In this document: positions 1 through 64,000 of the stretch, piece by piece | Position numbering within the stretch: the stretch's first letter is position 1 | Layout: each line of letters starts with the position of its first letter | Assembly: GCA_016219275.1 (NCBI GenBank) | Contig: JACRBM010000045.1 | Span: forward strand, 1-64,000 | DNA: 64,000 nt | From: Chloroflexota bacterium | GTDB lineage: Bacteria > Chloroflexota > Anaerolineae > UBA4142 | Direction of reading: 5' to 3' | Program-made: the position numbers and the translations under genes | The notes under the pieces: model-generated | What the model was told of the DNA's origin: nothing | Databases searched by the model: none | What the model saw: only the letters and a program-made list of their open reading frames with translations

Positions 1-46
1 CGTCATTTCACATAACCGATATGAGTAATTTTCACATAACCTCTGT
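1..46 (+). repeat. IS left terminal inverted repeat
   Basis: The first 46 bases pair with 1135-1180 with about six mismatches; the outer 20 bases (starting CGTCATTTCACATAACCGAT) are identical. The repeat contains two direct copies of TTTCACATAACC, which may be two transposase-binding sites per end. Confidence 0.85.
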
Positions 47-84
47 TAGAATGAGTGTACCATTTCAATTCAGGAGGTTCACTC

Positions 85-582
85 ATGACGCGCACTTTAA
101 CTGTTCGCAAACCAACTCGGCGTGAAGTCCACGAACTCGAACTCATGCTTGAAGGTGATCTAACGCCCCAGGTCCGTCGGCGCGCCGAGACAATTTTGTA
201 TTACGGTCTCGGTTTGAATGGTCGGCAACTGGCGGAAGCCCTGCATGTGCACCCCAATACGGTCTATGCCGACTTGCAAGCTTTTGAACGTGAGGGACTG
301 GCATGCGTGCGTCCCTTGCCGGTCGGTGGCGCACCCCGTCGGATTTCGGATCAGCAACTCAACGCGATCTGGAACTGGGCCGAATGCTTGCCGCGCGACC
401 TGGGTTTGCCCGACCCGCGATGGACGTTGACGAACTTTCGGGAGTTCCTCATCACACGTCAGCGCGTGTTCAAACGAATCAGTCTGGAGCATTTACGCCG
501 CGTGCTCAAAAAAAAGAGATTCGCTTTCGTCGCGTCGCGCGCAAACTCATCAGCAACGATCCGCAACGCCCAGCCATTTTAG
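85..582 (+). CDS. IS630 transposase, zero-frame product (OrfA)
   Basis: The short product starts at ATG 85, preceded by AGGAGG at 72-77 with 7-nt spacing; the upstream GTG at 55 is less likely. It carries the DNA-binding part of the transposase: a helix-turn-helix (QLAEALHVHPNTVYADLQ) near residues 45-65, then a second winged-helix-like segment rich in Arg and aromatic residues. It ends 66 nt beyond the A8 slippery run, so ribosomes that do not shift make a protein of about 165 residues without catalytic residues. Such short forms usually bind the ends and lower transposition; that role is inferred. Confidence 0.8.
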   Translation: MTRTLTVRKPTRREVHELELMLEGDLTPQVRRRAETILYYGLGLNGRQLAEALHVHPNTVYADLQAFEREGLACVRPLPVGGAPRRISDQQLNAIWNWAECLPRDLGLPDPRWTLTNFREFLITRQRVFKRISLEHLRRVLKKKRFAFVASRANSSATIRNAQPF

Positions 583-1145
583 CCCGTATTCGTCGGGTTT
601 TTCAGCACTTGCCTGCCAACGGCGTCCTGGTCTTTTTTGATGTCAAGCCCGTGACGGTGAAAGCGTATGGGGGTCGGCGCTGGAGTTCCCAACGGCTCGT
701 CTTGCGCAAGTATCAAAAAACGCGCGGACGCTTCTATCTCTTTGCACTCTATGATGTGAAGGAAGGTCGTGTGCGCTGGCGATATTATCATGGAAAAGAT
801 TCGGTCCAGGTGTGCCGCTTTATGCGGTGCGTCCGGCGTTGGTATCCTGGGTCTGAAGTCTGGGTCGTGTTAGACCAGGACAGTGCCCATCCGCGTAAAT
901 CGCATGAGACGCGACGCGTGATGCGTGAACTGCACCTGCATTGGATCAGTTTGCCCAAAGCAAGTCCCGATGATAATCCGTGTGAGACCCTGTTCAGTGA
1001 TATTCAATCGAATGTGCAGGACAACAGTGATGATCCCGATGAACGCGCGATGCAAAAACACATCAGTCACCGGTTTGCACGGCGCAATCGTCGCCGGGAT
1101 CGGTTCATTGAAATTCCCTATCTGTGGGATTCTCACAGAGGTTAG
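85..1145 (+). CDS. IS630 transposase, -1 frameshift fusion (OrfAB)
   Basis: Moving from the frame of ATG 85 to the frame ending at 1145 needs a -1 shift. Exactly where the two frames exchange family similarity there is a run of eight A (508-515) giving the heptamer A-AAA-AAG at 510-516 in correct phase, the same type of site as in dnaX and several IS elements. The fused protein of about 353 residues has family-typical length. The second half carries the DDE core: first Asp in VLVFFDVKPV, second Asp in VWVVLDQDSAHPRK, and Glu in SPDDNPCETLFSDI. It cuts and joins the element ends. An alternative is a simple inactivating frameshift, but the canonical heptamer favours programmed shifting. Confidence 0.8.
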
Positions 1146-1180
1146 GTGAAATATATTCACATCGGTTATGTGAAATGACG
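1135..1180 (-). repeat. IS right terminal inverted repeat
   Basis: Reverse complement of the left end with a few mismatches in the middle. It starts inside the last codons of the transposase, so coding sequence and terminus abut. Confidence 0.85.
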
Positions 1181-1270
1181 GTTAACCAATGAACATCTCC
1201 AATCAGAATTTGGCGGACAACACACTGTTTCACGCATGGTCATCCAACGACCGGGACGATGAAAACCTGG

Positions 1271-1299
1271 TTGACAGGTCTAGCCACTGTGCTTATACT
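1271..1299 (+). promoter_or_regulatory. sigma70-type promoter of the TIR/pentapeptide gene
   Basis: TTGACA at 1271-1276 and TATACT at 1294-1299 are separated by exactly 17 nt. Transcription would start near 1306, leaving a leader of about 140 nt before the preferred start at 1444. Apart from this the 1181-1443 gap holds nothing recognisable. Confidence 0.6.
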
Positions 1300-1443
1300 A
1301 CAAACAGGATGGCTTGACACTCTGCTTGATGCCGCGCATTATTGTCCCTCGCAGTTACCGCTCACTTGACTAGCTACGCTCCATCCTTAATCTTGGAATC
1401 ATCTTTGTGTGCCCGCCAAGCATCACACGGGAAAGGACCGGTT

Positions 1444-3093
1444 GTGGCAGACGTTAAGCATTTGACCTTGCTTCGCAAGGGCGTCCTGGTTTGGAACGAA
1501 TGGAGGCGTAAAAATCTCGATGTTCTGCCGGATTTGTTTAGAGCAGAACTCAGCCGCGCTTATCTGCACAAAGCCAATCTGGCGCGCGCCAGTTTGTTCA
1601 AAGGAAATTTGACGGGCGCTGACCTCACCGAAAGCGATCTCAGCGGAGCGAATCTCAGCGGCGTCAACCTCAGCAACGCCGACCTGGGTCGTGCGAACTT
1701 GCGCCGCGCAATCCTGATCGAAGCCCGGCTCGTCGAAACGAAATTCGTAGACGCGAAACTCGTTGGCGCGAATCTATTCAAATCCGATCTCAGTCGCGCC
1801 AATTTTTTTAGAGCCGACCTGGGTAGCGCCGATTTGGAAGGCGCGATTCTCACGCGCGCCAATCTCAGCGAAGCCAATCTCAACGGCGCAAACCTCAAGC
1901 GCGCCAACCTCACCGGCGCGGACTTGATCAAAGCCAGTTTGGTTGAAGCGTACCTCAACGGCGTGTTGCTCAGCGACGCCGACTTGAGCGGCGCAAACCT
2001 CACCGGCGCGCTCCTCAGCGGCGCGAATCTCAGCGGCGCGGACTTGGACGAAGTCAACCTCAGCCGCGCCAATCTCGCCAAGACCAATTTCGCCGGCGTT
2101 GACTTGCATGGCGCGGATCTCAGCGGCGCGGATCTTTCCAGCGCCGATTTCGGCGACGCGAATCTTAGTCTGGCAGTCCTCGTCGAGACGAACCTCAGTC
2201 GCGCGCATCTTGGCAAAGCGCGCTTGAACCGCACGAATTTGAGCCACGCCGATTTCACTGAAGCCGATTTGAACGGCGCAGATTTGCGCGGCGCGAATTT
2301 GACCGGCGCGATTTTGTGCGACGCCAACCTCAGCGGCGCAGACCTCAGCGGCGCGAATCTCAGTGGCGTGAATTTGAGCGGCGCGGATTTGACGCGCACC
2401 AAAATTGTTGGCGCGGATATTCACGCCGCAAATCTGAGCCAAGCTCTGTTGTGGCAAACGGTCTTGATCGGCATCGAACTCGGTTCTGCCCAGGGCTTGG
2501 ACGCGGTGACGCACCTCGGACCATCGCACATCGGACTCGACACCATCTATCTCTCCGGCGGCAAGATTCCATTGAGTTTTTTGCGCGGCTGCGGCGTGCC
2601 GGAAAGTTTTATCGCGTTTGCCCAATCACCCAGCGCCCACGTCAACGACTTTGAGTTTTGCGCGATCAGTTACTCGATCAAGGATCGCGCCTTCGCCGAG
2701 AAACTCCACGACTCGCTCGAAGAAAACGGCGTGCGCTGTTGGCTCGCCCCCGACGACTTGAAAACGAACGACCGCTTTCGCATTCGCATCGAAGAAGCCC
2801 TGAAAGTGTACGGGAAACTATTGATCGTCCTGTCCGAAAATTCGCTGGACAGTTTCTGGATCGAAGGCGAAATCGAAGCCGCGCTCAATCAGGAGCGCAA
2901 AGACAAACATAACGTGCTCTATCCAATTCGCCTGGATGATGCCGTCTTGTCCACCAAGCAACCCTGGGCGGTGAACATCCGTCAATCGCATCACATCGAA
3001 GACATGAGCACGTGGAGCGATTCCATGCGCTACCCAAAAGCATTCGACCAATTGATGCGCTCGCTCCAGACCCAGGAACCGCTTTCGGTTTAG
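1444..3093 (+). CDS. Pentapeptide-repeat protein with C-terminal TIR domain
   Basis: The protein of 549 residues has three parts. Residues 1-40 form a short leader (KHLTLLRKGVLVWNEWR). Residues about 40-345 are almost continuous A(D/N)Lxx pentapeptide repeats, which fold as a right-handed quadrilateral beta-helix. Residues about 400-549 are a TIR domain (FEFCAISYS, GVRCWLAPDDL, SFWIEGEIEAAL). The Ser-x-Trp-x-x-x-Glu arrangement near residue 475 keeps the Glu that is catalytic in NAD-consuming TIR domains. GTG 1444 is chosen because AAAGGA lies 6 nt upstream and the conserved leader begins there; the frame is open back to 1342. Pentapeptide-TIR fusions are common in Chloroflexi and cyanobacteria and are suspected immune or signalling proteins; no partner is encoded beside it. 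Confidence 0.85.
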   Translation: MADVKHLTLLRKGVLVWNEWRRKNLDVLPDLFRAELSRAYLHKANLARASLFKGNLTGADLTESDLSGANLSGVNLSNADLGRANLRRAILIEARLVETKFVDAKLVGANLFKSDLSRANFFRADLGSADLEGAILTRANLSEANLNGANLKRANLTGADLIKASLVEAYLNGVLLSDADLSGANLTGALLSGANLSGADLDEVNLSRANLAKTNFAGVDLHGADLSGADLSSADFGDANLSLAVLVETNLSRAHLGKARLNRTNLSHADFTEADLNGADLRGANLTGAILCDANLSGADLSGANLSGVNLSGADLTRTKIVGADIHAANLSQALLWQTVLIGIELGSAQGLDAVTHLGPSHIGLDTIYLSGGKIPLSFLRGCGVPESFIAFAQSPSAHVNDFEFCAISYSIKDRAFAEKLHDSLEENGVRCWLAPDDLKTNDRFRIRIEEALKVYGKLLIVLSENSLDSFWIEGEIEAALNQERKDKHNVLYPIRLDDAVLSTKQPWAVNIRQSHHIEDMSTWSDSMRYPKAFDQLMRSLQTQEPLSV

Positions 3094-3142
3094 ACCGCGC
3101 GTCATGCCGCGCGGTTGAGAGGAACGCTCCGGCGAGCGTTCC
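3094..3142 (+). terminator. Two consecutive hairpins after the TIR gene
   Basis: ACCGCGCG (3094-3101) pairs with CGCGCGGT (3108-3115), and GGAACGCTC (3121-3129) pairs with GAGCGTTCC (3134-3142, 4-nt loop). There is no T-run, so these are either factor-assisted stops or REP-like palindromes. The rest of the gap to 3241 holds nothing else apparent. Confidence 0.45.
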
Positions 3143-3241
3143 CTACGCTGACCCATTGCGTGAATGCCACTCGGCAGAATTCTGACATCACCAACATTGC
3201 CGCTGCAAGGAATCCCTGCCCGTTTTCGTTTCGGAGGATTT

Positions 3242-4540
3242 ATGGACGCGTCCTCGGCGCAAAAATTACCTGCCGAATCTCGCTCGGTCGAAGAGACGGG
3301 TCTCACGCTCGCCTTCCTTGCCGACCTGGCGCTCAAAACGATGTACACCCGCGGCTTTTTGCGCGGGCACGAAATCGCCGAGTCCATGCATCTGCCGTTT
3401 GCCAACGTCCTCGACAAGGTGCTGGACTATTTGCGCCGCGAACACCTGACTGAAGTGCGCGGTTCGACCGGCTTTGGCGAATCGTCGTACCAATACGTTA
3501 TCTCCGACGAAGGGCGCGCGCGCGCGCGCGAATTGATGGAACAAAATCAATACGTCGGTCCTGCGCCCGTCCGTCTCGAAGCGTACACGCAAATGGTCAA
3601 ATCGCAATCGCTCACCGGCCAAGCCATCACGGTGAACGCGCTCAAGCGCGTGCTATCGCACCTGGTCATCAACAACTCCATCGTCAATCGGCTGGGTCCC
3701 GCGGTCAATTCCGGCAAATCCATTTTTCTTTTTGGCGCAGCCGGCAATGGCAAAACCTCGATTGCCGAAGCGATTGGCGGATTGTTGCCCGGCGCGATCT
3801 GGGTGCCGTATGCCATCAGCGTCAACGAACACATCATTCGCGTGTTCGATTCTTTGCATCATCACGTCATCCCGGAAAAAACCGCCGGCGACAATTCGCC
3901 GGGCGGAATTCACCAAGGCGAACGCTACGACCGACGCTGGGTCATGGCGCAACGTCCGCTCATTGCCGTGGGCGGCGAGTTGGCGCTCGAAGACCTTGAC
4001 CTGGTGCTCGACCCGACCTTAAAATGTTACGAAGCGCCGTACCAAATGCGCGCGAACGGCGGCGTGTTTTTGGTGGACGACTTTGGACGACAGCAAGTCG
4101 GTCCGCGCGAACTGTTGAACCGCTGGATTGTGCCGCTCGAAAAACGCGTGGATCATCTCACGCTCGTCACCGGGCACAAGATTGACATGCCCTTCGACGC
4201 GTTGATTATTTTCGCGACCAACCTCAATCCCAAAGAGTTGGTGGACGAAGCGTTTCTGCGACGCATTCGCTACAAAATCCATATCACCGATCCAAGCTGG
4301 GAAGAGTACCGCGAGATTTTCAAACGCGAAGCCGCCAAGCGCGCGATTCCCTATTCCGAAAACGGGTTGCGTCATTTGGTGATGGAACATTACATCAAAG
4401 CCAAACGACAACCGCGCGCCGTCCACCCGCGTGACGTTCTCGACGAGTTGGTAGACATTGCGCGTTTTCACGGCGTGCCGCCCACACTTTCAAAAGAGTT
4501 GCTCGACCTGGCATGTCAGGCGTACTTTATCGAAGGATAG
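3242..4540 (+). CDS. AAA-type ATPase with N-terminal winged helix
   Basis: ATG 3242 has GGAGG 4 nt upstream and gives a 432-residue protein. Residues 1-110 look like a helical/winged-helix region (DLALKTMYTRGFLRGHEIAE, then DKVLDYLRREHLTE). The ATPase core follows: Walker A GAAGNGKTS near residue 168, Walker B VFLVDDFGRQ near 278, sensor-1 FATNLNP near 325, and an Arg-finger-like FLRRIRYKI just after. The family is widespread in environmental bacteria, often near pilus or secretion genes, without a settled function; it is soluble and probably oligomeric. Here it stands alone, followed by a strong terminator. Confidence 0.8.
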   Translation: MDASSAQKLPAESRSVEETGLTLAFLADLALKTMYTRGFLRGHEIAESMHLPFANVLDKVLDYLRREHLTEVRGSTGFGESSYQYVISDEGRARARELMEQNQYVGPAPVRLEAYTQMVKSQSLTGQAITVNALKRVLSHLVINNSIVNRLGPAVNSGKSIFLFGAAGNGKTSIAEAIGGLLPGAIWVPYAISVNEHIIRVFDSLHHHVIPEKTAGDNSPGGIHQGERYDRRWVMAQRPLIAVGGELALEDLDLVLDPTLKCYEAPYQMRANGGVFLVDDFGRQQVGPRELLNRWIVPLEKRVDHLTLVTGHKIDMPFDALIIFATNLNPKELVDEAFLRRIRYKIHITDPSWEEYREIFKREAAKRAIPYSENGLRHLVMEHYIKAKRQPRAVHPRDVLDELVDIARFHGVPPTLSKELLDLACQAYFIEG

Positions 4541-4560
4541 TGATGCGCCGAATAACAAAA

Positions 4561-4591
4561 AAGTAGCCGGGAGGTTTGCTCCCGGCTACTT
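4561..4591. terminator. Bidirectional intrinsic terminator
   Basis: A perfect 13-bp stem (4561-4573 with 4579-4591, loop GTTTG) is preceded by an A-tract and followed by TTGATTTT. It sits between convergent genes and can serve both the ATPase gene and the alpha-2-macroglobulin gene. Confidence 0.85.
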
Positions 4592-4641
4592 TGATTTTCA
4601 CGCGCGCCATGCGCCTCATTAGTGAATTGTCCCTACCGTTT

Positions 4642-4674
4642 CACAATTCACTGTTTACTGTTTACTGTTCACTG
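4642..4674. repeat. 7-bp tandem array
   Basis: Unit series CACAATT-CACTGTT-TACTGTT-TACTGTT-CACTG with strict 7-bp period, lying just past the stop codon of the macroglobulin gene. See the finding on heptamer arrays. Confidence 0.75.
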
Positions 4675-4679
4675 CCCCA

Positions 4680-7600
4680 CTACTTGACCGTCATCTCCAC
4701 ACTCGCGCTTCTGCCGAACACCTCTGGTTCGTACATCGGCGCGGCTTCGGCGGGCAACGCGCGGAACGTGCCGCTCGCCGTCGCGCGAATCAGGTATGCG
4801 TACGTGTGCTTGCCCTTCCACAACATCGTCGTGAAGAATATCGCGCGGTCATCGCGCAGATCGGGACGCGACCAGTAAAAACTCGATTTGCCGGTCGGCT
4901 CGATCCCGCTCGTGTTGAGCGAATAGTTGATCGCTTCAAAACCGGCGGGAAGCGGATCGGTGATCATCATGTACCAACTTTCGCGCGGCGCGTCGACCGT
5001 CAACTTGACACGCACCATATCGCCAACCTTGAACGACGACACCGGCTTGTTCGTCTTGGGATCAAGATACTCGCGCGTCACGTTGAACCCATCGAGCGAT
5101 TTCGCCGCGCCAACCGTTTCGACCGATGCATAGTACTGCATCGCGCTGGCATAGTACACGCGCCCCGCGCCATTCTTGACGATGCGAACCGTGTGGTCAC
5201 CCGGCGTGACCTTGAGCGCGATCTCTTTTTGTTGCGCGATATTTTCGCGCGTCACGGTTTGCTTGGCGATGCTATTGCCGTCAACGAACACTTCGTACGT
5301 CAGTCCGGCATCGAGTTCACCCGATTGCGCGAGAAAGTCGCTCAGCGCGATGATCGTCTGCGCGGTCTCTTGCGTCGAGCGCCAATAGCCACCAACGCGA
5401 TTGAGCATCAAGTACCGCACCGTCTTGGGAATCAGCGGCGATTGCGGATCGAGCGCGAGCAACGCACGCAAGATCGTCGCGGTCGTGCGACCGTTGCTCG
5501 TATAGTAATCCCAGCGATAACGCATCGCGTCCGATTCTTTCCATGACGCAAGCTGCGTTGTCTCGACGACTTGCTTTTCGAGCGCGGTCACAATTTCTTT
5601 TGCCTTGGTATCTTCGGCAAGCATCTTGAGCGTGAGCGCGAGCGTCGCGCGCGAGTTCAACGACATCTTGTCCTGTTTGTCGAGCATTGCGCGCGCAAGC
5701 GCGGGGTCGCCCTGCCCCGCTTCGGCGAGCACGTACGCGATGTACACTTTCAAATCGTAATCGGTCGTGTTCACGACCGGCGTTTTCAAAAATTCGACCG
5801 CGCGTTTGATCGCGTTGGCGTCCACTTGATAACCGGTTTTTTTCGCTTGCAGCAAACCGTACAGCACGTACGCGGTCTCGTACTCGAGCGAATCGTCCGA
5901 CTCCCACCAGCCCCAACCGCCATCGCCGTGTTGAAACGCATAGAGACGCGTCAATCCATCTTCAACTTGCTTGGGCAATTCCTTTTCGATTCTCTCATTC
6001 TTGAGTTTCAATTTGTCGAGCGATTGCTTGACGAGCACCGTCGGCAAGAACCGACTCATCGTTTGCTCGACGCAACCGTACGGATATCCGGTGAGATATT
6101 CGAGCGAGTCAATCAACCCTGCCGCGAGCGACGGCGACACACCCAGCTTTAACGACGCGAATGTTGCGTCGCGCGGCACATTGATCGTGAACTGGGATTG
6201 CGCGTCGTCAATCTGTCCCGCGTTCGCCACAACACGTTTTTCGCCAAACGGTTGAATCGGCAACGACAACTGCACCGCGTCGCTGACACCTCCGCCGCCC
6301 GCGCTCAACGTGATCGTCGTCGAGATCGGCATTGCGGAAACCGGTGAGAATGAATTTGCAAACGCACTCGCTTGCGGAACCGTCACGTTCCAATTCACGG
6401 TCGCCGATTGTCCCGCGCTGATCGTCAACGAACGCGTGATCGGCGTAGCCGTGTTCAACTGCAAACCATTCGTCGCGCTGAACGACACGACGACAGTTTG
6501 CGTTTGCTCGGTTGAGTTGCGGACAATCGCGCCGAGCGTGACCTTGTCGCCGACGTTCAAAAAGCGCGGCAGCACCGGACGCACGATCAACGGTTTGGTC
6601 ACGATCATGTCGCTCGTGCTCTTACCGACCTGGGTCTGCGCGGTCACGCCGTTCGCAATCGCCGTCCACGTCGTCAGGTTATCGGGCAACGGCACTTGCA
6701 CTTTCGCGTCGCCGTTCGCATCGGTGACAATCGCCGGATTCCAGTACGCAATGTCCGGAAAACTCTTGCGCGGCTCTTCGCCGCCGCCGCCGCCGCCGCC
6801 AAAGTCCTCGCGCTGATTCACGCGCGCGAGAAACACGGTGAGCGATTGCGACGTTTTCACCGCGAGATCGCGTTTGCCGTAGAATGCCTCGACGATGTCT
6901 GCGCCAAAATTTTGCGCGAGCGCGAGCACGGCTTTATCCACAACCGAGAGCGATACCTCGGCGCTCACCGGTTTACCGTTCGCGTCCGTCGTCTTGATGG
7001 TGTACGTCGCCTTGTCCTGCGGTGCGTATTGATCCTTCGCCGATGCGACATTCACGTTCAAGTTTTTTGCGGAGGACACGACCTTGATATTTCCCAGCCC
7101 CATCTTGAAACTGGGAATGCCATCCGCAAATCCGCCTCGCGGAATCAGCATGACGCCTACGTACACGTTGGGGAATTGGTCGTTTGTAATTGGAATTTGC
7201 ACCGTCCCGCTATTCGAATCGAGCGCGACGAGTTGGTGCGAAAGAATCTTGCCGCGTTCGAGCGTGACGAGCGCGGTCGCTTTTTGGTACGGCGATTGAA
7301 TCAACACCTTCGCCGTGTCGCCGATGACGTACTCTTTTTTGTCGAACACGAGCTCGATGCGATCGTTGTTGTCGAAACGCCACGACAGGAACTGCGCGCG
7401 GTCGCTGACCCAGAGCCAGGTATTGCCCAGCACGCGATTGCCGCGTGCGTCCTTGCCTTGCGCGTCGAGACGATACGAACCGCCCTTGGGCGGCGTGAAC
7501 GCGAGTTGATACTTGCCGTTCGCGTCGGTCGTGAGATCGCCGCGTTGGATTTCCGTTTTTACTTCATCGCACTTCCAAATGTTGCGTCCTTTGTCGTCGC

Positions 7601-9845
7601 GCGTGCGGCGACAATTCCAATCAATCAAATTGATCGCATAACTCAGCGCGACACGACTCGCGGGCTTGCCATTCGTGTCGAGCGTCTGCACATCGAAACG
7701 CGCTTCCTTGCCTTTATCGGCAAGATAGTTCGTCGGTTTCATCCCGACGTAGAAATTGCCGCGATGAACCAACACCGCCGCTATCGCCGACTGGGGCTGA
7801 TTCGATTCGTCAGTCACTTCAGCTTCGATGGTGAATATCTGACTACGTTCTTCCTGCGAAATGTTCGCGGGCAACTTGATGACGAATTCGCCATTCGCGT
7901 TCAGCGTTGCATCGCCCGATGAAACTTCGCGACCGTAACCATAGTAACGTTGTTCCGCCGCGTTGCCGAAATCCAAGTCGCCGCCCGCCCAATAGAAATA
8001 ATAATCGTTCGCGTACAGCGTCCAATGCGTATTTGCGCCCGTCACCGCGCCGCCGAAAAAGTAATTCGCGCGAATCGTCGCGGTGATCGTATCGCCGTTG
8101 ATGTACGCGTCGCGATCCGTCTTGACGCTGACGGCGTACTCGGGTTTGCGATATTCTTCGACCTGGATTTCGTTCGAGTACGTTTCGTCGCCGAGGGAGG
8201 CAGTGATTTGATATGTGCCCAACCCGGCTTCGGGATTGATGATGAACGAATCCGCGAGCGAGCCAAACGCCGTCGTCTTGAGCATCTTGTCGAACAGCAC
8301 ACGGTTTTGCCAATCGCTCACCTTGACGCGCACATCGGTGCCCGCCGGTGGTTGCGTGTACACTCCATCGTCGTCATTGCGGACGATGCCCTTGAAGTAC
8401 ACCGTTTGACCCGGACGATAGAGCGGGCGATCCGTGTAAACGTACACGCGATACGTGCGCTTGAGCGGATTCCATTGCCACGACACGCCATCAAAGCGCC
8501 ACGGCTCGATGCCTTGTTCCCAGGTATCGCTCACCGCGGCGACGTCATTCTCGCGAATTCCGACGACATGCAGATCGGTTTTGGTCGGCGTGATCGCGCC
8601 CTTGAAAATACCATCCTTGTCCGTCGCGCCAGTCCCGACGCGTTCGCCTTTTGAGTTGTAAAAGGTCAGTAACAATTTTTCGATGGGTGCGCCATCATTC
8701 ACGCTCGTCGCCCAGACGAGCACTTGATCGGTCGTGCGCTTGAGCGTCAGCGCGGTTTTCGTCGCGACGAGAACCTGGGTATCGTTCACGCCTTCCGCCG
8801 ATTTCGCGACGAGATAGTACGTACCCGCCGGCAACGCGTCGAGTTGCAAATCCTGGGTCGTGTATTGATCAATTTTCGTCGGCGGCGAAATCGTCCAGGT
8901 CTTGATCGGATCGCCTTGCGGTTTGAACGCGCGCCACGCGTCGTACGAAAACGCAAGCGATTTGATGTACGTCTCGGTATCGAATTTGTAGAGCGCGACA
9001 TCCACGCGCGACACGTTGACCGATTGCACTTTGAGCGTCGTCGGTTTATCCGCCGCGGTCAACCCATAGCGACCGATGTTGATGATCGCGAGGTACGGAT
9101 ATTGTTGCGTCGTCGTGAACGACCACGCGAAATCGTTTTGCGTCACCAATCCTTTAGAATCTTTCGCGCCGCTCGGAATCGAAATCCGATACGTCGTCGA
9201 GGGGCGCAGATTGCCGCCGACGATCAGTTGCTTGCCTTGCCACGCGAGCCGCATATTCGAAATCGCCGGCTCGATTTTCAGCCGCTGTTCAACCGATTGC
9301 GAATCCATCTCGCGATTGAAAATGATCGCCAAACGATTTTCGAGGTACGCGAATTGCGCGCCTTGGCGCGGCTCGGTTGCGACGACCGTCGGCGGAGCCA
9401 GTGTAGTGAACGACCACGCGAACTCTTTTTCCGCGCGGCGTTGCAGCCAACTGCGCGCCTCGCGCGTCACGGTGACGCTGACCGTCGTGCTGAGGGGCAA
9501 TGATTCGGCTGGCGTGAATGTCACCGCGTTGCCGCTCCACGCGAACGAACCGCGAATGTTTGGCGAAATGCTGATTGCCGCATCGTTCGCAGTCATCGGC
9601 GTCAAAAAGGTAATCGTGATCGGCGCGGTCGGCGAAATCTCTTTCGCGTCGAACGCGGGACCGAACGCGAGCACTTGGGGCGCGCGCAGTGGACGCAAAA
9701 CATCTTTGATGTTAGACGGCGTCATGCCGCGCAAGGCGCTCGTCACCGGCGCGTCGAGTTCGGTGAATTGGAAGAGAATCGCGCAAATGCCGAGAAGCAC
9801 GACCGCGAGAATTGGAACGAGTAACAAACGTGGCGAAAGTTTCAT
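4680..9845 (-). CDS. Bacterial alpha-2-macroglobulin family protein
   Basis: At 1721 residues this is a full-length large bacterial alpha-2-macroglobulin, an envelope protease trap. An N-terminal hydrophobic segment (residues about 7-26) acts as signal or anchor; the Cys within it is not in a canonical lipobox, so a membrane anchor is more likely than a lipoprotein. Two Ig-like domains (about 60-240) precede the macroglobulin domains. The thioester motif CVEQ in YGCVEQTMSRF is intact near residue 1256, in the alpha-toroid domain. The segment with a run of seven glycines followed by EEPRKSFPDIAYW (about 1015-1035) is the likely bait or flexible region. Proteases cleaving the bait would be captured through the thioester. 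The usual pbpC partner is absent. Confidence 0.9.
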   Translation of the reverse strand: MKLSPRLLLVPILAVVLLGICAILFQFTELDAPVTSALRGMTPSNIKDVLRPLRAPQVLAFGPAFDAKEISPTAPITITFLTPMTANDAAISISPNIRGSFAWSGNAVTFTPAESLPLSTTVSVTVTREARSWLQRRAEKEFAWSFTTLAPPTVVATEPRQGAQFAYLENRLAIIFNREMDSQSVEQRLKIEPAISNMRLAWQGKQLIVGGNLRPSTTYRISIPSGAKDSKGLVTQNDFAWSFTTTQQYPYLAIINIGRYGLTAADKPTTLKVQSVNVSRVDVALYKFDTETYIKSLAFSYDAWRAFKPQGDPIKTWTISPPTKIDQYTTQDLQLDALPAGTYYLVAKSAEGVNDTQVLVATKTALTLKRTTDQVLVWATSVNDGAPIEKLLLTFYNSKGERVGTGATDKDGIFKGAITPTKTDLHVVGIRENDVAAVSDTWEQGIEPWRFDGVSWQWNPLKRTYRVYVYTDRPLYRPGQTVYFKGIVRNDDDGVYTQPPAGTDVRVKVSDWQNRVLFDKMLKTTAFGSLADSFIINPEAGLGTYQITASLGDETYSNEIQVEEYRKPEYAVSVKTDRDAYINGDTITATIRANYFFGGAVTGANTHWTLYANDYYFYWAGGDLDFGNAAEQRYYGYGREVSSGDATLNANGEFVIKLPANISQEERSQIFTIEAEVTDESNQPQSAIAAVLVHRGNFYVGMKPTNYLADKGKEARFDVQTLDTNGKPASRVALSYAINLIDWNCRRTRDDKGRNIWKCDEVKTEIQRGDLTTDANGKYQLAFTPPKGGSYRLDAQGKDARGNRVLGNTWLWVSDRAQFLSWRFDNNDRIELVFDKKEYVIGDTAKVLIQSPYQKATALVTLERGKILSHQLVALDSNSGTVQIPITNDQFPNVYVGVMLIPRGGFADGIPSFKMGLGNIKVVSSAKNLNVNVASAKDQYAPQDKATYTIKTTDANGKPVSAEVSLSVVDKAVLALAQNFGADIVEAFYGKRDLAVKTSQSLTVFLARVNQREDFGGGGGGGEEPRKSFPDIAYWNPAIVTDANGDAKVQVPLPDNLTTWTAIANGVTAQTQVGKSTSDMIVTKPLIVRPVLPRFLNVGDKVTLGAIVRNSTEQTQTVVVSFSATNGLQLNTATPITRSLTISAGQSATVNWNVTVPQASAFANSFSPVSAMPISTTITLSAGGGGVSDAVQLSLPIQPFGEKRVVANAGQIDDAQSQFTINVPRDATFASLKLGVSPSLAAGLIDSLEYLTGYPYGCVEQTMSRFLPTVLVKQSLDKLKLKNERIEKELPKQVEDGLTRLYAFQHGDGGWGWWESDDSLEYETAYVLYGLLQAKKTGYQVDANAIKRAVEFLKTPVVNTTDYDLKVYIAYVLAEAGQGDPALARAMLDKQDKMSLNSRATLALTLKMLAEDTKAKEIVTALEKQVVETTQLASWKESDAMRYRWDYYTSNGRTTATILRALLALDPQSPLIPKTVRYLMLNRVGGYWRSTQETAQTIIALSDFLAQSGELDAGLTYEVFVDGNSIAKQTVTRENIAQQKEIALKVTPGDHTVRIVKNGAGRVYYASAMQYYASVETVGAAKSLDGFNVTREYLDPKTNKPVSSFKVGDMVRVKLTVDAPRESWYMMITDPLPAGFEAINYSLNTSGIEPTGKSSFYWSRPDLRDDRAIFFTTMLWKGKHTYAYLIRATASGTFRALPAEAAPMYEPEVFGRSASVEMTVK

Positions 9846-9860
9846 TCAAACTCCGTAGGG

Positions 9861-9903
9861 GATTTTCGATTTTTGATTGGCGATTGGCGATTGACGATTT
9901 GGG
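9861..9903. repeat. 7-bp tandem array
   Basis: Six consecutive heptamers of the form GATTNNN (GATTTTC, GATTTTT, GATTGGC, GATTGGC, GATTGAC, GATTTGG) fill the short gap between two minus-strand genes. Confidence 0.8.
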
Positions 9904-9914
9904 AATGTTCTATT

Positions 9915-11873
9915 TTATCCGTCATCCTGACCATCATCGTCCGCGTCCATCTCGGTTGGGACAACCACTATTTCCGCGAATCGCGGGTCATCGCGAATCC
10001 ACGCCAAGTCAGGATCGCGTTGCGCCTTTGCCGGATCAAACTCATCTTGCTCAGTTGCACGAAGCAGATACTCGAATGCAGTATCCGTATTCCCAAGGAT
10101 GGACTCTAAACGCGCAAGGTTGTACAAATCATTGGGTAAAATCAGTTCACGCGCTTCGTCGCAATACTTGCGCATTGCCTCCGTATTGCCAATCTCTCTG
10201 TGAACGGAGGCGGCAACAAGTCGAGCATCGAAATCGTCGGGCGCATGCTGAATGATTATTTCAAGGAACGGTAAAGCATTACTTCTGATATTGCGCGGTG
10301 CAAGTTTACCGTCACTCTCGGTCATGATTTTATCTTGTACAAGGTATTTCAACGCACGCTTGATCCGTCGCTGTCGCGTTGCCTTCTGTTGCCGTTTGCC
10401 TTGCCACAACAACAAGGTAGTTGGCTCAACGATCCAAGGATACAACTCGATGCCAAAGTACTGTAACAATTCTATTGCATCGTACACATAGCACACTGCA
10501 GGGTACTTCGCAACCGCGCGTTCGTACACATCGCGCCACGAGCCTTCCAGTGTAGCAATGTAATTTGAAAGCGTCAACGATTGTTCCATCATTCGCACAC
10601 GTCGAAGATTTGAAACAACATTGGCAAATGTGCCATCATTCTCACGAGCGATTCCGTCAAAGTCATTTTTCTCCGCTTGCACATTTCCGTTTGCCAACTC
10701 TGCGCTGAGCAGGTCAACAACCGCGCTATCTTTCGGAACAGGCAAATCGAATCGCGTAAAACGTTTCCAAAACCGATCTTTTGGGCTGTAGTTCAGCACT
10801 TGCCATGATTCTGTATCATCGCGCGCGGTTGCAATGACTCGAATTTCACTCTCGCCACACCAATCCTCAAAAGCATCTAGCGTTTCAAGCAAGCGGTCGT
10901 GATAAGACGCCAAAGTTGGCATAGGTAATTCGTCCGCTCGCCGCGGCTTCACCGACTCGCCAGTACGAAACAGGAAATTCAGGTCATCCACCAAAATCAA
11001 AATCCGCCGATGATTCTCCTGCAACCCGCGCGGAAATTCGCGCGGCACTTCAAGCAATCCACGTTTGATGCGAACGACGCGATAACCCTCCAACATCAAC
11101 GCGCGCACCAGCATTGCGGCTTCACGCGTCTTGCCTAAGCCAGAGCGCCCGGTGATGAGTAAGTATCGGGTTTGACTCAAAGCCGCGCGGAGATCAAGTT
11201 GAACATCACGTTCGGGGTCGCGGGGTTGGTACGGGATGCGGTGATACGCCAACGGGTCGCCGTTGTTTTCTTCGTTGTAGAGTTTGGGCAAAATAAGATT
11301 GGAATCCGTAATCAATTCCCAGGATTGATCTTCTTCGCGCGGCTCAACCGATTTTTCCCAAACCGTTGCCGAACGTCGTTTATCGGCGAGAATCGCATCG
11401 CGTTCTTGTTGCGTCGCTGGTTGAATTTCGTCGCCACAACGGATAAAAACTGTCTGCTCTTGAAATCGTCGCTTGGGAACCCGGAGCGATGTTTTGGTCT
11501 CGTACAAATGCGGAGTGGGTGAAATTGTAATGACCAAGATTTTCGCACCGTCCAATGTCACCCAATCAGATTCGAGGTTCGGCAAACGCGGAGTACACGC
11601 ACCGTTGATTTTGGCGAGCAAATCTTTTTTCTTGAGCAGGATGTGGCTCGCATCTTTCAACTCACGCGAGCCATCCAGTTTTCTCGTGTCACTCGCACCG
11701 ATGACGAGATAACCGGGCAGATGCGAGAACCCAACGTTGCCGTTTGCCAGCGCGAGAATATCCTTGATGAGTTCATTCCATTCCTCATCGCGCGCAGGAG
11801 AACAGTCAATCTTGAAATCGAGTTTGGGATGTTCGTCTTGTACAAGGAGTTTACGGAGTTCGTTGGGCGTCAT
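9915..11873 (-). CDS. Schlafen AlbA_2 domain / P-loop NTPase / TPR protein
   Basis: The 652-residue protein starts with an AlbA_2 (Schlafen-type, formerly divergent AAA-4) domain at about 1-150 (ELRKLLVQDEHPKLDFK, then NGNVGFSHLPGYLVIGASD). A STAND-like P-loop module follows: Walker A TGRSGLGKT near residue 241, Walker B ILILVDDLNFLF near 293, then winged-helix-like and helical segments. The C-terminus (about 555-640) has TPR-like helices. AlbA_2 domains bind or cleave nucleic acid in several families, and STAND NTPases act as ligand-triggered switches, so a defence or signalling role is plausible but inferred. It follows the hicBA remnant on the same strand and has no obvious effector partner. 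Confidence 0.75.
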   Translation of the reverse strand: MTPNELRKLLVQDEHPKLDFKIDCSPARDEEWNELIKDILALANGNVGFSHLPGYLVIGASDTRKLDGSRELKDASHILLKKKDLLAKINGACTPRLPNLESDWVTLDGAKILVITISPTPHLYETKTSLRVPKRRFQEQTVFIRCGDEIQPATQQERDAILADKRRSATVWEKSVEPREEDQSWELITDSNLILPKLYNEENNGDPLAYHRIPYQPRDPERDVQLDLRAALSQTRYLLITGRSGLGKTREAAMLVRALMLEGYRVVRIKRGLLEVPREFPRGLQENHRRILILVDDLNFLFRTGESVKPRRADELPMPTLASYHDRLLETLDAFEDWCGESEIRVIATARDDTESWQVLNYSPKDRFWKRFTRFDLPVPKDSAVVDLLSAELANGNVQAEKNDFDGIARENDGTFANVVSNLRRVRMMEQSLTLSNYIATLEGSWRDVYERAVAKYPAVCYVYDAIELLQYFGIELYPWIVEPTTLLLWQGKRQQKATRQRRIKRALKYLVQDKIMTESDGKLAPRNIRSNALPFLEIIIQHAPDDFDARLVAASVHREIGNTEAMRKYCDEARELILPNDLYNLARLESILGNTDTAFEYLLRATEQDEFDPAKAQRDPDLAWIRDDPRFAEIVVVPTEMDADDDGQDDG

Positions 11874-11910
11874 TCGTTCTCACCGAGAACAAGCAAGTAT
11901 TCGTCAGGTG

Positions 11911-11947
11911 CAAGAATCACAAATCGCAAATCGTCAATCGCATATTC
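11911..11947. repeat. 7-bp tandem array
   Basis: Heptamers CAAGAAT-CACAAAT-CGCAAAT-CGTCAAT-CGCATAT occupy the gap between the NTPase gene and hicA. Confidence 0.7.
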
Positions 11948-11965
11948 CGGTTACGCGCACTATGG

Positions 11966-12148
11966 TTACGCGTCCTCGTATGCTTTCAGGAAATCATCTC
12001 TCGATATACCGGACTGGGTGAGTATCGCGCGCAAGGTGGAGCTTTTCAGTGTGCGATGATTCGGTATCGTCAGCGGCGTGCGCGTTCCATCAAGATTCTC
12101 GCGCACAATCGCAATGTGGCTGCCTTCGCGAACGGTACGAAAGCCCAA
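11966..12148 (-). CDS. hicA: HicA-type mRNA interferase, start unclear
   Basis: The 60 residues from TTG 12148 (MGFRTVREGSHIAIVRE...) match the HicA double-stranded-RNA-binding-like fold, with the catalytic His in GSH and the Pro-Asn-His strand turn. Family similarity clearly extends upstream in the same frame (FPIHAPQAKVIKALQSL, codons to about 12199), but no ATG, GTG or TTG occurs in that extension; only an ATT at 12190 is available. The toxin may therefore start at a rare codon, be N-terminally shortened, or be inactive. HicA toxins cleave mRNA and are held by HicB, encoded immediately upstream. Confidence 0.7.
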   Translation of the reverse strand: MGFRTVREGSHIAIVRENLDGTRTPLTIPNHRTLKSSTLRAILTQSGISRDDFLKAYEDA

Positions 12149-12204
12149 CGATTGGAGTGCCTTGATTACCTTGGCTTGAGGCGCGTGAATCGGGAACTTG
12201 GACG

Positions 12205-12432
12205 TTACACCGTCACCCCAGCTTCGGCTACAAATGCTTCCAGCACGACCGGCTCGCCGGCAATGACTTATTGACCAAACGTTTCAATGTGAAATCGGAT
12301 CGCCGATTTCACATCGGCAAGCGCGTCCTCGTACGTGTCCCCTTCGCCAATCACAACGCCCTTCAAACCGAGCGGATATGCGATATAACCATCGGGATGT
12401 TTCTCAACAATTATCTTGATTTGTCTCGTCAT
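12205..12432 (-). pseudogene. hicB: HicB-type antitoxin with in-frame stop
   Basis: ATG 12432, preceded by AGGGGG at suitable distance, opens a 54-residue protein (MTRQIKIIVEKHPDGYIAYP...) with the partial RNase-H fold of HicB antitoxins, ending in ETFGQ. A TAA at 12270-12268 interrupts it. Directly after the stop the same frame continues with PVVLEAFVAEAGVTV, the usual HicB C-terminus, to a second TAA at 12207-12205. A single nonsense change (or a recoded stop) thus removes the last 20 residues. With the missing hicA start, the module looks to be in decay. Confidence 0.7.
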
Positions 12433-12587
12433 CGTTTCCCCCTGAATGCCGGATTGCTACCAGCGTTTACCCAAAAGACGTCAAAACCCGCGAGCAAGTT
12501 CCAAAAATGGACTGCACATGCACTCGCGCAATTGTGTGACGATTCGCGAGCGCATCTTGTAGTGCCATCCGATCTCATCTCGCCGCG

Positions 12588-12614
12588 ATTATACACCCGA
12601 AGCGCAACTGGCAA
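12588..12614 (-). promoter_or_regulatory. Possible promoter of hicBA
   Basis: On the minus strand TTGCCA (12614-12609) and TATAAT (12593-12588) are 15 nt apart, about 155 nt upstream of the hicB start. The spacer is short, so this is a weak call. Nothing else is visible between 12433 and 12653. Confidence 0.3.
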
Positions 12615-12653
12615 AAATAGAGGCATTCCTCCCGCGCGGGTATCGCGAGGTGG

Positions 12654-13427
12654 TCAAGCCAGGTCGCGCGCTCGCACCCGCGCCAACGTTTCGCGCGCTT
12701 GCTGTTCCACATCGCGCATACCATCGGCGATGAACGGAAACCACGCGAGTACGGTCGTGATACCAAACGCGATTCCCGTCAACCAACGCATCCACGAGTT
12801 GAACGAGCCGAACGCGTCACCATAATAAAACGACGCGGGAAAAAGGTTGCCGGTCAAAAACGCGAGCCACGCGTTCGTGTCGCGAAAACCCAAGCCGCTC
12901 GTGCCCGCGACTGCGTCGTTAATCATGTGCGTTACACCATCCACGCCCACCGGCAGGATGCCGAGAAAGAGCCACGCCACGAGTGACAATCGCCATGCGC
13001 TTTTTCGAATGCGCGCGAAGATAAGCGCGCCAAGCCATACACTCCCGTAGAATGAAATCATTCGGTCGCTCCACGCAACTTTCCAGCCCATCGCCGCGTT
13101 CCCGTTGAACTGACGCAAACCCAGGAAACCGTCGAGCGCCCAAACGGATTTGATCTGGTCGAGACTGTACATCGGTTCGGGACCGAAGAGAAAAATCGAT
13201 CGCTCCGGCAATTGATGGCAAAAGAAACTGTAGAATGTGTAGACGCCATCTGCCGCGCCTATCGCGCCGGATTGCATAAAGATTGGCGCGAGGAACGGCG
13301 TCCACACCCACGCGCCGTACAACACGACGAACACCGCGAGCCAATGCCCGCCAAACCAATACGCGAATTTATCAATCGCGATAATCACATCGCGTTTGCG
13401 TCCAGTCACTCTCGTTTGTTGCATCAT
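12654..13427 (-). CDS. DUF2085 family membrane protein
   Basis: A 257-residue polytopic membrane protein with about five or six hydrophobic segments (AVFVVLYGAWVWTPFLAPIF; LSLVAWLFLGILPVGVDGV; WLTGIAFGITTVLAWFPF). The motif YSFFCHQLPERS near residue 68 and the pattern GVDGVTHM are hallmarks of the DUF2085 family, whose conserved Cys/His residues suggest metal or redox function; the activity is unknown. It is the last gene on the minus strand before the rplL terminator and has its own spacing, so it is probably not part of the ribosomal operon. Confidence 0.8.
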   Translation of the reverse strand: MMQQTRVTGRKRDVIIAIDKFAYWFGGHWLAVFVVLYGAWVWTPFLAPIFMQSGAIGAADGVYTFYSFFCHQLPERSIFLFGPEPMYSLDQIKSVWALDGFLGLRQFNGNAAMGWKVAWSDRMISFYGSVWLGALIFARIRKSAWRLSLVAWLFLGILPVGVDGVTHMINDAVAGTSGLGFRDTNAWLAFLTGNLFPASFYYGDAFGSFNSWMRWLTGIAFGITTVLAWFPFIADGMRDVEQQARETLARVRARDLA

Positions 13428-13540
13428 TACTCCTTGCGCGCACGAATTATACTGCGGTTACCGGCAGTCGGCAAGCGGAGCAGCCGCCTCGCTCCCCACG
13501 TGTTTGAATCCGCGCGGTGAAATCGAAAATCGCCGGATAG

Positions 13541-13576
13541 AAAAACGCTCCGCGGCAAATTGCCGTGGAGCGTTTT
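13541..13576 (-). terminator. Intrinsic terminator after rplL
   Basis: AAAACGCTCC (13542-13551) pairs with GGAGCGTTTT (13567-13576), with an inner CGGC/GCCG extension; on the minus strand the hairpin ends in TTTTT. It closes the ribosomal protein operon. Confidence 0.8.
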
Positions 13577-13596
13577 CGTTTGCGCGTGTGCGCGAA

Positions 13597-13998
13597 TTAT
13601 TTGATCTCGACGGAAGCGCCAACGTCTTCCAATTTCTTTTTGGCTTCGGCGGCTTCTTCCTTGGTCGCGCCCTTTTTGATGGACGCCGGCGCGGACTCGA
13701 CGAGGTCCTTGGCTTCTTTCAAGCCGAGACCCGAGACGATTTCACGGACGACCTTGATCACCGGAATCTTTTGCGAACCGGCTTCCTTGAGGACGATTTC
13801 GAATTCGGTCTTTTCTTCCGCGGCGGCGGCGGGTGCTGCGCCACCAGCGGCAGGCGCGCCACCCATCGCTGCCATCGCGACCGGGGCGGCGGCGCTCACG
13901 CCGAGTTTTTCTTCGAGCACTTTGACCAGTTCGGAAGCTTCGATGAGCGTCAAGCCCTGAATGTCTTCCGCAATCTTGAGCAATTTTTCAGATGCCAT
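13597..13998 (-). CDS. rplL: Ribosomal protein bL12 (L7/L12)
   Basis: The protein has 133 residues from ATG 13998, which has AAGGAG upstream; open sequence further upstream is not part of the protein. The N-terminal dimerisation domain ([33 protein letters not shown]), an Ala/Gly/Pro hinge, and the C-terminal domain ([18 protein letters not shown]...) are all typical. It forms the multimeric ribosomal stalk that recruits EF-Tu, EF-G and IF2. It follows rplJ, the standard order. Confidence 0.98.
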
Positions 13999-14074
13999 GT
14001 TTGTATTCTCCTTATTTGATTTCCGTTTTCGATTACCAATTACACGCACTTGACGAGGTATTGGTAATTAGTAA

Positions 14075-14611
14075 TTACGCCGCCGCGCCTTGCTTTTCGA
14101 GTTGCTCCGCGCGCGCCTTGAGCAAGTACAAAACCTGGCGGATGCCAGACGCGACCACCCCAGCAATCTGGGTGCCGGGAGCGATGATCGTACCGAGCAA
14201 GCGACCGAGTGCTTGTTCGCGAGTGGGCAAGTTCGCCAGCGCCGCGGTTTCCGCACCGCGCATAACGGTTTGACCCATGATCGCGCCGCGCACCTTGACT
14301 TCGCGATCCTTCAAGAAATCGTTGATCGCTCTCGCCGTGCCAGCGATGTCGGTGTAGCAGAACGCGATCACGTTCGGACCTTCGAGCAGATCCTGGGGCA
14401 CGGGCAGTCCCGCACGTTCGAGTGCGAGCGCCACCAACGTGTTCTTCGTGACGTGCAAACCGCTCTTCATTCCGCGCAGTTGATTGCGCAACTTGGCGAG
14501 TTCCGCCGTCGGCACGCCGCGATAATCGGCAAAGATGAGTGCCTGCGATTTCTTAAACTCGGCGGTCAGTTCGGCGACCATTTCCTCTTTGATTTCACGA
14601 GTTACGGGCAA
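14075..14611 (-). CDS. rplJ: Ribosomal protein uL10
   Basis: The 178-residue protein starts at TTG 14611 with an excellent AAGGAGGTG 7 nt upstream. It has the uL10 fold (FKKSQALIFADYRGVPTAEL, HVTKNTLVALAL) and the C-terminal helix that binds L12 dimers. It anchors the stalk to 23S rRNA. Expression is probably controlled through the L10 leader mapped upstream. Confidence 0.97.
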   Translation of the reverse strand: MPVTREIKEEMVAELTAEFKKSQALIFADYRGVPTAELAKLRNQLRGMKSGLHVTKNTLVALALERAGLPVPQDLLEGPNVIAFCYTDIAGTARAINDFLKDREVKVRGAIMGQTVMRGAETAALANLPTREQALGRLLGTIIAPGTQIAGVVASGIRQVLYLLKARAEQLEKQGAAA

Positions 14612-14628
14612 GTGGATTCACCTCCTTA

Positions 14629-14757
14629 CGATTGGAGATTAGGGATTGGAAGTTGGAGGTTGGAGGTTAGAGGTTGGAAATTGGAGGTTGAAGGTTGGAG
14701 ATCAGATTCCAACTTCCAACTTCCGATTTCCAATTCCAACATCCAATTACTAATCTC
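14629..14757. repeat. Long dyad-symmetric 7-bp array in the rplJ leader
   Basis: Eighteen consecutive heptamers can be read without a phase break: a first block of about ten TTGGAGG-like units, then a block of TTCCAAC-like units that is their reverse complement. The array is therefore a potential hairpin of about 55 bp per arm. It lies between the L10 leader attenuator and the rplJ ribosome-binding site, so it would be transcribed into the leader. Confidence 0.85.
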
Positions 14758-14763
14758 TAGAAA

Positions 14764-14885
14764 TTGAAAAGTCTTTGTGCCATGCCGACACAAAGACTCG
14801 TTGATCAGTCAACCTAGATGACTGGACTATCTTTGCCTCGGCAGGCGCTTGGCATTAAGCGTCTTGCGACGCACCTGCGGTCATT
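14764..14885 (-). promoter_or_regulatory. L10 leader (autoregulatory mRNA) with attenuator hairpin
   Basis: Read on the minus strand, the segment 14882-14835 contains GCAGGTGCG, a short stem, CTTAATGCC and GCCTGCCGAGG, which is the conserved core of bacterial L10 leaders that bind the L10-L12 complex. Further downstream GTCTTTGTG (14771-14779, plus coordinates) and CACAAAGAC (14789-14797) form a 9-bp hairpin followed by TTTT, an attenuator-type terminator. Together they can explain feedback control of rplJL after rplA. Confidence 0.8.
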
Positions 14886-14917
14886 GGCGATATGTGATTG
14901 TTACGACAACAGAATCG

Positions 14918-15634
14918 TTATTCCACCGCTTTGACGTTGGTCGCTTCGTTGACGTTGAGGCGGATGCCCGGTCCCATCGTATTCGTCACGACCATCTTTT
15001 TGATGTAGACGCCTTTCGCCGCGGCGGGCTTGGCGCGTACGATCGCTTCGATTATCGAAGTCAGGTTTTCGTGCAGTTGCTCTTCGGTAAAGTTCGACTT
15101 GCCGACGACGGTGTGAATGTTGCCGGTCTTGTCGGTGCGAAACTCGACGCGACCCTGGCGCAGTTCCTTAAGAATACGCGGCAGTTGATCCGCCGCCACG
15201 ACCGTCCCAGCTTTCGGGTTCGGCATCAAGCCGCGCGTGCCAAGCACTTTGCCGAGACGACCGACCTTCGCCATCAATTGCGGTACCGCGACCGCCACAT
15301 CGAAACCGAGAAAGCCGCCTTCGACTTGCTTGATCAAATCATCGCCGCCGGCGAAATCCGCGCCGGCTTCTTTCGCGATGCGTTCAGCATCCCCATCTGC
15401 AAACACCGCGATACGAATTTGCTTGCCCGTGCCGTGCGGCAGGAGCGTTACACCGCGCACCATTTGATCGGCTTGCTTGACATCTACACCCAATCTCAGG
15501 TGCAGTTCGACTGTCCCAGGAAATTTAGTGTACGCCGTCTTCTTAAGGAGGACGACCGCTTCCTTGGTCGAGTACTCCTTGTTAACATCCACGTGCTTGA
15601 GCGCTTCGAGATACTTTTTGCCGCGCTTGGACAT
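14918..15634 (-). CDS. rplA: Ribosomal protein uL1
   Basis: The 238-residue protein starts at ATG 15634 (MSKRGKKYLEALKHV) with TGGAGG upstream; an upstream in-frame extension is ignored. The signature region RGLMPNPKAGTV and the C-terminal strand MGPGIRLNV are intact. It forms the L1 stalk moving E-site tRNA. It sits between rplK and the L10 leader, the usual order. Confidence 0.97.
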   Translation of the reverse strand: MSKRGKKYLEALKHVDVNKEYSTKEAVVLLKKTAYTKFPGTVELHLRLGVDVKQADQMVRGVTLLPHGTGKQIRIAVFADGDAERIAKEAGADFAGGDDLIKQVEGGFLGFDVAVAVPQLMAKVGRLGKVLGTRGLMPNPKAGTVVAADQLPRILKELRQGRVEFRTDKTGNIHTVVGKSNFTEEQLHENLTSIIEAIVRAKPAAAKGVYIKKMVVTNTMGPGIRLNVNEATNVKAVE

Positions 15635-15680
15635 GTTTGCCTCCAGTGGTTTTGGCGCGCGTTGTCGCGCTCCCACGTTT

Positions 15681-15750
15681 TGGAAGTTGGACGTTGGAAG
15701 TTTGATGTTGGATATCTAGACTCTAACTTCCAATTTCTAATCTCCAACTT
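15681..15750. repeat. Dyad-symmetric 7-bp array
   Basis: Ten heptamers run from TGGAAGT units through TGGATAT-CTAGACT to CTAACTT and CCAATTT units; the halves are mutually complementary. It fills nearly the whole gap between rplA and rplK and overlaps the end of rplK by a base or so. Confidence 0.85.
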
Positions 15751-16176
15751 TTACTCTTTTATTTCGATTCCCATACTGCGCGCAGTGCCTTCGACCATGT
15801 GCATCGCGCCTTCGACATCCACTGCGTTCAGGTCTTTCATTTTCATTTCCGCGATTTCGCGCACTTGCTTGCGCGACACCGCACCCACCTTGTTGCGATT
15901 TGGTACGCCCGATCCTTTTTCGATGCCCGCCGCTTTGCGCAGCAACACTGGCGCGGGCGGCGTCTTGAGGACGAACGAGAACGAGCGATCCTGGTAAATC
16001 GTAATTTCTGCCGGAACGACCATCCCCGCCATAGTCGCCGTCTTGGCGTTGTATTCCTTGCAGAACTGCATAATGTTGATACCGTGCGGACCGAGCGCCG
16101 TACCCACCGGCGGCGCCGGCGTCGCTTTGCCGGCTTGCACTTGCAGCTTGACGATTGCTTTGGCTTTCTTACCCAC
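15751..16176 (-). CDS. rplK: Ribosomal protein uL11
   Basis: The 141-residue protein starts at GTG 16176 with CGGAGGAA upstream. Both domains are present: the N-terminal [23 protein letters not shown] and the C-terminal rRNA-binding domain ending GIEIKE. uL11 supports the GTPase centre and the stringent response. Family-typical length. Confidence 0.98.
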
Positions 16177-16190
16177 TATTCCTCCGAGTT

Positions 16191-16268
16191 TAGTCGGCTA
16201 GTCGCTCAGTCGCGTGGTCAATTCGTCGGTTGACTAGTTGACTACGCGACTAGGCGACTACCAGACTA
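16191..16268. repeat. 8-bp tandem array between nusG and rplK
   Basis: Ten units with an 8-bp period (TAGTCGGC, TAGTCGCT, CAGTCGCG ... TGACTAGT, TGACTACG, CGACTAGG, CGACTACC) run to the nusG stop. The first half carries AGTCG, the second half CGACT, so it is also self-complementary. Confidence 0.8.
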
Positions 16269-16964
16269 TTAAACTTTTTCAACTTGCAATAGATCGAGTT
16301 CAACCGGCGTCTCGCGTCCGAAGAACGAGACCATCACGCGCACCTTGCCCTTTTCCATGTTCACTTCGTCCACGGTGCCGCGAAAATCGGCGAACGGTCC
16401 GTCAATGATATGAACGACTTGACCAGGACGATACGTGACGCGCACCTTCGGTTGATCGGCTTCCATGCGCTTGAGAATCTTGTTCACTTCTTCTTCGCGC
16501 AGCGGCGCGGGCTTGTCGCCGGAACTGACAAAGCCGGTTACGCCCGGCGTGTTGCGCACGGCGTACCACGCCGCTTTCGCCGCCGGATCTTCGGCGCGAT
16601 ATTCGATCATCTCGACAAGCACGTAACCGGGAAACACGCGGCGTTGCACGACCTTGCGTTGCCCTTCGCGCAAATCGAGTTCTTCTTCGGTTGGCACGAC
16701 AACGCGAAAGATGAGATTGTGCAATCCCGGTTCGGTCAACAGGCGTTGCTCCAATCCCTTCTTGACCTTGTTCTCGTACCCGGAGTAGCAATGGACGACG
16801 TACCACGCGCGCTTGGTCTCTTCCACTTTCGCCGGTTCGGTCGCTGGCGCGCTCGATTCCGGCGCGGGCGTAGTCTCAGTCTCCACCACGAGATCGCTCG
16901 GCGCGCTCTCGGTAGATTCTGACATCGGTTTTTGTTCTTCGTCGTTCAACACGGGGTCATCCAC
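16269..16964 (-). CDS. nusG: Transcription antitermination/termination factor NusG
   Basis: The 231-residue protein (GTG 16964; ATG 16925 is an alternative) has a 50-residue acidic, Pro/Ala-rich N-terminal tail absent from E. coli NusG, then the NGN domain (WYVVHCYSGYENKVKKGLE; PGYVLVEM; VRNTPGVTGFV) and a C-terminal KOW domain (DGPFADFRGTVDEV). It binds RNA polymerase and couples it to the ribosome or Rho. It is placed between secE and rplK as usual. Confidence 0.96.
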   Translation of the reverse strand: MDDPVLNDEEQKPMSESTESAPSDLVVETETTPAPESSAPATEPAKVEETKRAWYVVHCYSGYENKVKKGLEQRLLTEPGLHNLIFRVVVPTEEELDLREGQRKVVQRRVFPGYVLVEMIEYRAEDPAAKAAWYAVRNTPGVTGFVSSGDKPAPLREEEVNKILKRMEADQPKVRVTYRPGQVVHIIDGPFADFRGTVDEVNMEKGKVRVMVSFFGRETPVELDLLQVEKV

Positions 16965-16993
16965 GAGCTCAACTCATCTTTCGGCGACGCGCG

Positions 16994-17200
16994 TTAGCGT
17001 CCCAGCAATACGCGCATCAACGCGGAAAACAAATAGTCCACCGCGCCAAAAAAGATACTCATCACAACAATCGTCATGACGACAATCGTCGTCAGATTGA
17101 TGGCTTCCTCGCGCGTGGGCCACACCACTTTGCGAAGTTCGGCGCGCGTCTCGCGCAAGTATTGCGTAATTCGATTGTCTTTGCGAATTTCTTTTAACAC
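16994..17200 (-). CDS. secE: Preprotein translocase subunit SecE
   Basis: The short 68-residue form starts at GTG 17200. It has the amphipathic helix with the conserved KVVWPTREEA motif, then one transmembrane helix (TTIVVMTIVVMSIFFGAVDYLF). It clamps SecY in the inner membrane. Its position ahead of nusG is canonical. Confidence 0.96.
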   Translation of the reverse strand: MLKEIRKDNRITQYLRETRAELRKVVWPTREEAINLTTIVVMTIVVMSIFFGAVDYLFSALMRVLLGR

Positions 17201-17310
17201 GATCCACTCCCGACGCTAGAAAGGACATCCCACGCTAACAAACCAAGACACCGCCACGCGCCTGTCTCAGCGGAAGACGGTGCCCTGAAAAATCCAGTCC
17301 GATCTAAACG

Positions 17311-17475
17311 TTACTTGGTTTCGCGATGCAACGTATGCCGGCGGTCGTGCGGGCAATACTTTTTCAGTTCGATACGCGCAGTGTCGTTCTTTTTGTTTTT
17401 TACGCTCGTGTAATTGCGATTCTTGCACTCGGTGCATTCGAGCGTGACCACCAAGCGATTCTCTTTTTTCGCCAT
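17311..17475 (-). CDS. rpmG: Ribosomal protein bL33
   Basis: The 54-residue protein starts at ATG 17475 ([21 protein letters not shown]). The first zinc-ribbon pair CTEC is present but the second pair reads CPHD instead of CxxC, so one ligand is missing; it may use His or Asp or be a zinc-poor form. The length and the [14 protein letters not shown] tail are typical. Confidence 0.95.
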
Positions 17476-17499
17476 TCGTCTTTCACCCTCTCCGCAAAA

Positions 17500-17575
17500 T
17501 GGAGCCTTCGCTGGGACTTGAACCCAGGACCCCGTTCTTACCAAGAACGTGCTCTACCAACTGAGCTACGAAGGC
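17500..17575 (-). tRNA. tRNA-Thr (GGT)
   Basis: Cloverleaf on the minus strand: acceptor GCCTTCG/CGAAGGC, D-arm with GTAGCTCAGTTGGTAGAGC, anticodon loop TTGGTAA (anticodon GGT), T-loop GGTTCAAGTCC. The 3' CCA is encoded. It is the last tRNA before rpmG. Confidence 0.95.
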
Positions 17576-17582
17576 GAACGAA

Positions 17583-17650
17583 ATTTTCGATTTGGGATTG
17601 CTGATTTTGGATTTGAAAAATCGAAAAGCAGCAATCGAAAATCCAAAATA
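17583..17650. repeat. Dyad-symmetric 7-bp array between two tRNA genes
   Basis: Heptamers ATTTTCG, ATTTGGG, ATTGCTG, ATTTTGG, ATTTGAA pass into complementary AAATCGA, AAAGCAG, CAATCGA, AAATCCA. It separates tRNA-Thr(GGT) from tRNA-Tyr and would be part of the primary transcript. Confidence 0.85.
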
Positions 17651-17655
17651 ATGTG

Positions 17656-17739
17656 TGGGGAGGGAGAGATTCGGACTCTCATAGCCGTACGGCATCGATT
17701 TTACAGACCGACGCGACTCACCGCCTTCGCCGCCTCCCC
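17656..17739 (-). tRNA. tRNA-Tyr (GTA)
   Basis: Class II tRNA with a long variable arm: acceptor GGGGAGG/CCTCCCC, anticodon loop CTGTAAA (anticodon GTA), T-arm GAGAGTCCGAATCTCTC. The 3' CCA is not encoded. Confidence 0.95.
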
Positions 17740-17771
17740 ATGTTCGATTGTGGATGTGCCTTGCCGACCCA

Positions 17772-17844
17772 AGCCGGCGCTCGGACTTGAACCGAGAACC
17801 GACGGTTTACAAAACCGTTGCTCTGCCAATTGAGCTACGCCGGC
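17772..17844 (-). tRNA. tRNA-Thr (TGT)
   Basis: Acceptor GCCGGCG/CGCCGGC, D-arm GTAGCTCAATTGGCAGAGC, anticodon loop TTTGTAA (anticodon TGT), T-arm CTCGGTTCAAGTCCGAG. CCA not encoded. It is the first gene after the operon promoter. Confidence 0.95.
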
Positions 17845-17878
17845 AATGATAGTCTACGTATGTTTTTGAGCGGGTGCG

Positions 17879-17907
17879 ATTATATACGTACTTGGACAAA
17901 TTGTCAA
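17879..17907 (-). promoter_or_regulatory. Consensus sigma70 promoter of the tRNA/ribosomal operon
   Basis: On the minus strand TTGACA (17907-17902) and TATAAT (17884-17879) both match the consensus fully with an exact 17-nt spacer. Transcription would start about 27 nt before tRNA-Thr(TGT) and run through the tRNAs into rpmG-secE-nusG and beyond. Confidence 0.85.
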
Positions 17908-17995
17908 AACGATTCGCACATCAGGGTCATTCAACCCCGCGAAAGTTTGCAGACCGATTGACAACTTTTGCAAGGATGGGCTGAATAGCGAAATG

Positions 17996-18004
17996 TGGTA
18001 TAAT
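17996..18004 (+). promoter_or_regulatory. Extended -10 promoter
   Basis: TGGTATAAT is a perfect extended -10 element about 29 nt before the ATG at 18033; no good -35 is seen at 16-18 nt. It would drive the small membrane protein and the following amidohydrolase. Confidence 0.5.
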
Positions 18005-18032
18005 CCGAGCATCTCATCTACCGGAGGTTCTC

Positions 18033-18236
18033 ATGTGTATGTTTTGTGCGGCAGTCCCAGCCGTCGCGGCGATGGGTGTAGCCGCCGCCGGCGAACACCG
18101 CAAAAAAATTCAAGCCGCAGAAACGCGCGGCGAAACTCGACCGCGTCGCGCGTACCACATCGGCTCGCTAACCGTCATCACCATGATCGGCTTGTTCATC
18201 GTCTCCGCCATTTATCACTCTCAACGACTTGCGTGA
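18033..18236 (+). CDS. Small membrane protein, unknown function
   Basis: The 67-residue protein has GGAGG before its ATG. The N-terminus MCMFCAAVPAVAAMG has two Cys flanking Met/Phe and a small-residue stretch, then a charged linker (EHRKKIQAAETRGETRPRRA) and one transmembrane helix (LTVITMIGLFIVSAIY). I do not recognise a characterised family, although the short Cys-x-x-Cys start looks conserved rather than random. It ends 5 nt before the next start and is probably translated together with it. Confidence 0.65.
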   Translation: MCMFCAAVPAVAAMGVAAAGEHRKKIQAAETRGETRPRRAYHIGSLTVITMIGLFIVSAIYHSQRLA

Positions 18237-18240
18237 ACCA

Positions 18241-19425
18241 ATGTCAACTCTTTCCAATTTGAAACAACGCGCGATCGCCGCGATTGACGCGCAGCGCGAG
18301 GAACTTGAACAACTCAGTATCACGATTCACACGCACCCCGAACTTGCATTTCAAGAAGTCGAATCCGCCGAGTATCTGTGCGACGCGCTCGAACGCGCTG
18401 ATTATAATGTGACGCGCGGCGTCGGTACGCTGATCACCGCATTTCGCGCGGAACGCCGCGGCAAATCCGATGGCGCAACCGTCGCATTGCTCGCCGAGTA
18501 CGACGCGCTGCCCGATATCGGTCATGCGTGCGGACATAACATCATTGGCACTGCCGCGATTGGGGCGGCGATAGGCGTGCGCGCCGTGATGGATCATCTG
18601 CCCGGTACGCTCGTCGTCATCGGCACACCAGCAGAAGAAGGCGGCGGCGGCAAAATTATCCTGCTCGAAAACGGTGGGTTTGCCGGCGTGGACGCGGCGA
18701 TGATGACGCATCCTTCTGGGCGCACGATGGTCAATCGCGGCTCGCTCGCCTCGGTGCGACTCAACATCGAATTTTCCGGCAAAGCCGCGCACGCTGCCGC
18801 CGCGCCGGAGGATGGCATCAACGCACTCGAAGCCGTCATCCTCACCTTCAACAACATCAACGCGTTGCGTTTGCATTTGAAACCGGAAGCGCGCTTGCAC
18901 GGCATCATCACGCGCGGCGGCTCGGCGGCAAACATCATTCCCGATTATGCCGCCGCGCAATTCAGCGTCCGCGCGGCGTCGCAAAAATACTCCCACGAGA
19001 TTCTCGCGCGCGTGATTGAATGCGCTCAAGCCGCCGGTCTCGCGACCGGCGCAACGCTCAAACACTCGGTTAAACCCGGTTACGCGGAGATGATTCCGAA
19101 CAGCGTGATGGCGCGCCTCTTTGCCGAAAATTGGAACGCGCTGGGCATCCAAGTTAAAGACGTGCGCCCGAACGAACGCATGGGCTCGACCGATATGGGC
19201 AACGTGAGTCAAACCGTACCGGCGCTGCACGCGTACATCGCGATCGGTCCCGAAGGCATCCCAGGTCACACCACCGAATTTCGCGACGCGGCGATTTCAC
19301 CGGCGGGACATGCTGGGTTGATTCACGCGGCAAAAGGCATGGCGCTAACCGCGATTGATTTGCTGAGCGACGCCGCGTTGATGCAAGCCGCGCGAGACGA
19401 ATTCGTTGCAATGATGAGCAAGTAG
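18241..19425 (+). CDS. M20 family metallopeptidase/amidohydrolase
   Basis: The 394-residue cytosolic enzyme belongs to the M20D group (aminoacylase-1-like, AbgB-like). Metal-site segments are present: HTHPELAFQE near residue 30, EYDALPDIGHACGHN near 95, and PAEEGGGGK near 130 with the catalytic Glu pair. The dimerisation domain (KAAHAAAAPEDGINALEAV) follows. It would hydrolyse an N-acyl or aminobenzoyl-type amide; the substrate is not predictable. ATG 18241 is used; the upstream GTG at 18229 overlaps the previous gene. Confidence 0.88.
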   Translation: MSTLSNLKQRAIAAIDAQREELEQLSITIHTHPELAFQEVESAEYLCDALERADYNVTRGVGTLITAFRAERRGKSDGATVALLAEYDALPDIGHACGHNIIGTAAIGAAIGVRAVMDHLPGTLVVIGTPAEEGGGGKIILLENGGFAGVDAAMMTHPSGRTMVNRGSLASVRLNIEFSGKAAHAAAAPEDGINALEAVILTFNNINALRLHLKPEARLHGIITRGGSAANIIPDYAAAQFSVRAASQKYSHEILARVIECAQAAGLATGATLKHSVKPGYAEMIPNSVMARLFAENWNALGIQVKDVRPNERMGSTDMGNVSQTVPALHAYIAIGPEGIPGHTTEFRDAAISPAGHAGLIHAAKGMALTAIDLLSDAALMQAARDEFVAMMSK

Positions 19426-19464
19426 AGACGTTCGCGAAGCGTGCAATGTCTTTACCGCGTTCTT

Positions 19465-19494
19465 TTGACGAACCAGTTGTCACTGTGCTATAAT
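19465..19494 (+). promoter_or_regulatory. Promoter for the glycosyltransferase gene at 19512
   Basis: TTGACG (19465-19470) and TATAAT (19489-19494), 18 nt apart. The start point would fall near 19501, only about 11 nt before ATG 19512, where no Shine-Dalgarno sequence is visible. Confidence 0.65.
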
Positions 19495-19511
19495 CGCCAC
19501 GCTTTGACGCT

Positions 19512-20507
19512 ATGAATCATCGCCCAACCCTTTCCGTTGTTATTCCCACGCACAACGGCTCTGCCACACTTGCGGCGTGTTTGACCGCTCTCCGCGCGTC
19601 GTCTCTCCCGCCCGATGAAATCATCGTCGTGGATGATGCGTCGTCCGATGATTCGGCTCGCATCGCGGAACAGTTTGAATGTCGCATAGTACGACTGCGC
19701 GAAAACATCGGCGCGGCGCGTGCGAAAAATCGCGGCGCGGCAGTGGCGTCGAGCGATGTGCTTTTCTTCACCGACGACGACGTGATGGTCGCGCCGGACG
19801 TCATCGCCAATCTGGTCGAGAAATTCACGGACGCGCGTATCGCCGCAGTCGTCGGTTTGCTCGACGGCAGAATTCCGTTCAAGGATTTTGCCAGCAACTT
19901 TAAAAATTTGTGGATGCGCTTTACATACGAGCGCGTGCCGCGCGCTCGTATCGGCTTGTTCTACACGAGCATTGCCGCGATGCGTCGCGAGACGTTCGCG
20001 CAACTTGGCGGCTTTAACGAAAACTATCGCGGCGCGAGTATCGCCGAGGACACCGAGTTTGGTCAGCGCGCGTGGGGCGCGGGATACAACATCGTGCTCG
20101 ATCCGCGCGTGACCGCCGCACATCACAAGCGTTACACCTTGCGCGAGGTCTTGCGAACCGATTATCTCCGCGCGCGCGCGCTCATGTTGATGCGCTTGCG
20201 GAAACGCGGACAACCCTTTTACACAAGCGTCCCAGTCTTTTACCAACTCGCCGTGCCAACCTTGTTCGCGGCGCTGGGTGCGTTGATGGGGGGATTGGTA
20301 ATTGGTTATTGGTTATTGGCAATTTTGGGCGGCGTATTACTTTTAGCTTTTAACTTTTTATTTTCAACTTGGTTTTCGTATCTCGCGCGACAACGCGGCG
20401 CACCGTTCGCATTGCTCGCCGCGCTGTTTCAACCGATTGATGTGTTCGTCGTTGGGCTAGGAATGATGATCGCTGCCGCAGAGTTTGTGCGAGGGAGAAA
20501 ATACTGA
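19512..20507 (+). CDS. Family 2 glycosyltransferase with C-terminal membrane segments
   Basis: The 331-residue protein starts with the GT-A core: LSVVIPTHNGSATL, EIIVVDDASSD, DVLFFTDDDVMV (DxD-type nucleotide-sugar/metal site) and the acceptor-site EDTEFGQRAW near residue 185. Two hydrophobic stretches (about 240-285 and 300-325) anchor it. It probably adds a sugar to a lipid or surface glycan. The segment encoding the hydrophobic part contains two 7-bp arrays. Its stop overlaps the ATG of the DUF4058 gene. Confidence 0.9.
   Translation: MNHRPTLSVVIPTHNGSATLAACLTALRASSLPPDEIIVVDDASSDDSARIAEQFECRIVRLRENIGAARAKNRGAAVASSDVLFFTDDDVMVAPDVIANLVEKFTDARIAAVVGLLDGRIPFKDFASNFKNLWMRFTYERVPRARIGLFYTSIAAMRRETFAQLGGFNENYRGASIAEDTEFGQRAWGAGYNIVLDPRVTAAHHKRYTLREVLRTDYLRARALMLMRLRKRGQPFYTSVPVFYQLAVPTLFAALGALMGGLVIGYWLLAILGGVLLLAFNFLFSTWFSYLARQRGAPFALLAALFQPIDVFVVGLGMMIAAAEFVRGRKY
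20293..20371. repeat. Two 7-bp arrays inside the glycosyltransferase gene
   Basis: 20293-20327 reads GATTGGT-AATTGGT-TATTGGT-TATTGGC-AATTTTG, and 20337-20371 reads TTACTTT-TAGCTTT-TAACTTT-TTATTTT-CAACTTG. Both are translated, encoding a hydrophobic membrane stretch, so the arrays supply transmembrane residues. Confidence 0.75.
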
Positions 20508-21259
20508 TGCCTTCTCCATTTCCTGGCATGGATCCGTTTCTCGAAGGCGAGATGTGGCAAGAGTTTCATGGCACACTCGCCAACGCGATTCGCGCCCAGT
20601 TGATTCCACATCTCAAGCCGAAATATGTCGCGTTGTTGGCAAAGCGGTTCACCTTTGGCGACCCAGTTCTGAGTATAACCAGAACGATCTACCCGGATGT
20701 TCACGTCGTCAAGCAAACGCGCGCAGCGTATGCGCCCGCCGGCAATTCGGTTGAATTACAAAATCCATTGCCCGAACCTGTCCCGTACCTCGCGGTCGAG
20801 ATTCGCGATGTCGCCGAGCGGCGATTGGTCACCGCCATCGAAATCCTGTCGCCTGAAAATAAACGCGGCAGAGGATTTCGCGAGTACGCGTCCAAGCGCA
20901 TCGAGATTTTGGAGACGGACACGCATCTGCTCGAAATTGATTTGCTACGACTGGGTCAACGCCTCGAATTGATCGGCGAACTGCCGCGCGCGGCGTTCTA
21001 TGTTTTGCTCAGCCGCTGGACGCGCCGACCAAACACGCAGGTCTATCCGATTCAATTGCGCGACCGATTGCCCATCGTCCCGGTGCCGCTCTTGCCACCC
21101 GACCCAGATGTGACGCTCGATTTGCAAGCCGCGCTCGACGCGTGTTTCGATCTCGTCGGCTACGAACGCCTGCTCGATTACACCCAGACACTCGCGGAGT
21201 TGAGTGAGGAAGAAACATTCTGGGTAAACAATACTGTCTTTGCGATGAAAACAGCATAG
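20507..21259 (+). CDS. DUF4058 family protein
   Basis: The 250-residue protein begins MPSPFPGMDPFLEG, the invariant start of the DUF4058 family, and contains YLAVEIRDVAERRLVTAIEILSP followed by ENKR. The E-x-LSPxNK pattern recalls the PD-(D/E)xK nuclease core, but no activity is established. It overlaps the preceding glycosyltransferase stop by one base (TGATG), which suggests coupling. DUF4058 genes are expanded in Chloroflexi and cyanobacteria. Confidence 0.85.
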   Translation: MPSPFPGMDPFLEGEMWQEFHGTLANAIRAQLIPHLKPKYVALLAKRFTFGDPVLSITRTIYPDVHVVKQTRAAYAPAGNSVELQNPLPEPVPYLAVEIRDVAERRLVTAIEILSPENKRGRGFREYASKRIEILETDTHLLEIDLLRLGQRLELIGELPRAAFYVLLSRWTRRPNTQVYPIQLRDRLPIVPVPLLPPDPDVTLDLQAALDACFDLVGYERLLDYTQTLAELSEEETFWVNNTVFAMKTA

Positions 21260-21275
21260 AGTTGGGAGTTGCACC

Positions 21276-21511
21276 TTGCCCATCGAAAACATTCGCTACT
21301 ACATTGATCCAGAAACCGGATTACCACATATCTACAATCACAATGTTTCCGAAGACGCGATAGATGAGATTCTATCCAAGCCCACCGAAGATCGTCAAGG
21401 CGCAGAAGGATCACGAGTCGCGATAGGTCAAACTGAATCCGGTCGCATTTTGCGTGTGATCTGCAAGGAAAGGCGTTGACGGCATTTCACCGTCGCAGAC
21501 GCAGGAGGTAA
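21276..21511 (+). pseudogene. DUF4258/BrnT-like toxin with internal deletion
   Basis: From TTG 21276 (with GGGAG upstream) the frame encodes IENIRYYIDPETGLPHIYNHNVSE... up to GRILRVI, then ends prematurely as CKERR-stop at 21479. In another frame the following DNA encodes LQGKALTAFHRRRRRR and a TAA at 21509-21511, three bases before the antitoxin start. That is the expected C-terminus of these small RelE/BrnT-like toxins. An internal deletion of roughly 15-20 codons with loss of frame has therefore destroyed the toxin. The comparison rests on remembered family features. Confidence 0.65.
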
Positions 21512-21513
21512 CG

Positions 21514-21723
21514 ATGAAAACGAATCGCTTTCCAAAAGGTTGGGATGAAAAACGCGTTCGCAAAGTTCTGCGACATTACGAAACCCAGACGGAAGATGCC
21601 GCTGCCGCCGAAGACGAAAAGGCATTCAAAGGACAAACGACGATGCAGATTCCTCGCGAGTTGTTGCCAATTGTCCGCGAGCTAATTCGTATATACCAAG
21701 CGCGCCCCACTAGCAAATCCTAA
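21514..21723 (+). CDS. Antitoxin paired with the broken toxin
   Basis: The 69-residue protein starts at ATG 21514 after AGGAGG. The pattern MKTNRFPKGWDEKRVRKVLRH, YETQTEDAAAAEDEKAF, then a Pro-rich helix (IPRELLPIVRELI) is typical of antitoxins next to DUF4258 toxins; the acidic middle would bind the basic toxin. The antitoxin appears intact although its toxin is not. Its last codons run into a 7-bp array, so the C-terminus (QARPTSKS) may have been altered. Confidence 0.7.
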   Translation: MKTNRFPKGWDEKRVRKVLRHYETQTEDAAAAEDEKAFKGQTTMQIPRELLPIVRELIRIYQARPTSKS

Positions 21724-21739
21724 ATCATAAATCGAAAAT
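21712..21739. repeat. 7-bp tandem array overlapping the antitoxin stop
   Basis: AGCAAAT-CCTAAAT-CATAAAT-CGAAAAT; the TAA stop codon of the antitoxin lies inside the second unit. Confidence 0.7.
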
Positions 21740-21792
21740 TCCCGAGGAGTAATCCTCGCCACCATAAGCACGACCCAGAAGGAGCACCGACC

Positions 21793-22992
21793 ATGTCCCT
21801 GATGAACTATGTGAAATTCGCGCCGCGCATCTTGTACAAAAAAGGCGCGTCGCCACTCTACTTTGTCCTCTTCATCACCAAAAACTGCAACGCGCGCTGC
21901 GGGCACTGCTTGCTCGGCTCGCACGAACGTCACACCGGCGAATTGACGATAGACGAAATCGAAAAAGTCAGCCGCTCGATGGACGATATGATTTTCTTTA
22001 CGCCGACCGGCGGCGAGCCATTCCTGCGCAAAGACCTGCCGGAGATCGTCAAGATTTTCCACAAGAACAATCACGCGCCGAACGTCGGCATTCCGACGAA
22101 CGGCTCGCTCACGAGTCGCGTCGTGGACGGCGCGCGCGAAATGCTCGACGCGTGTCCTGATATGGATTTGCACATTGACATTTCGATTGACGGCGTCGAA
22201 GAAGACCACGACAAGTTTCGCGGCTTCAAGGGCTTGTTCGACCGCGCGATTCGCACATACCGCGAACTGCGCGTCCTCGAAAAACACTACCCCAGTTTTT
22301 CCGCGTGCATCCAAATCGCGGTCAGCGCGTACAATCACGATCGCCTCGAAGAGATTTACGATTATCTGCGGACGTACGTCGGCGTGAATACCGTGTTCAC
22401 TCTCCTCTTGCGCGGCGGACCGAAAGACCCTGCCGCGAAATTCACACCGCCGATTGACCCGAAGGCGAACCAATTCGACATTGACAACTATATGAACTTT
22501 CACTATCACCTCGAACATGCGAACAAATCGCGCGAGTTGTCTGGGTATTACAAGCTGCCCTTCGGCGATTTCATCAACGCCAAACGCATCATTCGCCCCA
22601 AGCTCATCACCAAGATGGTCAAGGAACGCCGGTTCGTGATTCCGTGCTACGCCGGTTCGCTCGGCGGCGCGATGTACGCGAACGGCGACGTGCTCGCGTG
22701 TGAATTGCTCGAAGAAAAAATTCTCGGCAACGTGCGCGATTACGATTACGATTTCAAAAAGATTTGGTTCTCGCAAAAAGGCGATGAGGCGCGCGAGTGG
22801 ATCAGCAAGACCAAGTGCTACTGCACGTACGAATGTTTCCTCACCGTTAACATTCTGTTCAACCCGCTGATGTATCCGGTGATTCTAAAAGAGTGGGCGA
22901 GTTTGAAATGGGCGCAGTTGCGGCATGGTCTCTCGCCCGAGGTGATGCAGTCCGCGCCGCGCCCGGCGGAAAGTTATCGTGTGGAAATATAA
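21793..22992 (+). CDS. Radical SAM/SPASM protein
   Basis: The 399-residue enzyme has the radical SAM cluster motif CNARCGHC (Cys32, Cys36, Cys39), the GGEPFLR SAM-binding motif near residue 75, and a C-terminal SPASM-like region with Cys at IPCYAGSLGGAMYANGDVLACE and KCYCTYEC for an auxiliary cluster. AAGGAG precedes the ATG. Such proteins act on peptides, sugars or lipids; the substrate cannot be read here. Neighbouring glycosyltransferases suggest surface glycan or lipid biosynthesis, while no RiPP precursor is visible next to it. Confidence 0.88.
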   Translation: MSLMNYVKFAPRILYKKGASPLYFVLFITKNCNARCGHCLLGSHERHTGELTIDEIEKVSRSMDDMIFFTPTGGEPFLRKDLPEIVKIFHKNNHAPNVGIPTNGSLTSRVVDGAREMLDACPDMDLHIDISIDGVEEDHDKFRGFKGLFDRAIRTYRELRVLEKHYPSFSACIQIAVSAYNHDRLEEIYDYLRTYVGVNTVFTLLLRGGPKDPAAKFTPPIDPKANQFDIDNYMNFHYHLEHANKSRELSGYYKLPFGDFINAKRIIRPKLITKMVKERRFVIPCYAGSLGGAMYANGDVLACELLEEKILGNVRDYDYDFKKIWFSQKGDEAREWISKTKCYCTYECFLTVNILFNPLMYPVILKEWASLKWAQLRHGLSPEVMQSAPRPAESYRVEI

Positions 22993-23037
22993 AAAACGCA
23001 GTACGCGAAACGTGTTGCGAAATTTGTGAGGGAGTCA

Positions 23038-23556
23038 ATGCGTCTACAAGTATTCCTGCATGCAATTTTGCTCGTCACGCTCACCGCGTGCGCCGCGCCG
23101 TCAACGCCGACCGCGACAGCAGTCCCACCGACCGCAACGGTTGCCGTGGCAACCAAGCCAGCGGCACAAGCCACCACTCCAAGCAACGCGTCCAGCGCCG
23201 CGTCGTGCGCGATGACGAACGCCGCGCCGCTCGATAGTTTTCGTTCCGACGATCCGAAAAAACTCGACGCGTCGGCGAAACCCAAACTCGTCGAGTTCTT
23301 TGCGTACTGGTGAGGCACCTGCAACGCGTTGAAACCCGTCGTGCACGGGCTAGAAGCCAAGTATGGTGGCTGTGTAGATTTCGTCTATCTCGACATTGAC
23401 AACACCGCGACCCAGGACGCGAAACGCAAACTGGGTTACAGCGTCCAACCGCACATGTTCCTGCTCGATGGCAAAGGTCAAGTTATCTGGAAGAAACTCG
23501 GTTTTGTCACCGCGCAGGAATTGGAAGATCAACTCAAGGCGGTCACAAAACCGTAA
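23038..23556 (+). CDS. Lipoprotein thioredoxin with TGA at the first active-site Cys
   Basis: From ATG 23038 (GAGGGAG upstream) a lipoprotein signal (LLVTLTAC) and a Thr/Pro/Ala-rich linker lead to a thioredoxin fold. The frame reads VEFFAYW, then TGA (23311-23313), then GTCNALKPVVHGLEAKYGG and a complete thioredoxin C-terminus ending at TAA 23556. In homologues the position is WCGTC, so TGA replaces the first redox Cys, at codon 92. No other lesion occurs and the last base overlaps the ATG of the next gene. This fits a selenoprotein of UxxC type; a recent nonsense mutation is the alternative. The protein would act outside the membrane as a disulfide reductase. Confidence 0.65.
23335..23349 (+). 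promoter_or_regulatory. Candidate bacterial SECIS hairpin
   Basis: CCCGT (23335-23339) and ACGGG (23345-23349) enclose the loop CGTGC, beginning 22 nt after the TGA. The loop has a G at its second position and a distance to TGA within the range described for bacterial SECIS elements. The stem is only 5 bp, so support is modest. Confidence 0.35.
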
Positions 23557-24293
23557 TGTACAAAAATCATCGCATCTCCCTCGTGATGCCGTGCTACAAC
23601 GAAGAGCACGGCTTGCCAGAAGTCTTTCGCGACCTGCCCACCATCGTGGATGAAGTAATCGCGGTGGACAACAACTCGACCGATCGTACATCCGAGGTCG
23701 CGCGTCAACTTGGCGCGACGGTCATCCGCGAATCCAAACAAGGATACGGCGCGGCGTACAAAACTGGGTTGCGCCACACGACCGGCGATATCATCGTCAC
23801 GATGGATGCCGACGGCACGTATCCGCGTAATTTCATTCCGATTCTGCTCGACGTGATGATTGACGAAGGTTTCGATTTCATCACCTGCGACCGCACGGGT
23901 CACAAGGACAAACCAAGTAATTGGCTGCGCGTGTTCGGCAACGACGTGCTCAATTTCTTCATCTGGATTCTGTTCTGGTTTCGCGTGCGCGATTCGCAAT
24001 CGGGCATGTGGGTGTTCCGCCGGTGGGTGCTCGAACACTTGACGCTCACAAGCGACGGCATGGCATTCTCCGAAGAGATCAAACTTGAAGCCATGTCGAA
24101 AAAGAAACTCATTCGCGGCATCGAATTGCCGGTCTATTACAAAGAGCGGCACGGCGTTAGCAAGCTCCGCATCTGGCGCGATGGATTTTACAATTTGTTT
24201 TTCCTTTTCCGCAAACGTTTCGGTTTGCTCGGCAGCGCGCCGCCCTTGGTCGAAGCACGCCGCGCGAATTTGCCAAAAGAATCGAATGTATAG
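23556..24293 (+). CDS. Family 2 glycosyltransferase (dolichyl-phosphate-mannose-synthase-like)
   Basis: The 245-residue protein has a soluble GT-A fold: ISLVMPCYNEEHGLPEV, DEVIAVDNNSTDRT, KQGYGAAYKTGLRHTTGDIIVTMDADGTYP with the DxD site, and SQSGMWVFRR. It resembles polyprenyl-phosphate sugar synthases that make lipid-linked donors for GT-C enzymes. That fits the six GT-C genes directly downstream. Its ATG overlaps the TAA of the thioredoxin gene (TAATG), implying coupled translation. Confidence 0.9.
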   Translation: MYKNHRISLVMPCYNEEHGLPEVFRDLPTIVDEVIAVDNNSTDRTSEVARQLGATVIRESKQGYGAAYKTGLRHTTGDIIVTMDADGTYPRNFIPILLDVMIDEGFDFITCDRTGHKDKPSNWLRVFGNDVLNFFIWILFWFRVRDSQSGMWVFRRWVLEHLTLTSDGMAFSEEIKLEAMSKKKLIRGIELPVYYKERHGVSKLRIWRDGFYNLFFLFRKRFGLLGSAPPLVEARRANLPKESNV

Positions 24294-24299
24294 AAAATG

Positions 24300-24323
24300 A
24301 GCGGGCAGTCACGCCCGCTTTTT
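24300..24323 (+). terminator. Intrinsic terminator or attenuator before the GT-C operon
   Basis: AGCGGGC (24300-24306) and GCCCGCT (24313-24319) with loop AGTCAC and a run of five T. It ends only 20 nt before ATG 24344, leaving no room for a conventional promoter, so it may attenuate read-through into the operon. Confidence 0.7.
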
Positions 24324-24343
24324 GTTGTCACGCAATTCCCGCC

Positions 24344-27298
24344 ATGTTATTTCAATCGCGTTGGATTACGCCACTCGCTCTCGCCGCCATCATCGCGCTC
24401 GGTATCCTGCCATTATTTCCACCGTCGCATTTTCTCTTTCTCGACGACGGCAATGGACATCTCTTCCGTTTCGCCGAATTCGATTGGATGTTGCGCGCCG
24501 GCGAGGTCTATCCGCGCTGGGCGCCCGACCTGGCTTATGGCTATGGCTATCCGGTTTTCAATTTCTATGCGCCGTTGACGTACTATCTCGCCGAGATTTT
24601 TCGCGTGATGGGCGCGGACATTCCAACAGCGCTTCAACTCACGCTCGCGCTCTTCGTCATCATCGGGACAACCGGCGCGTACGAAATGGGACGCGCACTA
24701 TTTGCGAACACCGAATCGCCGCGTCTCGCCGGCATGATCGTCGCCCTCGCGTACGTATTCTTTCCGTACTTTCTGCTCGATATTTTTCTGCGCGGCGCGC
24801 TCGCCGAGGCGCTCGCCGCCGCGATTTTACCCTGGCTCATCTGGTCACTGCACCGCGTGATTCATCGTCGCACGTCCGGTGCGATGATCGTCGCCGCGTT
24901 CGTCGTCGCCGCGATGGTACTCGCGCACAATCTCACCGTCGTGTTGAGCGCGCCCTTTCTCGGCGTGTTTGTGCTCTGGGAATTATTTCGCGTGCCAAAG
25001 CCAAAACGCGTTCGCGCGTTCGTATCACTCGCCGTCGCGATTCTGTGCGGCGGTGTGCTCGCGGCGTTTTACTGGTTGCCCGCGGTGACCGAAATGTCCT
25101 TGGTCGCGGTGAGTCGCGCGAACAAACCACTCGTCGCGTTACTCGACGGCAGTTTCCTTTCGGTGTCCCAGGTCGTGCAATTTACTCTGCCCTACCAGTA
25201 CACCGATCAACCGTATCCGCTCGGCATCGTGTCACTAATTCCGGTCGCGCTCGCATTGATCCTGGGATGGCGTCGCCGCGCGACGACCTGGCTTTTTGGC
25301 GCACTCGTGATCATCGCCGGTATCTTATTGCTCGATGTCACGCGCGAATTTTGGAAAGCGATGCCCCTGCTCAAGACGGTTCAATTCGCGTGGCGCGTGT
25401 CGGTCTTGATCGGCTTGGGCGTCGCTGTCACGACCGGCGGATTGATCGCGATGATTCGTCACACCGCGCTGCGCGTCGCGTTGGCGATTGCGTGCGCGGC
25501 GATCCTCGTATGGAATGGACTGGGGAACCTCGCGCCACAACGACTCGATTATCCGCGCGAGGAATTGACGCGCGGGCAGATGGCACGCGTCGAAACCAAC
25601 ACGCGCGGCTTGGGCTTTGGTTCGTTCGGCGAATTTCTGCCGCGCACCGTCCAGTCGCTCGTCACGCGCCTCGACTCGACGCGCACTGGCGCGACGCCAA
25701 CAATTACGCTTGAGGAATTCGGAGCGACACGCTTCACCTTTCGCGTCGCGACAAGTGAAGCGCTCACGATCACACTGCGCGTGTTTCATTTCGCCGGGTG
25801 GCAAGCGACGGACGATGGTCAACCAACGGCAACGTTTCCCAACACACCGCTTGGTTTGGTCGCGATCAACGTGCCGGCTGGCGAACATCGCGTCGTGATT
25901 TTTTTCGGCGACACTCTCCCACGACAGATCGGCGCGCTCGCGTCCGGTATCGCCGCATGCGCGCTCGTTGGCGCGATGGTTATCGCGGCGCGTCGCCGCG
26001 GCGACGATTGGCGCATCGCGATGATGACGGGCGTGTTCGCATTGGTGGTCGCGCTTCCATCCACGTTTGTCGCGTTCACCGCGCCGGCACAAACGATGCA
26101 AACGAATCCGACCCAGGTCGCGCGCGAGTTGCGGTTGATCGGCTGGCGCGCCGAGCGCGTGAACGACACGCTGCAAATAAATGCGATTTGGCATGTCCAA
26201 CAACCGGCGCGCGACGATCCCTTTACCTGGCGACTCGTCGGCGACGACAATCGTGTGTGGTCACAACGCGCGCAACATTCGCGTTACAACACCGGTTTTC
26301 CCGAAGCGTGGATCGCCGACGAAATCGTCGCGGATTATTTCGATGTGCCGCTCGCGCCAGGAATGCCAGCAGGAAAATATCAAGTTCAAGTTTCTTTCGG
26401 CGCGAACGCGTCCTTCACGCGCGTTGGCGAAATCGAATTGACGCGCGCAGTGGATACATCGCCCGAACCGACCTTCTCGCGCCGCGCGGACGCCCTCGTC
26501 GGCAACCGCATTCGCCTGCTCGGCGCGAACATGCCCGCGCGCGTGAACGCGGGCGAAGCATTGCCAGTCACCTTGTTCTGGCGCGCCGAACGCGATGTGT
26601 TCGAGGATTACACCGTCTTCGCGCAATTGCTCGACGCCGACGGCAACGTACTCGCGCAACGCGATAGCATTCCCCAGGATGGATTTTTGCCGACGATGTT
26701 GTGGATGCCTGGTCGCGTCATTGATGATTCGCGCCTTTTGAAAATCCCGCGCGATGCGACACCCGGCGTTTATCGTTTCATCGCCGGGATGTATCGTTTT
26801 GAAACGCTCGAACGATTGCCGGCTGGCTCCGAGGAACGTGTGGATTTGGGCGAAGTGATCGTGCCGGTGAACGCATCAAGCAAGCCGCGCGTCGCGCTGA
26901 ACGCCACACTCGGCAACACAATTCGTCTCGAAGGATTCGACGCAGAACCGCGCGTGCGCGCCGGAAAATCGTTCGCGTTGACCTTGCATTGGCAAGCCAT
27001 CGCGCCGCCGCAAAAAGATGTTCACGTGTTCGTGCACGTTCTCGACGCCCAGGGAAACCTGGTCGCGCAACAAGACAACACGCCGCGCCAGAATCGTTAT
27101 CCGACGCGCATCTGGGACGCGGGCGAACGCGTGCCCGACTCGTACGCGTTTACGCTCAACACGCCGGGCGCGTATCGCATCGTTGCCGGTATGTACGATC
27201 CGCCAACCGGCGAACGTTTGCCGGCATTCGACGCGCAAGGCAACGAACTTGTGAATCGCCAAATCGTAGTGACAACATTCGAGGTGACGAGCCAATGA
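24344..27298 (+). CDS. GT-C-like membrane protein (6-PTPS-related family) with three C-terminal modules
   Basis: The 984-residue protein has an N-terminal polytopic region with about a dozen helices. The first extracytoplasmic loop has FLFLDDGNGHLFRF and WAPDLAYGYGYPVFNFYAP, typical of the predicted 6-pyruvoyl-tetrahydropterin-synthase-related membrane family thought to be GT-C glycosyltransferases. A last pair of helices near 525-590 is followed by three beta-sandwich modules (about 595-700, 715-840, 855-980), the last reading HVFVHVLDAQGNLVAQ ... RIWDAGERVPDSYAF ... PPTGERLP. Substrate and donor are unknown; a lipid-linked sugar is likely. No Shine-Dalgarno sequence is seen. It overlaps the next gene by ATGA. 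Confidence 0.85.
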   Translation: MLFQSRWITPLALAAIIALGILPLFPPSHFLFLDDGNGHLFRFAEFDWMLRAGEVYPRWAPDLAYGYGYPVFNFYAPLTYYLAEIFRVMGADIPTALQLTLALFVIIGTTGAYEMGRALFANTESPRLAGMIVALAYVFFPYFLLDIFLRGALAEALAAAILPWLIWSLHRVIHRRTSGAMIVAAFVVAAMVLAHNLTVVLSAPFLGVFVLWELFRVPKPKRVRAFVSLAVAILCGGVLAAFYWLPAVTEMSLVAVSRANKPLVALLDGSFLSVSQVVQFTLPYQYTDQPYPLGIVSLIPVALALILGWRRRATTWLFGALVIIAGILLLDVTREFWKAMPLLKTVQFAWRVSVLIGLGVAVTTGGLIAMIRHTALRVALAIACAAILVWNGLGNLAPQRLDYPREELTRGQMARVETNTRGLGFGSFGEFLPRTVQSLVTRLDSTRTGATPTITLEEFGATRFTFRVATSEALTITLRVFHFAGWQATDDGQPTATFPNTPLGLVAINVPAGEHRVVIFFGDTLPRQIGALASGIAACALVGAMVIAARRRGDDWRIAMMTGVFALVVALPSTFVAFTAPAQTMQTNPTQVARELRLIGWRAERVNDTLQINAIWHVQQPARDDPFTWRLVGDDNRVWSQRAQHSRYNTGFPEAWIADEIVADYFDVPLAPGMPAGKYQVQVSFGANASFTRVGEIELTRAVDTSPEPTFSRRADALVGNRIRLLGANMPARVNAGEALPVTLFWRAERDVFEDYTVFAQLLDADGNVLAQRDSIPQDGFLPTMLWMPGRVIDDSRLLKIPRDATPGVYRFIAGMYRFETLERLPAGSEERVDLGEVIVPVNASSKPRVALNATLGNTIRLEGFDAEPRVRAGKSFALTLHWQAIAPPQKDVHVFVHVLDAQGNLVAQQDNTPRQNRYPTRIWDAGERVPDSYAFTLNTPGAYRIVAGMYDPPTGERLPAFDAQGNELVNRQIVVTTFEVTSQ

Positions 27299-29514
27299 GC
27301 CGCCTGCCAAAATCGCTTGCGGTGTTGCTCGTCGTGTTCGCATTACTCGCCGCGTTTTACTCGATCATCATTCCGATCTTTGAAGGTCCGGACGAAGACG
27401 ATCATTTCCGCTACGCCAAATTCATCGCGGACCATCGTGCGTTGCCGGTGCAGTCGTTCGAGCCAGGCGGCGGCGCGGCAGGACACCAGGGCTGGCAGCC
27501 GCCGTTGTACTATTCGCTCGTCGCGCTCGTCATCGCGCCGATAGACACATCGGATCACGAACAACAGTTGTGGCGCAACTACGAGGCGACGTTCGTCGGC
27601 GACCCAGCATGTTGCGGGCGAAACATTTATTACCATCCCGATTCGCAAAACTTTCCGTACACGCGCACCACACTCGCGGTGCATCTCGCGCGCCTGCTTT
27701 CGATTGCATTCAGTCTCATCACCGTCGCCGCAACCTTTTTCATAACTCTATCCATCACACGCGCTGCGCCCGAACTACAAATTACAAATTACAAATTACA
27801 AATTTCGCTTGCCGCCGCTTCCATCGTTGCGTTCAATCCCAGTTTCCTCTTCGCGAGCGCGCTCATCTCGAACGACGCACCGCTCACCGCGTTCTCGTCG
27901 CTCGTGTTGCTGATGTGGACACGTTGGTTGACTGAACGCGCAACACTCAACACGAAATCCGCCGCGCTCGCCGGCCTGCTCATCGGATTGGGCGTGCTGA
28001 CCAAGACAACGGCGCTCGGTCTCATCCCATTCACGCTTCTCATTTTCGCGTACCTCGCGTTTCGCCGGCGATCCATGCGTTTATTCGTTTCTACTTCGAC
28101 AATCCTGGGTGCTGTCATCGCATTCGTTGCCGCTTGGATGTTCGCGCGCAATCAAGTTTTGTACGGTGATCCGCTCGCACTCAGACTGATGACTGCGACC
28201 GCGCTCTTTCCGCGATCCGGCGAATTAACTCCACTAGAACTCTTCCAGATTTCGCTGCCCTGGCTTTGGCAAACCTTTTGGGGCGGTCCGACACCTAGCG
28301 ATTTTTCGCCGATCATTCTTCTGGCGCTCGGCGCGCTCACTTTGATTTCATTGTTCGGCTTTGTCGTTTGGTTCTTGCGAATTACAAATTACGAATTACG
28401 AATTACGATTCTCTCCCTCGCCGCCTGGCTCGCCTTCATCCTCGTCGCGCAACTGCGATTCATCACGATGACGACCGGCGCAGACCAGGGTCGTTACTTG
28501 TTCCCGGCAATCTCCGTCATCGCATTGGTCATCACACTTGGCTTGCAAGAAATCACGCATCACGCATCACGCCTGACTCATTACCATTTACCAATTACCA
28601 ACCTACTCATTGCCGCCTTCTTCACGCTCGCCCTTTTCGTTCCCTTCGCCTACACGCGTCCCGCGTACGCGCGTCCCGCGCTCGCATCCGCGAATGATCT
28701 CGCGCGCATCACAAATCCGGCGCGTGTGAATTTCGCGGACCAGATCGAATTGCTTGGTTATGATGTGGACGTGCGCGCGGTCAAACCGGGCGACACGTTG
28801 CGCGTGACGTTGTACTGGCGCGCACTCGCGCCGATGAGCGAATCGTACCGCGTGTTCGTGCATCTCATCGGACATAACGACCGCAGCGCCGGCGGCGCAG
28901 ACGTGATTCCGGCACGCGGCGCATTTCCGACGGTGTACTGGAAACCCGGCGACGCGTTGCGCGATGAGGTGCGCGTACCGATTGACGCGAACGCGACGCC
29001 GGGCAAGTACGCGCTCGAAGTCGGTTTGTATCCGGTCGAAAAGAACGGCGAACGCTTGACCGCGATGGAATCTGGCGAAGATCGCGCGATGTTGGGCGCG
29101 ATCAAGGTCGCACCGAGTACCCAGGTCGCGTACACGCCACGCGTGCGTGTCGCCGCACCGTTCGGCGACGCGATTGAGCTTGCTGGGTATGATGCGGACA
29201 CGACCCAGGATGAAATTCGAATTGTGTTGTACTGGCGCGCGCGCGCGGCAATCGAGAGCGACTACAAAGTGTTCGTCCACGCGCTCGACGCGAACGACAA
29301 GATCATCGCGCAAGCCGACCGTCAACCGCAAGACGGCAACTATCCAACCTCAATTTGGAGTGCGGGCGAATTGATAAGCGACGAGTACGTGTTGCGTATG
29401 CCGGCGCAACCCAGTTATCGTCTCGCGCTGGGTTTGTATCGTCTCGATACCGGCGAGCGTTTGCCGGTTGGCGTGAGCGATCATCTTGAGTTGACCATCG
29501 GAGCGACGCGATGA
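27295..29514 (+). CDS. GT-C membrane glycosyltransferase (DUF2142-like) with two C-terminal modules
   Basis: Starting at the ATG that overlaps the preceding stop, the 739-residue protein has a signal helix, then IFEGPDEDDHFRYAKF and GWQPPLYYS, the acidic first-loop motif of DUF2142/PMT-like enzymes, followed by about ten helices. Residues about 480-735 carry two modules (LLGYDVDVRAVKPGD...; LAGYDADTTQDE... with DYKVFVHALDANDKIIAQ). Three 7-bp arrays are embedded in the coding sequence and translated (PELQITNYKLQIS; FLRITNYELRITI; EITHHASRLTHYHLPITN), all in hydrophobic linkers. It is the second gene of the overlapping operon. Confidence 0.85.
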   Translation: MSRLPKSLAVLLVVFALLAAFYSIIIPIFEGPDEDDHFRYAKFIADHRALPVQSFEPGGGAAGHQGWQPPLYYSLVALVIAPIDTSDHEQQLWRNYEATFVGDPACCGRNIYYHPDSQNFPYTRTTLAVHLARLLSIAFSLITVAATFFITLSITRAAPELQITNYKLQISLAAASIVAFNPSFLFASALISNDAPLTAFSSLVLLMWTRWLTERATLNTKSAALAGLLIGLGVLTKTTALGLIPFTLLIFAYLAFRRRSMRLFVSTSTILGAVIAFVAAWMFARNQVLYGDPLALRLMTATALFPRSGELTPLELFQISLPWLWQTFWGGPTPSDFSPIILLALGALTLISLFGFVVWFLRITNYELRITILSLAAWLAFILVAQLRFITMTTGADQGRYLFPAISVIALVITLGLQEITHHASRLTHYHLPITNLLIAAFFTLALFVPFAYTRPAYARPALASANDLARITNPARVNFADQIELLGYDVDVRAVKPGDTLRVTLYWRALAPMSESYRVFVHLIGHNDRSAGGADVIPARGAFPTVYWKPGDALRDEVRVPIDANATPGKYALEVGLYPVEKNGERLTAMESGEDRAMLGAIKVAPSTQVAYTPRVRVAAPFGDAIELAGYDADTTQDEIRIVLYWRARAAIESDYKVFVHALDANDKIIAQADRQPQDGNYPTSIWSAGELISDEYVLRMPAQPSYRLALGLYRLDTGERLPVGVSDHLELTIGATR
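27777..27804. repeat. 7-bp array inside a GT-C gene
   Basis: Four exact copies of ACAAATT, in frame, encoding QITNYKLQI. Frame is kept on both sides. Confidence 0.85.
28378..28410. repeat. 7-bp array inside a GT-C gene
   Basis: CGAATTA-CAAATTA-CGAATTA-CGAATTA-CGATT, encoding RITNYELRITI between two hydrophobic segments. Confidence 0.85.
28552..28600. repeat. 7-bp array inside a GT-C gene
   Basis: Seven heptamers: three ATCACGC, one CTGACTC, then ATTACCA-TTTACCA-ATTACCA. It encodes ITHHASRLTHYHLPIT, a polar loop before the last transmembrane helix. Confidence 0.8.
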
Positions 29515-31934
29515 CACGCGCGGTGTGGATTCTGCTGCTCACGATTTTGCTGTGCGCGATCTGGCTGCGCGTCGCCTGGCTCGACGCGATTCCGCCCGGC
29601 TTGTATCACGACGAAGCGTTTAGCGGACTCGATGCGCTGGGAATTTTGAATGGCGCGGGGTTTCCGATTTTCTTCGAGGGCAACGGCGGACGCGAACCCT
29701 TTTTCATTTACGCGCACGCGCTCTCGTTGATGCTGTTCGGCGCGTCGCCCTGGTCGCTGCGGATTCCTGCCGCGTTTGTTGGAGTGCTCACACTCGCCGC
29801 GTTCTTCGCGCTCGCCCGCGCGATGACACCGGGCAAACGTTCGACCTGGGTCGCGCTCGTCGGCACTGCCGGGCTTGCGGTATCGTACTGGCATCTCAAC
29901 TTTAGCCGAATGGGTTGGCGCACGATTTCGCTTCCGCTCTTCGCGACGCTCGCGTTCTACTTTTTCTGGTGCGCATGGCGCACACAGAAAACGCGCGATC
30001 ACATTCTTGCCGGTTTGTTTCTCGGCGCGAGTTTGTACACGTACTTGTCCGCTCGATTTCTGCCGATTGTCATCGCGTTGTTTTGGTTGACCGAATGGTT
30101 CATATCATTGCGAGCCGCGAAGCGGCGAAATACTCAACCCCTCCCTGTCCCTCCCCTGGGCAAGGGGAGGGACACGGTAAAGACAATCCTCGAAATGACA
30201 ACAGTCGTCGCGTCCGCGCTCGTCGTCTTTGCGCCGCTCGGCTATTATTTTGCGACGCATCCGAGCGCGTTCTTGTTTCGCGTGGGCGACGTCGCGCTCG
30301 CCGGCGGCACGAGCGATTTGGTTGCGAATGCGTGGCGGGTCGCGCAAATGTTTTTCGCGCGCGGCGATGCCGAGTGGCGGCACGGCATCGCGTATCGCCC
30401 GGTGCTCGATTGGTTCACCGGTATTCCGTTCGCACTGGGTTTGCTCGGCGCGTTATGGCAATGGCGACAACCGGCGAAACGATTCGCGCTGATTTGGTTT
30501 GTTCTCTTGCTCGTGCCGACGATCCTATCCCAGGACGCGCCCGACACGCAACGCGCGATTGGCGCATTGCCCGCGATGTTCGTGTTCGTCGCGTGGGGCT
30601 GGGAGATGATCGCGACGCGTTGGTCGCCACAGCGTGCGCTCGCACTCGGCACACTCGTCACGCTGCTTGGCAGTGGCGCGTGGAGCGCGCGTGATTATTT
30701 CCTCGTGTGGGCGAATCACCCGCGCGCGTACTATGACTATCAAGGCGACCTCGTCGAACTTGCCAAGTGGATTATGACGCGTGACGAAAACGTCATCGTA
30801 CCGTTTGAAACGTTCGCCCATCCGACGATTCAGTTTTTGATTCGCTCGCGGTCTCACTCGCAGAGGACTCTGCCATCTAGAGATCGCACACAACTCGAAA
30901 GCGAACCGGCGCTCGCTATGATTCCATCCACATTGCCGAATGGTGGGCTGATTCTTTTGCGCGGACAAGAGGCGATTTGGTTGAATCCGATGATTACCCT
31001 CACAGCATTGAACAATGCACAAACACTGCGGGATCAGTACGGCAAAGTGGTTGGTTCATTTTGGCGCACAGATGAATCAACGAGAAAAACCGTACTCAGT
31101 TACCCGGCAAGTCGCTCCATCGCTCTCGCGCATTTCGACAATGGGCTTTCATTGTTTGGTACCATTGACTCGCACGAAATCACGCCGGGCAAAACATTTC
31201 CACTCGGTTTACTTTGGGAAACTCGCGCGCCGATTCAATCAAGCGTCAAGATGTTCGCACACATCCTCGACGTATCCGGCAATCCCGTTGGCGGCACCGA
31301 TACGGAAATGTTTTTCGAATATCCGCTCGCGCTTTTGCCGCGCGATCTAACCTTGCCGGCGCGGTACGATCTCAAAGTGAATGCTGGGCTACCGCCGGGC
31401 AAGTACATGCTCGAAATAGGATTGTTCTCGCCCGCGCAGAACGCGCGCGTGCCGGTCGAAATTGATGGCAAACGCGCGGAGGATGATCGCGTGCTATTTG
31501 GTCCGCTCAAAGTAAAGTTGAATGTGCCAATCGTGACGCCCGCGCGCGCGAGCAATGCGCGGTTCGGCGATGCGATCACGCTGGTTGGATTTGACGCGGC
31601 ATCGCAGATCAAACGCGGCGAGGAATTGAAATTGACTTGGCTGTGGCAGAGCAATCAATTTATTCGACACGATTACACCGTGTTCGTTCACCTACTCGAC
31701 AACACAAATCGCATCGTCGCGCAAACCGACGTGCAACCGCGCGGCGGCACGTACCCAACTTCCATTTGGGACGGAGGCGAACTTGTGGCGGACGAAATCG
31801 CGGTCACAATTCCGGCAGATGCGCCGCGCGGAAAATATCGAATTGAAATCGGCTGGTACGACGCGCAAACCGGCGAACGGTTGCCGACGCAGAACGGCGA
31901 TTCGATTGTCTTGGGCGAGGTGAGCGTTGAGTAA
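29511..31934 (+). CDS. PMT/ArnT-like (GT39-type) glycosyltransferase with two C-terminal modules
   Basis: The 807-residue protein has the GT39/PMT_2 hallmark in its first loop (GLYHDEAFSGLDALGIL, with the catalytic acidic pair) and FFEGNGGREPFFIYAHAL. About eleven helices follow, then a soluble part with two modules (about 540-665; 680-805, DYTVFVHLLDNTNRIVAQ ... YPTSIWDGGE ... AQTGERLP). It likely transfers sugar from a polyprenyl-phosphate donor on the outer face of the membrane. A REP-like palindrome (30115-30173) is inserted within the coding sequence without breaking the frame. ATGA overlaps on both sides. Confidence 0.87.
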   Translation: MTRAVWILLLTILLCAIWLRVAWLDAIPPGLYHDEAFSGLDALGILNGAGFPIFFEGNGGREPFFIYAHALSLMLFGASPWSLRIPAAFVGVLTLAAFFALARAMTPGKRSTWVALVGTAGLAVSYWHLNFSRMGWRTISLPLFATLAFYFFWCAWRTQKTRDHILAGLFLGASLYTYLSARFLPIVIALFWLTEWFISLRAAKRRNTQPLPVPPLGKGRDTVKTILEMTTVVASALVVFAPLGYYFATHPSAFLFRVGDVALAGGTSDLVANAWRVAQMFFARGDAEWRHGIAYRPVLDWFTGIPFALGLLGALWQWRQPAKRFALIWFVLLLVPTILSQDAPDTQRAIGALPAMFVFVAWGWEMIATRWSPQRALALGTLVTLLGSGAWSARDYFLVWANHPRAYYDYQGDLVELAKWIMTRDENVIVPFETFAHPTIQFLIRSRSHSQRTLPSRDRTQLESEPALAMIPSTLPNGGLILLRGQEAIWLNPMITLTALNNAQTLRDQYGKVVGSFWRTDESTRKTVLSYPASRSIALAHFDNGLSLFGTIDSHEITPGKTFPLGLLWETRAPIQSSVKMFAHILDVSGNPVGGTDTEMFFEYPLALLPRDLTLPARYDLKVNAGLPPGKYMLEIGLFSPAQNARVPVEIDGKRAEDDRVLFGPLKVKLNVPIVTPARASNARFGDAITLVGFDAASQIKRGEELKLTWLWQSNQFIRHDYTVFVHLLDNTNRIVAQTDVQPRGGTYPTSIWDGGELVADEIAVTIPADAPRGKYRIEIGWYDAQTGERLPTQNGDSIVLGEVSVE
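30115..30173. repeat. REP-like palindromes inserted in a GT39 gene
   Basis: GAGCCGCGAAGCGGCGAA lies next to GTCCCTCCCCT (30147-30157) paired with AGGGGAGGGAC (30163-30173). Together they encode the polar loop RAAKRRNTQPLPVPPLGKGR between two membrane helices. The CCCTCnCCC/GGGnGAGGG type recurs near the retroelement. Confidence 0.7.
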
Positions 31935-34395
31935 TCGCGCGCACTGGTTCGCGTTCGCGTTCGTCGTCGCGCTTGCCGCGTTCGCGCGACTGTACGCGCT
32001 CGATACGCTCGCGCCGGGACTCAAGTACGACGCGGCGTCAAACGGCATGACGATCCTGGGAATGCTGTACGACGGCGCGCGTCCCTTCTACGTCAACGCG
32101 ATGGGCGCGCCCGAAGCGTTGATTCTGTACTTGCAAGCGATTACCGTTTGGATGTTTGGACCGACGACCGCGTCGTTGCGCGTCGTCACCGCGCTCGGCG
32201 GCGTGTTGAGCGTCATCGCGCTATACGGCTGCGCGTACGAATTCACGCGCGACCGGCGCGTCGCGCTCGCCGCCGCGCTCGCGCTGGCTGGCTCACTCGA
32301 ACTCATGACGGTCGCGCGCTATGGCATCCGCTTTGTGCTCGTCACTTTGTTTGAAGCCGCCGCGCTCTATTGTTTCGCACGCGGGTGGCGCACCGGCAGT
32401 TGGCGCGCGTTCGCGCTCGGCGGCATCGTGATCGGCGCGAACGTCTACGTGTACCTCGCCGCCGTATTCGTACCGATTGGAATCGCGATGCTGTGGGCGT
32501 TCGCGTTTTTGTTTGATCGCGCGCGTTGGCGCGCGCGCGTCAAACCGATGATGTTGTTGTGGGTCATCGCGGCGATTGTCGCGTTGCCGCGCATTTTGTT
32601 TCATGTCTTGTATCCACACGTTGCGCTCGCGCGCGTGAATCAGGTGAACCTGTTTCAAAATCCGAACGCGTCTAACCTGGGGTGGATCAACCTGGTGCTC
32701 GAACGATTTATCGCGTACGCGAAAATGTTCGGTGTCGAATGGCAAGGCGCATCGTTTCGCCAACCACTGCTCGATCCAATCCTGTTCGCGTTTTTCGTGA
32801 TCGGCGCGATCGTGATTCTCGTGCGCTGGAAGCGCATCGAATCGTTCTGGGCAATCATCATGCTGGGTGTGATGCTCCTACCCGATCTGCTCGCGGCGGA
32901 TGAACCGACGCCAAACAAGGGACGCATCATCGGCATCATGCCGCCGGTCTTTTTCTTCGTCGGCGTCGGCGCAGGCGCGTTGGTCGAGCGTTTCAAATCG
33001 CGCGCGATCATCGCGATGGTGAGCGCGTTGTTACTTTTCAGCGCGGCGAATTCGCTCAACGCGTATTTCGTTCAACGCATCGCCGCTTCGCCGGCGAATC
33101 AAGAGTTCGACGATTTCAACGTCAGCCGTGTCGAAGTCGCCGAAGCGACCTGGGTCAATCGGCAGACCGATCCGGTGTTCGTGCCGCTCAACGAGTTCGC
33201 GCGCAGTCCGGTACGTTATCTCTCCGGCGCGCGCGCGCCGCGTTTGCGTTCCGCGCTCGATGCGAACGGCGCGCTTGTGCCGCCAGCCGCGCCAGCGCGC
33301 GCCTGGGTCTTGTTGCCCGAATCGCTCGAGCGCGGTCGCTCCGAGGGTCGCCTCTACGTTCACAATCCCGCCGCGTACGTGTTGATCACCGACGGCACGG
33401 TGTATCTCATGCCGCCGACGCGTGCAAACGCGTCCACGGTTGAATCGCAATTGCAAACGCGTGCGCCCGATGAAACGATTGACGATATGCGCGGGGCTCG
33501 CGCCGCGCGCGCGTTCAGAGTGGATCCGCGCGTGGTGTTTCAATTTGAATCGGTCGGCACAACTCCGCGCGCGCAATTCACGCAGAACCTCGTGCTGGTA
33601 TCTGCCGCGATTGGCGAGAAACGCGTCCAGCCGGGCGAAACGATTTCGCTCTCGCTCTTTTGGCGCGCGCTGCAACGAACTTCGACCGACTATACAGTTT
33701 TCATTCACTTGCTGGATTCGAATGAAGAGGTCACGACGAGCGCCGACATCTTTCCCGCGCTCGGCGCGTATCCGACGTATTTGTGGAAGACCGACGAAAT
33801 CATCCCGACGCATCACCCGATCAAAGTTCCCGCGCGCACGCGCCCAGGTAAATATCATATCGAAATCGGTCTATACGATTTGGAACAGAATCGGCTGGAT
33901 GTGCTTGACGCACAGGGACGCCCTAGCGATAATCGCGTCATCGTCGGCGCGCTCAAAATCGCGCCGCGCGTCGCGACAACGTTCGCGCCATCGCACGCGC
34001 AACGCGCCGATTTCAACGGTGTGATCGCGTTGACCGGTTTCGATTTGCCGCGCGTCGCCAGCGCGGGCGCACCGATCGAGATCGCATTGTATTGGCAAGC
34101 GATCAGCGAGATGGAGCGCGACTATACCGTGTTTGTGCATTTGCTCGACGCGAACGGCAACATCATCGCGCAAGCCGATCATCAACCGCAATCTGGCGCG
34201 TACCCCACTTCGATCTGGGATGCGGGCGAAGCGGTGCGCGATCCATTCGCACTCGCGTTGCCGAGCGAGTTGTCGCCGGGCAAGTACACGCTTCGCGTCG
34301 GCTGGTACGATTTGCAAACCGGCGCGCGCTTGCGTTTGCGCGACACGAATGATGATGCGCTCGTACTCGACACCGCGTTGGAGGTGACGCGATGA
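31927..34395 (+). CDS. PMT/ArnT-like (GT39-type) glycosyltransferase with two C-terminal modules
   Basis: The 822-residue protein from TTG 31927 (8-nt overlap with the previous gene) is a paralogue of its upstream neighbour. The first loop reads DTLAPGLKYDAASNGM, so the usual acidic pair DE is replaced by DA; the family role may be altered. About eleven helices are followed by a long extracytoplasmic region with two modules (about 540-665 and 690-815; DYTVFVHLLDANGNIIAQADHQ, SIWDAGEAVRDPF). It is the fourth gene of the overlapping operon. Confidence 0.82.
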   Translation: MSNRAHWFAFAFVVALAAFARLYALDTLAPGLKYDAASNGMTILGMLYDGARPFYVNAMGAPEALILYLQAITVWMFGPTTASLRVVTALGGVLSVIALYGCAYEFTRDRRVALAAALALAGSLELMTVARYGIRFVLVTLFEAAALYCFARGWRTGSWRAFALGGIVIGANVYVYLAAVFVPIGIAMLWAFAFLFDRARWRARVKPMMLLWVIAAIVALPRILFHVLYPHVALARVNQVNLFQNPNASNLGWINLVLERFIAYAKMFGVEWQGASFRQPLLDPILFAFFVIGAIVILVRWKRIESFWAIIMLGVMLLPDLLAADEPTPNKGRIIGIMPPVFFFVGVGAGALVERFKSRAIIAMVSALLLFSAANSLNAYFVQRIAASPANQEFDDFNVSRVEVAEATWVNRQTDPVFVPLNEFARSPVRYLSGARAPRLRSALDANGALVPPAAPARAWVLLPESLERGRSEGRLYVHNPAAYVLITDGTVYLMPPTRANASTVESQLQTRAPDETIDDMRGARAARAFRVDPRVVFQFESVGTTPRAQFTQNLVLVSAAIGEKRVQPGETISLSLFWRALQRTSTDYTVFIHLLDSNEEVTTSADIFPALGAYPTYLWKTDEIIPTHHPIKVPARTRPGKYHIEIGLYDLEQNRLDVLDAQGRPSDNRVIVGALKIAPRVATTFAPSHAQRADFNGVIALTGFDLPRVASAGAPIEIALYWQAISEMERDYTVFVHLLDANGNIIAQADHQPQSGAYPTSIWDAGEAVRDPFALALPSELSPGKYTLRVGWYDLQTGARLRLRDTNDDALVLDTALEVTR

Positions 34396-36257
34396 AATGG
34401 CGCGAACATCGCGGTGTTATCGCGTTGCTGATTGCGTTCGTCACGCTCGGCGTGTGGTACAGCGTGACGACACCGCTCTTTGAAACGCCGGACGAGCGCG
34501 AGCATTTCGCGTTCGTGCAGTATCTCGCAACTGGGCGCGGCTTGCCAGTGCAGTCCGAACAGCCTACGCATCTCGCAAAACAGGAAGGTAGTCAGCCGCC
34601 GCTGTACTATGCGTTGTCCGCCGCGCTCACATTTTGGATTGACACGTCCGATTTTCCGGCGCTCGCGTGGGAGAACCCACATTACGGTTACAATGTTCCT
34701 GGCATCGTCAACGACAACAAGAATTTGTTCATTCACACGTCCGCGGAAAGTTTTCCGTACCGCAACGCCGTTCTCGCGATGCGGCTTGCGCGTTGGCTCT
34801 CGGTTACGCTGGGGGCGCTCGCGGTGCTGTTCACCTACTTACTCGCGCGCGAAATTTTTCCGGCGCGGAATTTCCTCGCGTTGAGCGCGGCAGCCATCGT
34901 CGCGTTCACGCCGCAGTTTCTTTTCATCAGCGGCGCGGTCAGCAACGATTCGACGATCACCGCGTTATCCGCGCTTTCCTTGTGGCTGATCGCGCGCGTG
35001 ATGACCGCCGACCGCCGACCGACAACCATCGAAATTGCTTTGCTTGGAATTTCATGCGGACTCGCGGCAATCGCGAAAGTAAGCGGCGTGGGATTGTTCG
35101 CTCTGGTGATTTTTTCGCTGGGGCTAAAAATGTGGAACAAGCACAAGGAACCGAACTGGATTCGCGTTTCCACTTTTTACTTTTGCCTTTTTACTTTTGC
35201 CTTTTCACTTGTCGCCGGTTGGTGGTACATCCGCAACCTGATGTTGTACGGCGAACTGACCGGCACCGAGATGATGTCGCGCATATTCTTCGAGCGGCAA
35301 GCGGTATTGTCGTTCGATCAATTTCTCGCGCAACTGAACGAAGTGTGGGAAACGTTCTGGGTCGGTTTCGGCTGGGGCAACATTCGGGCGCAACCAGCAG
35401 TCTATCAGATGATTAGTGTTTTCGTCTTGGTCAGTTTTGTCGGACTGTTGAAATTTTTGATTTTTTATTTTCGATTTTCGATTGGGCAACTGTCGCGCAA
35501 GGATCAATCGCAAATCGCAAATCGCAAATCGCAAATCCTCATCCCGCTCGCGTGGCTCGTCCTCATCTTCGCCGCACTCGTGCGCTGGATGATCGTCACA
35601 CAAGCGCCGCACGGACGATTGATGTTTCCGGCGCTCCCTGCAATTGCGGTACTGCTCGTCTTTGGACTGACACAGTGGCAGATAGCAAATAGCAAATGGC
35701 GGATGGCGCGTGTTTTGTCATTGGTTCATTTGACATTTGTCATTTTCCTGTTTGCACTCGCATCACTCGCACCGCTGATGATTCTGCGTCCGGCGTACGC
35801 GTATCCGCAAACGTTGAGTGAGAGTGACGGCGCGCAAATTCCGAATCGCGTGGACATTGCGTACGACGACAAAATCAAATTACTCGGTTACGTTGTTTCC
35901 TCGCGTACCGCTTATCCCGGCGGCGCGACCGAACTGACGTTGTACTGGCAAGCACCTGCGCTGATGGACGAGGATTACTCGATTGGCATTCGCGTGCTGG
36001 ACACAAACCAACGCGTCATTGGAAAGCGCGACACTTATCCGGGGCACGGTATGTTGCCGACACGTTTGTGGCGCGCCGGGCAAATCATCCGCGATGTGTA
36101 CTGGTTGCCGATCAACGCGGATGCGCCCGAATTTTCCATCGCACAAATTCAAATTGTGGTTTATGATCGAATCAGCAAACGTGATCTCGTCGCACGCGAT
36201 CCACGCGGAGAAATCATCACACCATTTATCGGACAGATCGAGATCGCATCAAGATGA
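34392..36257 (+). CDS. DUF2142-like GT-C membrane protein with one C-terminal module
   Basis: The 621-residue protein has LFETPDEREHFAFVQYLATG and GSQPPLYYALS in the first loop, strongly like the gene at 27295, then about eleven helices and a single module (about 490-620; LLGYVVSSRTAYPGG, DEDYSIGIRVLDTNQRVIG). Four heptamer tracts occur within the coding region (35174-35210, near 35467-35487, 35504-35538, near 35680). ATGA overlap with both neighbours. Confidence 0.84.
   Translation: MKWREHRGVIALLIAFVTLGVWYSVTTPLFETPDEREHFAFVQYLATGRGLPVQSEQPTHLAKQEGSQPPLYYALSAALTFWIDTSDFPALAWENPHYGYNVPGIVNDNKNLFIHTSAESFPYRNAVLAMRLARWLSVTLGALAVLFTYLLAREIFPARNFLALSAAAIVAFTPQFLFISGAVSNDSTITALSALSLWLIARVMTADRRPTTIEIALLGISCGLAAIAKVSGVGLFALVIFSLGLKMWNKHKEPNWIRVSTFYFCLFTFAFSLVAGWWYIRNLMLYGELTGTEMMSRIFFERQAVLSFDQFLAQLNEVWETFWVGFGWGNIRAQPAVYQMISVFVLVSFVGLLKFLIFYFRFSIGQLSRKDQSQIANRKSQILIPLAWLVLIFAALVRWMIVTQAPHGRLMFPALPAIAVLLVFGLTQWQIANSKWRMARVLSLVHLTFVIFLFALASLAPLMILRPAYAYPQTLSESDGAQIPNRVDIAYDDKIKLLGYVVSSRTAYPGGATELTLYWQAPALMDEDYSIGIRVLDTNQRVIGKRDTYPGHGMLPTRLWRAGQIIRDVYWLPINADAPEFSIAQIQIVVYDRISKRDLVARDPRGEIITPFIGQIEIASR
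35174..35210. repeat. 7-bp array inside a GT-C gene
   Basis: TTTTTAC-TTTTGCC-TTTTTAC-TTTTGCC-TTTTCAC, encoding the Phe-rich membrane stretch FYFCLFTFAFS. Confidence 0.8.
35504..35538. repeat. 7-bp array inside a GT-C gene
   Basis: TCAATCG, three CAAATCG, then CAAATCC, encoding SQIANRKSQI just before a hydrophobic helix. Confidence 0.85.
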
Positions 36258-38236
36258 AAACTCTTGCACGCATGACGCAATACGCAATTCGCAATTCGCA
36301 ATCCCGCGACTGGCTCATTGCCTTAGCGCTTTTCGCCGCGTCGCTCGCGCTGTACGCGCGCACCGCCGCGCCCGGTTTGCTCGACGGCGACGAGGGCGAA
36401 TTCCAAACGAACATCGGCATTCTGGGAGTGAGCCACACCGGCTATCCACTTTTCTTTTTGCTCGGCAAGTTATTCACGCTCCTCGCTCCGATTGGCACGG
36501 TTGCGACTCGCACGAATTTGTTCGCTGCGTTCTGGGGCGCAGTCACCGTCGTCGCGCTGTTCGGGTTCGCGCGCTGGCTCACCGGCAATCGCTGGGTCGC
36601 GCTCGTCAGCGCGATGCTCCTCGCCGCGTCGCGCGTCGAGTGGTCGCAGGCGGTGATTCCGCGGCCGTACACGCTCAATTCGTTTCTCGTCATCGTCGTG
36701 ACCATGTTGTTTTTGATGTGGCGCGCGGGCAAGGTGGATTTGACCGTGCCGGTGTTTGCGTTCGGTTTGTCCCTCACCAATCATCGCACGATGATTTGGT
36801 TCGCGCCCGCGATTGCGATGCTCGTGCTGTGGCGCGAGCGCGGCGCGATCTTCCAGTCGCGCCGGCTCGTGTCCCTCGCGTCTGCATTCGTCGCACCGCT
36901 GTTGCTGTACGGGTACATTTTTTGGCGCGGCGAAAGCGATGTCGGCGTCGAGTTTCACATGAAGGATTTTGGCGAGATGGTGCTTGGCGGCAACGCGAGT
37001 CGTTGGATGCAGTACGGTCCGTTCGATTGGCTTGTCGCGCGCGTCACCGATCTGTACGTGCCGCTCCTCGTCGAGCAGTTCACGCCGCTCACGATCATCG
37101 CGGGCATTATCGGCATGCTCGCGCTCGCGCTCAATCGCGCGCCGCGCAGTTTTCCGCGCGCGTTGCCCGCGCGCGAGACGCTTATTTTTGTCGCGCTGGC
37201 GAACCTGAGCAACAGTCTCTTTTGTTTCTTCTTCAACACGTACGATGTCGAAAAATTTTTCTTGCCGTCGTACATCACATTTCTATTCTTCGCGGCAGTT
37301 GGGGTCGCAGTTATCTGGGAATGGCTTGCCGCGAAACCGCTGCACGTCATCACAACGAGCGCGCTCGCGTTCGTATTCATGGCGACGAGTGGTTGGCTTG
37401 TCATACAAAATTATACGCGCAACGATTGGAGTCAGCGCACCGAGGTGGCAACGGCGTGGCGCGATAATCTCGCGTTGCCGATAGAGCAACGCGCGTTGAT
37501 CGTCGGACCCTGGGAATCGCTGACGCCGCTCGAGTACGCGCAGTACGTGGACGGACAGCGGCGCGACATTGAACGGTGGAAAGTTATCACGCAAAAACAG
37601 TACTTGACGCTCGCACAGTACGATTCGCGGCAAGCGGACATTGAGCGCGCGGTGCGCGAAGGTCGCGCGGTCTATCTCACGTTCGATCCGCGCGAAACCG
37701 AAACGCTCACCGCGCTCGCGGATGAGTTCCGCCTCGTGCGCGTTGGAGAGTTGTGGCGCGTGATAAATCTGCGGGTGGCGAATTGCGAGTTGCGAATGGT
37801 GAATTGCGAAATACCGGTGACAACGACACACGCCACGTTCACCGATCAGGCAGAACACTCTGTCGAGCTAGTTGGATACGCAATTTATCCGGCGACAAAA
37901 TTGCGCGCGGGCAATTTTGGATTGCTCACGCTCTACTGGCGCGCGCCGCAAACAATTAGCGCGCGTCTCTCCGTCTCGATGCGCGTGCTCGATCCCGCCG
38001 GTCAAATCGTCTATCAGCGCGATGCGGAACCGGCGAACGGTGCGCGCCCGACCATCGGCTGGTCGGCAGACGAAATCGTGCAAGACGATTTCGCGTTCTT
38101 TTCTCCGGTGAACGGATCCGCCGGCGCGTACCGGCTTGCGCTCGTCGTCTACAATCCGGCAAGTGGTGAAGAGTGGACGACCGCGCAAAAGACGCCGTGG
38201 CTTGCGCCCGAGGCATTGTCCATCACACCACGCTGA
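36254..38236 (+). CDS. DUF2723 family membrane protein with one C-terminal module
   Basis: The 660-residue protein has the DUF2723 pattern APGLLDGDEGEFQTNIGILGVSHTGYPLF, found in bacterial relatives of the protein O-mannosyltransferase-like TMEM260 group, followed by about ten helices. The C-terminus (about 530-650) is one module (LVGYAIYPATKLRAGN ... RLSVSMRVLDPAGQIVYQRD). The first 20 codons contain a 7-bp array, and a second array lies just before the module. Last gene of the six-gene overlapping operon. A GT-C transferase role is inferred. Confidence 0.85.
   Translation: MKTLARMTQYAIRNSQSRDWLIALALFAASLALYARTAAPGLLDGDEGEFQTNIGILGVSHTGYPLFFLLGKLFTLLAPIGTVATRTNLFAAFWGAVTVVALFGFARWLTGNRWVALVSAMLLAASRVEWSQAVIPRPYTLNSFLVIVVTMLFLMWRAGKVDLTVPVFAFGLSLTNHRTMIWFAPAIAMLVLWRERGAIFQSRRLVSLASAFVAPLLLYGYIFWRGESDVGVEFHMKDFGEMVLGGNASRWMQYGPFDWLVARVTDLYVPLLVEQFTPLTIIAGIIGMLALALNRAPRSFPRALPARETLIFVALANLSNSLFCFFFNTYDVEKFFLPSYITFLFFAAVGVAVIWEWLAAKPLHVITTSALAFVFMATSGWLVIQNYTRNDWSQRTEVATAWRDNLALPIEQRALIVGPWESLTPLEYAQYVDGQRRDIERWKVITQKQYLTLAQYDSRQADIERAVREGRAVYLTFDPRETETLTALADEFRLVRVGELWRVINLRVANCELRMVNCEIPVTTTHATFTDQAEHSVELVGYAIYPATKLRAGNFGLLTLYWRAPQTISARLSVSMRVLDPAGQIVYQRDAEPANGARPTIGWSADEIVQDDFAFFSPVNGSAGAYRLALVVYNPASGEEWTTAQKTPWLAPEALSITPR
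36275..36302. repeat. 7-bp array at the start of a DUF2723 gene
   Basis: ACGCAAT-ACGCAAT-TCGCAAT-TCGCAAT, encoding TQYAIRNSQ at residues 8-16, before the first membrane helix. Confidence 0.85.
37774..37815. repeat. 7-bp array inside a DUF2723 gene
   Basis: Six units GGTGGCG-AATTGCG-AGTTGCG-AATGGTG-AATTGCG-AAATACC, encoding RVANCELRMVNCEIP between membrane part and C-terminal module. Confidence 0.8.
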
Positions 38237-38335
38237 CAGTTTTTCCGAACATTACTCTTTGCGCGAACTTGTTTCGGCTGGCTTGGCTTGCGTAGATTTG
38301 GCGCGGATGTGCGTCTAGTTTTTGGGTGCTGAAAA

Positions 38336-38395
38336 AACCTTGCGAAGGTTGAACGGCAATCATATTTGATTTGTCGTCAAAACCTTCGCAAGGTT
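38336..38395. repeat. Pair of inverted palindromes
   Basis: AACCTTGCGAAGGTT (38336-38350) and AACCTTCGCAAGGTT (38381-38395) are each palindromic and are exact reverse complements of one another. They lie downstream of the operon and may end transcription, or be a mobile REP-type pair. The rest of 38237-38439 shows nothing else. Confidence 0.6.
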
Positions 38396-38439
38396 GAGTG
38401 TTCCAAAATTTTGACAGACACCCATTTGGCACGCGTAGA

Positions 38440-38468
38440 TTGACAAAGCAAGCATCGCGAGATACAAT
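38440..38468 (+). promoter_or_regulatory. Promoter of the LamG protein gene
   Basis: TTGACA (38440-38445) and TACAAT (38463-38468) with a 17-nt spacer; transcription would begin near 38475, 25 nt before ATG 38500. Confidence 0.75.
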
Positions 38469-38499
38469 CGCATCATCATCTCAAAATGGAGTCTTCGCT

Positions 38500-40359
38500 A
38501 TGTTCCGCCTGCTGGGTCGAACCAAGCGCGCTTCGGACCCGTTGCATTTTCTAGCCAAATTAGGCGTCGGTTTATTTTTCGTATTTGTTTTTGGGATCGC
38601 AACGGCGCAATCTTCTGAACCGCCCGATCATTCGGCGACTTTGCCGACCCGTCGAGCGCCCACCGCTTCGCGCACCTACTCGCCCACCGCTTCGCGTACG
38701 CCCACGCGAACAAACCCAATCCGCGCGCCGCGCGCGCCCCATCTGATGCCCGGTCAAACGACCATGGATGCGTACACCGTCGCGCTTTATCATTTCGATT
38801 CGACCAGTGACATGACAGCCATTGACGAAACGGGCAACTACACGGGCACCTTCAGTAGCGGCGCGTCCGTCAGCGCCAATGGATTGTATGCCGGCGGGCT
38901 GTATCTTGATCGCGCGCAACAGGGCTATGTTTCGCTGGGGAACTATGGCAACCAGCCGCAAGGCACGGTTGAGATGTTCGTGGATTTCCTGCACGCGTGC
39001 ACTCAAACATCCGATCACTTTACGCTGTTGTCTGCCGGGAGTGGATTTGGCGGCGCGCAAAATCTTTGGGTCGGAGTTGAGGGCTTTATCAAATTCAAGA
39101 TATTTGTAAACGGTAGTTGGGAGTGGGTAGACAGTGGCATCAATCCTTGCCGCTATCTGATCGGTGGAAATCTAGCCCCATACTGGGCAGAGCTAACACC
39201 TTATCCAACCAATACGTGGCCCTATGAAACATGGCGCATGCATCACCTCGCGATCACCTGGGGCGCGCGGGGAATGGAACTCTGGGTGGATGGTGTGTTG
39301 CATGGCATCGGCGCAAGCACTACTCCTGAAGCGAACACGTATGCCTATCGTTGCAATCCACAAATGCAATTGTCGTCGTGGCGGTATCCTCTGTGTGCGA
39401 CGCCGGTATTGAACGTCTCCGCGCCATATTCGTATAAAGGTGGTTTGCCGGCATATTCGACCATGTTGTTGGGCTGCGATGTGCCAGGTAATTGCTTCAA
39501 CGGGATTATTGATGAAGTACGGGTGAGCAACCTTCAACGCACATTTGCGCCCAGCATCATTCCGACAACGACACCGCTGCCAACGAGTACGCCGGTTGCA
39601 CCGGTCGGCGAGTATAGCGTGGATGGCTACACCGCCAGTCTGTTTCACATGAGCGATATCACGCCTGGATTGCTCAAGATGACCAAGAATGAAGTAACCC
39701 AGACCTATTCAGCGCGACTCAATGGCAACGCGATCATCACAGCCAATGGGCGGTTCAACAATGGAATCTATCTCGATGGTACGCTGGATCGCGATGGAGT
39801 GCCTTCATTTCTCGACGCGGGTCATTCGGATATTCAAGGCGGAGGCGCGTTCGAAATCTGGGTCAATTTCTCTAGTCTGCCGAATATCGGAACACTCGTG
39901 AATGGCGGTGGAGGATTTCAAGATATTGTGAATGTTGCGACTCTGCAACTCAATTTAGTGAACAAGGGAAATGGCACACATCAATTGGAATTCAGAATTT
40001 ACGATCGAAATATTTCCGATTGGCGTATCGCGGGAACAACCGTGCCTTCCGCCACGTTTGCCGGAACGTGGCATCACATTGCGGCGACCTGGGGCGGTCG
40101 CGGAATGGAACTGTGGATTGATGGCGTCCGCGCCGCGACCTATCCCTATGGGGGATTTCCGGCGGGAGTTGAGAAATTCCTAATCGGGTCCGGTCAATCG
40201 GGTTACAATATCACCGGCACGATTGATGAGTTTCGTGTTAATACGATTCAACGAACCTTCGTGCCGCCCATCACGCCAACACCAAGCATCACACCAACAC
40301 CGACTAACACACGTCCTCCCACTCCGGGTACTTATTATGTGCCCCTGGTCGAACGCTAA
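38500..40359 (+). CDS. Secreted protein with two LamG/concanavalin-like domains
   Basis: ATG 38500 (GGAG upstream) gives a 619-residue protein with a signal or anchor helix (LAKLGVGLFFVFVFGIATA), a Ser/Thr/Pro/Arg-rich linker, a first LamG-like domain (about 90-345; YTVALYHFDST, GTVEMFVDFL, RMHHLAITWGARGMELWVDG), a Thr/Pro linker, and a second one (about 375-590; WHHIAATWGGRGMELWIDG). A final Thr/Pro-rich tail ends in YVPLVER. LamG domains bind glycans or proteins on cell surfaces. The gene is monocistronic, with its own promoter and terminator, between GT-C genes, which suggests an adhesive surface protein. Confidence 0.85.
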   Translation: MFRLLGRTKRASDPLHFLAKLGVGLFFVFVFGIATAQSSEPPDHSATLPTRRAPTASRTYSPTASRTPTRTNPIRAPRAPHLMPGQTTMDAYTVALYHFDSTSDMTAIDETGNYTGTFSSGASVSANGLYAGGLYLDRAQQGYVSLGNYGNQPQGTVEMFVDFLHACTQTSDHFTLLSAGSGFGGAQNLWVGVEGFIKFKIFVNGSWEWVDSGINPCRYLIGGNLAPYWAELTPYPTNTWPYETWRMHHLAITWGARGMELWVDGVLHGIGASTTPEANTYAYRCNPQMQLSSWRYPLCATPVLNVSAPYSYKGGLPAYSTMLLGCDVPGNCFNGIIDEVRVSNLQRTFAPSIIPTTTPLPTSTPVAPVGEYSVDGYTASLFHMSDITPGLLKMTKNEVTQTYSARLNGNAIITANGRFNNGIYLDGTLDRDGVPSFLDAGHSDIQGGGAFEIWVNFSSLPNIGTLVNGGGGFQDIVNVATLQLNLVNKGNGTHQLEFRIYDRNISDWRIAGTTVPSATFAGTWHHIAATWGGRGMELWIDGVRAATYPYGGFPAGVEKFLIGSGQSGYNITGTIDEFRVNTIQRTFVPPITPTPSITPTPTNTRPPTPGTYYVPLVER

Positions 40360-40372
40360 ATGTTACACCAAG

Positions 40373-40410
40373 AGCGGGACGAGAGAAAAACTCGCGTCCC
40401 GCTTTTTTTG
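40373..40410 (+). terminator. Intrinsic terminator of the LamG gene
   Basis: AGCGGGACG (40373-40381) pairs with CGTCCCGCT (40395-40403) with inner GAGAG/CTCG pairing, followed by seven T. Confidence 0.85.
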
Positions 40411-40442
40411 ACGGTACCTCCCTCGGTTTTCTCGGAGAGTCA

Positions 40443-42281
40443 ATGCCCAACAAGATCGTCTTGATTGCTGCACTCGTCGTCACCTGTGTCACCATCATCG
40501 CGTATCAGCCCGCGTATCGCATTCAGTTCTACGACGGTTGGTGGTATCTCGAATGGGCGGCGACGATGGACGTGCCACGCTATGCGATTCAGTTCCTCGA
40601 CCCCGCGAATATTACGCAGGGGTATCGCCCCGTCCAGGGCTTGTACATGTTTATCCTCTACCGGCTGTTCGGTTTCAACCCTGACGGCTACCACCTCGCA
40701 CATACCCTTTTGCATTCCGCAAATGCGATCCTGCTATGGCTCGTCGTCACGCGTATCGGCGCGTGCGCGATTGGTTCAGCATGCGCGTTTCGCGTCGGCG
40801 TGATCGCGGCGCTGGCGTACGCCGTGTCGCCGGTGATTACGCTTGCGGTATTCTGGCACGCGGTCGTAGACCCTCTTTCCGCATTCTTTTATTTGTTGAC
40901 CATTCTGCTGTGGGCACGTTACATCAAAACCCGCGCGCCGCGCGACTGGGTGTTCGCGTTCGTCGCGTACCTGTTCGCGCTGTTCAGCAAAGAAGTCGCC
41001 GTGTTCCTCGCGCCGATTTTGTTTTTGATCGAGTGGTGGGTGTTCCGGCAAAAGATCAACTTGGCGCAAACCGCGCAGCGTTACGCGCTGTTTCTCATCG
41101 TGATTATTCCGTACCTGTTTCTCGTCGTCAGCGTGCAAAGTCACGGCGAGTTTTCGTCCCAGTTCGGTTTCAAGATCGGACCGCACATGCTCGCGAATCT
41201 GGTGCCGTACCTTGCCGTGCTCACGTTGCCGTGGACCGACGCAATGCCAACCGAGCGGTTTTATTTCGCGTGGCTCGCGCTCATCGTCGTCGCGTACCTG
41301 AGTGTCGCGCTCTACAAGCGTAGTTGGGTGGGGTTGCTCATCGGACTCGTCGCGCTGTTGAACATTTCGCCGCTCACCGGTTTTCCACTCGACTATTTCA
41401 ACACGCGCTATCTCTACCTTTCACTCATGTCCACGGCGATCATCGCCGCGCTCGCGTTCGATTCAATCGCGCGGCGATTCGTTCCGCGCCGCGCCTTCAC
41501 GATGATCGCGGCGCTCGTCGTCGCGGGAGTCGTTCTGGCGAGCAGCGCGCGCGTCGCCGATGCCGCCGCGACGCTCGCCGAGTACACGCGCCAGGTGCGC
41601 GTCCCCTTCCGCGATATTTCGCGCACGCACCCGACATTTCCGGATGATACGTATCTCTACTTTATCTATTCGCCGATGACAACAGTCTGGGATTTCAAGG
41701 GATTGTTTTTTGTGCGCTACGGCAAACATGTCCAGGTCGAGGCGACCGATTCCGGCGCACTGCCCGAACTGCACGCGCACGCTCAATCGTACATCTATTA
41801 TTTTGATGCCGATGGCAAACCGATCGAATTGCCGGTCGAGAAAAATATCGCGACGCGTGTCGCGCCTACCTTGCCCGCGCAATTCGGAGACACGATAACC
41901 CTGGATAGTTTGGATGTATCGGGTGTGACACTCGCGCGCGGTAGCGCCCTCGTCGTGTTTCTGAATTGGCGCGCGACCGCGCGCGTAGACACCGACTATA
42001 CGGTGTTTGCGAATCTCGTCAACGCGCAAGGCGAACTCGTCGCCGCGAGCGATGCGCCGCCTCGACGCGGCGAAATGCCCACGTCAACGTGGACGCCACA
42101 TCGCCCGGTCGTGGATGTCGTCGTGATGCCGATTGACGCGCGCGCGCCAACTGGTATAAACTATCGCCTCGAGTTAGGATTGTACGATGCCGCGACGACC
42201 AAGCGCGTGCCCATTGTTGACGCGCACGGCGCGACGCTCGCGGACAAAGTCGTGATCGAATCGTTCAGCATCGCGCCGTGA
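40443..42281 (+). CDS. GT-C-type membrane protein with one C-terminal module
   Basis: The 612-residue protein has a first loop FYDGWWYLEWAATMD with an acidic residue and a later LDPANITQGYRPVQGLYMF, then about eleven helices. The C-terminus (about 465-610) is the same beta-sandwich module as in the operon (LDSLDVSGVTLARGS ... DYTVFANLVNAQGELVAASD ... YRLELGLYDAATTKRVP). It is the seventh member of this paralogous group but outside the operon. Role in glycan transfer is inferred from topology. Confidence 0.8.
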   Translation: MPNKIVLIAALVVTCVTIIAYQPAYRIQFYDGWWYLEWAATMDVPRYAIQFLDPANITQGYRPVQGLYMFILYRLFGFNPDGYHLAHTLLHSANAILLWLVVTRIGACAIGSACAFRVGVIAALAYAVSPVITLAVFWHAVVDPLSAFFYLLTILLWARYIKTRAPRDWVFAFVAYLFALFSKEVAVFLAPILFLIEWWVFRQKINLAQTAQRYALFLIVIIPYLFLVVSVQSHGEFSSQFGFKIGPHMLANLVPYLAVLTLPWTDAMPTERFYFAWLALIVVAYLSVALYKRSWVGLLIGLVALLNISPLTGFPLDYFNTRYLYLSLMSTAIIAALAFDSIARRFVPRRAFTMIAALVVAGVVLASSARVADAAATLAEYTRQVRVPFRDISRTHPTFPDDTYLYFIYSPMTTVWDFKGLFFVRYGKHVQVEATDSGALPELHAHAQSYIYYFDADGKPIELPVEKNIATRVAPTLPAQFGDTITLDSLDVSGVTLARGSALVVFLNWRATARVDTDYTVFANLVNAQGELVAASDAPPRRGEMPTSTWTPHRPVVDVVVMPIDARAPTGINYRLELGLYDAATTKRVPIVDAHGATLADKVVIESFSIAP

Positions 42282-42312
42282 TACGTCACGGCGCGCGCCA
42301 TAAGGAGCCAGA

Positions 42313-42849
42313 ATGGAAAAACAAATCGCCACACTCGCGGGCGGATGCTTTTGGTGTCTCGAAGCCGTCTTCGACGAACTGAAAGGCGTCGTGAGTGTCG
42401 AGTCAGGATATTCGGGCGGGAGCGTTGCGAATCCGTCGTACGAACTCGTTTGCGCCGGCAAAACGGGGCACGCCGAAGTCGTGCAGATCGCGTTCGAGCC
42501 GGACGTGATTTCGTATCGCGATCTGTTGCGCGTCTTTTTCACGATTCACGACCCGACGACATTGAATCGCCAAGGCGCGGATGTGGGCACGCAATATCGC
42601 TCGGCGATTTTCTACCATGACGCGATCCAGCAACACATCGCACAAGAAGTGATACAGGAAATCAACGCGGCGAAAATCTGGGATCACCCGCTCGTCACCG
42701 AGGTCGCACCATTCAGCGCGTTTTATCGCGCCGAGGACTATCATCAAGAGTACTTTGCCAACCATCCCGATCAAGGGTACTGCCGCGTCGTGATCGCGCC
42801 CAAGGTCGCCAAATTTCGCGCACACTATCGCGAGCAGTTAAAAAAATAA
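42313..42849 (+). CDS. msrA: Peptide methionine sulfoxide reductase MsrA
   Basis: The 178-residue protein has the catalytic GCFWCLEAVF near residue 12, GYSGG, GHAEVV and the substrate-site DYHQEYFANHPDQGYC with a resolving Cys. AAGGAG precedes ATG 42313. It reduces methionine-S-sulfoxide in the cytoplasm with thioredoxin. It is of normal family length and followed by two genes on the same strand with short gaps. Confidence 0.97.
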   Translation: MEKQIATLAGGCFWCLEAVFDELKGVVSVESGYSGGSVANPSYELVCAGKTGHAEVVQIAFEPDVISYRDLLRVFFTIHDPTTLNRQGADVGTQYRSAIFYHDAIQQHIAQEVIQEINAAKIWDHPLVTEVAPFSAFYRAEDYHQEYFANHPDQGYCRVVIAPKVAKFRAHYREQLKK

Positions 42850-42867
42850 TCACCGGGAGAAACACGG

Positions 42868-43233
42868 ATGCCAACTTTCGAAAAGATTTTGCAAAGCGCG
42901 ACTGAATCATTGTACGGCGACGAATGTCTGCGCTCGAATCTGACCGATGACGAAGCGAACAGCGTACTCGATTGGGCGACGCAATGGATCGCGGAACAAG
43001 TGAGTGGCGCGAAAGACGAAGCCACCGCGAAACGCATCGCGCAGAATGAACTGGCGCGCGTATGCACAATCGTCACCGCGATCAATGGCATCGCGAAAAA
43101 ACCCGGCGTGCCATCGTTGGGAGACGCGGTGCGCGCGCTCGAACTCAAAACACAACCGCCCCTCACCCGCATCCAAACTTTTCGATTGTTGACTGTGCTC
43201 TCTAGCGCGGCGTGGAAATTGACGAAAAAGTGA
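42868..43233 (+). CDS. Small hypothetical protein
   Basis: The 121-residue mainly helical protein starts at ATG 42868 with GGGAG upstream. Sequence such as SLYGDECLRSNLTDDEANSVLDWATQWI and TFRLLTVLSSAAWKLTKK suggests two helical bundles. I do not recognise the family. Good ribosome-binding site, codon use like its neighbours and tight spacing to msrA support a real gene. Confidence 0.7.
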   Translation: MPTFEKILQSATESLYGDECLRSNLTDDEANSVLDWATQWIAEQVSGAKDEATAKRIAQNELARVCTIVTAINGIAKKPGVPSLGDAVRALELKTQPPLTRIQTFRLLTVLSSAAWKLTKK

Positions 43234-43273
43234 TGCGGACAAATTATCCCACTACGCTCGAAAGGAACTGGCA

Positions 43274-44383
43274 ATGAATTTCACGACCAAGATGGTACTG
43301 ATCAGCGCCGTGGTACTGATTGGCGTCTGCCTCATAGCGAGCGCAGTGATCGTTCTCGCGCTGATACCCAGCAACCCACCTACGCCCGCGCCGCCAAGCG
43401 ACGGCGGCGCAACCTGGTACCAGGTTTATTTCACAACACCCAAGTACCCCGACCGCGAAGCGGATCATCACGGCGGGCTGAACGACAAGTTGACGGAGTT
43501 TATCAACAGCGCGCAAACGAGCGTGGACATCGCGATCTATCAACTCGATTCGCCGAACGTGACCCAGGCATTGCTCGACGCGAAAAAACGCGGCGCGGCG
43601 GTACGCGTTGTCACCGACGTGAACATCTTTAACGATGCGAAAGAAAATCCGCCGTTCAAAAAGTTGCAACAAGCCGGCATCACCATCATCGCCGGCAACT
43701 CGAACGCGATCATGCACAATAAATTCGTCGTCATAGACAAACAAGCGGTGTGGACCGGTTCGTGGAATTTCACCGAGAACGACACGTATCGCTACAACAA
43801 CAACGGCATCTTGATTCAGTCGTCGGAACTGGCGCGCAACTATACGGCGACGTTCGAGAAAATGTTTGGCGACAAGAAATTCGGTCCGGCGCGCAAAGCG
43901 GGCGGCACGACACCCCGTTTGACGATTGACGGCGTGCCCGTCGAAAATTATTTCGCGCCAGAAGACAAGGTGGCGGGAAAAATCGTCGCGCGGTTGAAGC
44001 AAGCGACGCGCACGATTGATTTTCTCGCGTTTTCGTTCACCGACGACGACATTGGCAATACGGTGCGCGAGCGCGCACAAAACGGCGTCCAGGTGCGCGG
44101 CGTGTTCGAGAACACCGGCTCGGAAACGCAATTCAGCGAATACGGCAAAATGAAACGCGCGGGACTGGATGTGTGGCAGGACGGTAATCCGTATCTGATG
44201 CACCACAAAGTGTTCATCGTGGATGGCAAGACGGTCATCCTGGGTTCCTTCAACTTTTCGCAGAACGCCGAGACCGAGAACGACGAGAATTTGTTGATCA
44301 TTGACGACGCGTCACTCGCGCAGGCATTCACCGCCGAGTTTGCGCGCGTGTACGCGCAAGCGAAGAATCCGCCAAAGAAATAG
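43274..44383 (+). CDS. Membrane-anchored phospholipase D-like protein
   Basis: The 369-residue protein has an N-terminal helix (MVLISAVVLIGVCLIASAVIVLAL), a Pro-rich linker, and two PLD half-domains each with an HKD motif: MHNKFVVIDKQAVWTGSWN near residue 150 and MHHKVFIVDGKTVILGSFNFS near 315. These form one active site for phosphodiester cleavage; substrate may be lipid or nucleic acid (Nuc-like). AAGGA lies before ATG 43274. It acts outside the cell membrane. Confidence 0.9.
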   Translation: MNFTTKMVLISAVVLIGVCLIASAVIVLALIPSNPPTPAPPSDGGATWYQVYFTTPKYPDREADHHGGLNDKLTEFINSAQTSVDIAIYQLDSPNVTQALLDAKKRGAAVRVVTDVNIFNDAKENPPFKKLQQAGITIIAGNSNAIMHNKFVVIDKQAVWTGSWNFTENDTYRYNNNGILIQSSELARNYTATFEKMFGDKKFGPARKAGGTTPRLTIDGVPVENYFAPEDKVAGKIVARLKQATRTIDFLAFSFTDDDIGNTVRERAQNGVQVRGVFENTGSETQFSEYGKMKRAGLDVWQDGNPYLMHHKVFIVDGKTVILGSFNFSQNAETENDENLLIIDDASLAQAFTAEFARVYAQAKNPPKK

Positions 44384-44386
44384 ATG

Positions 44387-44564
44387 GGCGATTGAAATCG
44401 CCTCGGCAGGGCGTTTCGCCGAGCGTCCACCTTCGTGGACGCATGTCTCGCCCGCGCAGGCGGGCGATCAGCCGTAGGTTCACACGGGGCAATTTCCATT
44501 GCCACTGTTGTAGCACATGCGTTGAGCCAGAAAATATCGCACCCGATTCGTGTGAACCGGGTGC
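44387..44564. repeat. Cluster of consecutive hairpins
   Basis: At least four potential stems follow one another after the PLD stop: GGCGATT/AATCGCC (44387-44402), GCGTCCAC/GTGGACGC (44423-44442, loop CTTC), TCGCCCGC/GCGGGCGA (44448-44467, loop GCAG), and an 11-bp stem with one mismatch (44539-44564). There is no gene here. It may be a composite REP element or a structured RNA. Confidence 0.55.
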
Positions 44565-44582
44565 CCAGTGTTCATACGATAC

Positions 44583-44615
44583 AGATACCAGGTTTCTCCA
44601 AGAAACCTGGTATCT
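44583..44615. repeat. 15-bp perfect hairpin, AGAWACC palindrome family
   Basis: AGATACCAGGTTTCT (44583-44597) and AGAAACCTGGTATCT (44601-44615) with a 3-nt loop. The same design occurs at 60026-60058. It overlaps the last base of the ketosynthase stop codon and may serve as terminator for both convergent genes. Confidence 0.7.
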
Positions 44616-45955
44616 TATTGATAGCGCGCGAGAATCAGGCACGCGTTTTGCCCGCCAAAGCCAAACGAGTTGGACATGGCGATCGCGACCTTTGCCGCGC
44701 GCGCGACGTTTGGCACGTAATCGAGATCGCACACTGGGTCGGGTGTTTCGTAATTCGCGGTCGGGTGAATTTTTTGATCGCGGATCGTCAGTGCACACAC
44801 CACGGCTTCCAACGCGCCTGCCGCGCCCATCGTATGCCCGATCATAGATTTCGTCGCGCTGATCGGAACCTGGTAGGCGCGTTCGCCAAAAACATTTTTG
44901 ACCGCGAGCGTTTCGCTCGGATCGTTCAGCATCGTCGCCGTGCCGTGCGCGTTGATGTAATCTATCTGCTCGTGTGAAATGCCCGCGTCCGCTAACCCAT
45001 CGCGCATGACCTGGGTCGCGCCAATCGCCTGCGGATCGGACGCGACAAAGTGATACGCGTCCGAATTCGCGGCATAGCCGATGATCTCGGCGTAGATGCG
45101 CGCGCCGCGCACGCGCGCGTGCTCCAAACTTTCGAGTATCACAATCGCCGCGCCCTCGCCGATGACCAAGCCATCGCGATTTTTGTCGAACGGGCGACAC
45201 GCGCGCGCGGGATCGTCGTTGCGCGTGGACAAGGCGCGCATCGCGCCGAACGCGGTAAATACAATGTCGGAAATGATCGCGTCCGTGCCGCCGGCGAGCA
45301 TCACATCCGCCGCGCCGCGTCGAATCACTTCGGTTGCCGCGCCAATCGCATCGGTGCCCGCCGCACAGGATGTGACGACCGTGTTGTTGAAACCGCGCGC
45401 GCGATGCTGATTGGCGACGTAGAACGCCGGCATATTCGGCAGGATCACCGCCGCGAGGAAAGGACTCACGCGCCCGGCGCCTTGACGCGTATACGCGTCG
45501 TGCTCTTTGATGGCTTCGACAAAACCGCCCAGTCCCGTGCCGAGCACCACGCCCGCGCGCGGATTCTCGCCGAGGTTCTGTTTCAACCCAGCATCGTCGA
45601 GCGCATCCTTCGCCGCCGCAAGCGCGAACAAGGTTGCCCGTCCCATTCGCCGCGCGTCTTTCGCTTCGATGTTGTACCGGGTCGCGTCGAATTGCTTGAC
45701 CTCGCCGGCGATACGCGTGCGATACTGACTGGCATCGAACACGGTGACCGCGCCAATCCCCGATTTACCGGCGAGCAAGTTTTGCCAAAATCCATCGAGC
45801 GTCAACCCCAGCGGTGTGATCGCGCCCATCCCGGTAATCACAACGCGTGTGCGATTAGTTCGTGGTGGCATTTCAGTTGTAGAGTTTGTCATCATGTTGT
45901 TGGTCACTATGGCGAGATTTTGTTTCATTCTACTCGACATTAGATGAATCGGCAA
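44615..45955 (-). CDS. fabF: Beta-ketoacyl-ACP synthase II (FabF-type)
   Basis: The condensing enzyme has the active-site Cys in VTSCAAGTDAIG, the two His in NAHGTAT and GHTMGAAGA, and the RVVITGMGAITPLG start of KAS II. It elongates acyl-ACP in fatty acid synthesis. TTG 45955 has GAGAGGAG at good distance; ATG 45871 gives a start closer to the family norm but has no ribosome-binding site, so the N-terminus is uncertain. It stands alone, without acpP or fabD nearby. Confidence 0.93.
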   Translation of the reverse strand: MPIHLMSSRMKQNLAIVTNNMMTNSTTEMPPRTNRTRVVITGMGAITPLGLTLDGFWQNLLAGKSGIGAVTVFDASQYRTRIAGEVKQFDATRYNIEAKDARRMGRATLFALAAAKDALDDAGLKQNLGENPRAGVVLGTGLGGFVEAIKEHDAYTRQGAGRVSPFLAAVILPNMPAFYVANQHRARGFNNTVVTSCAAGTDAIGAATEVIRRGAADVMLAGGTDAIISDIVFTAFGAMRALSTRNDDPARACRPFDKNRDGLVIGEGAAIVILESLEHARVRGARIYAEIIGYAANSDAYHFVASDPQAIGATQVMRDGLADAGISHEQIDYINAHGTATMLNDPSETLAVKNVFGERAYQVPISATKSMIGHTMGAAGALEAVVCALTIRDQKIHPTANYETPDPVCDLDYVPNVARAAKVAIAMSNSFGFGGQNACLILARYQ

Positions 45956-46018
45956 AAGAGGCGCTCCTCTCAGCGGCGGGCATGCGCTCCGATACTGCCC
46001 ACCTCAGTGGTGAGCGGG

Positions 46019-47173
46019 CTAAACGCGCGCGAATTCACTGTGGATTTCGTTCAGTTGATGATCCAGTCCTGCTTGTGTCGCAATTCTGGTTGATTCGCGA
46101 ATCAAATACTTGAAATCATCCCCCGTGTCGCCTTGCGCCAGATGCAACCGAGCGAACGTGCGCAAGAAAATCACTTGATGCAACTGTCCGAGCTGGGCGA
46201 TTTTGCTCATCCGCTCAAACTGGGGCGTCAGTACCCGTTGCGCGTCTTTGAGATTACCGTGCTGGATATACGCGCGTGCCAGCGATTGGGAGATCAGAAA
46301 AAACAGAAATTGGTCAAACTCGTCTGTCCGCGTTTCAAAGATCGAACGAACTTGATCGTACTGATTCTCGGCTTCGGTGATCGAAAACCTGGGAATGCCT
46401 TCCAGTGCGTTGAGCGCATCCCGATACAGGTGCGGTTTCCAGAATGCCGCATTGCGTTGCAGAGCTTGGCTTGCTTCTACCTCCTGGCATTTTTGATGCG
46501 CCTCCCGATAGAGTTTCATGTTGTGATAGGAAACCGCCTCGGAACGGATGGCATTGACCTTGAAAAAATCGAGCCGTTCCTGGGTCGTCTGATACTCGCG
46601 CGGGTCATTGATATTTTCCGAAATGAGTTTCGCCCGTTTAGCATACCAGAATGCTTCGTAGTTGCGATTCAGGATGCACAGCGCATCGTGGTTTAGCATA
46701 CAGAGTTCAATATAATGGATCGGGTCCCGATTTGGATTGACGGCGCGAATCAACGATCCAGCCGCTATATCAACCTGGCGGTAATGCGCTCGCGCGATCT
46801 CTGGATCTCGCGCAAAGGTCGCGGTTCCATGCGCCTGCCTAATTTCGTTGACTAGCGCCTCGACCGATTGATCGCGAACTATTGAATCAACTTGTCTCCG
46901 CGCGTTCCGTTTGAGCGCCCAAATTTGCTCCACGTGAAATAGCCACGCCTCGCGTTCTTGCTTCGACAAGGGCAACGCCTCGGCAATCCGCTTGGCGGTC
47001 CGCAGGCGTGGAACACTGCGCCGCCCTCGAATGTAACTGATATAAATCGGCGTCACGCCGGCTTGTTCGGCGAAGGCGCGTTCTCCCCCACGTACGCGTA
47101 GGACGCTGTCGAGCGTTGCGACGACCACCTCTTGCTCAACGTCTATTTCCTGAGCCGCACTAATCAGAAACAT
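46019..47173 (-). CDS. XRE-type regulator with TPR-like C-terminal domain
   Basis: From ATG 47173 (GAGG at 6-nt spacing) the 384-residue protein has an XRE helix-turn-helix at about 25-70 (RAFAEQAGVTPIYISYIRGRRSVPRL), then a long all-helical part resembling TPR repeats (YHNMKLYREAHQKCQEVEAS; SLARAYIQHGNLKDAQRVL; LARLHLAQGDT-like). HTH plus TPR is the layout of peptide-sensing RRNPP regulators and related transcription factors. A short secreted Cys-rich peptide is encoded divergently 258 nt away. Peptide sensing is an inference. Confidence 0.75.
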   Translation of the reverse strand: MFLISAAQEIDVEQEVVVATLDSVLRVRGGERAFAEQAGVTPIYISYIRGRRSVPRLRTAKRIAEALPLSKQEREAWLFHVEQIWALKRNARRQVDSIVRDQSVEALVNEIRQAHGTATFARDPEIARAHYRQVDIAAGSLIRAVNPNRDPIHYIELCMLNHDALCILNRNYEAFWYAKRAKLISENINDPREYQTTQERLDFFKVNAIRSEAVSYHNMKLYREAHQKCQEVEASQALQRNAAFWKPHLYRDALNALEGIPRFSITEAENQYDQVRSIFETRTDEFDQFLFFLISQSLARAYIQHGNLKDAQRVLTPQFERMSKIAQLGQLHQVIFLRTFARLHLAQGDTGDDFKYLIRESTRIATQAGLDHQLNEIHSEFARV

Positions 47174-47430
47174 CTCCCGCCTCAAAATTGATCGTGAAAT
47201 TAAACAACCGTTTCCGTGAAGAGTCGTAGGATGGCTACAGGTGAAGGGAAAATTGGCTAGCCCACAAGCATCGCGATGGTGAAGCAAACAGCCCTTCTAC
47301 CGTAACAATGTTTCGGCGATACGAACTGGGTCGTAAACAGAATCATGCCACGCGCGAGGTATGGTCCATGATTGAACTACCGGTCATGTGTCGTTCGAGA
47401 CAACTCTCGATTCTCAAGGAGATGAAACAG

Positions 47431-47622
47431 ATGAAAACGCTCACGGTGTTTCTCATTGTCGCTTTGGTGCTCGTTGGCGTTGGAGCACTGGCAGTCCAGG
47501 CGCTGACCATATCGAGCAATTCGACGGAACCTGCTGTCCCCGTGCTTTCGATCAGCGAACCGGAACCGCCGGTCTACATGGCTTGCGATCCGGTACCATG
47601 CGGTTGCCCAAACGGTTGCTAG
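47431..47622 (+). CDS. Short secreted Cys-rich peptide
   Basis: ATG 47431, 9 nt after AAGGAG, opens a 63-residue peptide. Residues about 4-24 (LTVFLIVALVLVGVGALAVQA) form a signal or anchor helix. The mature part is about 38 residues, acidic and Pro-rich, and ends with ACDPVPCGCPNGC carrying four Cys. It is followed by a 12-bp hairpin. Position beside the XRE-TPR regulator suggests a signal peptide or small effector; no processing enzyme is adjacent. I know no matching family. Confidence 0.6.
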   Translation: MKTLTVFLIVALVLVGVGALAVQALTISSNSTEPAVPVLSISEPEPPVYMACDPVPCGCPNGC

Positions 47623-47640
47623 GTCTGTAGTTCGAATCAT

Positions 47641-47669
47641 GCTGAGAGGCATCGTACATGCCTCTCAGC
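47641..47669. terminator. Hairpin between convergent genes
   Basis: GCTGAGAGGCAT (47641-47652) and ATGCCTCTCAGC (47658-47669), 12 bp, loop CGTAC. It separates the peptide gene from the end of the CHAT gene; there is no long T-run. Confidence 0.65.
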
Positions 47670-47678
47670 TCTCAATCG

Positions 47679-50600
47679 CTACGGTCGCCCGATCAGAGAA
47701 AAAGATGCCCATTGGTGAGCGGCGTAACCCGCGCGAATCATTTCGACCTGGGCATTTTGTAGCGCGACCGCGGCGTTGCGCGTGTCATTGAGATGGCGAT
47801 AGAACCGTTCGCTGAGTTCTGCCGTCGCTTGGTCTTCCACGTGCCACAAGGTCGCAAGAAGTGCCCGCGCACCCGCGTAGAAAAACACACGCGCCAAGCC
47901 GATCAATTCGTCCCCGCGTCCACCCTGGCTCAACGCCGTCTGACATGCCGAGAGCGTGACCAAACGCGCTTTCAGATTCAAGTCGAAAATATCCACCGTC
48001 GTCAGCGCCTCATCTGCCAACAATATGCGCGACCGATGCGGCGCAGTTTGATCGAGGATCGCGTGCGTCGCAAAATGTAGGATATCGAATTTTTGCAATT
48101 CCCCGGACGCATCCATCGCGAGCAACCTCTGCCGCGTGGCTTGCTCGCCCCAGAGAGATTGTGTGCGCGCGCTAAACATCCGGCTCACTCCATCCACTTC
48201 GCGCGCGGCGGCGGGAAGCGAACACATCTGACTTCCAAAATCGGACATTCCCAGGACGAGCACTTGCGCGATGTCGGATTTCATCGTTTCACTGCCCAGG
48301 ACTTGGAACGCTTGGAGATTCGGCGCGTAGAGCACGGTGTGTCGCTCGATCAAATAGTTGCCCTCATTCGGCGCGACGAGCGCGTGAAATGGCAAGGCAT
48401 GCAAAGACCCGTGCGGTGAGACGATCAGCGTCGTCCCCAGTTTTTCTGGAATGAGCAAGCGATGCAGATGCTGCAATGATTTGGCTCCGGAATTGGATGC
48501 CGCCGTGTTGTGTAACGTACCCCGATAAACAAGTTCTCTCTGGTCAGGTTCCGCGGACGCGCATTGAGCCAGGATGGCGCGGTCGTACGCCGAGAGTTTT
48601 CTTTGCTCGCTCCTCACCGCATCCGGAAAAATCATGACGATGGTCAGACGATCCTCGGTCAAGTAATAGTCCAAAGCCGTCCAGTCCGAATCGAAAGAAG
48701 AGTTTGCCGCCGCGCGAAATCGTTCCAAATCAAAAGGCGCCGGCTCGGAAACGCCCGCCAATCCAGCCGTCGCCAGGCGCAGTTGCGAAACGACGTCTTC
48801 GTACATTTGGTTCAACGCCGTCCATTCTTCCAACTCCGTTGCCGCCGCTGACTGCAGATCGCGTCCGCGCAAGGATTCGCCATTGCGCGGCGTTGTTTGT
48901 ACGACGATGTGTTGACGCAGTTCGTCGAGTTTGTACCGCAAATCTTTTTCACGCGCGATCAAATCGGCTACGCGCGCATCGTCGCGATGCTCGCGCAGTT
49001 TCCACTCGCGCGGTTGTAACAGAGATAGAAAGGTGCGCGCCTTGCTCGCTTCGATGATTTCCAACGCGGCGTGCATCGCGTTTTGCGCGAGTGCGCACGC
49101 GAGCGCCTGGTCGAAGACGGCTTGACGCGGCGCGAAGAAATCGTTGCTGATCTGTTCGGTCACGAGGATCGCGCGCGAACTCGCGATCGTGCGGACGGCG
49201 CTCAAATAGTGATCGAGCGCGACGACCTGGTCGCCGGTCGCCATCGCGCAACGTCCCAAGCCATAGTCGGCGCGCCAGACCTGGTCGGGAAATCCCGGCG
49301 CAAGGACCGCGCGCGCGCGTTGAAAGAACTCGCGCGCCTCCGCAAATTCGTTCCACATCAAACGCATTTCGCCTTCGGTCAGGTCGCAGAGCGCGCCATC
49401 CACGATCTGGGAATGTTTAGCGAAAAGCAGCCGGGCATTTTCGATCCTGGCAAGCGCGCGTTTCCGGTCACCGCGCGCGGCGGTCGCTTGCGCCAACAAA
49501 CGATCGCACAACGCGATGTACGAATCAAACTGGTCGGTCACCGCGACGTGACGCGCGCGCTTCAAGCACGTGACCGCTTTGGCAAACTGACCTTGTACTA
49601 GATAGAGATGCGCCAGATCAATTTGTTGTGAAACGAACCGGTCGCCCGTCGCTGGACCGGTCAAGTTCATTCTTGCTTGCAGATGCGCCAATGCTTCGGC
49701 AGATTGACCTAGTTGGCGATGACACGCCGCGAGCTGGGCGTGATTGCCCGCCGCAACGGACGTCAGTCCTTTCGCGTCCGCAATTTGCAGAGCGCGATAG
49801 TGGAGATCGAGCGCCTGAGCGAACCGCCCTTGCTTGGCATAAACCAAACCGATATTCGTGTAAATTCGCGCGACTCGCGCTTCGCGCCCTTCTGCCAGAG
49901 CCGACTGGGCGACTTGCTGATACAACGCCAATGCTTCATCATAGCGATTGAGCCGATAATAGACATTGGCTAGATTGATCGTGCAAGCCGAGAGGTGCCC
50001 GTGCAGATCGTGCGCGATAAAATAGTCGCGGGCTTGCTGGAGCACTTGGAGCGCCTCGGCAAAATGATTGAGGCGATCACATGCCATCCCCAATTCCATA
50101 TTGCACGTCGCATGAAAGAATCCAACTTGTAGATCGGCGAATTGGCGTTGCGCCGCGATGAATAATTCTTTTGCTTGGGTGTACCGACCTGCCGCCCACG
50201 CGGCTGAACCACGTAACGGCAGGCAGAAAGCGGCATCAAGAGTGGCGTTCTCCGCTTCAAACCTCGATTGCAATTGTTCGAGGAGAGGTACGGCATCGCC
50301 CTGTTCGCAGAGAATGTAGGTGTGCGCCAATTCGCGTTCACACCGCGCGGCATCCAAGGGCAGCGCATGGGCTTGGAATGTATCGCGCGCTTTCTCGAAC
50401 AGCGCGATGGCTTCGAGGTAAAACGACTGATCGCGTAAGGTGTGCGCTTGAATCCAGTCGCCGCGCGTGTGGATGAGCGGCGACGAAGTGGACGCGCGCG
50501 CGCGTTCGATCAACGCAAGCGTTTGTTCGCGGTCGCCGATAAAAACATACGCCCACGCCAATTCGCACAGCGCGCGCGCGGCGTGTTCGTGATCGCCGCA

Positions 50601-50849
50601 TGCAGAAAACTGGGTCGCGGCGGTTTCGCAGAGAGGCAACGCCTCGCGAAATTCGCCTAGACGATTTAGGACGATCGCGAGCGTTAGCGCGGACTCGGTT
50701 TGAACGCGTGTGTCATTTTGCGTTTGCGCGAGTTGATAGGCGTGACGCGCGAGGATCAATGCCTGTTGCGGCGCTTGATCGAGGCAAGCCAGTGCATTGT
50801 CGTGGAGGAGCGGCATTTCTGTTTTTCTCATTTCGTAAAATAAACGCAT
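47679..50849 (-). CDS. TPR-CHAT protease
   Basis: The 1056-residue protein has about a dozen TPR repeats (residues about 30-560, for example LANVYYRLNRYDEALALYQQ and IGLVYAKQGRFAQALDLHYRAL), a helical linker, and a C-terminal CHAT caspase-like peptidase (about 760-1050). The catalytic His is in ILHFATHAIL near 928 and the Cys in LVTLSACQTALSQGGRGDE near 968. CHAT proteases are effectors of bacterial conflict systems, cutting toxin-like targets when activated. The gene diverges from a retroelement-diversified NACHT gene through overlapping promoters, so joint function is plausible. Confidence 0.88.
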   Translation of the reverse strand: MRLFYEMRKTEMPLLHDNALACLDQAPQQALILARHAYQLAQTQNDTRVQTESALTLAIVLNRLGEFREALPLCETAATQFSACGDHEHAARALCELAWAYVFIGDREQTLALIERARASTSSPLIHTRGDWIQAHTLRDQSFYLEAIALFEKARDTFQAHALPLDAARCERELAHTYILCEQGDAVPLLEQLQSRFEAENATLDAAFCLPLRGSAAWAAGRYTQAKELFIAAQRQFADLQVGFFHATCNMELGMACDRLNHFAEALQVLQQARDYFIAHDLHGHLSACTINLANVYYRLNRYDEALALYQQVAQSALAEGREARVARIYTNIGLVYAKQGRFAQALDLHYRALQIADAKGLTSVAAGNHAQLAACHRQLGQSAEALAHLQARMNLTGPATGDRFVSQQIDLAHLYLVQGQFAKAVTCLKRARHVAVTDQFDSYIALCDRLLAQATAARGDRKRALARIENARLLFAKHSQIVDGALCDLTEGEMRLMWNEFAEAREFFQRARAVLAPGFPDQVWRADYGLGRCAMATGDQVVALDHYLSAVRTIASSRAILVTEQISNDFFAPRQAVFDQALACALAQNAMHAALEIIEASKARTFLSLLQPREWKLREHRDDARVADLIAREKDLRYKLDELRQHIVVQTTPRNGESLRGRDLQSAAATELEEWTALNQMYEDVVSQLRLATAGLAGVSEPAPFDLERFRAAANSSFDSDWTALDYYLTEDRLTIVMIFPDAVRSEQRKLSAYDRAILAQCASAEPDQRELVYRGTLHNTAASNSGAKSLQHLHRLLIPEKLGTTLIVSPHGSLHALPFHALVAPNEGNYLIERHTVLYAPNLQAFQVLGSETMKSDIAQVLVLGMSDFGSQMCSLPAAAREVDGVSRMFSARTQSLWGEQATRQRLLAMDASGELQKFDILHFATHAILDQTAPHRSRILLADEALTTVDIFDLNLKARLVTLSACQTALSQGGRGDELIGLARVFFYAGARALLATLWHVEDQATAELSERFYRHLNDTRNAAVALQNAQVEMIRAGYAAHQWASFSLIGRP

Positions 50850-50864
50850 CTCTTCTCACCAAAC

Positions 50865-50893
50865 ATTGTAGCAGGTTTTTGACACTCCTCCAA
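50865..50893 (-). promoter_or_regulatory. Promoter of the CHAT gene
   Basis: On the minus strand TTGGAG (50893-50888) and TACAAT (50870-50865) with a 17-nt spacer. Its spacer region overlaps the -35 box of the opposing promoter at 50879-50884. Confidence 0.65.
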
Positions 50894-50907
50894 ACCCAGA
50901 GTAGAAT
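50879..50907 (+). promoter_or_regulatory. Promoter of the first NACHT-FGE gene
   Basis: TTGACA (50879-50884) and TAGAAT (50902-50907) with a 17-nt spacer; transcription starts near 50914, about 60 nt before ATG 50973. It overlaps the CHAT promoter, so RNA polymerase can occupy only one at a time. Confidence 0.7.
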
Positions 50908-50972
50908 GATTTTGACGCTCCCCGCGTCTGGCTGTCCATCTCGCTCGAAAATCTCAGTGAGGAGTGCGTACG

Positions 50973-53900
50973 ATGGATTCACTCATTCCCGATTTGGCGC
51001 TGGCGATCCAAGCCGCGACGCCGTTCATCCTTCAGAAACTCGTCGAGAAAGGTCTGATCGAACCGGCGGTCAAACCGTTGGCGAACAAGGTTCAAGCGCG
51101 CGCGACCAAAGGCGAGAAGGATGCGGCGCTTGAGCAAGCCATTCTCGCGGCAATCAAGGACGTTGCCCCGCGCAAAAGTGATTCGCAGGCGGTCGCGTAC
51201 GCGCGCAAGATTCGCCTTCACGAAATCGTCGAACCTGGCAACGAAGCATTGCGCGATGAGATGATGCGTTTGGCGTTCCTCGCCACAACGAAAAGCCAGC
51301 GTCTTGTCCCGTTGAAACTGCTCGATGTTTTGCGCCTCAACCACGACCAGCGTCCGGCACTGGCAAGTTTCCTCTTTCATTTGCATCAGCGACTGAACGC
51401 GCTCCCCGACTATCAGCCGTTGCTTCAAGCCGCGCGTGACCAAGCCGTGATCAAAGAACTCAAAGCAATGGCGCGCGACCTGTCCGAACTAGTCGGCACA
51501 GTCGAAGAAACACGTAAAGGTAAGGCGGTCCGCGTGCGTGTCATCGCGGACGATTGGAGTGCCGAGCCGTACCTGCGCTACCTCGCGAATGTGTGCAACG
51601 TATTGCCTTTGCGCGTAATTGATCCACAGTACGCTTCACCGACCGGCGAGACCGCAACGTTGAGCGATGTCTATACCAATCTCGAAGTCACGACGACGGT
51701 TCAAGTCAAAGTGGACAAACGCAAATCTCGCGAAGAGCAACCACAACTTATGGAACGCGAAAAGACGCGCCGCATGACTGTGCTCGAAGCCGTGTCTGAT
51801 TCGAAATCGCGCCGACTTGTTTTGCTCGGCGATCCCGGCGGCGGCAAATCCACGTTCGTCAACTATCTCGCGTTCTGTCTTGCCAAGCATCAACTCGAAC
51901 CGAAAGACAAATGGTTGGAGCGGTTGCCCGCGTGGACAGTTGGCGCGCTGGTGCCAGTTCGCATCATCTTGCGCGACTGGGTCGCGTGGGTAAGCGCGAA
52001 CAATTCGCATCAGCCGAACGCGCAATTGCTTTGGGATTTCCTCAAACACGATCTCACGAGCCATGGCTTGGAGAACGAATTCGCGCCGCTCAAAAAACAT
52101 CTGCTCGAACACGGCGGGCTAGTTTTACTCGATGGCTTGGATGAAGTGCCGGATGCGAATGCGCGCCGTGCTCTGCTCAAATCGGTGATCGAAGATTTCG
52201 AGCGCGGGTGCGGCAAGTGTCGCATCGTCGTGACGTGCCGACCGTACGCGTACGAAAAACGTGAGTGGAAATTGCCTGGCTTTGCCGAGCAAACCATCGC
52301 GCCGTTCAGTGATGAACAAATTGAAAATTTCATTCGCGGTTGGTACCACGCGGTTGTCCAGGTGTCGGGGATGAATGCCGCGCTCGCGGAATCGAAAGCG
52401 AACGCCTTGATCGCAGCGTGCGGTCTGCCACACCTCGCCGAACTCGCGCCGCGTCCTCTGCTCCTTACGTTGATGGCGACCCTGCACACCTCGCGCGGTA
52501 AATTGCCGGATGATCGCGCCGAACTGTACGAGGATTGCGTACGGCTCTTGCTCGATTTTTGGCAACAGAACAAACGCGTGCAGATAGATGGGCAAACCGA
52601 ATCCGAACAAGGGATTCTCGACGCGCTCAGCATTTCACGCGACCGCTTGGAACAAGTATTGAATCAGATCGCGTTTACCGCGCACACGCGCCAGGGCAAG
52701 AGCGCGAATCGCCAAAACGTCACGGCGGATATAAGCGGAGAGGAATTACGCAAGGTGCTTGTGCCGGCGTTCGGCGACGATTGGAACAAGGCGCAGACCG
52801 CGATTCACTATGTCCGCACGCGCGCGGGCTTGCTCATTGAACGCGAGCCGGACGTGTTCGCGTTTCCGCATCGCACGTTCCAAGAATTCCTGACCGCGCG
52901 GTTCGTCGTCAACTCGGAAGATTTTCCCCAGAACCTTGCCGAGTGGGTTTGTAATGACCGCGCATGGTGGCGTGAAGTGTTCTTGCTGGCGGCAGGGCAC
53001 GCGCGTCCGCGCGCGTTTGGCAATGCGGTTGCGCTCATCAACACACTGTGCGACAAGCCGTATCACCCTGGCGACAAGATGGAGGACACGGACGCGTATG
53101 CCGCCGCGCTTGCCGCGCAAGCCGCCGCCGACATTCACTTGAAAGAACGCGCGACGAGTCCGGGACGTTACCAAGATACACTCCGCAAATTGCAGACCTG
53201 GCTCGTTGGCACGCTCCGCGTCGCGCAAGGTGCACTGCCGCTCGTTGAACGCGCCAATGCCGGACGTATCCTGAGCGCGCTCGGCGATCCGCGCCCGGAT
53301 GTGAATTGTGCGATTCCAGCGATGGTAGATGTGCCAGCCGGCGAGTTTGTGATGGGAAGCGATACAAGTAATCAAGAGGACGAAAAGCCCCAGCATCGCG
53401 TAACACTGAACGCGTACCGCATCGGCAAATATCCGGTGACGAACGCGCAGTACCGCCGCTTTGTGGATGATAAGGGATACACAAAATTTCATCGCGATTG
53501 CTGGACGGATGCGGGATGGAGTTGGCGCGAAAAGGAGAACATTGAGAAACCACCCTATCTCGATCATCCCGAATTTGGTTTGGACAATCATCCGGTCGTC
53601 GGTGTTTCTTGGTACGAAGCACTCGCGTATTGCAACTGGCTCACCAAGACCAACCCAGGTCGCAAGTTTCGCTTGCCGACCGAAGCCGAATGGGAACGCG
53701 CCGCGCGACACACCGACGGGCGCGAGTACTCTTGGGAAGGCGAGTTCGATCCTGAAAAAGCGAATACCAGTGAAAGTAAAATCGGACGCACGACTGCAGT
53801 CGGTTCGTTCCCGCTAGGCGCGAGTACATGCGGTGCGCTCGATATGTCTGGGAATGTGTGGGAGTGGTGTAGTACGCGGTGGGGCAAAGGATACGAAAAC

Positions 53901-54107
53901 CCGGAATTCAAATATCCTTATCAATCAGATGATGGACGTGAGAATTTACAAAGCACTGACATCCGTATCCTTCGTGGCGGGTCTTGGGTCATCCATCTAG
54001 TTTTCGCGCGTTGTGCGTACCGCGTCAGCAACAATCCTCATAGCCGTAACCTCAATATCGGGTTTCGCGTTGCCGAGTCTTTCCCAGGGCTTGGTTCTGC
54101 TTCCTGA
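50973..54107 (+). CDS. NACHT NTPase with C-terminal FGE/C-type lectin domain, DGR target 1
   Basis: ATG 50973 (GTGAGGAG about 8 nt upstream; GTG 50964 also possible) gives 1044 residues. An N-terminal helical domain (1-270) precedes a NACHT module with Walker A LLGDPGGGKST near 286 and Walker B LVLLDGLDEVP near 386, then winged-helix and helical segments to about 780. Residues about 785-1044 are an FGE-sulfatase fold ([44 protein letters not shown]), the C-type-lectin-like scaffold typical of retroelement-diversified proteins. The variable repeat covers residues 1000-1035. The lectin domain probably recognises a ligand and the NACHT part oligomerises, as in NLR sensors. No signal peptide. Confidence 0.93.
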   Translation: MDSLIPDLALAIQAATPFILQKLVEKGLIEPAVKPLANKVQARATKGEKDAALEQAILAAIKDVAPRKSDSQAVAYARKIRLHEIVEPGNEALRDEMMRLAFLATTKSQRLVPLKLLDVLRLNHDQRPALASFLFHLHQRLNALPDYQPLLQAARDQAVIKELKAMARDLSELVGTVEETRKGKAVRVRVIADDWSAEPYLRYLANVCNVLPLRVIDPQYASPTGETATLSDVYTNLEVTTTVQVKVDKRKSREEQPQLMEREKTRRMTVLEAVSDSKSRRLVLLGDPGGGKSTFVNYLAFCLAKHQLEPKDKWLERLPAWTVGALVPVRIILRDWVAWVSANNSHQPNAQLLWDFLKHDLTSHGLENEFAPLKKHLLEHGGLVLLDGLDEVPDANARRALLKSVIEDFERGCGKCRIVVTCRPYAYEKREWKLPGFAEQTIAPFSDEQIENFIRGWYHAVVQVSGMNAALAESKANALIAACGLPHLAELAPRPLLLTLMATLHTSRGKLPDDRAELYEDCVRLLLDFWQQNKRVQIDGQTESEQGILDALSISRDRLEQVLNQIAFTAHTRQGKSANRQNVTADISGEELRKVLVPAFGDDWNKAQTAIHYVRTRAGLLIEREPDVFAFPHRTFQEFLTARFVVNSEDFPQNLAEWVCNDRAWWREVFLLAAGHARPRAFGNAVALINTLCDKPYHPGDKMEDTDAYAAALAAQAAADIHLKERATSPGRYQDTLRKLQTWLVGTLRVAQGALPLVERANAGRILSALGDPRPDVNCAIPAMVDVPAGEFVMGSDTSNQEDEKPQHRVTLNAYRIGKYPVTNAQYRRFVDDKGYTKFHRDCWTDAGWSWREKENIEKPPYLDHPEFGLDNHPVVGVSWYEALAYCNWLTKTNPGRKFRLPTEAEWERAARHTDGREYSWEGEFDPEKANTSESKIGRTTAVGSFPLGASTCGALDMSGNVWEWCSTRWGKGYENPEFKYPYQSDDGRENLQSTDIRILRGGSWVIHLVFARCAYRVSNNPHSRNLNIGFRVAESFPGLGSAS
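53970..54077 (+). repeat. DGR variable repeat 1 (VR1)
   Basis: The 108-bp segment aligns without gaps to the template at 55993-56100. By hand alignment there are 17 differences, 16 at template adenines. Changed codons include AAC to GTC, ATC, TTC, GTC and CTC, and GAT to GTT, all in the ligand-facing loop region RGGSWVIHLVFARCAYRVSN. The last 20 bases are nearly identical to the template, as expected for the initiation-of-homing region. Confidence 0.93.
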
Positions 54108-54131
54108 ATTCTGAGTTCTGATTTCTGTCCC
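54104..54131. repeat. 7-bp array at the end of DGR target 1
   Basis: CTGAATT-CTGAGTT-CTGATTT-CTGTCCC; the stop codon TGA is in the first unit. A sister array with CTGATTT units sits at the same place behind VR2 (59177-59204). Confidence 0.8.
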
Positions 54132-54149
54132 CTGTTTTTCTTGGGGGGT

Positions 54150-54174
54150 CTGGGGGGCGGTTTTTGCCCCCCAG
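54150..54174 (+). repeat. Conserved hairpin downstream of VR1
   Basis: CTGGGGGGC (54150-54158) and GCCCCCCAG (54166-54174) with loop GGTTTTT, starting 72 nt after VR1. An identical hairpin lies at the same distance after VR2. Such GC-rich stem-loops downstream of the variable repeat stimulate retrohoming in the Bordetella phage DGR; it may also terminate transcription. Confidence 0.75.
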
Positions 54175-54204
54175 CGAAAAATTTTTTTGGAGGAGGCACA
54201 TCCC

Positions 54205-54276
54205 CCTCTCCCTCACAGGGAGAGGCGATGGCGCGCCTTTGCTGCGGCGTCTATGCCACTTTAATGTCGCGCCATC
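54205..54276. repeat. REP-like palindromes between target 1 and the RT gene
   Basis: CCTCTCCCT (54205-54213) pairs with AGGGAGAGG (54217-54225), followed directly by GATGGCGCG (54227-54235) paired with CGCGCCATC (54268-54276) and then GGGTGAGGG. It looks like a 50-bp dyad element inserted in a CCCTC/GAGGG palindrome. No gene occupies 54108-54343. Confidence 0.65.
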
Positions 54277-54343
54277 GGGTGAGGGTCGGAATTTCCCGAA
54301 CAGCCGCGCGACGCGGCAAATATTCTCGCCATGACAGGACACG

Positions 54344-55411
54344 ATGAAAACCTACAAACACCTCTACCCGCGCATCTGCGCGTTTCAAAATCTCTACACC
54401 GCGTACCGCGATGCGCGGCGCGGCAAACGCGCCAAGCGCCAGGTCTATCAGTTCGAGTTCAACGCCGAAGCGGAATTACTGCGCCTGCAAGACGAGTTGC
54501 GCGCGCAAACGTACCAGCCCGGCGCGTACACCAGTTTTCGCCTGGGCGATGCGAAACGCCGCTTGGTCTCTGCCGCACCGTTCCGTGATCGTGTGGTACA
54601 TCACGCGCTCTGCAATCTCATCGAGCCGATCCTCGAACGCAAATTCATTGACGACTCGTACGCCAACCGCAAGGAAAAAGGCACGCACCGCGCGATAGAC
54701 CGCGCGCAGTATTTCGCGCAACGCCACCCGTACGTTCTGCAAGCCGACATCGTCCAGTGCTTTCCCTCAATTGACCACGCGATTTTGCGCGGCATTCTCG
54801 CGCGCACCATCGCCGACGCGCCAACGTTATGGCTGATTGACCAGATTCTCGCCAGCGGCGCGGACGTGCATCGCGCGCAGTATCGGATGCAGTGGTTTCC
54901 CGGCGACGATCTCTTTGCGCCAAGTCGCCCGCGCGGTTTGCCGATTGGCAATCTCACGTCCCAGTTTTGGGCGAACGTGTATCTCAACGAACTCGACCAA
55001 TTCGTCAAACGCGAATTGAAGTGCGCGGCGTACGTGCGCTACGTGGACGATTTCGTTCTGTTCGCCGACGACAAAACCAGGTTGTGGGAATGGAAAGCGC
55101 GCCTCGTCGAGTTTTTGCAAGCATTGCGTCTCGTCGTGCATCCCGGCAAAACGCTCGTGCGCCGCGTCGCCGATGGCATTCCGTTCCTGGGCTGGCGCAT
55201 TTTTCCAACGCATCGCCGGCTCAAGCGCGACAATGTGCGCGCATTCATGCGCCGCTTCCGCGCGCAAACCATCGCGTATGCGCGCGGCGAGTTGTCGCTG
55301 GAGAATTGGACGACGCGTACCCAGTCCTGGGTCGCGCACGCGGCGCACGGCGACACGTACCGCCTGCGCAAAAAAATTCTGACGGCTTCGCCGATTGCGC
55401 TGGCGGATTGA
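54344..55411 (+). CDS. DGR reverse transcriptase
   Basis: The 355-residue protein has the compact size and motif set of DGR reverse transcriptases: start MKTYKHLYPRICAFQNLYTAY, fingers LRAQTYQPGAYTSF, RVVHHALCNLIEPI, ADIVQCFPSIDH (catalytic Asp of motif A), PIGNLTSQFWANVYLN (the G-x-x-x-SQ form that marks DGR enzymes, residue about 201) and the catalytic YVDDF near 233. It copies the template RNA into cDNA with frequent errors opposite adenine, and the cDNA replaces the variable repeats. It lies between the two target genes on the same strand, followed by avd. Confidence 0.96.
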   Translation: MKTYKHLYPRICAFQNLYTAYRDARRGKRAKRQVYQFEFNAEAELLRLQDELRAQTYQPGAYTSFRLGDAKRRLVSAAPFRDRVVHHALCNLIEPILERKFIDDSYANRKEKGTHRAIDRAQYFAQRHPYVLQADIVQCFPSIDHAILRGILARTIADAPTLWLIDQILASGADVHRAQYRMQWFPGDDLFAPSRPRGLPIGNLTSQFWANVYLNELDQFVKRELKCAAYVRYVDDFVLFADDKTRLWEWKARLVEFLQALRLVVHPGKTLVRRVADGIPFLGWRIFPTHRRLKRDNVRAFMRRFRAQTIAYARGELSLENWTTRTQSWVAHAAHGDTYRLRKKILTASPIALAD

Positions 55412-55416
55412 CCGTG

Positions 55417-55545
55417 GCACGGGCGGCTCGCCCGTGCGGTAAACGAGGAGCTTTAAGTCGCATTAGCGACCCTCACCCTAGCCCTCTCCCTGGTAGGGAG
55501 AGGGAATTTGCCTCCACGCCCTACGGGGAGAGGATTGAGGTGAGG
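55417..55545. repeat. Hairpin and REP-like palindromes between RT and avd
   Basis: GCACGGGCG (55417-55425) pairs with CGCCCGTGC (55429-55437) directly after the RT stop. Further on CCCTCTCCCT (55482-55491) and AGGGAGAGGG (55495-55504) form a 10-bp palindrome inside wider CCCTCACCC ... GGTGAGGGG arms. Confidence 0.7.
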
Positions 55546-55586
55546 GGCGAACTGACTTTACGCCCGTGAGGAAAACGAGGTAGCCC

Positions 55587-55928
55587 TTGCCCGATTCACC
55601 GATCTTTGTCAAAATGCACGATCTCAACGCGTGGCTCTTGCCGCGCACGCTCAAGTTTCCGCGCGAGTATCGCTTTTCATTGGCGAGCCGCATCCAAACG
55701 TGCGCGTTCGATCTGCAACGCGCGCTCATCGCCGCCGCAAAATCGCGCACCGCCAACGCGCGCGGCGAGGCGTTGCACCAAGCCGACCTCGAACTCGCCG
55801 AACTGCGCTTGCATTTGCGGCTGGCAACCGATCTGAAATTACTCGATCCGCGCGGGTACGCGCGTGTCGCCCGCCTGACTGAAGAAGTGGGGCGGCTGTT
55901 GGGCGGGTGGCAAAAGAAATCGGCGTAA
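55587..55928 (+). CDS. avd: Avd, DGR accessory variability protein
   Basis: The 113-residue four-helix protein starts at TTG 55587 with GAGG 6 nt upstream. The motif [24 protein letters not shown] near the N-terminus followed by long helices and basic residues ([22 protein letters not shown]) is typical of Avd. Avd forms a basic pentameric barrel that binds the reverse transcriptase and template RNA and is needed for mutagenic homing. It directly precedes the template repeat. Confidence 0.9.
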
Positions 55929-55929
55929 A

Positions 55930-55964
55930 CCTGGCAAAGGTTTCGCGCAAGCGCCTTTGCCAGG
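55930..55964 (+). repeat. Hairpin just upstream of the template repeat
   Basis: CCTGGCAAAGG (55930-55940) and CCTTTGCCAGG (55954-55964) form a perfect 11-bp stem with a 13-nt loop, between the avd stop and the template. It could stop avd transcripts, shape the template RNA, or be a palindrome relic similar to 38336. Confidence 0.6.
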
Positions 55965-55992
55965 AAATATACGCGGGGACGAACCGAACGCT

Positions 55993-56100
55993 AAACGTGG
56001 CGGGTCATGGAACAACCATCTAGATAACGCGCGTTGTGCGTACCGCAACCACAACAATCCTCATAGCCGTAACAACAATATCGGGTTTCGCGTTGCCGAA
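55993..56100 (+). repeat. DGR template repeat (TR)
   Basis: The 108-bp non-coding copy reads as 36 codons rich in AAC/AAT ([20 protein letters not shown] ... [14 protein letters not shown] in the VR frame). It holds about 32 adenines, concentrated at the codons that vary. It has no start codon of its own in this frame and differs from VR1 and VR2 almost only at adenines, while non-adenine positions are conserved. It serves as RNA template for the reverse transcriptase. Confidence 0.95.
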
Positions 56101-56214
56101 TCGTTCCGAGATGCGAGGCAGAAATCCGGCGGGTCGTCCGCTTTGCGGCACACGACGCGCCGTCGCGACTCGCATTGGGAAGGACAGGTTCGTTCCCGGC
56201 TGAACCCCCGCTTT

Positions 56215-56239
56215 CGCCCTCTCCGCGTAGGAGAGGGCG
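56215..56239. repeat. REP-like palindrome between TR and target 2
   Basis: CGCCCTCTCC (56215-56224) and GGAGAGGGCG (56230-56239) with loop GCGTA, followed by GGGGTGAGG. This is the third copy of the CCCTC/GAGGG type flanking a retroelement part. The rest of 56101-56344 shows nothing else recognised. Confidence 0.7.
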
Positions 56240-56348
56240 GGGGTGAGGTGGTCAGCCAAATAACAATCGCTCTGCCCCCTCTGGTAATCTCGCGCGAGTG
56301 GGGTGAACGTTGGGGCAGGGCATCCCTCGAACAAGATAGAGGTGATGA

Positions 56349-59180
56349 ATGTTCAATCAGTGGTGGAATGAGTTTGTCAAATTTCTTGAAGACTGGGGCA
56401 AAAATCCGCTTGTCGTAGGAATAACGGTTTTCATTATTGGATATCTTGCGCGGGATGTGTGGCCCTGGCTCGTGCGTCTATTGCAAAAGGCAAGTGAAGC
56501 AGTTGGCGCATTTGCCGGCGGACGCTGGCAAGATTATCAATTCGAGCGCAAGTACCTCGACTGGATCATTTTTCGCCATCGTTACCTGGGACAACTACCG
56601 TCGAATGTTGCGGTTACAACCGGCGAGCAAAAGCAACTTGCTGAACTGGAAAAGGTGTACGTCGCACTCGCGGTAACGCCGGGCGGCGCGGCTGGCGAGG
56701 GCGTGCCGGATGCCAAATCACCCGATCGCGTTTTGCGCCGGGACAAGCGCGTGTGGTGGTCGCGTTTCGTCCCCACACGTTATCGCCCGGACGATGAACG
56801 ACCGTACAGCAACATCGGTCGCGCGATTGAACAACACCCGCGTCTCGTCATTCGCGGCGACCCAGGTTCTGGCAAGACAACGTTGATGAAATATATCGCT
56901 GTCACCTGTGCGCGTGCGCTCCGCAACAAACCGCGCGAGGGCGACGACCGCAATGCGGCGTATGATCGGCTTGGCTGGAAAGTTCGCCCTTTTCCGATCT
57001 TCGTTTCGCTCGGACGGCACGCGCACGTGGCAAACTGGGACAAGGCGCGCACACTATTGGATACTTGCCCCGAGGAATTTAGCCGCGAGGTGGTTGATCG
57101 CTGTCCGTCCGGCTTTTTCGAACGGCGATTGAAACGCGGCGGGTGCATCATCTTACTCGATGCGTTCGACGAATTGGGAAACCGCACGGCGCGCCAACAA
57201 ATGGCGCAACACATTTCGGGCTTGCTCAATCAGTTTCCAAACGCAAAAAATCGCATGGTTGTAACGACGCGCATCGTCGGATACGAGGGACAACTCGATA
57301 CGTGCGGGTTTACTGCGCTGAAGGTTCAAGAATTAACCGACAGGGACATTCAATCGCTCGTCCGCCAACGCTATCGCGCGATCGCGCTCAATGAAAGCCG
57401 CAACCGCTCTGCATCCGAAGCCGAACTCGCGGAACGCCGCGCCGCGACCAAAGCTAATACGCTGCTTGGCGAAATTCGGCGCAATCCACGCCTACACAGT
57501 CTCGCGGAAAATCCACTCTTGCTTTCGCTGATCGTGTTGGATCACTCGGTCAAACTCGCTCTGCCGGAAGATCGGCACATTTTGTACCGCGATTGCGTCG
57601 AAATCCTCGCGGCGAAATGGCGGAAACATTCGCGTGATGAGTTGAACATTCAAGCCAGCGATGATAGCGAACTATCGCCGCCGCAAAAAATCGTTCTTTT
57701 GCAAACGATCGCGCTCGAAATGCAAAAACAGCGCACGCGCGCCGACACCGGGCAAATCCCTATCCGCCGCGCGCGCGCGGAAGAATTGATTGCAGGGCAA
57801 CTGCCGGCAATGCTAACCAACTTGCCCAGCGACGCGGTCCAGCGGCGCGGCGCGTGCCAACACAAAGCTACGGCTTGGCTCGAAGGCATCAAAGCCGAAA
57901 GCGGTATCTTGCTCGAACTGGGGCTGGACGACGCGGGCGAACCACTCGTTACGTTTTCGCACCTCACGTTTCAGGAATATCTTGCCGCCGTTACGATCAA
58001 GGAAGACACGAACCTATATCCGCTCTTGCTCGACAACTTGCTCAATCCGGCGTGGGAAGAAGTGTTGTTGTTGTACGTGGGCATCACACAGCAAGCCACG
58101 CCCATTGTGCAGAAACTCATCGCGCACGCCAAAACGCAGACCGAGGCGTGGCTCGTCGCTGGACACTGCCTCATCGAGCGAACCCAGATTGACTTGCCGG
58201 TGCGCCAAACAGTGCTAAACAGTTTGTGCGATTTGGCGCGTGCGGGCGAGGAGAGTATGCGCGTCCGCGTTATCGAAATTTTGAAGGATATTGCCTCGCC
58301 CGATTCAGCGCCGGTATTTGTCCAAATCGCAGAGCAAGATACCGTTTGGCAAGTCCGATACACTGCCGCGCAGGCGCTCGGCAAAATCGGCGATCCGCGT
58401 TTTGACCATCTTGAACCAGAACTGGTTACTGTGCCCGCTGGGGAATTTGTGATGGGAAGCGAGTCTGGTGAAGAAGATGAAAAACCTCAACATCGCGTTG
58501 CCCTTCCCGCGTACCGCATCGGCAAATACCCGGTGACGAACGCGGAGTACAAACGGTTTGTGGATGAGACCGGACATGCCGCACCGGCTCGGTGGAATGA
58601 GAATACTTACCGAACCGGAGAAGCCAATCATCCGGTAGTGATCATCTCCTGGCAAGATGCTCAAGCGTACTGCCAATGGCTTGGCAAGAAGACGGGCAAG
58701 CAGTATCGTTTGCCATCCGAAGCCGAGTGGGAAAAAGCTGCGCGCGGAACGGATGCGCGCGAGTATCCTTGGGGAAACGAATTTAGCAAAGACAAATGCA
58801 ACACAAGTGAATCCCAGATCGGCATGACAACGCCTGTCGGAATTTACACCGATGGGGCAAGTCCATGCGGTGCGTTCGACATGGCAGGGAATGTATGGGA
58901 GTGGTGTAATAGTTTGTATTCTCCCTACCCGTACAAACCTGATGATGGCAGAGAGCAACTAATTTGGAAAGAACCGAAACGTTCAATTATGGTACGCTTG
59001 TTGAGAAGGGATGCTGGTTCTGGTAACTACGAACGCCGCGTCCTTCGTGGCGGGTCTTGGGGCATCCATCAAGATGGCGCGCGTTGTGCGTACCGCCCCC
59101 ACTTCGATCCTCATAGCCGTAGCAGCAGGCTCGGGTTTCGCGTTGCCGAGTCTTTCCCAGGGCTTGGTTCTGCTTCCTGA
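56349..59180 (+). CDS. Membrane-anchored NACHT NTPase with HEAT-like and FGE/C-type lectin domains, DGR target 2
   Basis: The 943-residue protein has an N-terminal helix ([19 protein letters not shown], residues about 20-40), so the NTPase is probably tethered to the membrane. NACHT Walker [11 protein letters not shown] lies near 170 and Walker [14 protein letters not shown] near 272. Residues about 600-690 resemble HEAT repeats ([37 protein letters not shown]). The C-terminus from about 694 is the FGE/C-type lectin fold ([43 protein letters not shown]), with the variable repeat at residues about 899-934. It is a second, different sensor served by the same retroelement. GAGGTG precedes the start; ATG 56345 is out of frame. 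Confidence 0.93.
59043..59150 (+). repeat. DGR variable repeat 2 (VR2)
   Basis: Gap-free 108-bp match to the template; by hand alignment 21 differences, 19 at template adenines. AAC codons became GGC, ATC, GGC, CCC, TTC and AGC. Invariant ARCAYR and GFRVAE blocks match VR1. Two non-adenine changes (CTA to CAA; third base of AAT to AGG) are noted as exceptions. Confidence 0.93.
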
Positions 59181-59204
59181 TTTCTGATTTCTGATTTCTG
59201 TCCC
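59177..59204. repeat. 7-bp array at the end of DGR target 2
   Basis: Three exact CTGATTT units and one CTGTCCC, containing the TGA stop codon; counterpart of 54104-54131. Confidence 0.8.
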
Positions 59205-59222
59205 CTGTTTTTCTTGGGGGGT

Positions 59223-59247
59223 CTGGGGGGCGGTTTTTGCCCCCCAG
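59223..59247 (+). repeat. Conserved hairpin downstream of VR2
   Basis: CTGGGGGGC (59223-59231), loop GGTTTTT, GCCCCCCAG (59239-59247). Same sequence and same 72-nt distance to the repeat as behind VR1. Confidence 0.75.
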
Positions 59248-59270
59248 CGAAAAATTTTTTGGGGGGTCTC

Positions 59271-59309
59271 AAAAAACAAGAATCGCCACTCGGAAAGTGA
59301 CGATTCTTG
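59271..59309 (-). terminator. Intrinsic terminator of tRNA-Leu
   Basis: CAAGAATCG (59277-59285) and CGATTCTTG (59301-59309) with an inner CACT/AGTG stem; on the minus strand it is followed by TTTTTT (59276-59271). Confidence 0.85.
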
Positions 59310-59317
59310 TGATGGGA

Positions 59318-59398
59318 TGCCCCGGGAGAGACTTGAACTCTCACGCCTTTCGGCACAGCCCCTCAAACTGCCGCGTATGCCAATTCCGCCACCGGGGC
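59318..59398 (-). tRNA. tRNA-Leu (GAG)
   Basis: Class II tRNA on the minus strand: acceptor GCCCCGG/CCGGGGC, D-arm GTGGCGGAATTGGCATACGC, anticodon loop TTGAGGG (anticodon GAG), T-arm GAGAGTTCAAGTCTCTC. The anticodon stem has two G-T pairs. CCA is not encoded. Confidence 0.92.
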
Positions 59399-59419
59399 AT
59401 TCACTTGGGCTGCGGCATT

Positions 59420-59447
59420 ATTATAGCGCGATTGCCGCGCGTGTCAA
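59420..59447 (-). promoter_or_regulatory. Promoter of tRNA-Leu
   Basis: On the minus strand TTGACA (59447-59442) and TATAAT (59425-59420), 16-nt spacer, about 22 nt upstream of the tRNA. Confidence 0.8.
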
Positions 59448-59449
59448 AC

Positions 59450-59878
59450 TCAAGTCTTGTCTTCCACCGACACGACGCCATTTTCGACTTGAGCGCTGAG
59501 CAAGAGGCGCAAAATGCCCGCCGCATTGTTCTTGCCGATGCGCCGATGCAATTGCTCCGGCGTCATTGGGTTGTTGCCATTCGCCAACAGCGCGCGAAAG
59601 ATCCCAGCCGTTAATGGCGTCGCCGGGGTGATGTACGTTGGCAAGCGTCCGCAATGATCGGCGAGAGATTCCCACAGCGCGTCGACGCGCGTCACTTCCG
59701 CGGTCTTGGGATGAATGCGATCAATCGTCGGCGTTTCCGCCAAACTGGGATAGCGCGCGCGGCATTCGTCACACAAGAGCGCGTGCATCTCCTCGCGCAA
59801 ATCGCGTCCGTTCTGCGTGAACCAATCGAGATCAATCCGAAAACGTGTTTTGGTGTCTGGTCTTGCGATAGGTGCCAT
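59450..59878 (-). CDS. Conserved hypothetical protein with CxxC
   Basis: The 142-residue protein starts MAPIARPDTKTRFRIDLDWFTQNGRDLREEMHA, has a possible metal-binding LCDECRARYP near residue 35, and ends in a winged-helix-like segment (GIFRALLANGNNPMTPEQLHRRI ... GILRLLLSAQVENGVV). I do not recognise a named family. The gene at 60080 on the same strand ends in a similar all-alpha/beta segment (GALTESRAITSVGGGYFVL), so the two probably work together. Its 3' end touches the -35 box of the tRNA-Leu promoter. Confidence 0.65.
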   Translation of the reverse strand: MAPIARPDTKTRFRIDLDWFTQNGRDLREEMHALLCDECRARYPSLAETPTIDRIHPKTAEVTRVDALWESLADHCGRLPTYITPATPLTAGIFRALLANGNNPMTPEQLHRRIGKNNAAGILRLLLSAQVENGVVSVEDKT

Positions 59879-60025
59879 GGTTAGTTATCAATATCCAGGT
59901 TATAGAAATTAATCCAGCAGCTTGTCGGACAACACCTTCGCCAAACGCGGATTCTGTTTGGCAATTTTGGAAAATTGCCCCACGATTTTGCATTCAGTTT
60001 TTGATTGGCGAAGGTATTGTGTCGG

Positions 60026-60058
60026 AGAAACCAGGTTTCTTTGAGAAACCTGGTTTCT
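60026..60058. repeat. 15-bp perfect hairpin, AGAWACC palindrome family
   Basis: AGAAACCAGGTTTCT (60026-60040), loop TTG, AGAAACCTGGTTTCT (60044-60058). Same arm length and loop size as 44583-44615. It lies just past the stop of the gene at 60080 and may act as terminator. Confidence 0.75.
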
Positions 60059-60079
60059 GTCGGTCTCTCCGGCAGACTC

Positions 60080-61636
60080 CTAGCGGCGCGCGTCTTCGCT
60101 CAAGACGAAATAGCCGCCGCCCACCGAAGTAATCGCGCGACTTTCGGTGAGCGCGCCGAGGACCGTGCGTGGTCCCGCGCGCCGCACCAGATTCACCGCG
60201 CTGTACAACGTCTTGGCGTGAACGCGCCCCGCTCCGCTCAGTTTCGCGAGTTCCGGAAAAATTTCTTCGAGGAGTGCGCCGAGGCGTTGATCGCGCAGCG
60301 ATTGCGCGACCGCGTCAATGCTGGGTGGATCGTTGACGAGAATGAGCATGTCCTCGTCGTACTTGTGCGCGACCGGACGGCGTTCTTGCGCGAACGTCAA
60401 TTTCCCATTCAGCCCGCGCGCGACGCGCACCCACAAACTACGCTCGCGTTGCGGTTGATATTCGAGATGCAAGGTCAGCGGGTCGGCGGTGCGCTTGAGC
60501 GTCACGTACGCGCCGGGCGCGAGCTTGTGCGCGGCGAACCAATTTGCCATGCCCGCGATGTACTGTCCATCGTTCACCGCGAACGCGATGAGCTTGCCAC
60601 CCATGATCGAATCTACCAGCGTGATCTTGAGCCGCGGGCGCGTGAAGGCGGGCACGAGCGCGCGCACCGCCGGCGTCATCGGCAATGTGCCGGCGCGGCG
60701 ATGCGGATACGTGAGGACGAGCGTCACTTCATCGCGTGGGGCGGCGGGGTGGTTTCCATTTCCGTTCGTGTCGGTCTCGTCGTGCAATTCCGCGGCAACC
60801 GTTTCCAATTCGTCGGGCAAGGTTAACGCGCGCGCTGGCGCGGCTTGGAGAATCGCCGGACGCTCGCGCGATTCGGGCAATTCCAAACGCGTCAGATACC
60901 AACGCGGCTCGTTGCTGGGTCCCACCTCGTCAAAGCGCGTGTCGCTCGCCAGCGCGAGATTGAGCGCGTACACCGACGCGTTCTTTTTCGCGGTCGGCGG
61001 CAAATCCATGATCTTGAGCAACTCCGCCGTAGATTGCGCGTCGTTCGCCTGCTCGATCGCGGCTTCCGCCAGATTCAAATGCCCATCGTGAATTTGCGGT
61101 AAGAGTCCGCGCAGATACCAACCCTCTTCGATCCGCACGAATTCCTTTTCGCCGCTCAAGCGTTGAATCAAACGTGCGGTCACTGCGTCGCCGTGTTCGA
61201 TAACGGCTTGCTCCGCGCCGGACAAGGATTCGAGCAAGGGCGCGGGGTCTTGATTCAACGGATGCGTCGCCGGATAGTCGGCGGCAAATTCGCGTACGCC
61301 GGCTTCACCATCGAATTGCACGGCAATCACCTTGAAATTGCCATAGCGCGCATTCTCACCCGCGCGCACGTGGACGATTTCACCTTCGCGATCATCGAAC
61401 ACGGAAAAGAGCAGGTGTTGTCCAACTGCATAACTTTGTTTCGGTTGATACAACGGTGCGCCGCGAGCCGCGCTCTCCGCGATGCGACGTTCTTCTTCGC
61501 GCACCCGCCACTCGATCAAATGGGTTGCCAATTCGCGGCTTGCCACCGGCGCGCCACGTTCCAAAATGAGCGCATACAAATGTTCCACGTCGGCGCTCGT
61601 TGTGCCAATCGTTTGCCAAAAATCCAAACCTGCCAT
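60080..61636 (-). CDS. Conserved protein of unknown function, winged-helix-like ends
   Basis: The 518-residue soluble protein begins MAGLDFWQTIGTTSADVEHLYALILERG, has an N-terminal helical segment resembling a winged helix (APVASRELATHLIEWRVREEER), a beta-rich part (QSYAVGQHLLFSVFDDREGEIVHVRAGEN), and a second beta domain at about 330-420 (LPGAYVTLKRTADPLTLHLEY-like). No catalytic motif or membrane segment is seen. It appears to be a lineage-specific family. The start at 61636 lies opposite the partial glycosidase gene, with an inverted repeat in between that may be a shared operator. Confidence 0.65.
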   Translation of the reverse strand: MAGLDFWQTIGTTSADVEHLYALILERGAPVASRELATHLIEWRVREEERRIAESAARGAPLYQPKQSYAVGQHLLFSVFDDREGEIVHVRAGENARYGNFKVIAVQFDGEAGVREFAADYPATHPLNQDPAPLLESLSGAEQAVIEHGDAVTARLIQRLSGEKEFVRIEEGWYLRGLLPQIHDGHLNLAEAAIEQANDAQSTAELLKIMDLPPTAKKNASVYALNLALASDTRFDEVGPSNEPRWYLTRLELPESRERPAILQAAPARALTLPDELETVAAELHDETDTNGNGNHPAAPRDEVTLVLTYPHRRAGTLPMTPAVRALVPAFTRPRLKITLVDSIMGGKLIAFAVNDGQYIAGMANWFAAHKLAPGAYVTLKRTADPLTLHLEYQPQRERSLWVRVARGLNGKLTFAQERRPVAHKYDEDMLILVNDPPSIDAVAQSLRDQRLGALLEEIFPELAKLSGAGRVHAKTLYSAVNLVRRAGPRTVLGALTESRAITSVGGGYFVLSEDARR

Positions 61637-61653
61637 TGCCGTCCTTCAAAAGA

Positions 61654-61700
61654 TGACGTATCGTCGTGAGCACTGTATCAGCGCACCATGACGATACGTC
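61654..61700. promoter_or_regulatory. Inverted repeat in a divergent intergenic region
   Basis: GACGTATCGTC (61655-61665) and GACGATACGTC (61690-61700) are perfect inverted copies (11 bp) 24 nt apart, 19 nt before the start of the minus-strand gene at 61636. They could be paired sites of a dimeric regulator. The remainder up to 61847 shows no clear consensus promoter. Confidence 0.4.
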
Positions 61701-61847
61701 GTGTCATGCCAGAGATGCCGTTCTTGATTCCTCGATTATTATACCGCGCTTTGGTTTTTCTTACAAACTGGGCAAGTGACGACGCGATACGCGTGCTCGT
61801 TTGTTGTCACGCGAGTTATCGTGTAAAATGTCGGCGCGAGGTCAACC

Positions 61848-64000
61848 ATGTCATTCTCTCAGACAATTTTGAAATTCATCGCCGCGCGTTTTCACGTTCC
61901 CGGCGACGCGCTCGACCGATTTTTTGCGAGCGGACGCATCGGGCGCGGCGCGGAGACGCGGCTGCCCTTCCCCGCCGAGTTGATTCCGATTGGCGCGCGC
62001 TTGGTGATGCGCGGCTGGGCGAACAATGAATTTTTTCCGAGCAACCGCGATTGGATCTTGCCGTACTGGGCGGAACGCCAATTCGATCCACGCGATCCTG
62101 GGTTCATCCCGCGCGGATTCAACCTGTACACGATCAACTATACGCATCGCGATTGGACGATGATCGGCAACCGGGCGCGCGAGCGCGAAGCGATCGTTGA
62201 CCCGCGCGGACTCGTGACGCCCTGGCTCGATGGCTGGTCGCTCGATGTGTGGTTGGCTGTAGATGGAAAACTCTATGCGCCCTCACGCTTGCCCGACGAT
62301 GCCGTCGTCCAATCGCTCCACGAAAATTTACCGATCATCGTCACCATATTTCGCGCCGGCGATTTGCGCGTGCGCCTCGAATCTTTCGCCGTCGAGGAAT
62401 CCGGCGAATGGATCGTCGAAAACATCACGGTCGAAAACCCTTCACACAACACGCATCACGCATCACTTTACCTCGCGATTCGTCCGTTCAATCCAGAGGG
62501 CGTGAGTTTGGTGAGTGAACTGGAGCGGAGGGAGGGAGAAAAGGGAAATGAGGGAAATGGCGCGTTCCTGGTCAACCACGCACTCGGAGTGATTTTGCCT
62601 CCACCTGATGCTGTCGCGTGCTCCAACCTGGCAAACGGCGATGTCGCGCTCGCACTGCCGAATTTGAATAACGCGACACAAATTCATTGCGATGCCGGAC
62701 TTGGCAACGCCATCGCCGCATATCACCTCGAACTGGGCGCGGGCGAAAGCAAGACGCTCACCGCGCAAATGCCGATGACACCCAGCATCCGCGCGGATAA
62801 TGACGACGACAACGCAATTCGCAATTCACAATTCGCAATTCTAGACCCAGACCAGTCGCGCGCCAACGTCATAGCGACCTGGCGCGAACAACTCAATTAC
62901 GGCATGCGCGTACGTTTGCCGGACGAGCACCTACAAAACGCGTTCGATGCGAACAAGGCATTTCTCCTTCTCCTGCACGACGGGCAAACGATCACACCCG
63001 GACCCTTCACCTATCACCAGTTCTGGATGCGCGATGCGGCGTACTTGTTGAACGCGCTCGACAAACTCGGTTATCACGACCAAGCCGAGCAAGTCATCGA
63101 GCGATTTGCGCGCCGTGTGCAAAAGGATGGCTTTTTCAACGCGACCGAAGGCGAGTGGGATTCGAACGGCGCGGCAATTTGGACGATGCTCGAACACGCG
63201 CGACTCAGCGGCGATACGGGCTTGTTGTCCGGCAATTATTGGATGATTCTGCGCCTGGCGTCGTGGATCAACTCGAAGCGACAAACGACGAAAGACAAAG
63301 AACGCAAGACCGCGCATTATGGATTATTCCCACCGGGACCGAGCGCGGAACATTTAGGACCGAGCGATTTTTTTTACTGGGACAATTTTTGGGGACTTGC
63401 CGGTCTGCGCGATGCCGCGCTCATCGCCGAGTGGCTGCAACAAGAGAACGACGCGAAAAAATTACGCGCGAATTTCGATGCGTTCCGCGCCGACCTGGAT
63501 GCTTCGCTCGCGACGAATGTCGCGCGTCTCGGTCGCGCCGCGATGCCCGCGTCGCCGTACCGCCGGCTCGACGCAGCGATGATCGGCTCGCTCGTCGCGC
63601 TCCACCCGCTCCATTTGTTCGCCGCGCACGACCCGCGCATCGTGGACACGCTCACCGCGCTCCATCAAGTTGCGTGGATGGAAGACGCGTATTTCAATCA
63701 CGTCGGGCATTCTGCGTTCGGCACGTACCTCTCGCTCCACGTCGCGCAATGCTTGCTCCTGCAACGGAATCCGGACGCGTGGAAAACGATCAACTGGGTC
63801 TTGCGGCACGCCTCGCCGACGTTCACGTGGGCGGAAGGGATTCACCCGCTCACGCGGCGCGGTGGAATGGGTGACGGGCATCACGGTTGGGCGGTCGCCG
63901 ATTTTCTGCTCGCCGTTCGCAACGCGTTGCTGTTTGAAGAAGACAAGCATCTCGTCATCACGCCGGCATTGCCGGAGGATTGGACTGCCGAGATGAACGT
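61848..64000 (+). CDS. Glycoside hydrolase-like protein (alpha/alpha toroid), partial
   Basis: From ATG 61848 the frame stays open to the window end (717 codons, 3' end missing). The N-terminal half (to about residue 330) is beta-rich (RLVMRGWANNEFFPSNRDW; SLDVWLAVDGKLYAPSRL). The second half looks like a six-hairpin glycosidase: TPGPFTYHQFWMRDAAYLLNAL, EGEWDSNGAAIWTMLEHARL, YWDNFWGLAGLRDAALIAEW, YRRLDAAMIGSLVALHPLHL. Asp in WMRDAAY and Glu in EGEWDSNGA are candidate catalytic acids. It resembles amylo-alpha-1,6-glucosidase or GH15-like enzymes; substrate unknown. No signal peptide. Two 7-bp arrays are embedded and translated. Confidence 0.72.
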   Translation, partial: MSFSQTILKFIAARFHVPGDALDRFFASGRIGRGAETRLPFPAELIPIGARLVMRGWANNEFFPSNRDWILPYWAERQFDPRDPGFIPRGFNLYTINYTHRDWTMIGNRAREREAIVDPRGLVTPWLDGWSLDVWLAVDGKLYAPSRLPDDAVVQSLHENLPIIVTIFRAGDLRVRLESFAVEESGEWIVENITVENPSHNTHHASLYLAIRPFNPEGVSLVSELERREGEKGNEGNGAFLVNHALGVILPPPDAVACSNLANGDVALALPNLNNATQIHCDAGLGNAIAAYHLELGAGESKTLTAQMPMTPSIRADNDDDNAIRNSQFAILDPDQSRANVIATWREQLNYGMRVRLPDEHLQNAFDANKAFLLLLHDGQTITPGPFTYHQFWMRDAAYLLNALDKLGYHDQAEQVIERFARRVQKDGFFNATEGEWDSNGAAIWTMLEHARLSGDTGLLSGNYWMILRLASWINSKRQTTKDKERKTAHYGLFPPGPSAEHLGPSDFFYWDNFWGLAGLRDAALIAEWLQQENDAKKLRANFDAFRADLDASLATNVARLGRAAMPASPYRRLDAAMIGSLVALHPLHLFAAHDPRIVDTLTALHQVAWMEDAYFNHVGHSAFGTYLSLHVAQCLLLQRNPDAWKTINWVLRHASPTFTWAEGIHPLTRRGGMGDGHHGWAVADFLLAVRNALLFEEDKHLVITPALPEDWTAEMN
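62812..62839. repeat. 7-bp array inside the glycosidase-like gene
   Basis: ACGCAAT-TCGCAAT-TCACAAT-TCGCAAT, encoding AIRNSQFAI. A shorter one (CGCATCA twice) lies near 62445-62465 and encodes THHAS. Confidence 0.8.

Follow-up and report, generated by a model that had tools for sequence, protein, structure and literature searches.

Thioredoxins with a UxxC active site (Trx, PF00085) are an experimentally verified family of prokaryotic selenoproteins (PMC13188914), and selenocysteine (Sec) thioredoxins have also been recorded in Geobacter, Anaeromyxobacter, Carboxydothermus and Treponema (PMC1794560). The inventory that includes the verified family also lists thiol:disulfide interchange proteins with UxxC of the PF13098 type, and gives UxxU for other families but not in its thioredoxin row (PMC13188914). 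For the Chloroflexota, the 2006 survey counted only three selenoproteins (PMC1794560), and literature searches returned no Chloroflexota selenothioredoxin. In their available portions, the two surveys list no separate lipoprotein subfamily of Sec thioredoxins (PMC13188914, PMC1794560). The gene at 23038–23556 on the forward strand of the window, the whole 64,000-nucleotide stretch analysed here, very probably encodes a thioredoxin that is anchored at the surface and carries selenocysteine in place of its first reactive cysteine. Taken as a whole, this reading (UGA 23311–23313 as Sec, a hairpin behind it, and an exported, lipid-anchored oxidoreductase with a U92-G-T-C95 centre) can be held with a confidence approaching certainty; the frame, the fold family, the machinery, the exchange of TGA and Cys, the covariant hairpin and the signal motif come directly from the sequence.

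The ATG at 23038 and the TAA stop at 23554–23556 share a frame with the TGA at 23311–23313, and decoding this TGA as U gives a single thioredoxin-like protein of 172 aa containing W-U92-G-T-C95, in which Sec takes the first redox position and Cys95 is the predicted resolving residue. The Pfam Thioredoxin model PF00085 spans the TGA (residues 75–167, E 2e-12, 47.4 bits against a cut-off of 23.5), and the frame is therefore homologous on either side of the codon. A first-pass annotation had proposed a selenocysteine thioredoxin with TGA at the place of the first redox cysteine, a frame intact before and after it, and a TAATG junction with the next gene. Each of these points stands, the ATG of the next gene beginning at 23556 within the TAA; the lipoprotein signal at the N-terminus is a feature it had missed. 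It had also remarked that TGA is a normal stop here, and TGA does close 16 of the 37 frames in the window that are bounded by stops and span 300 codons or more. Could the codon be a genuine stop? The product would then be a 91-residue secreted peptide, with the rest of the frame either made from an internal start, for which a TTG is present at 23329, or left untranslated. This is very improbable, as the thioredoxin fold continues across the codon, the homologues with Cys are one continuous protein, and the stem-loop discussed below is retained in the TGA forms only.

The source genome (6.16 Mb, 97.9% complete, a draft assembly of 107 contigs) encodes SelB (335 bits), SelA (585 bits) and SelD (366 bits), together with one tRNA-Sec above the Rfam cut-off (70.6 bits), which ARAGORN confirms with the anticodon TCA. 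The first-pass annotation had made its proposal depend on selA, selB, selD and tRNA-Sec; all four, the genomic machinery that marks a bacterial selenoprotein, are present, and the objection that Sec machinery might be absent falls away. Reading of the UGA as some other residue, whether as Trp, by near-cognate readthrough or under a changed genetic code, is the least probable of the alternatives: the genome holds tRNA-Sec and all the Sec enzymes, many genes are terminated by TGA, and relatives carry Cys, not Trp, at this position. Selenoprotein genes of the source genome were sampled through family searches. The selD gene has its own in-frame TGA (SYAMCAGUASKLG), and a formate dehydrogenase gene and a formate-dehydrogenase-like gene have one each (L079:1873 on contig C33 and L083:1924 on contig C9), within the motifs ARLUHASTV and ARIUHSSTV, where the TGA stands at the customary Sec site of formate dehydrogenase. 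The formate dehydrogenase-type genes are probably further selenoprotein genes of this organism, which, given the in-frame TGA in these genes and in selD, appears to use Sec independently of the thioredoxin gene. Another formate dehydrogenase-type gene with one in-frame TGA lies on contig C40, near 297675–298442.

A homologue search at the level of the order, at that of the phylum and among GTDB contigs turned up both forms that the first-pass annotation had suggested looking for. At this exact codon, 34 distinct Chloroflexota homologues from 31 genomes have TGA and 12 others have TGC or TGT; the named matches are Chloroflexota, Anaerolineales, Ardenticatenales or Candidatus Aquidulcis records, all inside the Chloroflexota. 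The in-frame TGA thus aligns with the Cys of homologues and is kept in other species, and its occurrence at the identical codon in 33 other distinct sequences excludes chance. The selA gene is found in 30 of the 31 genomes with the TGA form versus 4 of the 12 with the Cys form (Fisher p 2.8e-5, with genomes counted without correction for kinship); G104, one of these four, carries its Cys form as a divergent paralogue. In the 2.2 Mb assembly of G025, which has the TGA form (L042), selA was not detected, perhaps through incomplete assembly or loss of the pathway. The tree requires four Sec/Cys changes, so the exchange has occurred repeatedly; with the tree taken as unrooted, no direction is claimed for it.

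A pseudogene, or an error of sequencing or assembly behind which the codon is really TGC or TGT, might be suspected in a window from a draft assembly, but this is as improbable as the genuine stop. The frame 3' of the TGA is under protein-level constraint, the 33 further sequences with the same TGA are without other decay, and the TGA form goes together with selA and a covariant hairpin. Sequencing error in particular is very unlikely because independent genomes carry the same TGA. All three alternatives, namely an error, a genuine stop and an altered code, were rejected on the conservation of the TGA, the continuity of the fold, the Cys relatives and the Sec machinery.

The selenocysteine reading includes a SECIS-like hairpin at 23333–23351 on the same strand, starting about 20 nt 3' of the TGA, with a stem that pairs 23335–23339 with 23345–23349 (CCCGU/ACGGG) around a CGUGC loop at 23340–23344. 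The bSECIS model published in PMC13188914 has a loop of 3–9 nt, a stem of 4–16 bp, a G in the first two loop positions, a distance of 16–37 nt from the UGA and an energy of at most -7.5 kcal/mol. The 5-nt loop with G in second place, the 5-bp stem and the UGA-to-loop distance of 26 nt all fall within these ranges; against the energy limit, the window's hairpin reaches -6.7 kcal/mol (23 nt) and the mean over the 34 TGA forms is -9.8. Taken alone, the window's hairpin has a synonymous p of 0.30, and the minimum-energy fold of the 50 nt after its TGA differs from the common hairpin. When each sequence was folded without an alignment over the 50 nt that follow its TGA, the structures were likewise mixed, and the common hairpin emerged by comparison only. 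Since the window's own hairpin is among the weaker ones, the case for a SECIS rests on comparison.

That comparison used an ungapped alignment of 51 nt counted from the TGA (34 TGA and 12 Cys sequences), in which the stem joins positions 25–29 with 35–39 and reaches 23–41 in some sequences. Among the TGA forms, 89.5% of cells are paired and five of seven pairs show compensatory double changes; the covariation score is 0.311 versus 0.158 in shuffled alignments, with 0 of 500 shuffles as high, and slid registers all score far below the actual one. The hairpin is absent from the 12 Cys forms, whose pairing (47.6% versus 46.7% shuffled) is at chance. Under synonymous recoding, the TGA forms have 6.3 of 7 pairs observed versus 4.7 expected and -9.8 versus -4.9 kcal/mol, and the Cys forms 3.3 pairs versus 3.4 and -4.4 versus -3.2 kcal/mol. 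By this synonymous randomisation, the predicted hairpin of the TGA forms is more than the protein sequence dictates. The small hairpin at a suitable distance that the first-pass annotation had pointed out is thus backed by comparison with relatives and not by single-sequence stability.

These features suggest a mechanism in which the ribosome would decode UGA 23311–23313 as selenocysteine via tRNA-Sec(UCA), SelA, SelD and SelB, with the stem-loop at 23333–23351 recruiting SelB. The product would then be exported, lipid-anchored at Cys18, and act beyond the cytoplasmic membrane. Its N-terminus (23038–23091, forward strand) carries, as judged by motif, a signal peptide and a lipobox ending in Cys, LTAC (MRLQVFLHAILLVTLTAC), and Cys18, the presumed site of lipidation, is invariant across the 35-sequence alignment. 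Given this lipoprotein signal, the protein is most likely extracytoplasmic and lipid-anchored. Motif inspection identified a signal peptide and lipobox in nearly all homologues, and found neither in L030 and L076. The AlphaFold model (35 family members) has pLDDT of at least 95 over most of the thioredoxin domain, and among the best 50 PDB matches listed nearly all are thioredoxins or thioredoxin-containing entries.

The U92-G-T-C95 centre would be that of a thiol/selenol-disulfide oxidoreductase, in which Sec92 attacks the substrate disulfide and Cys95 then resolves the mixed selenenylsulfide. Cys57 and Cys112 co-occur in nine sequences (the window's clade and the L026/L027 pair) and are absent together in the other 26 of the alignment; in the window's clade they probably form a structural disulfide that would staple the N-terminal linker onto the thioredoxin domain. 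The likely electron donor is the CcdA/DsbD-like membrane protein of the genome. A single DsbD_TM/CcdA-like gene and a single VKOR gene are present, so the thioredoxin may have access both to a reductant and to an oxidant partner in its presumed redox role. Sec insertion itself, lipidation, the direction of electron flow, the substrate and the electron donor are what we infer from sequence.

How does the protein compare with described families? Like the Trx selenoproteins, it has the PF00085 domain and a redox pair in which Sec comes first and Cys second, and by domain (a score above cut-off) and UxxC motif it is a predicted member of that family. Because UxxC thioredoxins are already experimentally verified, it adds a member to a known kind. 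It differs from them in its signal peptide, lipobox and Pro/Ala/Thr linker, its Chloroflexota lineage and its fixed gene neighbours. It falls short of the TIGR01068 thioredoxin equivalog (48.7 versus a cut-off of 96.8 bits), and the NCBIfam search gave no specific model for it. The PF13098 selenoproteins are likewise UxxC thiol:disulfide oxidoreductases of thioredoxin fold, but the protein scores below their curated cut-off (24.4 versus 27 bits). TlpA, ResA and DsbE resemble it in a predicted membrane anchor with the thioredoxin outside the cytoplasm, whereas the matches lie far below the cut-offs (DsbE 34.9 versus 123 bits, ResA 20.1 versus 170).

What is distinctive is a lipobox export signal in almost every homologue, a fixed gene placement, repeated switching between Sec and Cys, and one UxxU relative. 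In this relative (L026:1714–1725, identical to L036) the two redox codons are both TGA (WUPTU), which implies a UxxU active site in one assembly, G005. The family could tentatively be regarded as an unlisted Chloroflexota subfamily, a proposal that falls a little short of probable: extracytoplasmic, lipid-anchored selenothioredoxins whose active site switches between CxxC and UxxC. At least one genome (L026/L036) would extend this range to UxxU, where the centre might be a diselenide and one shared SECIS would serve both codons. The gene adds a well-supported selenoprotein to the Chloroflexota, and gene callers that treat TGA purely as a stop would split such genes in two. A single exported protein that occurs naturally in Sec and Cys forms, the latter pairing at chance level in the hairpin region, offers a clean system for testing the rules of SECIS elements and for asking why selenium serves outside the cytoplasm.

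The thioredoxin gene lies between a radical SAM gene (21793–22992, forward strand), which is above no cut-off in the NCBIfam search, and a glycosyltransferase family 2 gene (23556–24293, forward strand), whose overlap with it suggests co-translation. Members of the window's family and order keep this arrangement; the glycosyltransferase was not seen beside the thioredoxin on the L026/L036 contig, which is short. Both neighbours are conserved more strongly than the thioredoxin, with identities in relatives of 85–95% for the radical SAM protein (full-length matches) and 67–90% for the glycosyltransferase, against 42–67% for the thioredoxin. Extra thioredoxin copies, such as L028 and L029, sit outside this neighbourhood. 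A second, divergent thioredoxin with an in-frame TGA (YSDYULAC) is found at L030:1549–1551 (G014, contig C100); its downstream stem has the same shape as in the family, and L076 is its Cys paralogue.
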